Shown here: positions 1 to 20,015 of the stretch, in pieces
Layout of the letters: each line of letters starts with the position of its first letter
Numbering within the stretch: the stretch's first letter is position 1
Origin: a virus
DNA: 20,015 nt
Virus record (IMG/VR): IMGVR_UViG_3300043409_000468
Span: 1 to 20,015 of that record
Direction: 5' to 3' (one strand)
Program-made: the position numbers and the translations under genes
The notes under the pieces: generated by a model
What the model saw: only the letters and a program-made list of their open reading frames with translations
What the model was told of the DNA's origin: nothing
Database searches by the model: none

Positions 1-1023
1 TCTTAAGATATAAATAACTCCAGGTCTTCCATTACCAGAAGTTCCAATTATATTGACAAAATTAAATGCACCACCGCCACCTGATCCAAAACCTGTACCA
101 CTAGTTCCCTGTATAAGACCTCCAGCGTAAGCTCCACCATTACCACCAGTTCCTATTCCACTACCGCTACCTATTCCACCAACAGAAATATTTGATGCAT
201 TGTAACCAGCGCCGCCTCCGCCACCAGTGCTTCCAGATACAATTGGAACACCTAAATTATTTGTAGTTGATCCACCGTTACCACCAGTTGTTCCAGAGCT
301 TGGACTTCCATTAGATCCTGTAGAGCCTGTTCCTCCAGATCTTGAAGATGATCCAGTTGATCCTCCACCGCCACCTGATCCACCATTACCGCCTAGACCG
401 CCACTAACAGCACCACCTCCGCCACCAGATCCACCAGTTGCAGTATATCCAGCAAATGTTGTGCTTCCACCACTAGTGCCAGATGCCTGTGGTACGGCAT
501 TACCAGCTGCACCAATAACAATTGGCATAGAGCCAGTTAAAGTAATTAAAGGAGTTTTTACAACTTGTCCAGATCCACCACCGCCACCACCAGAATTAGA
601 GTTTTCAGCTATAGCTCCTCCTCCACCACCTCCTCCAACTAAAACAGCATATCCTAATCCTGTTTGTGTGTATGTTGATGTTGTTGTAATTGTATCTAGT
701 GTCATACCAGATGTAATTACTGTTGATTTAATTCTTTTAATTCCTATTGGTGTATTATTTGAGTCTGACCTAAACATTATTTTATCGCCAGATACATTTA
801 GTGCAGCGTATGCAGAACCTGCAGCTGAATCTCCTGATACTGTTGAGATTACTGCTCCAGTTGAATCAAAAATTTGAAAGTATATGGCTGCACCACTTGG
901 CCAATTAAATACCCACACTCCAGGAGAAAAAGCAAAAGTCTTTAAATAAAAAGTGTTTGCAGTATCTGCAACAAGATATGTTGGATTTTGCTCTGTATTA
1001 TCAGGAAAATTACTAATTGCCAT
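1..1023 (-). CDS. Glycine-rich tail fibre / receptor-binding protein, 3' end cut by window edge
   Basis: The minus-strand frame opens with ATG at 1023 and is still open at base 1, giving 341 codons with no stop. Residues 1-125 are an ordinary beta-rich N-terminal part (starts MAISNFPDNTEQNP). From about residue 128 the chain is extremely glycine-rich, with runs such as VGGGGGGGA and SGGGGGGSG alternating with Ser/Thr. The visible end reads GRPGVIYILR, typical of the last strand of glycine-rich phage fibre domains, so the stop probably lies just outside the window. The start overlaps the upstream stop (TAATG), indicating translational coupling. Known: Gly-rich polyglycine-II-like domains occur at the tips of phage adhesins such as T2-type gp38. 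Inferred: host recognition at the virion tip. The proline-rich frame on the opposite strand is its shadow. Confidence 0.85.
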   Translation of the reverse strand, partial: MAISNFPDNTEQNPTYLVADTANTFYLKTFAFSPGVWVFNWPSGAAIYFQIFDSTGAVISTVSGDSAAGSAYAALNVSGDKIMFRSDSNNTPIGIKRIKSTVITSGMTLDTITTTSTYTQTGLGYAVLVGGGGGGGAIAENSNSGGGGGGSGQVVKTPLITLTGSMPIVIGAAGNAVPQASGTSGGSTTFAGYTATGGSGGGGGAVSGGLGGNGGSGGGGGSTGSSSRSGGTGSTGSNGSPSSGTTGGNGGSTTNNLGVPIVSGSTGGGGGAGYNASNISVGGIGSGSGIGTGGNGGAYAGGLIQGTSGTGFGSGGGGAFNFVNIIGTSGNGRPGVIYILR

Positions 1024-1355
1024 TAGGTTGTCTCACTTCCAAAAGCTGAAAAGGTAATTGCATTTGCAGTACTACTTCTTACAGTAATAACATCTGTGGC
1101 ATCTATGGTTATTCCCAATGAATACCCCGCTGTTGAGTTAGCTGATATAGTAGCATCATATATTATAGCATTAGATGCAGCAGCTGCAGCAGCATTATTT
1201 CTTATAAATATTCTAGCAGTAGCATCTAGGGCAGTTGTATTACAAACAACTATACTAGAAACGACAGTCTGTGTGGCTGATGGAACTGTATAAAGATCAG
1301 CATTTGATGTTGTTGCTGGAGCAGACTGTCCTAATATTTTATACGCTACTGGCAT
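1023..1355 (-). CDS. Small beta-rich virion protein, paralogue of the gene at 11590-11925
   Basis: 110 aa, no recognised named family. It begins MPVAYKILGQSAPATTSNAD and ends ITFSAFGSETT. The gene at 11590-11925 has the same plan: M-P-x-x-YK-LGQ-APA-T, then YTVP..TQT-VS, then LGIT--ATDVI, ending in SFNAFGSE. The even hydrophobic/polar alternation suggests an all-beta fold. Known: short proteins of this type accompany tail-fibre genes in many environmental phages. Inferred: a decoration or fibre-accessory subunit. The start is supported by a GGAGGA ribosome site at 1362-1367 and a TGN-TATAAT promoter just upstream. It overlaps the next gene by one base (TAATG). Confidence 0.85.
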   Translation of the reverse strand: MPVAYKILGQSAPATTSNADLYTVPSATQTVVSSIVVCNTTALDATARIFIRNNAAAAAASNAIIYDATISANSTAGYSLGITIDATDVITVRSSTANAITFSAFGSETT

Positions 1356-1373
1356 TTATTTTCCTCCACTTAG

Positions 1374-1382
1374 ATTATACCA
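1374..1382 (-). promoter_or_regulatory. Extended -10 promoter (TGGTATAAT) for the 1355 gene
   Basis: On the minus strand TGG-TATAAT is followed by CTAAGTGGAGGAAAATAA and the ATG. The expected start of transcription falls at the edge of the GGAGGA ribosome site, so the leader would be very short. No -35 was seen. Confidence 0.65.
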
Positions 1383-1390
1383 TTATATTC

Positions 1391-1693
1391 CTACATACCG
1401 CTGATAAGAAAAATATCAGTATATGCTACAACTCCTGCAGCACCAGTTGTTCCTTGAGGTCCAGTCAATCCCTGAGTACCAGTCAACCCTTGAGTACCAG
1501 TTAATCCCTGAGTACCAGTTATTCCTTGAGGTCCTTGTATTCCTTGAAGGCCCTGCGTTCCAGTTGTGCCTTGAGGACCCAATGTGACAGATGTTGCATC
1601 CCATGTATTATTAGCAGAGCTCCAAGTCCATGACTTTGACCCAACTGTATAAACTTGCCCATTAGTTGGGCTTACTGGAAAATCTATTGGCAT
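1391..1693 (-). CDS. Short collagen-like fibre protein
   Basis: 100 aa. Residues 1-38 form a globular head (PIDFPVSPTNGQVYTVG then SWTW...NTWDAT), a motif common at the N-terminus of phage fibre and spike proteins. Residues 39-87 are about 16 uninterrupted Gly-X-Y triplets, mostly GTQ, GLT, GIQ and GPQ, ending in a short hydrophobic tail (VVAYTDIFLISGM). The composition matches the triplets of the 744-aa protein at 2686-4920. Known: Gly-X-Y tracts in phage fibres form collagen-type triple helices. Inferred: a trimeric thin fibre or fibre adaptor. The start has a strong AGGAGGAAATA ribosome site. A promoter-like TGATAGAAT lies just upstream. Confidence 0.85.
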   Translation of the reverse strand: MPIDFPVSPTNGQVYTVGSKSWTWSSANNTWDATSVTLGPQGTTGTQGLQGIQGPQGITGTQGLTGTQGLTGTQGLTGPQGTTGAAGVVAYTDIFLISGM

Positions 1694-1709
1694 TATTTCC
1701 TCCTAGTAC

Positions 1710-1718
1710 ATTCTATCA
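1710..1718 (-). promoter_or_regulatory. Extended -10 promoter (TGATAGAAT) for the 1693 gene
   Basis: Minus strand TGA-TAGAAT, one mismatch from TATAAT, placed between the stop at 1721 and the AGGAGG site of the collagen-like gene. It belongs to the recurrent TGN-TATAAT series in this window. Confidence 0.5.
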
Positions 1719-1720
1719 TG

Positions 1721-2335
1721 TTAGTCAATTATAAATACCTGTTCATTTGATGTAAATGCTAGATCCTGTGGTGTTTCTATATACCGCTGAGTTCCACTGG
1801 CACTAGTAGTAAAAGTTATAGTATAGGAAGTTGCCATTGCTTGTGTTGCAACATTCCACGCTTCAATTACTAAAATATCATTAGCTTCAGCAGTTACAGC
1901 AGAACCAGAAAATGTTACAGTTTGTAAGCTATTGTTAAACTCAACACCCAGTGTAGTAGCAGAGTCTCTAATAAAACCAACAACTGAGGATGTAGATGGT
2001 CTCCAGATATATGCAGATATTGCCAAAAATGCGTTAGCTGCAGCATTTGATTCATCTGCAGTAAATGCAATGGTCCAAGTATTTGCATTAACAGTTTGAG
2101 ATCTTAATCTTGGAGATGTAAATCTAGCTATCATTGCAGACTGTTGGGCTGTTTGTGCAAGTGATGCATAAGTTAAGTTAGTTGCTGTAGTTGGACCATT
2201 TTGTAAAGATAAGTCTTGATTTTGATTAAAATCTCCACCATCTGTTCCAACTGGCAAAGCAGTAGACTTATCTCCAGCAGTTGGATAATTTGTATTTAAA
2301 TTAGTTGTTTCTCTAAAAAATAATCTAGTTGCCAT
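1721..2335 (-). CDS. Unrecognised beta-rich virion structural protein
   Basis: 204 aa, family not recognised. It starts MATRLFFRETTNLNTNYPTA. The middle (about 85-180) is a beta-sandwich-like stretch rich in Thr, Ala and Val (TWTIAFTADESN, FLAISAYIWRPS, DILVIEAWNV, TSYTITFTTSASG). It has no signal peptide, membrane segment or cysteine. The start overlaps the end of the Cys-rich gene by 11 bases and has an AAGGAG ribosome site inside that gene, so the two are probably co-translated. Position between a collagen-like fibre gene and a Cys-rich protein makes a tail or fibre surface protein the likeliest role (inference). Confidence 0.8.
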   Translation of the reverse strand: MATRLFFRETTNLNTNYPTAGDKSTALPVGTDGGDFNQNQDLSLQNGPTTATNLTYASLAQTAQQSAMIARFTSPRLRSQTVNANTWTIAFTADESNAAANAFLAISAYIWRPSTSSVVGFIRDSATTLGVEFNNSLQTVTFSGSAVTAEANDILVIEAWNVATQAMATSYTITFTTSASGTQRYIETPQDLAFTSNEQVFIID

Positions 2336-2684
2336 TTATCCAAACTCCTTCAAGAGTACATATTTCATTACTATTGATAAAGTCTGGAGTCATTGGTATA
2401 TCTTTACGATTTTCAAATCCCTCTTCTATACATGCCCCAGCATTTCCTGGTTCTGCAGACCATATTAATGTTCTTGTCCAAATATTTTCTGTACCATCAG
2501 GTAATATACTTCTATTTTCTTCTATAACTGTTGAAGGTATTTGTAATGGTTTATTTTCACATAATCCACATGCTATGCAATTTCCATATACCCGCCATTT
2601 TTTACCATCAGTATTCTCATACTCAACATACTCTGATGTTCTATCAACTATATTTGTTGTCAAATCTTGTGTAGGTTCAATCAT
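2325..2684 (-). CDS. Cys-rich CxxCxxC protein of the tail-fibre cluster
   Basis: 119 aa, family not recognised. Five cysteines: C36, C39 and C42 in YGNCIACGLCENK, then C85 (NAGACIEEG) and C109 (NEICTLEG). The first three match the beginning of a ferredoxin-type CxxCxxC motif, but the usual fourth cysteine (CxxxCP) is absent nearby, so C85 or C109 would have to complete a site. Known: lambda tail-tip protein gpL binds an Fe-S cluster, so metal sites in tail proteins have precedent. Inferred: a zinc or Fe-S site stabilising a tail or fibre component. It begins one base after the stop of the 744-aa gene, with an AAAGG ribosome site, and overlaps the next gene by 11 bases. Confidence 0.8.
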   Translation of the reverse strand: MIEPTQDLTTNIVDRTSEYVEYENTDGKKWRVYGNCIACGLCENKPLQIPSTVIEENRSILPDGTENIWTRTLIWSAEPGNAGACIEEGFENRKDIPMTPDFINSNEICTLEGVWINGN

Positions 2685-2685
2685 T

Positions 2686-4920
2686 TTATACCTTTGCTAT
2701 GCTTAAAATAATTGTTGATGTTTTTACAGTTGTAGCACTATCTACGTTAAATGCCAATATGTCTCCAGCATTGAGAGTGGTTGTCCATCCTGTCAATGTA
2801 GAACTCTGACCTTTTACTGCAGAAGATGTTAATGGTTTTGCAGAACCTGTAATTGTATCTGCCACTGTTGGCGGGTAGTTAGCATAAGTATCTTCCCATA
2901 TGTCAAATGTAATAGAACCAGACACATCATTTAAGACTGTCCATTTTGTAATAGTACATGCAAATGGTATTTCTACATACCCCTTTATTCCTGTTGTAAT
3001 AACAGATCCGCCACCATCTACAACAAATGTTATAGCTCCGTCTGCAGAACCTCTTAGTCCTTGAATTCCTTGAGTTCCCTGTATTCCCGTAGTTCCCTGT
3101 AAACCTGCTTTAGAAAATACAAATGAATAAGTAGTACCATTTGTAAATGTGCTACCGCTTGATATAAATTCAACTGGTATTGTATAAATACCAGCGTTAC
3201 TTGTTATGCTTCCTGAAATCTGGAATTGTACAGAAGAGCTTCCATTTGAAAATGATATTATGTCTCTTAAACCTAAACTTGCTGCTGAACCACTAGCGAT
3301 ATAAACATTACTTACAGATATTGGAAGAGAGTTATCAAAGTTAAATTGTCCAGCATTTGAAGATGTTGATGTAGTTCCAGAATTAAATACTAGTGGAACT
3401 CCTGCTACCGCTCCTTGCACACCTTGTGTGCCTTGAATACCAGTTAATCCTTGAGTTCCAGTTGTACCCTGAGAACCTGTTATTCCTTGTGTTCCCTGTG
3501 CTCCTACAAAGCCAGAAGCACTTGTTTCAACCCATTGAGATGTATTTCCATCATTAATATATGTATATTCACTGCCAGTATCTGAGTCTACCCATCTATC
3601 TCCTACTGTTGGTGAAGTTGGAGCAGTTGCTTGATATGAATACCCTCCACCACCGCCACCAGATCCTGAAGGACCCTGAACACCTTGAATAGATATTCCC
3701 TGTATACCCTGAATGCCTTGTGTACCCTGAGCTCCTTGAGCTCCAGTTCCAGTTAATCCTTGGATACCCAACGATCCCTGAACACCCTGCGTACCTTGAG
3801 TTCCATTGGTTCCTGAAGTTCCCTGAGACCCTGTTGTACCTTGTGTGCCTTGTGTGCCTGAAGTTCCCTGAGAACCTGTTGTGCCTTGAGAACCTGTTAT
3901 TCCTTGAGTTCCTTGTAAGCCTGTAGCTCCTTGTGCTCCTGTTGTGCCCTGTATGCCTGTAAAACCCTGTAATCCTGTAGTTCCTTGAAATCCTGTGGTT
4001 CCTTGAGTACCTGTTGCACCTTGCGTACCAGATGTTCCCTGACTTCCAGTAATTCCTTGAGTTCCAGTTGTACCCTGAGAACCTATCGCACCTTGGCTTC
4101 CCGTTGTTCCTTGAGATCCTGTGGTACCTGTTGTTCCCTGTATTCCTGAAGCTCCCTGAGAACCAGTAGTTCCTTGAATACCTGTTGCAATAGTTACAAG
4201 AATAACTGATAAGCTATTAGCAAATCCAGTTAAACCAGTGCCTCCTGCAGAGTTATAGGCGACTGGAATTTGTACATAAGCATTAGACCCAGGGATAATG
4301 GTTCCATTTACTGTAAACCGCTGAAAGTTATCAGAGTTAGAAGAATCTTGAATAAGAACGCTATCTCCAGATTTTAACAATCCTAAAAATACATCAATGT
4401 CAATATTTGTTGTAGTTAGATGATCAATGTATAATGCTGTAGCACTAGTTTGAGTTGCATTGTTGTAGCGTATTTTTCCTGGTCCAGGATCGGAATTAGC
4501 TGTAGATGCTGTATCTAATGAGTAATTGTAATAGCTAGAGGAGTTTCCACTAGCACCAGTTATTCCTTGGACTCCTTGTGTTCCAGTACCGCCTTGAATT
4601 CCAGTTGTTCCCTGTGTACCCTGAGAACCAGTTGTTCCTTGGGTTCCTGTTGTTCCTTGAGAGCCTGTGGTTCCTTGAGAACCTGTTGCACCCGTAGTTC
4701 CTGTAAATCCTTGAATTCCAGTCGTACCTTGTATACCAGTTATTCCCTGTGTTCCTGAAGTTCCCTGAGAACCAGTTGTTCCTTGTACGCCTACAGATCC
4801 TTGTGTTCCTTGAGAGCCTGTTATACCCTGAGAACCAGGTTGGCCAGTTGCACCCTGCAAACCATTTGTTCCTTGTACGCCTTGTACACCATTTAAGGGA
4901 AACGAGGATATTTTAGGCAC
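2686..4920 (-). CDS. Large collagen-like tail fibre with three globular inserts
   Basis: 744 aa from a GTG at 4920, preceded by AGAGG. Order: Gly-X-Y tract about 11-126; globular insert about 127-247; second and longest Gly-X-Y tract about 248-418; poly-Gly hinge (421-426) and a small WVDSDTG/TYINDG/QWVET module (427-470), typical of fibre adaptors; short Gly-X-Y tract about 471-504; globular insert about 508-604; Gly-X-Y linker about 606-624; C-terminal domain 625-744. The C-terminal domain (FVVDGGGSVITTGIKGYVEI...) is a receptor-binding-type domain I have seen in other phage fibres. The two larger inserts resemble one another (IPVAYNSAGG against IPVEFISSGS), suggesting duplication. X-Y pairs are dominated by Thr, Gln, Ser and Ile, with almost no proline. 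Inferred: trimeric fibre with a distal receptor-binding knob. Confidence 0.9.
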   Translation of the reverse strand: MPKISSFPLNGVQGVQGTNGLQGATGQPGSQGITGSQGTQGSVGVQGTTGSQGTSGTQGITGIQGTTGIQGFTGTTGATGSQGTTGSQGTTGTQGTTGSQGTQGTTGIQGGTGTQGVQGITGASGNSSSYYNYSLDTASTANSDPGPGKIRYNNATQTSATALYIDHLTTTNIDIDVFLGLLKSGDSVLIQDSSNSDNFQRFTVNGTIIPGSNAYVQIPVAYNSAGGTGLTGFANSLSVILVTIATGIQGTTGSQGASGIQGTTGTTGSQGTTGSQGAIGSQGTTGTQGITGSQGTSGTQGATGTQGTTGFQGTTGLQGFTGIQGTTGAQGATGLQGTQGITGSQGTTGSQGTSGTQGTQGTTGSQGTSGTNGTQGTQGVQGSLGIQGLTGTGAQGAQGTQGIQGIQGISIQGVQGPSGSGGGGGGYSYQATAPTSPTVGDRWVDSDTGSEYTYINDGNTSQWVETSASGFVGAQGTQGITGSQGTTGTQGLTGIQGTQGVQGAVAGVPLVFNSGTTSTSSNAGQFNFDNSLPISVSNVYIASGSAASLGLRDIISFSNGSSSVQFQISGSITSNAGIYTIPVEFISSGSTFTNGTTYSFVFSKAGLQGTTGIQGTQGIQGLRGSADGAITFVVDGGGSVITTGIKGYVEIPFACTITKWTVLNDVSGSITFDIWEDTYANYPPTVADTITGSAKPLTSSAVKGQSSTLTGWTTTLNAGDILAFNVDSATTVKTSTIILSIAKV

Positions 4921-4921
4921 T

Positions 4922-5215
4922 TTAAATACCTCTTCTTATTACATTTACTGCTTGAGTGCCAGATACTACGGCAGCATAAATGTGCTCTCCTCCAGATAAA
5001 TCTATAGATATTGATTGACCTGGCAAAAGCTCATAACCATAAACTGACGATGAAACATTAGGACCTCCAACATAAACTTTCGTAGATGATGAAGGGTTTT
5101 GAATTAAAACTGATTGTCCATTTAAATTATAAGTAATAGTGTCAGAAAATCCAGATGTTTGTGAAAGTATTGTTGCTGTTGTTCCGACTGTAATTGTTAG
5201 TCCAGTTAATGACAT
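4922..5215 (-). CDS. Small beta-sandwich virion protein (decoration-like)
   Basis: 97 aa, family not named. Thr/Ser/Val-rich with alternating polarity: ITVGTTATILSQ, DTITYNLNGQSVLIQN, VYVGGPNVSS, YELLPGQSISIDLSGG, IYAAVVSG. The PGQSISIDLSGGEHIYA pattern resembles small phage head-decoration or fibre-accessory proteins (known pattern, inferred role). The stop lies one base before the GTG of the collagen-like gene, and its own start follows the beta-propeller-like gene with a GAGG ribosome site, so it belongs to one operon with both. Confidence 0.8.
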   Translation of the reverse strand: MSLTGLTITVGTTATILSQTSGFSDTITYNLNGQSVLIQNPSSSTKVYVGGPNVSSSVYGYELLPGQSISIDLSGGEHIYAAVVSGTQAVNVIRRGI

Positions 5216-5222
5216 TTTAACC

Positions 5223-6683
5223 TCACAAATGCTCTATAGCATATCTATAAAATTCTTGTCCGCCAGCTCTTAGTAAGTAGATCCATTTTACACCGTCTGA
5301 AGTTGTTACTTTACAAACTCTATGTCCATCATATCCTACCGTAGCTGCATAAGGAACTGTTGCAATTGGAGATAAGAAGCCATCATTTAACCTATATTCA
5401 AGAATTCTAGTTGATGACTGAACATGAATAAGTAGTTTACCTTTATCATCAAGGGATGAAAATCCAGCTCCAGTATTAAATACTTCTGAGCCCATATATG
5501 TAGTTGGTAAAGAAGTCCAAGTATTTAATCCAATATTATACTGATAAATATTAGCTGAAGAATTACCACGAAGAGCATGAAGTGTATATGGAGAGTTTTG
5601 CTTTGTATAAACTAAATCACCGCCACCTTGAACTGTTGCGGGAACAACTGTAAGTGTCGTCCAAGTTTGAGCGTTTAGTCCTGTAGCTACATCTATTCTA
5701 TAAAAACCAGTTCCGTTTGATCCAGACATATAATAAATAAAATCTGATGAAGGAACTATTTCATACACGCTAGTATTATCTGGTGTTATTGACCAGTTGC
5801 CAGTTCTAGCATTTCCAATTACAGTTGAAGCAAGTGTTAGTGTTGTAGCGTTATTTGAAGCAATTCTTCGTCTTTGCCCAGCACCAGTTCCAGAAACAAT
5901 CAATACGTCCATATTTGCAAAAAAGTTAGTTGTCCAAGATTGACTTGTATCTTGTAATGTTGATGAAGAGTGTGTACCTGTTGCAGTACCCTGTGCATAT
6001 TCAATAATATATGTATCATTTGCTGCTGGCGCTCCAGAAAATGCTGACGTGACTGTAACCTGTGTTCCTGCAGCATTTACAGATGATATTGTTCTATATT
6101 CTCCAGAATATGTTCCAGATGTAAGTCTTAGTCTCATTCCAGCATGTCCTTGCTGTGGAACAAAATCTGATGAATTAATGATTGTAGATGTAGATCCAGA
6201 TGCAACAGTTCCAGCAATTGCAGGGTCAGTAAATTCTGAATCAACAATCATCATTATTGCTGCACCTAAACCAGCTGCTGCTGGAAGAACTGTTGTAATA
6301 GTTGTAAATGTATATGGCTGAATAGTTTGATTTAATGTTGTAATAGCAGTTGTATTAAGATTAAATATTCTCCACTCTGTACTGCCGTTTCCAGTGGTCA
6401 TCCATAAAACATTTCTTACTGAATCATACTTTAAATCAAGTCCAGAATATGAGTTTGTTGTTGCACCTAAAAATTGCCAACCATCTGACCACGTATCAAA
6501 TCTCCATAGCTGTGTTGTGCTTGCAGCAGTAGTTGATCCATGCTGAATTAGCCAATAAATATACCTTGATCCGTCATAGGCATGTGCAGACCCATTATAT
6601 GATAGGCCTCCTGGATAAAATGCAAGCCAATCCCAGGTTGGAAGATCTACGCCTTTTCTTAAATTACTATTCCAAGCTCCCAT
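5223..6683 (-). CDS. Beta-propeller (kelch-like) virion protein
   Basis: 486 aa from ATG 6683. A longer start at GTG 6695 is possible, but AGGTGG sits 8 bases before the ATG and nothing suitable precedes the GTG. The ATG also overlaps the upstream stop (TAATG). The sequence has spaced kelch/propeller-like blades: YIYWLIQHG/LWRFDTWSDGWQFLG, YDSVRNVLWMTTGNGS, IYYMSGSNGTGFYRIDVATG, YTLHALRGNSSANIYQYNIGLNTWTSL (read as separate short motifs), KWIYLLRAGG. A central insert (about 155-290) carries two related beta modules ending in IIEYAQG and VYEIVPSS. Known: such propellers occur in tail proteins of environmental phages. Inferred: a carbohydrate-binding or structural part of the adsorption apparatus. 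Confidence 0.82.
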   Translation of the reverse strand: MGAWNSNLRKGVDLPTWDWLAFYPGGLSYNGSAHAYDGSRYIYWLIQHGSTTAASTTQLWRFDTWSDGWQFLGATTNSYSGLDLKYDSVRNVLWMTTGNGSTEWRIFNLNTTAITTLNQTIQPYTFTTITTVLPAAAGLGAAIMMIVDSEFTDPAIAGTVASGSTSTIINSSDFVPQQGHAGMRLRLTSGTYSGEYRTISSVNAAGTQVTVTSAFSGAPAANDTYIIEYAQGTATGTHSSSTLQDTSQSWTTNFFANMDVLIVSGTGAGQRRRIASNNATTLTLASTVIGNARTGNWSITPDNTSVYEIVPSSDFIYYMSGSNGTGFYRIDVATGLNAQTWTTLTVVPATVQGGGDLVYTKQNSPYTLHALRGNSSANIYQYNIGLNTWTSLPTTYMGSEVFNTGAGFSSLDDKGKLLIHVQSSTRILEYRLNDGFLSPIATVPYAATVGYDGHRVCKVTTSDGVKWIYLLRAGGQEFYRYAIEHL

Positions 6684-6985
6684 TAAAATGTCCACCTATT
6701 TCTTTTAACAAAGTCTGATCTCTGAGTATGAGACAATCTTAGTGACTCTCTAGCATCAACAGAGTTCCAGGACACGGAACTATAGTATGGAGATGAGTTA
6801 CCTCCCGTTGGAGAAGCGGTGCTTGCAACGTTAAAAATATTTGACTGAACTGTACCACCAATAGTTCCACCATCAACTACAACTCTTATTCTATCTGCAG
6901 AATCTCTAGCAAATGTTAAAAGATTTGCCAACCTTCTTAATGAAGACTCTGTAGCTAAATTATCAAATGCATTTCTTAAGGCCAT
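6683..6985 (-). CDS. Small fibre-cluster protein (MALRNAFDNLATE type)
   Basis: 100 aa from ATG 6985. The frame could extend to GTG 7003, but TATAAT ends 6 bases before ATG 6985, which fits a leaderless mRNA. The N-terminus MALRNAFDNLATESSLRRL is an amphipathic helix, followed by LLTFARDSADRIRVVVDGG. This start is familiar from small proteins beside tail-fibre genes in other phages. The rest is Ser/Asn-rich with a basic C-terminus. Inferred: adaptor or chaperone-like accessory of the fibre, or a short structural subunit. Its stop overlaps the propeller-gene start. Confidence 0.78.
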   Translation of the reverse strand: MALRNAFDNLATESSLRRLANLLTFARDSADRIRVVVDGGTIGGTVQSNIFNVASTASPTGGNSSPYYSSVSWNSVDARESLRLSHTQRSDFVKRNRWTF

Positions 6986-6991
6986 GTTTTT

Positions 6992-6997
6992 ATTATA
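6992..6997 (-). promoter_or_regulatory. TATAAT box giving a leaderless start at 6985
   Basis: Minus-strand TATAAT, then AAAAAC, then ATG. It is embedded in the last codons of the 7202 gene. No TGN element or ribosome site is present. Confidence 0.5.
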
Positions 6998-7202
6998 CAC
7001 CACTTTCTATCCATAGAGTAAGATCTCCCCCAGAAGTATCCCACCATAAGTATTTAGAGTACGGTGAAACTGGAGCACTATCTTGTATATATGTTGGAAT
7101 ATAATTTTGTGAAGTTATTACATCATAGCCATTTACTGTGGCTGTGTTACCTTCAACTACCAGGCCATTTTTGACCTTAAAATCTTTATCAGTTGTACTC
7201 AC
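6993..7202 (-). CDS. Short fibre-head protein with the KNGLVVEG motif
   Basis: 69 aa from GTG 7202. Residues 1-30 (TTDKDFKVKNGLVVEGNTAT and following) match the first 30 residues of the 821-aa fibre at 7235-9700, where the motif reads KAFRIKNGLVVEGATATVN. Then follows a QDSAPVSPYSKYLWWDTSGGDLTLWIE module, typical of phage proteins that display short globular domains. It looks like a free-standing copy of the fibre's N-terminal attachment domain fused to a small beta domain. It may compete with or extend the big fibre (inference). The upstream spacing is short, with a GGGGATAGGG purine stretch as ribosome site. Confidence 0.78.
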   Translation of the reverse strand: MSTTDKDFKVKNGLVVEGNTATVNGYDVITSQNYIPTYIQDSAPVSPYSKYLWWDTSGGDLTLWIESGV

Positions 7203-7229
7203 CGAAGTTCCCTATCCCCTCGGATACAT

Positions 7230-7256
7230 CAAGACTAAACTTCTATGAGAGTCTTG
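7230..7256 (-). other. Stem-loop over the stop of the 821-aa fibre gene
   Basis: CAAGACT (7230-7236) and AGTCTTG (7250-7256) are perfect 7-bp inverted arms with a 13-base loop, spanning the TAG stop at 7235. There is no T-tract, so it is not a classical terminator. It may protect or slow the transcript end. Could be chance. Confidence 0.3.
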
Positions 7257-9700
7257 TGTACCTTTACGCTAGTTCCATTTGTTGATGTAACAAGTAGTCT
7301 AACATCTCCACCAGAATATTCTGCATTTGTTGTTCCTAGCTGAATATTACTTTGTACATCCGCATATTCAGTTAAATAAACATTGTTGTTTCCATCAATA
7401 GTTACTAAAACTTCTAGAACTTCAATATCACTTCCATTGATCATTTGAACAATATATTTAGCTGAACGATATGATGTTGCTGACCATGTATCAACTACGG
7501 TTGCACTAGTACCACTAATGCTTGTTGTAGCAGTTCCAATAAGTGCATCAGCAAGAGTTACAGAACCAGCTGTTAGCGAACCAGATCCAATAGATAATGA
7601 TGCAAATGTTGGACTTGATGTAGATGCTATGCTCTGTGGCAAAGACAGAGTTACTGCTCCAGTAGATGCTGATACTACAACCTGGTTTGCTGTACCAGAA
7701 AGACTTGTAACACCAGAGTTTGTTATTGTAAGAGTATCTGTACTTGTATTAGCAGTTAAAGAAATGCCTGTACCAGATGTTACTGACAATGTATCATTAT
7801 TGCTATCTGCAACAATGTTATCTGATCCTACTGCAATTGTTTTAAATATATTTTGTGCAGAACCAGTGTCTGTGTTTGTTATTGTAAGTATGTTTGATGT
7901 TGATGCATATGAAGCACTTATTCCTGTACCGCCAGTTACTGCGTTACCAAATCCATCTATCGCAGATTCAATATCTGTTGTAAATGCAACGGTACCTGAT
8001 GCATTCTTAAATGTAATTGTATTATCCTGTGTAGGATCTGTAAATGTTAGAGTTGTTTCATTTGTATCATTTGTTCCTTCAACTACAATATTATTATCTG
8101 ATAGATACAGTCCAGAAACTGTTGGGTTTGTAATTGATGGACTTGTTAAAGTTTTATTTGTTAGTGTTTGAGAAGTATTTAAATCTACAGTAATTCCTGT
8201 ATTAATACTAAATGTATTGCCAGTTAATGTTAATCCATTACCAGCTAAATATGTACCAGCACCAGAGAACTGAGTAAATACGATAGGGTCAGTTCCAACT
8301 GTTGTTACTTTTTCAGTCTGTACCCATCCAGTATCATTATTTACAGTACCGCCAGTTACGAATACAAAGTCACCGCCTTGTATTTCAGAAGAGTTATCAA
8401 AGTCGGAAGCACGTACTGCTGCTCCTGATGTTACTGCAAGATAAATACCATTTTGTGAAGTTGTGCTTTGATTTTTTACAAGAACACGGTTTCCAGCAAC
8501 AAGTGTTACTCCATCAATAACATCACCAGCTTGTAGATCTGATGTTAAATCAATGTTAGACGTTGTAGCGGTAACTGTAGATGCATGAATGTGTAGTCCT
8601 TGTGCAATTGCATCAACATATCCTTTTGTTACTGCGTGTGCATCAATAGTTGGTGTTCCATTAATAGTAATGTTTCCAGCGATAGTGATATCGTTTGGAA
8701 GACCAATTGTTACCGCTCCTGTTGAAGCAGAAACTTCAACCTCATTTGCAGTTCCAGTAAGACTTGAAACTCCACCAGACGCATTAAACGATAAAGATCC
8801 TGCATTATCATCATAAGTGATTGTAATATTTGTTTGAGTACCTGCTGCAATTGCTGCTGCTACTGCATCTTGTGCTCTTTCATCTGTAAACCAAAGATTT
8901 GTTGGTGAACCATCTTCTGCAATATCGTCTGTAACAAGTGTACGAGTACCACCAAGTGATGTTGAAACACCGTTAATTGTAATTGCAGAGTTTGAAAGCT
9001 TATCATTAGATATTGATCCTGCAAGCTTGGCATTTGTAACTGCTGCATCTTTAATTTCTGCTGTATCTACTGCATCATCTGCAAGCTTTGCATTTGTAAC
9101 AGAGTTTGAAGCAAGAACACCAGATGTTACTGATCCTGTATCGCCTGTTGTAATTACTGTACCAGTTACGTTTGGAAGAGTGATTGTGCGATCTTGAGTT
9201 GGATCTATAACAGTAAGCGTAGTTTCAAATTCATTTGCTGTAGTACCTTCAAACACAACTCCATTTCCATCAACTACTGGAGATGTAAGAGTTTTATTTG
9301 TTAAAGTTTGTGTTCCAGTTTCTGTTACATATCCTGTTAAAGATGGAATGTCAGACGTAAGAGCTAAAGTTCCTGTTGCGTTTGGCAAAGTAATTGTATG
9401 ATCTGCAGTTGGATCAACTACCTGAAGAGTTGTTTCATAATCATCTGGGGTAGATCCTTCAAAAATAATCTTATCTGCAAATGTTGGTGTTGTAGATACT
9501 GCTGCATTAACTACACCATTAATATCGTCATATGTAAAAGTGATACCTGTATAAGTACCGTTTGTAAACATGGCACCAGTGGTGTCTTGTAAAAATTCTG
9601 TGGATGCTTCTGTTAATACAGGTGAGTTATTAACGGTAGCTGTTGCACCCTCTACTACCAAGCCATTTTTAATACGAAAGGCTTTGTCTACTGTTGCCAT
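7235..9700 (-). CDS. Large modular tail fibre, 821 aa
   Basis: Start ATG 9700 with AAGGGAGT ribosome site. N-terminal KNGLVVEG attachment motif (8-20). Three copies of an EG...ETTL-V-DPT-D-TITLPN-TGT module at about 80-118, 150-186 and 540-577. LTNKTLTSP linkers precede the second and third copies (about 133-141 and 513-521). A stretch of NAKL.DDAV repeats lies at about 200-240. Paired SL(T/S)GTAN-V-VSASTGAVT modules occur near 313-337 and again near 680. A VAGNRVLVKNQSTTSQNGIY domain (about 360-490) is widespread in phage long and short fibres. The C-terminal approximately 90 residues (KYIVQ...EVLVTIDG...EYADV) match the C-terminus of the 145-aa protein next door. Role by family: trimeric side or tip fibre for adsorption. 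Confidence 0.9.
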   Translation of the reverse strand: MATVDKAFRIKNGLVVEGATATVNNSPVLTEASTEFLQDTTGAMFTNGTYTGITFTYDDINGVVNAAVSTTPTFADKIIFEGSTPDDYETTLQVVDPTADHTITLPNATGTLALTSDIPSLTGYVTETGTQTLTNKTLTSPVVDGNGVVFEGTTANEFETTLTVIDPTQDRTITLPNVTGTVITTGDTGSVTSGVLASNSVTNAKLADDAVDTAEIKDAAVTNAKLAGSISNDKLSNSAITINGVSTSLGGTRTLVTDDIAEDGSPTNLWFTDERAQDAVAAAIAAGTQTNITITYDDNAGSLSFNASGGVSSLTGTANEVEVSASTGAVTIGLPNDITIAGNITINGTPTIDAHAVTKGYVDAIAQGLHIHASTVTATTSNIDLTSDLQAGDVIDGVTLVAGNRVLVKNQSTTSQNGIYLAVTSGAAVRASDFDNSSEIQGGDFVFVTGGTVNNDTGWVQTEKVTTVGTDPIVFTQFSGAGTYLAGNGLTLTGNTFSINTGITVDLNTSQTLTNKTLTSPSITNPTVSGLYLSDNNIVVEGTNDTNETTLTFTDPTQDNTITFKNASGTVAFTTDIESAIDGFGNAVTGGTGISASYASTSNILTITNTDTGSAQNIFKTIAVGSDNIVADSNNDTLSVTSGTGISLTANTSTDTLTITNSGVTSLSGTANQVVVSASTGAVTLSLPQSIASTSSPTFASLSIGSGSLTAGSVTLADALIGTATTSISGTSATVVDTWSATSYRSAKYIVQMINGSDIEVLEVLVTIDGNNNVYLTEYADVQSNIQLGTTNAEYSGGDVRLLVTSTNGTSVKVHKTLIEV

Positions 9701-9716
9701 TCTTTACTCCCTTGAA

Positions 9717-10154
9717 TCATGCCTTAAGACCAGTGCGGTAATACCTTATGGTCATAGGCGTTAGTGTTGGTATCACTATCATGCTAATTGTACCAGAATT
9801 TAAACTAGCACTTATATTTCCTATATTATTTGTTGTATTTCCTACAGAGGCAAACTCTGTGATATTTTGGTTAGTTCCATCAAAAACTAGGTTTATTTCA
9901 GTACTTCTATATACAGAAGATAGTGGGTGAGATAGCTGTATCAGGTACTTTACTGTTCTCCATACAGATGTGTCTATTGTGTCAAATATGGTTTCTGACT
10001 CTATACCGTTGACTGTTATGGAGTTATTGCCATCGCCTCCCAAAGAATCAGCTCTGTAGGAAGTGGTGTCAATTAAATCAGAGAAGTCTTGTCCTGTTGG
10101 CCTATCGCCTGTTTCAAATTTTGACTTTAATTGATTTATTGGTAATATGGCCAT
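9717..10154 (-). CDS. Short fibre-type protein with shared C-terminal domain
   Basis: 145 aa. Residues 1-30 (MAILPINQLKSKFETGDRPT, then GQDFSDLIDT) are a widespread phage virion N-terminal motif (F-x-GD-PT--DF--LID). Residues about 57-145 (DTSVWRTVKYLIQL, STEINLVFDG, ITEFASVGNT) match the C-terminal domain of the 821-aa fibre. It is therefore a mini-fibre: short attachment module plus tip domain. The start follows TGA-TATAAT by only 6 bases and has no ribosome site, so leaderless translation is likely. It may be an alternative tip or partner of the large fibre (inference). Confidence 0.82.
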   Translation of the reverse strand: MAILPINQLKSKFETGDRPTGQDFSDLIDTTSYRADSLGGDGNNSITVNGIESETIFDTIDTSVWRTVKYLIQLSHPLSSVYRSTEINLVFDGTNQNITEFASVGNTTNNIGNISASLNSGTISMIVIPTLTPMTIRYYRTGLKA

Positions 10155-10160
10155 ACTGTG

Positions 10161-10169
10161 ATTATATCA
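10161..10169 (-). promoter_or_regulatory. Extended -10 promoter (TGATATAAT), leaderless start at 10154
   Basis: Minus-strand TGA-TATAAT, then CACAGT, then ATG. It sits on the stop codon (TGA) of the upstream gene. The spacing places transcription start at or next to the A of the ATG. Confidence 0.7.
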
Positions 10170-10490
10170 TAAAATGTAATTATTAAATCCTATAATGGCT
10201 ATTCCAATAGGGGGTACATTTGAAGGACTGTATCCTGGTACTGTTATATTTTGTACCCTGATTTTAAAGGGTACTTCATAAATGGTAAGTGCTTTTGGCA
10301 AGATATCTTTAACAACAGAAGACATATAATTATTACAAAAATCTATTACTTCAGATATAAAAAAGTTTTTATTATTTACTAGTGACTTTGGAGATGCAAC
10401 ATCAAAAATATTAATTTTATGATTATTTAAATCTTCTAATACCTTTGAATATTTTTTACCAGTATTACTAAGAACTGTTGCTTTAGCCAT
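10167..10490 (-). CDS. Unrecognised 107-aa protein of the fibre cluster
   Basis: Family not recognised. It starts MAKATVLSNTGKKYSKVLED, lysine-rich and helical at first. A mixed region (FDVASPKSLVNNKNFFIS, then EVIDFCNNYMSSVVKDILPK) follows, then a beta-like end (VPFKIRVQNITVPGYSPSNV, then PPIGIAIIGF). It has no membrane segment. It overlaps the upstream gene by one base (TAATG), so it is probably translated by re-initiation after the Ig-like protein. Compared with neighbours it is less Thr/Ser-rich and not an obvious fibre protein. A tail-assembly accessory is possible, but this is only context. Confidence 0.72.
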   Translation of the reverse strand: MAKATVLSNTGKKYSKVLEDLNNHKINIFDVASPKSLVNNKNFFISEVIDFCNNYMSSVVKDILPKALTIYEVPFKIRVQNITVPGYSPSNVPPIGIAIIGFNNYIL

Positions 10491-10867
10491 TAATTGGTTA
10501 TATCTTCTACCATTGCTACTTTACCCTGCAATACCGTCCAAACAATTGTATTTCCAGTAGTAGCCATTTGAATATCAAATTGATCTTCTGAATTTAAAAT
10601 TTCTGTCTCATCATATGCTAAAGAAACTGTAAACTCTCCTGGACCATCATCTGGATCTGCTTCTGGGTTAACTGTTAAGACTACAGTATCTGTTGATGGT
10701 CTATAAAAATCCATTGTAATCGTCCAGTCAGATGCGACTAATGGATTTCCGTTGTCATCTTGAACGTACATTTTAAATCCTGCTGTATCACCACGAACTA
10801 TTGTCCAAACCGATTGAGGAGGTTCTGAGCCAATAGATATATTTTGCTGATTTCTGTATGTAGCCAT
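10490..10867 (-). CDS. Ig-like (BppU-N-like) virion protein
   Basis: 125 aa. The core VWTIVRGDTAGFKMYVQDDN (20-39), then GNPL...DWTITMDFYRPS, then a C-terminal QFDIQM...IVWTVLQGKVAMVED, is the pattern of a small phage Ig-like domain similar to the N-terminal domain of baseplate upper proteins (R-G-D-T / D-x-x-G-x-P / tail --Y-V-G-I-V). The proteins at 15451-15858 (VKWTVVRGNTA...) and 15015-15359 follow the same plan, so the window has three paralogues. Inferred role: connector or decoration at the baseplate or fibre base. The start lies 9 bases after TGA-TATAAT, with no ribosome site. Confidence 0.8.
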   Translation of the reverse strand: MATYRNQQNISIGSEPPQSVWTIVRGDTAGFKMYVQDDNGNPLVASDWTITMDFYRPSTDTVVLTVNPEADPDDGPGEFTVSLAYDETEILNSEDQFDIQMATTGNTIVWTVLQGKVAMVEDITN

Positions 10868-10876
10868 AGTAATGCT

Positions 10877-10885
10877 ATTATATCA
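10877..10885 (-). promoter_or_regulatory. Extended -10 promoter (TGATATAAT) for the 10867 gene
   Basis: Minus strand TGA-TATAAT, 9 bases before the ATG. It lies back to back with the plus-strand lysozyme promoter about 40 bp away. Confidence 0.65.
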
Positions 10886-10922
10886 CGTTACATTTCATAT
10901 ATTTGATATTGATTTCTAAAAG

Positions 10923-10931
10923 TGCTATACT
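10923..10931 (+). promoter_or_regulatory. Extended -10 promoter (TGCTATACT) for the lysozyme-like gene
   Basis: TGC-TATACT on the plus strand. The predicted transcription start (about 10938) falls on the palindrome at 10937-10956. Confidence 0.6.
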
Positions 10932-10936
10932 AAGTA

Positions 10937-10956
10937 TTGACACCATACGGTGTCAA
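10937..10956. promoter_or_regulatory. Perfect palindrome at the transcription start of the lysozyme-like gene
   Basis: Arms TTGACACC (10937-10944) and GGTGTCAA (10949-10956) around ATAC. As DNA it is a good two-fold operator, placed to block the promoter. As RNA it would form an 8-bp hairpin at the very 5' end, upstream of the AGGAGG site (10966-10971). The sequence cannot separate the two. Confidence 0.6.
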
Positions 10957-10977
10957 ATGCATTTTAGGAGGAAAAAC

Positions 10978-11529
10978 TTGACAAAAAATAAGATGCTTGT
11001 AGGAATGATTAGCAGTGCGGTTGTTTTAGTCCATATTTTAGGGGCTATGCCATCTCATGCTGCTAAGAATAATTTATCTAAACAGGAGCTAGTTGTTATT
11101 GCCACCCCAAAGGTGGCTTTTCTGCTTTCTGAGGATAAAAATAACAAAATACTTACTAAGTATGAAAATGCGACAAGTTTAACTGACAGCCAGTTGGTTG
11201 AATTACTTGAAGCAGTGGGGTTCAAAGGAAAGGCTTTAAAAACTGCCTGGGCGGTAGCTAAAGCTGAATCTAATGGTCGTCCATTTGCTTTTAATGGAAA
11301 CACCAAGACTGGAGACTCCTCATTTGGAATCTTTCAGATTAACATGCTTGGCAATTTAGGGGAAGATCGCACAGACAGATATAATCTTGATTTATATGCT
11401 GAGCTTTTTAGCCCTGTAAAAAATGCTCAAATTGTATACCGCATGACAAAAGGCGGTACTGATTGGAGCTCATGGTCATCTTATAACAAAGGTGCTATAA
11501 ATAAATGGCTAGGTAACTTTCCACAATAA
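10978..11529 (+). CDS. Secreted lysozyme-like (SLT-type) muralytic protein
   Basis: 183 aa from TTG 10978, chosen because AGGAGG ends 6 bases before it; an in-frame ATG at 10993 is too far from that site and an upstream one at 10903 precedes the promoter. Residues 1-28 look like a Sec signal peptide: K-rich start, hydrophobic core MLVGMISSAVVLVHILGAM, cleavage near SHA-A. Residues about 68-183 form a lysozyme-like domain: LTDSQLVELLEAVGF, AWAVAKAESNGRP with probable catalytic Glu97, SFGIFQINMLG, and a C-terminal WSSWSSYNKGA. Known: this E / GxFQ(I)N pattern belongs to transglycosylase-type muramidases. It stands alone on the plus strand within minus-strand virion genes, with its own promoter, palindrome and terminator. 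It could be an exported endolysin or a host-derived cargo gene. Confidence 0.85.
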   Translation: MTKNKMLVGMISSAVVLVHILGAMPSHAAKNNLSKQELVVIATPKVAFLLSEDKNNKILTKYENATSLTDSQLVELLEAVGFKGKALKTAWAVAKAESNGRPFAFNGNTKTGDSSFGIFQINMLGNLGEDRTDRYNLDLYAELFSPVKNAQIVYRMTKGGTDWSSWSSYNKGAINKWLGNFPQ

Positions 11530-11550
11530 TATCTTTATGGTATAAAAAAT

Positions 11551-11584
11551 ACCCCCTCATTAATTTGAGGGGGTTATTTTTTTT
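11551..11584. terminator. Bidirectional intrinsic terminator between convergent genes
   Basis: Stem ACCCCCTCA (11551-11559) with TGAGGGGGT (11566-11574), 6-base loop. Eight T follow at 11577-11584 on the plus strand, and an A-tract before the stem gives T6 on the minus strand. It serves both the lysozyme-like gene (plus) and the gene ending at 11590 (minus). Confidence 0.9.
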
Positions 11585-11589
11585 AAATA

Positions 11590-11925
11590 TTAGGCTGTTA
11601 TTTCTGATCCAAATGCGTTAAATGATAAAGCATCTGCTTGAGCGCTTTGTATTCTAATAACATCTGTAGCGCTCATTGTAATACCCAAAGTAAAGGTTAC
11701 TAAGCTATTTGACGGAATAGGAAGTGCTTTTAATATTGTATTTGCGTTTGTAGAAGAAACTCCTAATACACAAATATTAACATTAGCATTTACCTCAGTA
11801 GCTGTTAAATTTGATATGACTAACGTAGAAACAATTGTCTGCGTGTCAGCTGGGACTGTATACAATACAGCAGAAGATGTGTTAGCTGGTGCAGCTTGTC
11901 CAAGTACTTTATATGTTGTTGGCAT
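11590..11925 (-). CDS. Small beta-rich virion protein, paralogue of the gene at 1023-1355
   Basis: 111 aa from ATG 11925; AAGGAG lies 9 bases upstream, so the longer in-frame start at 11964 is rejected. It has the same architecture as the 110-aa protein at 1023-1355: MPTTYKVLGQAAPANTSSA, then YTVPADTQTIVS, TFTLGITMSATDVI and a SFNAFGSEITA end. The two copies lie about 10 kb apart, each at or near the end of a fibre block, suggesting that a fibre cassette was duplicated or that each fibre block has its own accessory subunit. Promoter TGG-TACAAT upstream. Ends at the bidirectional terminator. Confidence 0.85.
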   Translation of the reverse strand: MPTTYKVLGQAAPANTSSAVLYTVPADTQTIVSTLVISNLTATEVNANVNICVLGVSSTNANTILKALPIPSNSLVTFTLGITMSATDVIRIQSAQADALSFNAFGSEITA

Positions 11926-11944
11926 TATATTTTTCTCCTTAAAT

Positions 11945-11953
11945 ATTGTACCA
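11945..11953 (-). promoter_or_regulatory. Extended -10 promoter (TGGTACAAT) for the 11925 gene
   Basis: Minus-strand TGG-TACAAT in the gap after the 12727 gene, followed by the AAGGAG ribosome site. Confidence 0.5.
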
Positions 11954-11956
11954 CTG

Positions 11957-12727
11957 TTATGCACCCATTAATAAAAATGCTGATGCTGTAGATTCTGGTA
12001 TGTCTTGCCATTGTAACCCAGTACCTGTTGTTTTTAAATATTGACCATTTATGCCAGATGTTGAGCCAACTGTCAGTGTTCCAGTTAATGTTAGTGCTGA
12101 TAAAGAGCCTACTGCAGAAATGCTAGATAGGTTTCCTGTTGTAATGACAGTACCGCTTGTATCTGGAAAATTAATTGACCTATCTGCTGTTGGATTTATA
12201 ACATTTAGTGTTGTTTCAAATGCGTCATCAGCGGATCCTTCAAATGCCAAACCTGTTGAACCTATTGTTTTATTGTTTATCGTAAGTGTATTGCTGGTAG
12301 TTGCTACAACTGCAGTATCAATGTTTATTGAAACAGTTCCCGCTGTTCCACCTCCAGTAAGGCCAGCACCTACTGTTATAGAAGTGATATCTCCGTCATT
12401 AGCAACCCAGGCACTTCCGTTATAAAACTGAATTTGATTAAGAGGAGATCCATCAGAATTTTGTCTAACAAAACATATTGTTCCGTGTAGCGGAGAGGTT
12501 ATTGCTGCATCTCTAGCTCCTGGATTTAAAAAATTGTTAAACCCATCTTTCATATAAACTGTGTAATCAAAAGTTGAAGTATTTAAAAAAAGTTGTGAGC
12601 CAGTCCATTCGTATCCTGCTGATGTATCAACTTTTCCACCAATAGCGTACCAGGTTCCATCAGAAGATGTTGCACCTGCTGAAAACATATAAGTTGGTTT
12701 TCCATCATTATTAAATACTATAGCCAT
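11957..12727 (-). CDS. Tail-fibre protein sharing the EG..ETTL module
   Basis: 256 aa. Residues 1-110 are a globular head with aromatic motifs (GKPTYMFSAG, GTWYAIGGK, FYNGSAWVAND). A GDITSITVGAGLTGGGTAGT linker follows (112-131). Residues 161-199 are a copy of the module seen three times in the 821-aa fibre: FEGSADDAFETTLNVINPTA, D-R-S-I-N-FPDTSGTVITTG. The C-terminus (LTLTGTLTVGSTSGINGQYL, then KTTGTGLQWQDIP) is a common fibre end motif. Inferred: second-type tail fibre. The ATG lies 6 bases after TGT-TATAAT without a ribosome site, so leaderless expression is likely. Confidence 0.85.
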   Translation of the reverse strand: MAIVFNNDGKPTYMFSAGATSSDGTWYAIGGKVDTSAGYEWTGSQLFLNTSTFDYTVYMKDGFNNFLNPGARDAAITSPLHGTICFVRQNSDGSPLNQIQFYNGSAWVANDGDITSITVGAGLTGGGTAGTVSINIDTAVVATTSNTLTINNKTIGSTGLAFEGSADDAFETTLNVINPTADRSINFPDTSGTVITTGNLSSISAVGSLSALTLTGTLTVGSTSGINGQYLKTTGTGLQWQDIPESTASAFLLMGA

Positions 12728-12733
12728 AGGTAT

Positions 12734-12742
12734 ATTATAACA
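12734..12742 (-). promoter_or_regulatory. Extended -10 promoter (TGTTATAAT), leaderless start at 12727
   Basis: Minus-strand TGT-TATAAT, then ATACCT, then ATG. Nothing like a ribosome site lies between. Confidence 0.7.
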
Positions 12743-12755
12743 TTTCTATTATTCA

Positions 12756-14390
12756 CTAGCTGCTTGCCATTATTTCCCAGTTAGTTCCGTTACCAACTAG
12801 GTATGCCCATGATCCATCAGATGCTGGAACAATAGCGCTTGTTGGAGTTCCACCAATTCTTGGAACAACATTTGATGATGCAGAAGCAATTGCACCTGCA
12901 GTGTGAGTTTTAAAATAAAGTTCACGGCCAGCTGTTGCTGTTGGAAGTGTCACTGTTGTTCCAGCTGTTCTTTCATTTACGATATATGTGTCTGTAGCAG
13001 TAACAGTGTAGTTAACTGTTGTTATAGATGTGTAAGATCTTGTAACATATCCTCCAGTTATTGATACTGCTCCAACTAAAGATGGTGATGAGTTAAATAC
13101 TAAAGATCCAGTTCCTGTTTCATCTGTTACCGCTGAGAGAAGATTGGCTGATGAAGGGGTGGCTAAGAATGTTGCAACACCAGCACCTAGACCAGTGATT
13201 CCGCTTGTAACGGGTACTGTAATACTTCCGCTTGATCCTAAAGATACAGATGTACCATTTACAGTAATAGAGCTATTTGTGAGTGAAGCATTTGCAATAT
13301 TTGATAAAGTGTTTGTAGATCCTGATATTGTTTTATTAGTTAGCGTTGCAGCTTTATCATCTGGAGAAATTGTTCTTGTTGTTGTTCCATCGCCAATTCT
13401 TAGTTGATCGTTTGTTGCATCCCAAGATACTCTTCCATCAGTTGTTGAGCTAGTGGTTGACAGCGTTAAGGTTGGAGTTACTACTGTTGGAGATGTTCCA
13501 AATACCAGTGACCCAGTTCCTGTTTCATCTGTTACCGCTGCGAGGAGGTTGGCTGATGAAGGTGTGGCTAAGAATGTTGCAACACCAGTACCAAGTCCAC
13601 TAACTCCAGATGTTATTGAAACATTTGTTATTGTATTACTTGTTCCTGAAATGGTTTTATTTGAAAATGTGAGGGTATTGCTAGTTGTTGCAACAACAGA
13701 TGTATCTACTGCAACAGATGGTATTGGTCCAGTGCTGTTTGTAACACTTATGCCAGTTCCTGATGTTACCGCTGTAATGTCTCCAGCTTCGTTTGTATTA
13801 ACCCATCTTGTTCCATTATAAGTTAAAACTTGGTTAGTTGTTGGAGATGTTATTGTTACATCTGTTAAAGATGACAGAGTTCCAGCTTCGCTAAATGGAT
13901 ACCAAGTAGAAGTATCTTGATCGTACACATACGCTGGCTTAACCTCTGAACTAATAGGAGTTCCTGGTGCTGGAGTATCTGGATCTTTATCAATCCAAAT
14001 TAATCCAGTAGTTAAAGACAAAGAGGGGGCGCTTGCTGTAAATACGGCAGTAGCAGATGATGGACCACTTCCAATAGATCCATCTTCATCTAACCAAATA
14101 TATCCGTTTGGGATTCCTAAAATTCCACCTGAAATAAAATCTCCTGGCTGTGGTGGCTCATCACTAACGTCTCCAAGATATGGACGATTTTCAAGCAAGA
14201 TTATATTTTGTTCAATGTCATAAATATACTTAGCCATTGAATTTGCAACAAGTGATGCTGGAGAAGTATTTCCTGGATCGTAAGAATAAGATCCATAATG
14301 ATATGCACGTAATGCTGTTTGAATGTCTGCTGCATCTTCAAAACCAGGTATCGCTGTTGGTATCAGCGTACCAATTGACTCTGTTGCCAT
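12756..14390 (-). CDS. Tail-fibre protein with duplicated GVATFLATPSS module
   Basis: 544 aa. Residues 1-70 (GFEDAADIQTALRAYHYGS, then LVANSMAKYIYDIEQNI) are a helical virion-attachment head. Residues 70-170 hold display modules (GYIWLDEDGS, GLIWIDKD, STWYPFSEAG). DVTITSPTTNQVLTYNGTRW is a very common fibre motif. Two copies of a module reading GLG-GVATFLATPSSANLL and AVTDETGTGSLVF occur at about 262-302 and 397-437, exactly 135 residues apart, separated by an LTNKTISG linker. The C-terminus is another frequent fibre end (ERTAGTTVTLPTATAGREL, then DGSWAYLVGNGTNWEIM). Strong AAGGAGGTGATG ribosome site, the best in the window, below a TGT-TATAAT promoter, suggesting high expression. Confidence 0.9.
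   Translation of the reverse strand: MATESIGTLIPTAIPGFEDAADIQTALRAYHYGSYSYDPGNTSPASLVANSMAKYIYDIEQNIILLENRPYLGDVSDEPPQPGDFISGGILGIPNGYIWLDEDGSIGSGPSSATAVFTASAPSLSLTTGLIWIDKDPDTPAPGTPISSEVKPAYVYDQDTSTWYPFSEAGTLSSLTDVTITSPTTNQVLTYNGTRWVNTNEAGDITAVTSGTGISVTNSTGPIPSVAVDTSVVATTSNTLTFSNKTISGTSNTITNVSITSGVSGLGTGVATFLATPSSANLLAAVTDETGTGSLVFGTSPTVVTPTLTLSTTSSTTDGRVSWDATNDQLRIGDGTTTRTISPDDKAATLTNKTISGSTNTLSNIANASLTNSSITVNGTSVSLGSSGSITVPVTSGITGLGAGVATFLATPSSANLLSAVTDETGTGSLVFNSSPSLVGAVSITGGYVTRSYTSITTVNYTVTATDTYIVNERTAGTTVTLPTATAGRELYFKTHTAGAIASASSNVVPRIGGTPTSAIVPASDGSWAYLVGNGTNWEIMASS
13096..13597 (-). repeat. Direct repeat inside the 544-aa fibre gene (two copies, 405 bp apart)
   Basis: 13096-13192 and 13501-13597 are near-identical on the DNA, differing at scattered positions. 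They encode the duplicated GVATFLATPSS/AVTDETG module. The DNA-level identity implies recent duplication or gene conversion. Confidence 0.8.
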
Positions 14391-14392
14391 AT

Positions 14393-14416
14393 CATCACCT
14401 CCTTAAAATTATAACA
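14393..14416 (-). promoter_or_regulatory. Extended -10 promoter (TGTTATAAT) plus strong ribosome site for the 544-aa fibre
   Basis: TGT-TATAAT at 14408-14416 on the minus strand, then TTTA and AGGAGGTGAT (14393-14402), close to the full anti-Shine-Dalgarno complement, then the ATG. Confidence 0.75.
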
Positions 14417-14421
14417 TAATA

Positions 14422-15012
14422 TCAAGAAACTGTTGGAGTTTCTACTATTGTAATCAAAATATTTATAGTTACTTCTTGATCTAAACCAGACCATGTACCA
14501 GTGTTGTATTCAACTGCTTCAAAGTTAATAACCAAGTTTTCTTCTTCTCCAACAAATGGCGGTATTTCCATTGAAGATGCAACTGGCTTATTATGAACGA
14601 TGCTATATTGAACACTAAAATTTTCTGCAGTTGGTGCTGTTCCAGTAACTGTTAAAATGTCTGAAACAGGAATAGTTGCTGTTCCAGAACCAGAATCAAA
14701 TATAACATCATAGTTAATTGAATAAAATGATGGATAGATATCTAGTATTTTTACCCATGTATCTCCACCTGGCTGTGACTGATATTGATAAACATATCCA
14801 AGCTCTCCATCAGGAGATGTATTGATATAAACATCATTAAGAATTGGAGTTTGTCCAATTTCAACAATATTAGGATTTCCTATGCCAACAAAAAATTGAC
14901 TACCACGAACTCCTGCGGGACCAATATCAACAAGAACATCTAAAGTAACTTGAGGTCCAAAAACAGTAATATCATCATTAGCAAGCAATATATTTCTTGT
15001 ATTGATTGACAC
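14422..15012 (-). CDS. Minor tail-type protein with a short GPAGVRG motif
   Basis: 196 aa from GTG 15012. The head reads MSINTRNILLANDDITVFGP, then DVLVDIGPAGVRGSQFFVGI, which resembles the start of many actinophage minor tail proteins carrying a stub of Gly-X-Y collagen sequence. ILNDVYINTSPDGELGYVYQ and TWVKILDIYPS follow, then a beta-rich C-terminal half (TATIPVSDILTVTGTAPTAE, VNFEAVEYNTG-like segments, TINILITIVETPTVS). Inferred: baseplate or fibre-connecting protein. It sits 2 bases after the stop of the upstream Ig-like gene, with a weak AGGT ribosome site, and is probably coupled to it. Confidence 0.8.
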   Translation of the reverse strand: MSINTRNILLANDDITVFGPQVTLDVLVDIGPAGVRGSQFFVGIGNPNIVEIGQTPILNDVYINTSPDGELGYVYQYQSQPGGDTWVKILDIYPSFYSINYDVIFDSGSGTATIPVSDILTVTGTAPTAENFSVQYSIVHNKPVASSMEIPPFVGEEENLVINFEAVEYNTGTWSGLDQEVTINILITIVETPTVS

Positions 15013-15014
15013 TA

Positions 15015-15359
15015 TCAGGTACCTACAATTTGTTCAGTTACGGTTATGCTTCCTGTAAGAAGAGTGTAAACAATTGTTGGTCCATTTGTAACTTGAACAT
15101 CATAAACATATGTTCCAGCATTAAGGGTTTCTCCGATTGCTGGCAAAATTGTACATGTTACAGTGTCGCTTGTTGAACTTACAACTGCTTGGCACTCAGC
15201 ATTAAATGTTGGATTTGGTCCACGTGATGTAGCAATAAAAAAATCTGCGGAATAATCAGTAAGGTCAAAATTTGTACCATTAGCATTCTTTGGTCTAATT
15301 ACAAATTCGTATCTGTCACCTTTGTAGTAAGTAAAATTATATGTACCTGGAAATGCCAT
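15015..15359 (-). CDS. Ig-like virion protein (third paralogue)
   Basis: 114 aa. YNFTYYKGDRYEFVIRPKNA, then FDLTDYSADFFIATSRGPNP and a C-terminal GTYVYDVQVTNGPTIVYTLL then TGSITVTEQI match the Ig-like / BppU-N plan: a K-G-D near the start, --D-T-Y- in the middle and a T-x-L-x-G-x-I-x-V end. The same plan is seen at 10490-10867 and 15451-15858. The start overlaps the stop of the 30-aa gene (TAATG), with AAGGTGG as ribosome site inside that gene. Inferred role: small structural protein at the baseplate or fibre base. Confidence 0.82.
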   Translation of the reverse strand: MAFPGTYNFTYYKGDRYEFVIRPKNANGTNFDLTDYSADFFIATSRGPNPTFNAECQAVVSSTSDTVTCTILPAIGETLNAGTYVYDVQVTNGPTIVYTLLTGSITVTEQIVGT

Positions 15360-15451
15360 TATTGAACCACCTTATAAGTTTTATTATTCACCTTAATAAC
15401 AGGAGGCAAATATGGTAAATCACTTTTTACTTTTATGACTGGTGGATACAT
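15359..15451 (-). CDS. 30-aa micro-protein between two Ig-like genes
   Basis: ATG 15451 to TAA 15359, reading MYPPVIKVKSDLPYLPPVIK followed by VNNKTYKVVQ. The hexapeptide PPVIKV occurs twice (3-8 and 16-21). Evidence that it is real: AGGAGG stands 9 bases before the ATG; the ATG overlaps the upstream stop and its stop overlaps the next ATG (TAATG at both ends); it fills the gap exactly. Function is not recognised. Duplicated Pro-Pro-hydrophobic-Lys strands could be a small peptide that binds or links the flanking Ig-like proteins (inference). Confidence 0.65.
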   Translation of the reverse strand: MYPPVIKVKSDLPYLPPVIKVNNKTYKVVQ

Positions 15452-15858
15452 TACAAACTACCTCCTGGAGTTACATTACCTAATACACATATTGTACCAA
15501 GAACTGGTGTCCAAACTGTATCACATGTAGATCCTGGGATTGTTACACGTATATCAAACTGTAGCTCTGCCACAATGCTTGAATACGAAGTTCCCCAACG
15601 ATCTGTTATATAAGAAGGGACAACAACAATTAGCGAGTATCCTTCTGACTCTATTGGAAGATCGTCTAGGATGTTTCCTTGTGGGTCATAGGCTGTTGCC
15701 TTGTATGTCCAGCCATCTGTGTCCCATCCAGTTACCTCATCTGCTTCTAAAAAGTCAACAGAGAGCATAGCTGTATTTCCACGAACAACGGTCCATTTAA
15801 CGTTGATTGGTTCAGCGCCGTATTTTTCAATTTGAGGAGAGCAAGAAGAACAAGTCAT
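15451..15858 (-). CDS. Ig-like virion protein with N-terminal CxxC
   Basis: 135 aa. It opens MTCSSCSPQIEK, a CxxC at residues 3-6, with further Cys112 and Cys124 near the end (STCDTVWTPV, GTICVLGN). The core VKWTVVRGNTAMLSVDFLEA (20-39) and the end FDIRVTIPG...TVWTPVLGTI follow the Ig-like plan of the proteins at 10490-10867 and 15015-15359. Four cysteines could bind a metal or form disulfides; nothing in the sequence decides. First gene of its block, transcribed from TGG-TATAAT 8 bases before the ATG with no ribosome site. Confidence 0.8.
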   Translation of the reverse strand: MTCSSCSPQIEKYGAEPINVKWTVVRGNTAMLSVDFLEADEVTGWDTDGWTYKATAYDPQGNILDDLPIESEGYSLIVVVPSYITDRWGTSYSSIVAELQFDIRVTIPGSTCDTVWTPVLGTICVLGNVTPGGSL

Positions 15859-15866
15859 AATAATTG

Positions 15867-15875
15867 ATTATACCA
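15867..15875 (-). promoter_or_regulatory. Extended -10 promoter (TGGTATAAT) for the 15858 gene
   Basis: Minus-strand TGG-TATAAT, then 8 bases, then ATG. It heads the block 15858-14422. Confidence 0.65.
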
Positions 15876-15885
15876 TAAATACAAG

Positions 15886-15939
15886 GCTAAACCCGCTAGG
15901 GGCAGTGGGGGGTGGTAGAGAGCAACCTAGCGGGCTAGC
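15886..15939. other. GC-rich stem-loop with a G-rich loop in AT-rich surroundings
   Basis: CCCGCTAGG (15892-15900) pairs perfectly with CCTAGCGGG (15926-15934); GCTA (15886-15889) pairs further out with TAGC (15936-15939). The 25-base loop (15901-15925) contains GGCAGTGGGGGGTGG on the plus strand. Neither side has a proper T-tract. It may be an actinobacterial-type terminator without U-tail for the holin transcript, or a structured RNA. Confidence 0.6.
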
Positions 15940-15945
15940 ATATTT

Positions 15946-15954
15946 ATTATAACA
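15946..15954 (-). promoter_or_regulatory. Possible promoter (TGTTATAAT) firing into the GC-rich hairpin
   Basis: TGT-TATAAT on the minus strand, 6 bases before the outer foot of the stem at 15939, so a transcript would start with the hairpin. No reading frame follows until 15858. In this AT-rich stretch a chance match is possible. Confidence 0.35.
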
Positions 15955-16149
15955 TTTGTTTATAAAGTAATAAAAATATATTAAACCAGGCGGTATTATT
16001 AAAAGTTATAAAATCGTTATAAAAGAAAAAGGGTAAAAAGCTAAAAAACCAGGAATCAATGTGTATACTTAAATATATATAAAAGAAAAGAATATCTTTA
16101 ATATAGGTTTTTAATATATCTTTTATATATTATATATAGTAAATAATAA
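15955..16149. other. AT-rich gene-free stretch with an inverted repeat
   Basis: No credible reading frame. A perfect 12-bp inverted repeat, ATATATAAAAGA (16075-16086) and TCTTTTATATAT (16119-16130), encloses 32 bases that include a smaller AAAGA/TCTTT pair. Two copies of AACCAGG occur (near 15983 and 16046). It could be a weak terminator for the holin-like gene or an easily melted element. Confidence 0.45.
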
Positions 16150-16377
16150 TTACTTTTTAGAATGATCCTGAAGGTGATTTAACATCATATCAAATACTTT
16201 ATCCATTTTATCCTCAAGTCTTGTAACCTGATCTTTCATACTTGATCCTGAATTTGGTTTTAATTCGGAAACAACGTCTAGAATGTATTTTTTCATGATC
16301 CACCTAACTATAACTCCGACAACACCAAGTATGGATAATATCGTAAATATAAAGCCTGCCCAATCCTGTGGTGTCAT
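16150..16377 (-). CDS. Holin-like small membrane protein
   Basis: 75 aa from ATG 16377. The longer frame to 16467 is rejected because TGA-TATAAT ends 7 bases before this ATG. Residues about 7-27 (AGFIFTILSILGVVGVIVRW) are one membrane helix, followed by basic MKKY. The motif ELKPNSGSSMKDQ (38-50) and a short coiled coil (VTRLEDKMDKVFDMMLNHLQ, 51-70) with a charged DHSKK tail match small actinophage membrane proteins annotated as holins (PN-GSS--D-V-R-E pattern). Role by family and context: controlled membrane permeabilisation for lysis. It is not adjacent to the lysozyme-like gene, which lies about 4.6 kb away on the other strand. Confidence 0.7.
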   Translation of the reverse strand: MTPQDWAGFIFTILSILGVVGVIVRWIMKKYILDVVSELKPNSGSSMKDQVTRLEDKMDKVFDMMLNHLQDHSKK

Positions 16378-16384
16378 GAAATGA

Positions 16385-16393
16385 ATTATATCA
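16385..16393 (-). promoter_or_regulatory. Extended -10 promoter (TGATATAAT), leaderless start at 16377
   Basis: Minus-strand TGA-TATAAT, TCATTTC, ATG. No ribosome site. Confidence 0.65.
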
Positions 16394-16456
16394 TTATTTG
16401 AGACAAAAGTTCGGCGGTATTTAACTCGCCGCAAAATAGAGACACACACCCCCAAA

Positions 16457-16492
16457 CAGACACCCAATGAATGTAAACATTCAATATGTCTG
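16457..16492. repeat. Nested inverted repeat upstream of the 193-aa gene
   Basis: Inner arms TGAATGT (16468-16474) and ACATTCA (16477-16483); outer arms CAGACA (16457-16462) and TGTCTG (16487-16492). It lies just upstream of the TTGACT -35 at 16501, between divergent promoters. It could be an operator or a small hairpin. Confidence 0.45.
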
Positions 16493-16500
16493 GATAAGAG

Positions 16501-16529
16501 TTGACTATTCTAAATATCTGCTATATACT
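16501..16529 (+). promoter_or_regulatory. Promoter TTGACT-17-TATACT for the 193-aa gene
   Basis: -35 TTGACT (16501-16506), 17-bp spacer, -10 TATACT (16524-16529), ATG 8 bases later with no ribosome site, so close to leaderless. Confidence 0.7.
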
Positions 16530-16537
16530 AAAAACCT

Positions 16538-17119
16538 ATGATTGAAAACATTATACAAATACTAAAAACAGGTTTGGTTGAAAAATTAAAGATCCATCAC
16601 AGCCTGTATAGATTGCCATGCACTGCAGAGTTCCTAGAAGAGCTAATATCATCTATTCTGGCTGAAAATGGATATATTAATGATTGGCAACCAGATAGAA
16701 AACATACCATTAGTGTAGATATGAGTATAGAGAAAGGAATGTCATTTTCTGTTAAATCAGGAATGTTTGATGTTGCTAAAAATACCCTGACTTTTTCTGG
16801 TTCTCGTCTAGGAAAACACGAAACATTATCTGATATGGTAAATAGTGTAATAGATAATAGTGCTGATTATTATATATGTGTTTCTAAGACAGACCAGGAT
16901 TGGTCCAATACCCCCGAATATTACATGTTTGTATTTCCATCTACCGTTTTAAAATATGACTCTGACTGGAGTAGAGTTGATTCTAATAGAGGTGGATATA
17001 AATATGCTATGCAGATAGATGGGATGAAGGCTTCTATTCGTCCTTCTTTGTCCCATCAGTTGTGGACAACTATTTCTACAGATCTTGTTGGAATGCCCTA
17101 TAAACTTGATATAATCTAG
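16538..17119 (+). CDS. Unrecognised 193-aa protein, possibly nuclease-fold
   Basis: Family not firmly recognised. The N-terminal 55 residues are helical (EKLKIHHSLYRLP, AEFLEELISSILAENGY). The central part reads HTISVDMSIEKGMSFSVKSG (about 56-75), then NTLTFSGSRLGKHETLSDMV, YYICVSKTDQDW and YYMFVFPSTVLKY. An acidic residue, a beta hairpin with S-V-K, then an SGSRLGKH-T helix resembles the order seen in some PD-(D/E)xK restriction-type nucleases, with Asp61 and Lys73 as candidate residues; this is inference only. Near-leaderless start with its own TTGACT/TATACT promoter. Its last codons contain the promoter of the next gene. If it is a nuclease, host DNA attack or superinfection exclusion would be plausible. 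Confidence 0.75.
   Translation: MIENIIQILKTGLVEKLKIHHSLYRLPCTAEFLEELISSILAENGYINDWQPDRKHTISVDMSIEKGMSFSVKSGMFDVAKNTLTFSGSRLGKHETLSDMVNSVIDNSADYYICVSKTDQDWSNTPEYYMFVFPSTVLKYDSDWSRVDSNRGGYKYAMQIDGMKASIRPSLSHQLWTTISTDLVGMPYKLDII
17107..17115 (+). promoter_or_regulatory. Extended -10 promoter (TGATATAAT), leaderless start at 17122
   Basis: TGA-TATAAT, CTAGAT, ATG on the plus strand, embedded in the last codons of the 193-aa gene. Same spacing as the minus-strand examples. Confidence 0.7.
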
Positions 17120-17121
17120 AT

Positions 17122-17334
17122 ATGAGCAAAGATCAGAGCGAAGGTGATGTTAGACCTTGGAATCTTATTGATGGGTCTCCTAGAAGCCCAGAAGAGGTTT
17201 CTAAGTCCCGTCTTGAAATATGTCAAACATGTGACTTTTTTAGACATAAGTCTCAGACATGTCGCAAGTGTGGTTGTTTTATGAAATTAAAGACAACCTT
17301 AGAAAAAGCTAAGTGCCCAGTAGGTAAATGGTGA
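17122..17334 (+). CDS. DUF6171-like small zinc-binding protein
   Basis: 70 aa. C34 and C37 (EICQTCDFF), C47, C50 and C52 (QTCRKCGCFMKLK) and C65 (AKCPVGKW). The pattern C-x2-C-x9-C-x2-CGCfm-lK-...-CP-gkW is the signature I associate with DUF6171, small zinc-ribbon proteins common in phages and some bacteria, of unknown function. Zinc binding is inferred from the cysteines. Six bases separate TATAAT from the ATG, so translation is probably leaderless. The TGA stop overlaps the ATG of the next tiny gene (TGATG). Confidence 0.85.
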   Translation: MSKDQSEGDVRPWNLIDGSPRSPEEVSKSRLEICQTCDFFRHKSQTCRKCGCFMKLKTTLEKAKCPVGKW

Positions 17335-17405
17335 TGGAGTTCTTTTTTATATTGGGATTTAGCATCATGTGCTTAATGTTTATTACTATTTTTATAGATC
17401 ATTAA
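17334..17405 (+). CDS. 23-aa membrane micro-protein
   Basis: MEFFFILGFSIMCLMFITIF plus IDH. Almost the whole peptide is one membrane helix with an acidic start. The ATG overlaps the stop of the DUF6171-like gene, so re-initiation is likely; otherwise only a weak TAGG precedes it. Its stop overlaps the convergent minus-strand stop by four bases. Function unknown. Small hydrophobic phage peptides often act at the membrane, but nothing here shows that. Confidence 0.5.
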   Translation: MEFFFILGFSIMCLMFITIFIDH

Positions 17406-17575
17406 GATCTTGGATGCTTATACCAGTAAAAGTGTCTTCTTTCCCATTTAGTTCCTTCTTGAACTATACCGTCTTGATCACGATCATAGACAACAAACTT
17501 AAAACCATCATCTTTTAATGCTACATAGCTAATTGCTATTGATAAGCCTAAATAGACTAATAATACTTCTATCAT
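17402..17575 (-). CDS. Small membrane-anchored protein with an EF-hand-like loop
   Basis: 57 aa from ATG 17575, which overlaps the upstream stop as ATGA; the frame could extend 4 codons to 17587 but the overlap favours the internal ATG. Residues 3-20 (EVLLVYLGLSIAISYVAL) form a membrane or signal-anchor helix. DRDQDGIV at 31-38 matches the first eight positions of an EF-hand calcium loop (D-x-D-x-DG-x-hydrophobic), but position 12 is Thr42, not Glu, so calcium binding is uncertain. The C-terminus is basic and aromatic (KWERRHFYWYKHP). Function unknown. Confidence 0.7.
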   Translation of the reverse strand: MIEVLLVYLGLSIAISYVALKDDGFKFVVYDRDQDGIVQEGTKWERRHFYWYKHPRS

Positions 17576-17736
17576 ATTGAGAACCATCCTTGTACCGTTG
17601 TTTTACCAGAATCTATCCATTCCTTGTGTAGCTTGTATTGTTGTTTCCAATTAGCTTCATGGGTATACCCCCCACATTTTGGACATAGGTCTTTACCCAT
17701 ATTTTTGTATACATGTTCACAATGGATATCTGGCAT
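17572..17736 (-). CDS. Small zinc-finger-like protein
   Basis: 54 aa from ATG 17736, chosen because TATAAT ends 6 bases upstream; an in-frame ATG at 17754 lies before the promoter. C6 and H8 (HCEHVY) pair with C18 and C21 (DLCPKCGGYTHE) as a likely one-zinc site, with H26 as an alternative ligand. A W/K-rich helix follows (ANWKQQYKLHKEWIDSG). Similar C..H..CPKCGG mini-proteins are common in phages; function unknown. Co-transcribed with the membrane protein downstream through an ATGA overlap. Confidence 0.75.
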   Translation of the reverse strand: MPDIHCEHVYKNMGKDLCPKCGGYTHEANWKQQYKLHKEWIDSGKTTVQGWFSI

Positions 17737-17742
17737 GATTTT

Positions 17743-17748
17743 ATTATA
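17743..17748 (-). promoter_or_regulatory. TATAAT box giving a leaderless start at 17736
   Basis: Minus-strand TATAAT, AAAATC, ATG. The base upstream is GGG rather than TGN. Confidence 0.55.
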
Positions 17749-17781
17749 CCCCAAATCTGAAAAAATTTTTAAATTTCAATT

Positions 17782-17810
17782 TTGACAAAATCTGAATATT
17801 TTTCTAAGAT
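17782..17810 (+). promoter_or_regulatory. Possible plus-strand promoter TTGACA-17-TAAGAT
   Basis: Consensus -35 TTGACA (17782-17787), 17-bp spacer, TAAGAT (17805-17810). No plus-strand gene follows; a transcript would run through the hairpin at 17855-17874 and antisense to the minus-strand operon. Confidence 0.4.
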
Positions 17811-17840
17811 GTATGATGCATGATTTGAATAAACATTTCT

Positions 17841-17874
17841 AAAAAATATAGTGAGCACACCATTGAAGGTGTGC
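17841..17874 (-). terminator. Terminator-like hairpin after the minus-strand early operon
   Basis: GCACACC (17855-17861) and GGTGTGC (17868-17874), 6-base loop. On the minus strand it is followed 8 bases later by T6 (17846-17841). It lies 13 bases past the stop of the 40-aa gene. Confidence 0.55.
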
Positions 17875-17887
17875 CCATCTATGTTAT

Positions 17888-18010
17888 TTAATCTAGGGGA
17901 GTTGCTACACACTGACAAGGCTCTAAATCATAATCCTGATCATCACCCCAAAAAATAATACCTTGCCCATTGCAATCAGCACAATCAATTCTAGTAAGTG
18001 AGTTAATCAT
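17888..18010 (-). CDS. 40-aa Cys-rich (DnaJ-type zinc finger-like) protein
   Basis: MINSLTRIDCADCNGQGIIF, then WGDDQDYDLEPCQCVATPLD. C10, C13, C32 and C34 form CxxCxGxG...CxC, close to half of a DnaJ-type zinc finger. AGAGGAG lies 9 bases upstream. It is the last gene of a four-gene string in which each TAA stop abuts the next ATG; its ATG at 18010 directly follows the TAA at 18011-18013. A terminator-like hairpin follows. Likely an early gene; function unknown. Confidence 0.75.
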   Translation of the reverse strand: MINSLTRIDCADCNGQGIIFWGDDQDYDLEPCQCVATPLD

Positions 18011-18187
18011 TTATTTATTCTCCTCTAATGAATCTGTGTAATCTAGTAATCCCTCATTGTACATAATAGGGTCTAGCTCTTTTAATGCTCTTGATGTATT
18101 GAATTCAGTACCCGCAATAATCACAGTGCCATAAACATCATCTAGCATGTCTGCATAGGATTGTTCTATCTCATAATCAGTCATCAT
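18011..18187 (-). CDS. 58-aa acidic hypothetical protein
   Basis: MMTDYEIEQSYADMLDDVYG, then TVIIAGTEFNTSRALKELDP, then IMYNEGLLDYTDSLEENK. The pattern L-D-VYG-V-I-G--F--SRALKELDPI-Y--GL-DY is familiar from small proteins of actinobacterial and other phages with no assigned role. Strongly acidic, no cysteine or membrane segment. AAGGAG ribosome site; start abuts the previous stop as TAAATG. The ATG doublet leaves one codon of uncertainty in the start. Confidence 0.75.
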   Translation of the reverse strand: MMTDYEIEQSYADMLDDVYGTVIIAGTEFNTSRALKELDPIMYNEGLLDYTDSLEENK

Positions 18188-18349
18188 TTAGTTAGTCTCC
18201 TTATCTTTTAGAATACCCAAAATTAATTCTAGTTGTGTTGCACTTAGTAATGCTTGAGCGCAACCCCATACATAGGCTAAATCCATTTCACCATAGTGTT
18301 TTTTAGCAAGAGTGTTAATCTCTTGTGTTATCTCAAAGTTAGTTTTCAT
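18188..18349 (-). CDS. 53-aa helical hypothetical protein
   Basis: MKTNFEITQEINTLAKKHYG, then EMDLAYVWGCAQALLSATQL and ELILGILKDKETN. Predicted to be all-helical with an amphipathic second half. Not recognised. It lies in the middle of the four-gene operon with abutting stop and start codons (TAAATG on both sides). There is no clear ribosome site besides GGTAAG, so expression probably depends on re-initiation from the upstream gene. Confidence 0.7.
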   Translation of the reverse strand: MKTNFEITQEINTLAKKHYGEMDLAYVWGCAQALLSATQLELILGILKDKETN

Positions 18350-18523
18350 TTACTTACCCGCTCTCTTTGCAACGATAGCCTCTATCTGTGCAATCTGTTC
18401 TGGTGTTGCATTGCGGTATGCTTGCACACTCTCTCTAATCCATGGAGACTTTTCCATGTCACGCTCATGCTTAATCGCATTGCGTTCTTGTTGTTCTTTT
18501 CTTATTCTGTTTAGTGTATCCAT
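18350..18523 (-). CDS. 57-aa basic coiled-coil-like hypothetical protein
   Basis: MDTLNRIRKEQQERNAIKHE, then RDMEKSPWIRESVQAYRNAT and PEQIAQIEAIVAKRAGK. Highly charged, Arg/Lys/Glu-rich, probably one or two long helices. Not recognised. First gene of the operon, with AAGAAAGG as ribosome site, the same motif used by the other early genes of this region. Promoter TTGACT-17-TAGGAT lies about 55 bases upstream. Confidence 0.72.
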   Translation of the reverse strand: MDTLNRIRKEQQERNAIKHERDMEKSPWIRESVQAYRNATPEQIAQIEAIVAKRAGK

Positions 18524-18574
18524 TTAATGGGCTACCTTTCTTGTTAGTTAATCTTATTTAATTGTTATAGGAGT

Positions 18575-18603
18575 ATCCTATCAGATACCCCGCCAAAAGT
18601 CAA
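18575..18603 (-). promoter_or_regulatory. Promoter TTGACT-17-TAGGAT for the four-gene operon
   Basis: Minus strand: -35 TTGACT (18603-18598), 17-bp spacer, TGA-TAGGAT (18580-18575), so it also has an extended -10. The repeat GGCGTGTCGCC (18614-18604) abuts the -35. Confidence 0.75.
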
Positions 18604-18614
18604 GGCGACACGCC
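18604..18614 (-). repeat. GGCGTGTCG element, copy a
   Basis: Reads GGCGTGTCGCC on the minus strand, directly before the -35 of the operon promoter. The surrounding 14 bases (ACGGCGTGTCGCCT) recur at 20002-20015. Other copies of the 9-base core lie at 18819 and 19947. Confidence 0.7.
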
Positions 18615-18624
18615 GTTGGCGTGG

Positions 18625-18640
18625 TGTGATTTAGATCACT
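18625..18640. promoter_or_regulatory. GlxR/Crp-like box 1
   Basis: TGTGATTTAGATCACT. One mismatch from the actinobacterial GlxR consensus TGTGA-NN-TA-NN-TCACA. It sits upstream of the operon promoter and overlaps the stop of the 36-aa gene. Confidence 0.65.
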
Positions 18641-18746
18641 TGCTAGAGTAGGTACCCTTAGCGATTAGAGCGTCTAGCATAGCGTAATCTGCTAGGGTCT
18701 GCTCAGGTGTCTGAGCGAGGATTTCATTTTGTTTAACAGTGTTCAT
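18636..18746 (-). CDS. 36-aa hypothetical protein at the control region
   Basis: MNTVKQNEILAQTPEQTLAD, then YAMLDALIAKGTYSSK. Start ATG 18746 follows GAAAGG; the longer frame to 18869 is rejected since it runs through the promoter and a DnaA box. Helical, unrecognised. It has its own promoter (18751-18805), which is a copy of the plus-strand promoter on the other side of the control region, so it is co-regulated with the plus-strand early operon. Crp-like box 1 overlaps its end. Confidence 0.65.
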   Translation of the reverse strand: MNTVKQNEILAQTPEQTLADYAMLDALIAKGTYSSK

Positions 18747-18750
18747 TTTT

Positions 18751-18805
18751 GAACCTTTCTTTAATTTGTTTATACTAGAAGTATAACAGCTACCACTGAC
18801 AAATT
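18751..18805 (-). promoter_or_regulatory. Early promoter, minus copy of a 55-bp divergent pair
   Basis: Contains AATTTGTCAG, then TGT-TATACT, then TTCTAGTATAAA and an AAGAAAGGTTC leader. It aligns without gaps to the plus-strand promoter at 18971-19025. TATACT-TCT-AGTATA forms a 6+6 palindrome over the -10, a possible operator. Confidence 0.65.
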
Positions 18806-18818
18806 TGCATGTATTTCG

Positions 18819-18827
18819 GGCGTGTCG
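18819..18827 (+). repeat. GGCGTGTCG element, copy b
   Basis: In the context TTCGGGCGTGTCGT, identical to copy c at 19947-19955. The distance to the following Crp-like box is the same (21 bases, start to start) in both. Confidence 0.65.
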
Positions 18828-18839
18828 TGAAACTATTTT

Positions 18840-18855
18840 TGTGATATAGGCCACA
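18840..18855. promoter_or_regulatory. GlxR/Crp-like box 2
   Basis: TGTGATATAGGCCACA. One mismatch from TGTGA-NN-TA-NN-TCACA. It lies four bases before the first DnaA box. Confidence 0.65.
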
Positions 18856-18859
18856 TGAG

Positions 18860-18880
18860 TTATCCACATAGTTATCCACA
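18860..18880 (+). promoter_or_regulatory. Tandem perfect DnaA boxes, candidate replication origin
   Basis: TTATCCACA at 18860-18868 and again at 18872-18880, same orientation, 12 bases apart. Both match the bacterial DnaA-box consensus TTAT(C/A)CACA. They lie in a gene-free region between divergent early promoters, next to an A/T tract (18890-18899) that could unwind. Confidence 0.65.
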
Positions 18881-18909
18881 GGTGTCGGCATATTTTTTTG
18901 TCGGCCCCC

Positions 18910-18941
18910 TGTGGTGTAGGTCACATGTGTTCTACATCACA
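18910..18941. promoter_or_regulatory. GlxR/Crp-like boxes 3 and 4, in tandem
   Basis: TGTGGTGTAGGTCACA (18910-18925) is followed without gap by TGTGTTCTACATCACA (18926-18941). Each has one mismatch from TGTGA-NN-TA-NN-TCACA and keeps the central TA. They lie about 30 bases upstream of the plus-strand early promoter. Confidence 0.7.
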
Positions 18942-18970
18942 AAGTCCTAAATGTCCGTTTTGTACCCCTC

Positions 18971-19025
18971 AATTTGTCAGTCCCCTCTGATAGACTTCCA
19001 GTATAAAGAAAATCAAGAAAGGTTC
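18971..19025 (+). promoter_or_regulatory. Early promoter, plus copy of a 55-bp divergent pair
   Basis: AATTTGTCAG, then TGA-TAGACT, TTCCAGTATAAA and AAGAAAGGTTC. Gapless alignment with 18805-18751, about 40 of 55 positions identical. It drives the operon from 19050. Confidence 0.65.
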
Positions 19026-19049
19026 TTGATAAAGAAAGGTTAGGTCAAA

Positions 19050-19322
19050 ATGACTAACACTAAAGTAAACAAGTGCAAGGCAATTGCTTGCACACACTCA
19101 GGCTCTTACACAGAGCGTAATCATATTGTGAACAATAGAGTTGTTCGCAAGCATAATCAGAAGTGGCACTTCTGTAATGTATGTGACAAGGTTGTACACC
19201 TTGACTATATCGCTTACCATGAAATGAAATGTGAGTCATTTCGTGAATTGCAAAAGAATTGCATAGCGAAAGACCACTATGCTTTAGGCTTTCATAGTGA
19301 GGGTGTTGCTTGCAATATGTAA
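19050..19322 (+). CDS. 90-aa Cys/His-rich early protein
   Basis: MTNTKVNKCKAIACTHSGSY then a basic stretch (NHIVNNRVVRKHNQKWH), FCNVCDKVVHLDYIAYHEMK and CESF. C9, C14 and H16, then C42, C45, H50, H57 and C61 can form one or two zinc sites; C71 and C88 are extra. The family is not recognised. Start ATG 19050 follows GTTAGG, with a second AAGAAAGG further up. First gene of the plus-strand early operon, under the promoter at 18971-19025. Small zinc proteins of this kind in phage early regions are often host-takeover factors (inference). Confidence 0.75.
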   Translation: MTNTKVNKCKAIACTHSGSYTERNHIVNNRVVRKHNQKWHFCNVCDKVVHLDYIAYHEMKCESFRELQKNCIAKDHYALGFHSEGVACNM

Positions 19323-19387
19323 GCAATACCAAAATAAAAAACTTAATAAAATAAAATTAACTAATAAAAAAGAAAGGTGGTCAATAA

Positions 19388-19567
19388 ATGACTACATTAA
19401 CAATAACAAAATGCGTAGAGCATAACCCTATGGTATCTGCTATCTCTGAGGTATCAGATAACCAATTCACTTTCTGCATGGATTGTGAACAAAACATTGA
19501 GCGTTACTACTATGATAGTGACCCTGAGCAATTCCCTATGTGGACAGATTGGAAGGTTTCTAAATGA
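19388..19567 (+). CDS. 59-aa zinc-finger-like early protein
   Basis: MTTLTITKCVEHNPMVSAIS, then EVSDNQFTFCMDCEQNIERY and an acidic/aromatic end (DPEQFPMWTDWKVSK). C9 and H12 with C30 and C33 make a treble-clef-like C-x2-H...C-x2-C site. AAGAAAGGTGG ribosome site, the early-gene type. Its stop overlaps the next start (ATGA at 19564-19567). Not recognised further. Confidence 0.75.
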   Translation: MTTLTITKCVEHNPMVSAISEVSDNQFTFCMDCEQNIERYYYDSDPEQFPMWTDWKVSK

Positions 19568-19728
19568 GTACCTTTTTAACTATCCCCTCCGTATGTGGGG
19601 CAACATCTGCAAGCATAGATGTGTATGACTTAGAACTTAACCCTCATGGGGTTATCTGTTGTGACAATTGCAAATCAATTGTGTTATGCCGTAAGGCGTG
19701 GGATTTCTTATACAAGGAGAATAACTAA
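19564..19728 (+). CDS. 54-aa Cys-rich early protein
   Basis: MSTFLTIPSVCGATSASIDV, then YDLELNPHGVICCDNCKSIV and LCRKAWDFLYKENN. C11 and the cluster C32, C33, C36 and C42 (ICCDNC...LC) suggest a metal site. Translationally coupled by ATGA to the preceding gene, with the next start abutting its stop (TAAATG). Not recognised. Confidence 0.72.
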   Translation: MSTFLTIPSVCGATSASIDVYDLELNPHGVICCDNCKSIVLCRKAWDFLYKENN

Positions 19729-19827
19729 ATGGAAAAAGATTTATTTGGATTTGAAAAAGCAATTGAGATTGACCACTTAACAAATGAACAGATTGATGAA
19801 ATCTTTAACATGTTTGGAGATAAATAA
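19729..19827 (+). CDS. 32-aa acidic micro-protein
   Basis: MEKDLFGFEKAIEIDHLTNE then QIDEIFNMFGDK. Acidic amphipathic helices. AAGGAG lies 9-14 bases upstream inside the preceding gene, and the start abuts the preceding stop. Not recognised. Acidic peptides may bind a host protein (speculation). Confidence 0.65.
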   Translation: MEKDLFGFEKAIEIDHLTNEQIDEIFNMFGDK

Positions 19828-19890
19828 ATGATGGTTGTAATGATTGCAATGCTAGTGTTTGGTTTCTTGTATGCACATAGTAATTTATAA
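19828..19890 (+). CDS. 20-aa membrane micro-protein
   Basis: MMVVMIAMLVFGFLYAHSNL. A single short hydrophobic helix. The ATG directly follows the preceding TAA, so expression would be by re-initiation. An inverted repeat follows at 19899. At this size a chance frame is possible; the abutting junction favours it. Confidence 0.45.
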   Translation: MMVVMIAMLVFGFLYAHSNL

Positions 19891-19898
19891 GTAAAAAG

Positions 19899-19930
19899 TT
19901 TTTTGCTAATTGTAAAAGGTTAGCAAAAAA
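19899..19930. repeat. AT-rich inverted repeat at the end of the early operon
   Basis: TTTTTTGCTAA (19899-19909) and TTAGCAAAAAA (19920-19930), 10-base loop. Placed after the last gene it may end transcription, although no U-tract follows outside the stem on the plus strand. Confidence 0.5.
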
Positions 19931-19946
19931 AATGCCGACGCATTCG

Positions 19947-19955
19947 GGCGTGTCG
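19947..19955 (+). repeat. GGCGTGTCG element, copy c
   Basis: In the 14-base context TTCGGGCGTGTCGT shared with copy b. Confidence 0.65.
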
Positions 19956-19967
19956 TATTCTGTAGGA

Positions 19968-19983
19968 TGTGTTTAAGATCACA
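19968..19983. promoter_or_regulatory. GlxR/Crp-like box 5
   Basis: TGTGTTTAAGATCACA. Two mismatches from TGTGA-NN-TA-NN-TCACA. It starts 21 bases after the start of copy c. Confidence 0.5.
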
Positions 19984-20003
19984 CAAAAGCTTCCCCAACC
20001 TAC

Positions 20004-20014
20004 GGCGTGTCGCC
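20004..20014 (+). repeat. GGCGTGTCG element, copy d, at the window edge
   Basis: GGCGTGTCGCC within a 14-mer identical to that of copy a. In copy a the next bases are the -35 TTGACT; here the window ends at the shared T, so another promoter probably begins just outside. Confidence 0.55.
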
Positions 20015-20015
20015 T

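Follow-up and report, generated by a model that had tools for sequence, protein, structure and literature searches.

Promoter signals matching Crp/GlxR and PafBC sites suggest that a phage family reads the metabolic and DNA-damage state of its host

Introduction

In the middle promoters of phage T4, a MotA element near −30 replaces the contact that sigma would otherwise make with a −35 element, the −10 element is normal, and both MotA and its partner AsiA are phage proteins. Host regulators also act at phage promoters. Sites for the global regulator NtcA have been predicted in many promoters of cyanobacterial T4-like myoviruses, at 1–16 per genome (PMC3037559), and in phage T1 the lysogeny switch is under the control of host CRP, exerted via pir (PMC6737242). 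Binding of ssDNA activates PafBC, which recognizes a −26 motif and, inserted between the DNA and domain 4 of SigA, adapts the polymerase to promoters (PMC11804915). The mycobacterial PafBC-dependent motif, in which TGTCGG, TGTCAG, or TGTCAC is followed by N10 and TA-N3-T (PMC8151990), resembles the RecA-independent damage promoter RecA-NDp (PMC8223512; PMC6789036). In the open-licence literature on GlxR/Crp sites in phage promoters, we found nothing comparable to the locus described here save the NtcA and T1 cases, and, as far as titles and abstracts tell, open-licence work that bears on PafBC and phages covers only WYL defence regulators and studies of hosts.

Here, we analyze a stretch of 20,015 bases with 37% GC (the window), which is the full length of a virus record and possibly a partial genome. 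Its promoter signals match the sites of both Crp/GlxR and PafBC, suggesting that these viruses read the metabolic and the DNA-damage state of the host.

Results

Crp/GlxR-type boxes in the window

An initial annotation proposed that five GlxR/Crp-type operator boxes flank divergent early promoters near one end of the window. All five TGTGA-N6-TCACA boxes are present, with the palindromic half-sites at exactly this spacing; those at 18625, 18840, 18910, and 18926 differ from TGTGANNTANNTCACA at one position and that at 19968 differs at two, and the pair described as back to back does abut directly (18910–18925 and 18926–18941). Near-perfect boxes (≤1 mismatch) were enriched in the window (5 vs. 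0.7 expected), with all five in the last 1.4 kb, and a pattern similar to the box was found five times per strand, compared to 0 for a reversed control. At ≤3 mismatches, the window had 12 boxes compared to 16.8 in shuffled sequences; because it detected no excess, this looser scan was uninformative and was set aside.

We inferred transcription starts by taking the first T of each −10 element as −12. The box TGTGATTTAGATCACT (18625–18640) is centered 64.5 bp 5′ of the inferred start of a minus-strand promoter (18603–18575), a SigA-type TTGACT-N17-TAGGAT in which TG precedes the −10 element and no PafBC core is present; relatives have promoters of the same class. This promoter is directed at a 57-aa ORF (18523–18350, minus strand), the first ORF past it. 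The box TGTGATATAGGCCACA (18840–18855) is centered 74.5 bp 5′ of the inferred start of another minus-strand promoter, whose core, TGTCAG (18801–18796)-N10-TATACT (18785–18780), is of the PafBC/RecA-NDp type (motif as in PMC8151990). The first ORF past this promoter, at which it is directed, encodes 36 aa (18746–18636, minus strand), with the start codon at 18746 assigned from its position past the promoter and from an AGAAAGG-like ribosome site. On the plus strand, the distal box of the back-to-back pair, TGTGGTGTAGGTCACA (18910–18925), and the proximal box, TGTGTTCTACATCACA (18926–18941), lie 85.5 and 69.5 bp, respectively, from the inferred start of a promoter with the PafBC/RecA-NDp-type core TGTCAG (18975–18980)-N10-TAGACT (18991–18996) (motif as in PMC8151990). 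A gene for a 90-aa Cys/His-rich protein of unassigned function (19050–19322, plus strand) opens the plus-strand operon and served as the anchor for finding relatives. Across 18751–19025, which holds a 55-nt, 80% inverted repeat (arms 18751–18805 and 18971–19025), the divergent promoters and their leaders are outward-facing copies of one another. The box TGTGTTTAAGATCACA (19968–19983) is near the contig end, and its promoter probably lies beyond that end.

Two TTATCCACA sequences, which we take to be the DnaA-box consensus, lie between the divergent promoters (18859–18880), and TGTGGATAA/TTATCCACA-like sequences occupy the equivalent place in several relatives (L005, L006, L008, and L019); the pair is a possible origin or site of DnaA control. 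Elsewhere, the window encodes a 744-aa protein with collagen-like QGTTGxQG repeats (2686–4920), amid minus-strand tail-fibre-like genes, and a lysozyme-like protein with an SLT_3 domain (10903–11529, plus strand). Comparison of the window with Rfam gave zero matches.

Conservation of the boxes in relatives

Whole-window blastn against phage records gave zero matches, and relatives were therefore drawn from IMG/VR. The 90-aa gene has relatives on 15 IMG/VR contigs (59–76% identity). Because its product had zero matches among GTDB genomes or named phages, a neighbouring protein, GP88 (PF17338), replaced it as the query; a GP88 profile search matched at least 580 viral stretches, and the best 80 (1.35 Mb) were kept.

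The 15 contigs with the 90-aa gene contained 144 boxes with ≤1 mismatch, compared to 15 for the reversed pattern. On an 89-kb and a 54.6-kb contig, the boxes are clustered in one small-gene region (about 7.6 and 10 kb, respectively) at a density of ~1 per kb, and each contig has a single match elsewhere. When the promoter before the 90-aa gene was aligned from seven contigs, the columns of the box and the core were kept and much else had diverged. The initial annotation named an even spread over the genome and an absence of conservation as outcomes that would count against it; neither holds, and conservation of the boxes across relatives upholds its reading of them as Crp/GlxR-type operators at divergent promoters.

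In the best 80 of the at least 580 GP88 loci, the exact palindrome was present 403 times, compared to a mean of 3.4 for 29 permuted palindromes, although many of these loci are mutually related, so that the copies cannot all be taken as separate events. When all 1024 possible half-sites were compared at N6 in these best 80 loci, TGTGA-N6-TCACA ranked first, with 403 copies compared to 64 for the runner-up, and the exact palindrome had 0 copies at either N5 or N7. ORFs of ≥100 aa make up 44% of this sequence from the best 80 loci, and 391 of the 403 exact boxes fall outside them. At least one exact box was found in 80/80 and at least three in 73/80 of the same loci, which have about five exact and about ten near-perfect boxes per locus overall. 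Boxes in relatives also prefer TA at the center. Because the loci are interrelated, the phasing described below was tested on a de-duplicated set.

The boxes are thus intergenic, placed upstream of promoters, and kept in relatives, and they are not chance occurrences. An artefact of chance or composition would agree with the lack of excess in the window at ≤3 mismatches but not with the enrichment, the specificity for N6, the intergenic siting, the phasing, or the conservation; the comparison of 403 with 3.4 copies and the phase tests refute this explanation, which we regard as exceedingly improbable.

A PafBC-type core in most of the promoters

The earlier reading of the window missed two features: most of the promoters have a PafBC/RecA-NDp core, and the distances from box to promoter are helically phased. 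TGTCAG is among the k-mers most enriched beside the boxes of relatives. In these phage relatives, TGTC[A/G]G and TANNNT were found 787 times at a spacing of N10, compared to 8–52 times when any other spacing between 6 and 14 was used, and a perfect box was present 20–80 bp upstream of 240 of the 787 N10 cores, compared to 0–4 for other spacings. TGTC[A/G]G sits at −28 to −23 in the phage promoters, and those with boxes have a weak −35 element and TG ahead of the −10 element. The window cores that begin at 18801 (minus strand) and 18975 (plus strand) agree with the PafBC/RecA-NDp motif. The presence of this core in most promoters suggests that they also incorporate DNA damage as a second input from the host. 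Core and box are linked yet separable, because 274 of 526 PafBC cores in the phages lack a near-perfect upstream box.

We also considered TGTCAG as a misplaced −35 element or a MotA-like box, a reading that was dropped on the strength of the exact agreement with the PafBC motif. LexA boxes as a general control were dropped as well, being only sporadic. The window has no LexA GAAC-N4-GTTC box, and the SOS-type sequence CGAACA-N2-TGTTCG was found once each in 7/80 loci (L094, L110, L123, L126, L130, L147, and L154; best 80 of at least 580) and 0 times for controls; a few members of the family may also answer to LexA.

As controls, we scanned three other actinophages. The GP88-bearing mycobacteriophage D29 had no box and no PafBC core, and 50-kb samples of two WhiB-bearing phages, Grayson (41% GC) and MeganTheeKilla, had one and two boxes (≤1 mismatch), respectively, and one core apiece. 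Because none of these phages has a comparable set, the arrangement of box and core seems, as judged against this control sample of three, to be a trait of this low-GC phage family rather than of actinophages generally.

Geometry of box and promoter

Among 153 non-redundant single-box promoters, box centers were 64.5, 73.5–76.5, or 83.5–85.5 bp upstream of the inferred start and, more rarely, 53.5–55.5 or ~100 bp upstream, with intermediate distances nearly empty. Phase coherence for these 153 promoters was 0.71, compared to ≤0.32 in 2000 jittered controls. Back-to-back pairs were positioned 69.5/85.5 or 70.5/86.5 bp from the inferred start. SigA-type promoters alone (TTGAC, no PafBC core) gave distances of 54.5, 64.5, and 74.5 bp in 65 non-redundant cases, among which diverged homologues may be counted more than once. 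The box centers are therefore upstream, at spacings of whole helical turns, an arrangement that fits a class-I activator with a flexible α-CTD contact. Compared to the E. coli class-I series, the phage distances run about 3 bp longer. Distances of about 54, 64, 74, and 85 bp are those expected of a Crp-like activator that works in the class-I mode.

Alternatively, the boxes might mainly repress or insulate, with Crp (or another protein) silencing the early promoters until cAMP falls, or the sites might titrate Crp. Near-perfect sites number about ten per phage locus, compared to nearly none per host genome, so that multiplication of phage DNA could titrate the protein, and host CRP is known to control phage T1 via a phage regulator (PMC6737242). 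However, the phased positions are all upstream of the core, with none overlapping it, which argues against repression, and titration requires neither helical phase nor intergenic placement. We consider repression or titration as the main role to be very unlikely and favor class-I activation.

Other conserved motifs beside the boxes

The window contains a GGCGTGTCG / CGACACGCC motif at 18603–18619, 18815–18828, 19943–19956, and 19999–20015. This motif has 274 copies in the 1.35 Mb of relatives (L082–L161; best 80 of at least 580), compared to 0 for a permuted control, and is often 40–49 or 140–190 bp upstream of a PafBC-type −10 element. Repeats of TGTCC/TGTCCG spaced ~10 bp apart (AATGTCCGTTTTGT type) are found between box and promoter in the window (18944–18965) and in relatives and are enriched adjacent to boxes, as are GCGTCTCA and TTAAGA. 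An ATACT-N3-AGTAT palindrome spans the −10 element and start of some promoters, both in the window (18773–18785, minus strand) and in relatives, with weak support from column pairing. TAGTA-N6-TACTA ranks second among exact palindromes, with 64 copies in the best 80 of at least 580 relatives.

Candidate hosts and the proteins that may bind

One relative encodes WhiB, a protein described as exclusive to Actinobacteriota (PMC10202952), which suggests an actinobacterial host, and one contig with GP88 and boxes is binned with a 1.3-Mb Actinomycetota MAG. Two other box-bearing contigs of the family, L070 (CAINGU010000031.1) and L071 (VGXN01000109.1), are filed in GTDB under cyanobacterial and Phycisphaerae MAGs, respectively, and are probably misbinned. 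Because these other bins are wrong, binning is weak evidence of host, and the family of the Actinomycetota MAG, chosen from a single phage contig binned with it, is a candidate host family. The hosts of these viruses are probably freshwater actinobacteria.

Proteins with a cNMP-binding domain, mostly of about 230 aa, were found in 25 of 31 genomes of the candidate MAG's family. MAG G016 itself had no cNMP match, and a first apparent Crp match in it (L164) was dropped as a GntR-like protein. Comparison of one candidate-host Crp with M. tuberculosis CRP (3d0s) gave a match at 7.5e-77 and showed the same recognition helix, SRETVNKALADFA, in both proteins, and, by inspection, the crp-type genes of candidate hosts adjoin an endonuclease III-like gene. 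TGTGA-N6-TCACA was not enriched in the candidate host genomes, which had 0–1 exact sites each, and at one mismatch seven of these genomes had 99 boxes compared to 97 for the control, so host Crp possibly has few or looser sites there.

We found no Crp-family HTH domain (PF13545) in 50 viral contigs (15 + 35), which reach 115 kb, with several >100 kb, and may be incomplete, and no cNMP-binding domain (PF00027) in 15 of them. The initial annotation left open whether the boxes serve a Crp of the host or of the phage. Because Crp domains were absent from these contigs and the candidate host has a GlxR/Crp ortholog, the host protein is the likelier ligand, and the proposal of a Crp-like protein encoded by the phage fared poorly.

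The boxes might still bind a phage regulator that has no recognizable likeness to Crp, or whose gene the contigs lack, and that activates with the same geometry; a gene of this kind could escape detection if contigs are incomplete. The contrast between host genomes without box enrichment and phages with about five exact copies per locus (best 80 of at least 580) would suit a system private to the phages, and the conserved motifs described above (GGCGTGTCG and TGTCCG) imply further regulators. Against this idea, several of the 50 contigs without a Crp-family HTH exceed 100 kb, and the palindrome, its N6 spacing, and the central TA are those of a GlxR/Crp site and match the recognition helix of the candidate host Crp. 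A private phage regulator therefore seems rather unlikely to us, and host Crp is preferred as the putative ligand.

Adjacent pairs of WYL genes were present in 7/7 single-genome candidate hosts, and one such pair matches PafB and PafC of 7p5x (1.7e-45 and 7.5e-25, respectively). The strict core TGTCAG-N7-TGNTANNNT was found nine times in seven candidate host genomes, compared to one time for a control, and one of these cores precedes recA and has an SOS-like TCGAACAGATGTTCGG next to it (L220). L221 has the same arrangement as this recA core, and in L224, also from a candidate host, a core is upstream of a CarD-like ORF. Among 20 viral records, a scan for WYL domains gave a single match, which was below the cut-off.

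These results bear on the possibility that TGTC[A/G]G-N10-TANNNT is read not by host PafBC but by a phage sigma factor or by a factor that appropriates sigma, like MotA of T4. The core is an element of the −30 type combined with a weak −35, as sigma appropriation would have it, and isolated Nanopelagicales phages do encode a sigma factor. Nevertheless, the match to the PafBC motif is letter for letter and includes the spacing, PafB, PafC, and a recA promoter with this core are found in candidate hosts, and no WYL protein exceeded the cut-off in the 20 viral records. We judge a phage-encoded reader of the core to be unlikely and host PafBC to be the better candidate.

Discussion

Our results suggest a model in which host PafBC drives the early promoters of these phages and host Crp, bound at phased class-I boxes, raises their activity; we hold this model to be probably correct, with binding, activation, timing, and host deduced from sequence patterns. 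Infection would yield ssDNA, as entering, replicating, or damaged DNA, and PafBC bound to ssDNA would bring SigA RNA polymerase to TGTCAG-N10-TANNNT. At most promoters, sigma adaptation by PafBC together with the −10 element would take the place of a good −35 element, and Crp bound upstream on the class-I face of the helix would contribute a further contact. A minority of promoters would use ordinary SigA recognition (TTGAC) aided by Crp alone. The ssDNA made during infection may, in this way, feed PafBC, the activator on which the phage itself relies. Two features lead us to infer early timing: the gene content, which comprises small genes, GP88, and DUF932, and a location apart from the structural genes. 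Of all the steps, we are least sure of the part played by cAMP as a report of energy or carbon state.

In a broader form, the model holds that the early operons of this actinophage family answer to two host inputs jointly, the ssDNA-sensing PafBC and the cAMP receptor Crp, so that the repair alarm raised by infection is the on-switch and energy state tunes the response, a proposal that we think somewhat better than even. If true, DNA damage caused by infection would be the on-signal for viral genes. The several hundred boxed phage promoters also constitute a natural dataset for class-I geometry and sigma adaptation in actinobacteria.

What appears to be new is the use of PafBC promoters by phages and the pairing of these promoters with Crp in helical register, of which we found no report in the titles, abstracts, and open-licence texts consulted. 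The NtcA sites of cyanophages are the nearest parallel, as there too phage promoters contain predicted sites for a Crp-family host regulator and a phage copy was not proposed (PMC3037559). NtcA, however, senses 2-oxoglutarate and recognizes GTA-N8-TAC, whereas the sites described here are of the Crp/GlxR type, helically phased, and coupled to a PafBC core. In phage T1, which infects E. coli, host CRP affects a single regulatory gene, whereas here about ten phased sites are distributed across the early region. The boxes share TGTGA-N6-TCACA and the central TA with GlxR sites in Corynebacterium and Crp sites in Mycobacterium. Those sites belong to the hosts, whereas ours are predicted operators that sit in phages, with the candidate host chromosome not enriched. 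The parallel with T4 middle promoters likewise stops at the identity of the activator, as MotA is a phage protein and PafBC is a host activator. Finally, the phage promoters and the PafBC/RecA-NDp promoters of mycobacteria and other actinobacteria have the same core, TGTC[A/G]G-N10-TANNNT, and a weak −35 element (PMC8151990; PMC11804915; PMC6789036). Elsewhere, this core marks a host DNA-repair regulon, whereas here it is present in several copies per phage genome, at the operons of the phage, frequently in combination with a Crp box.
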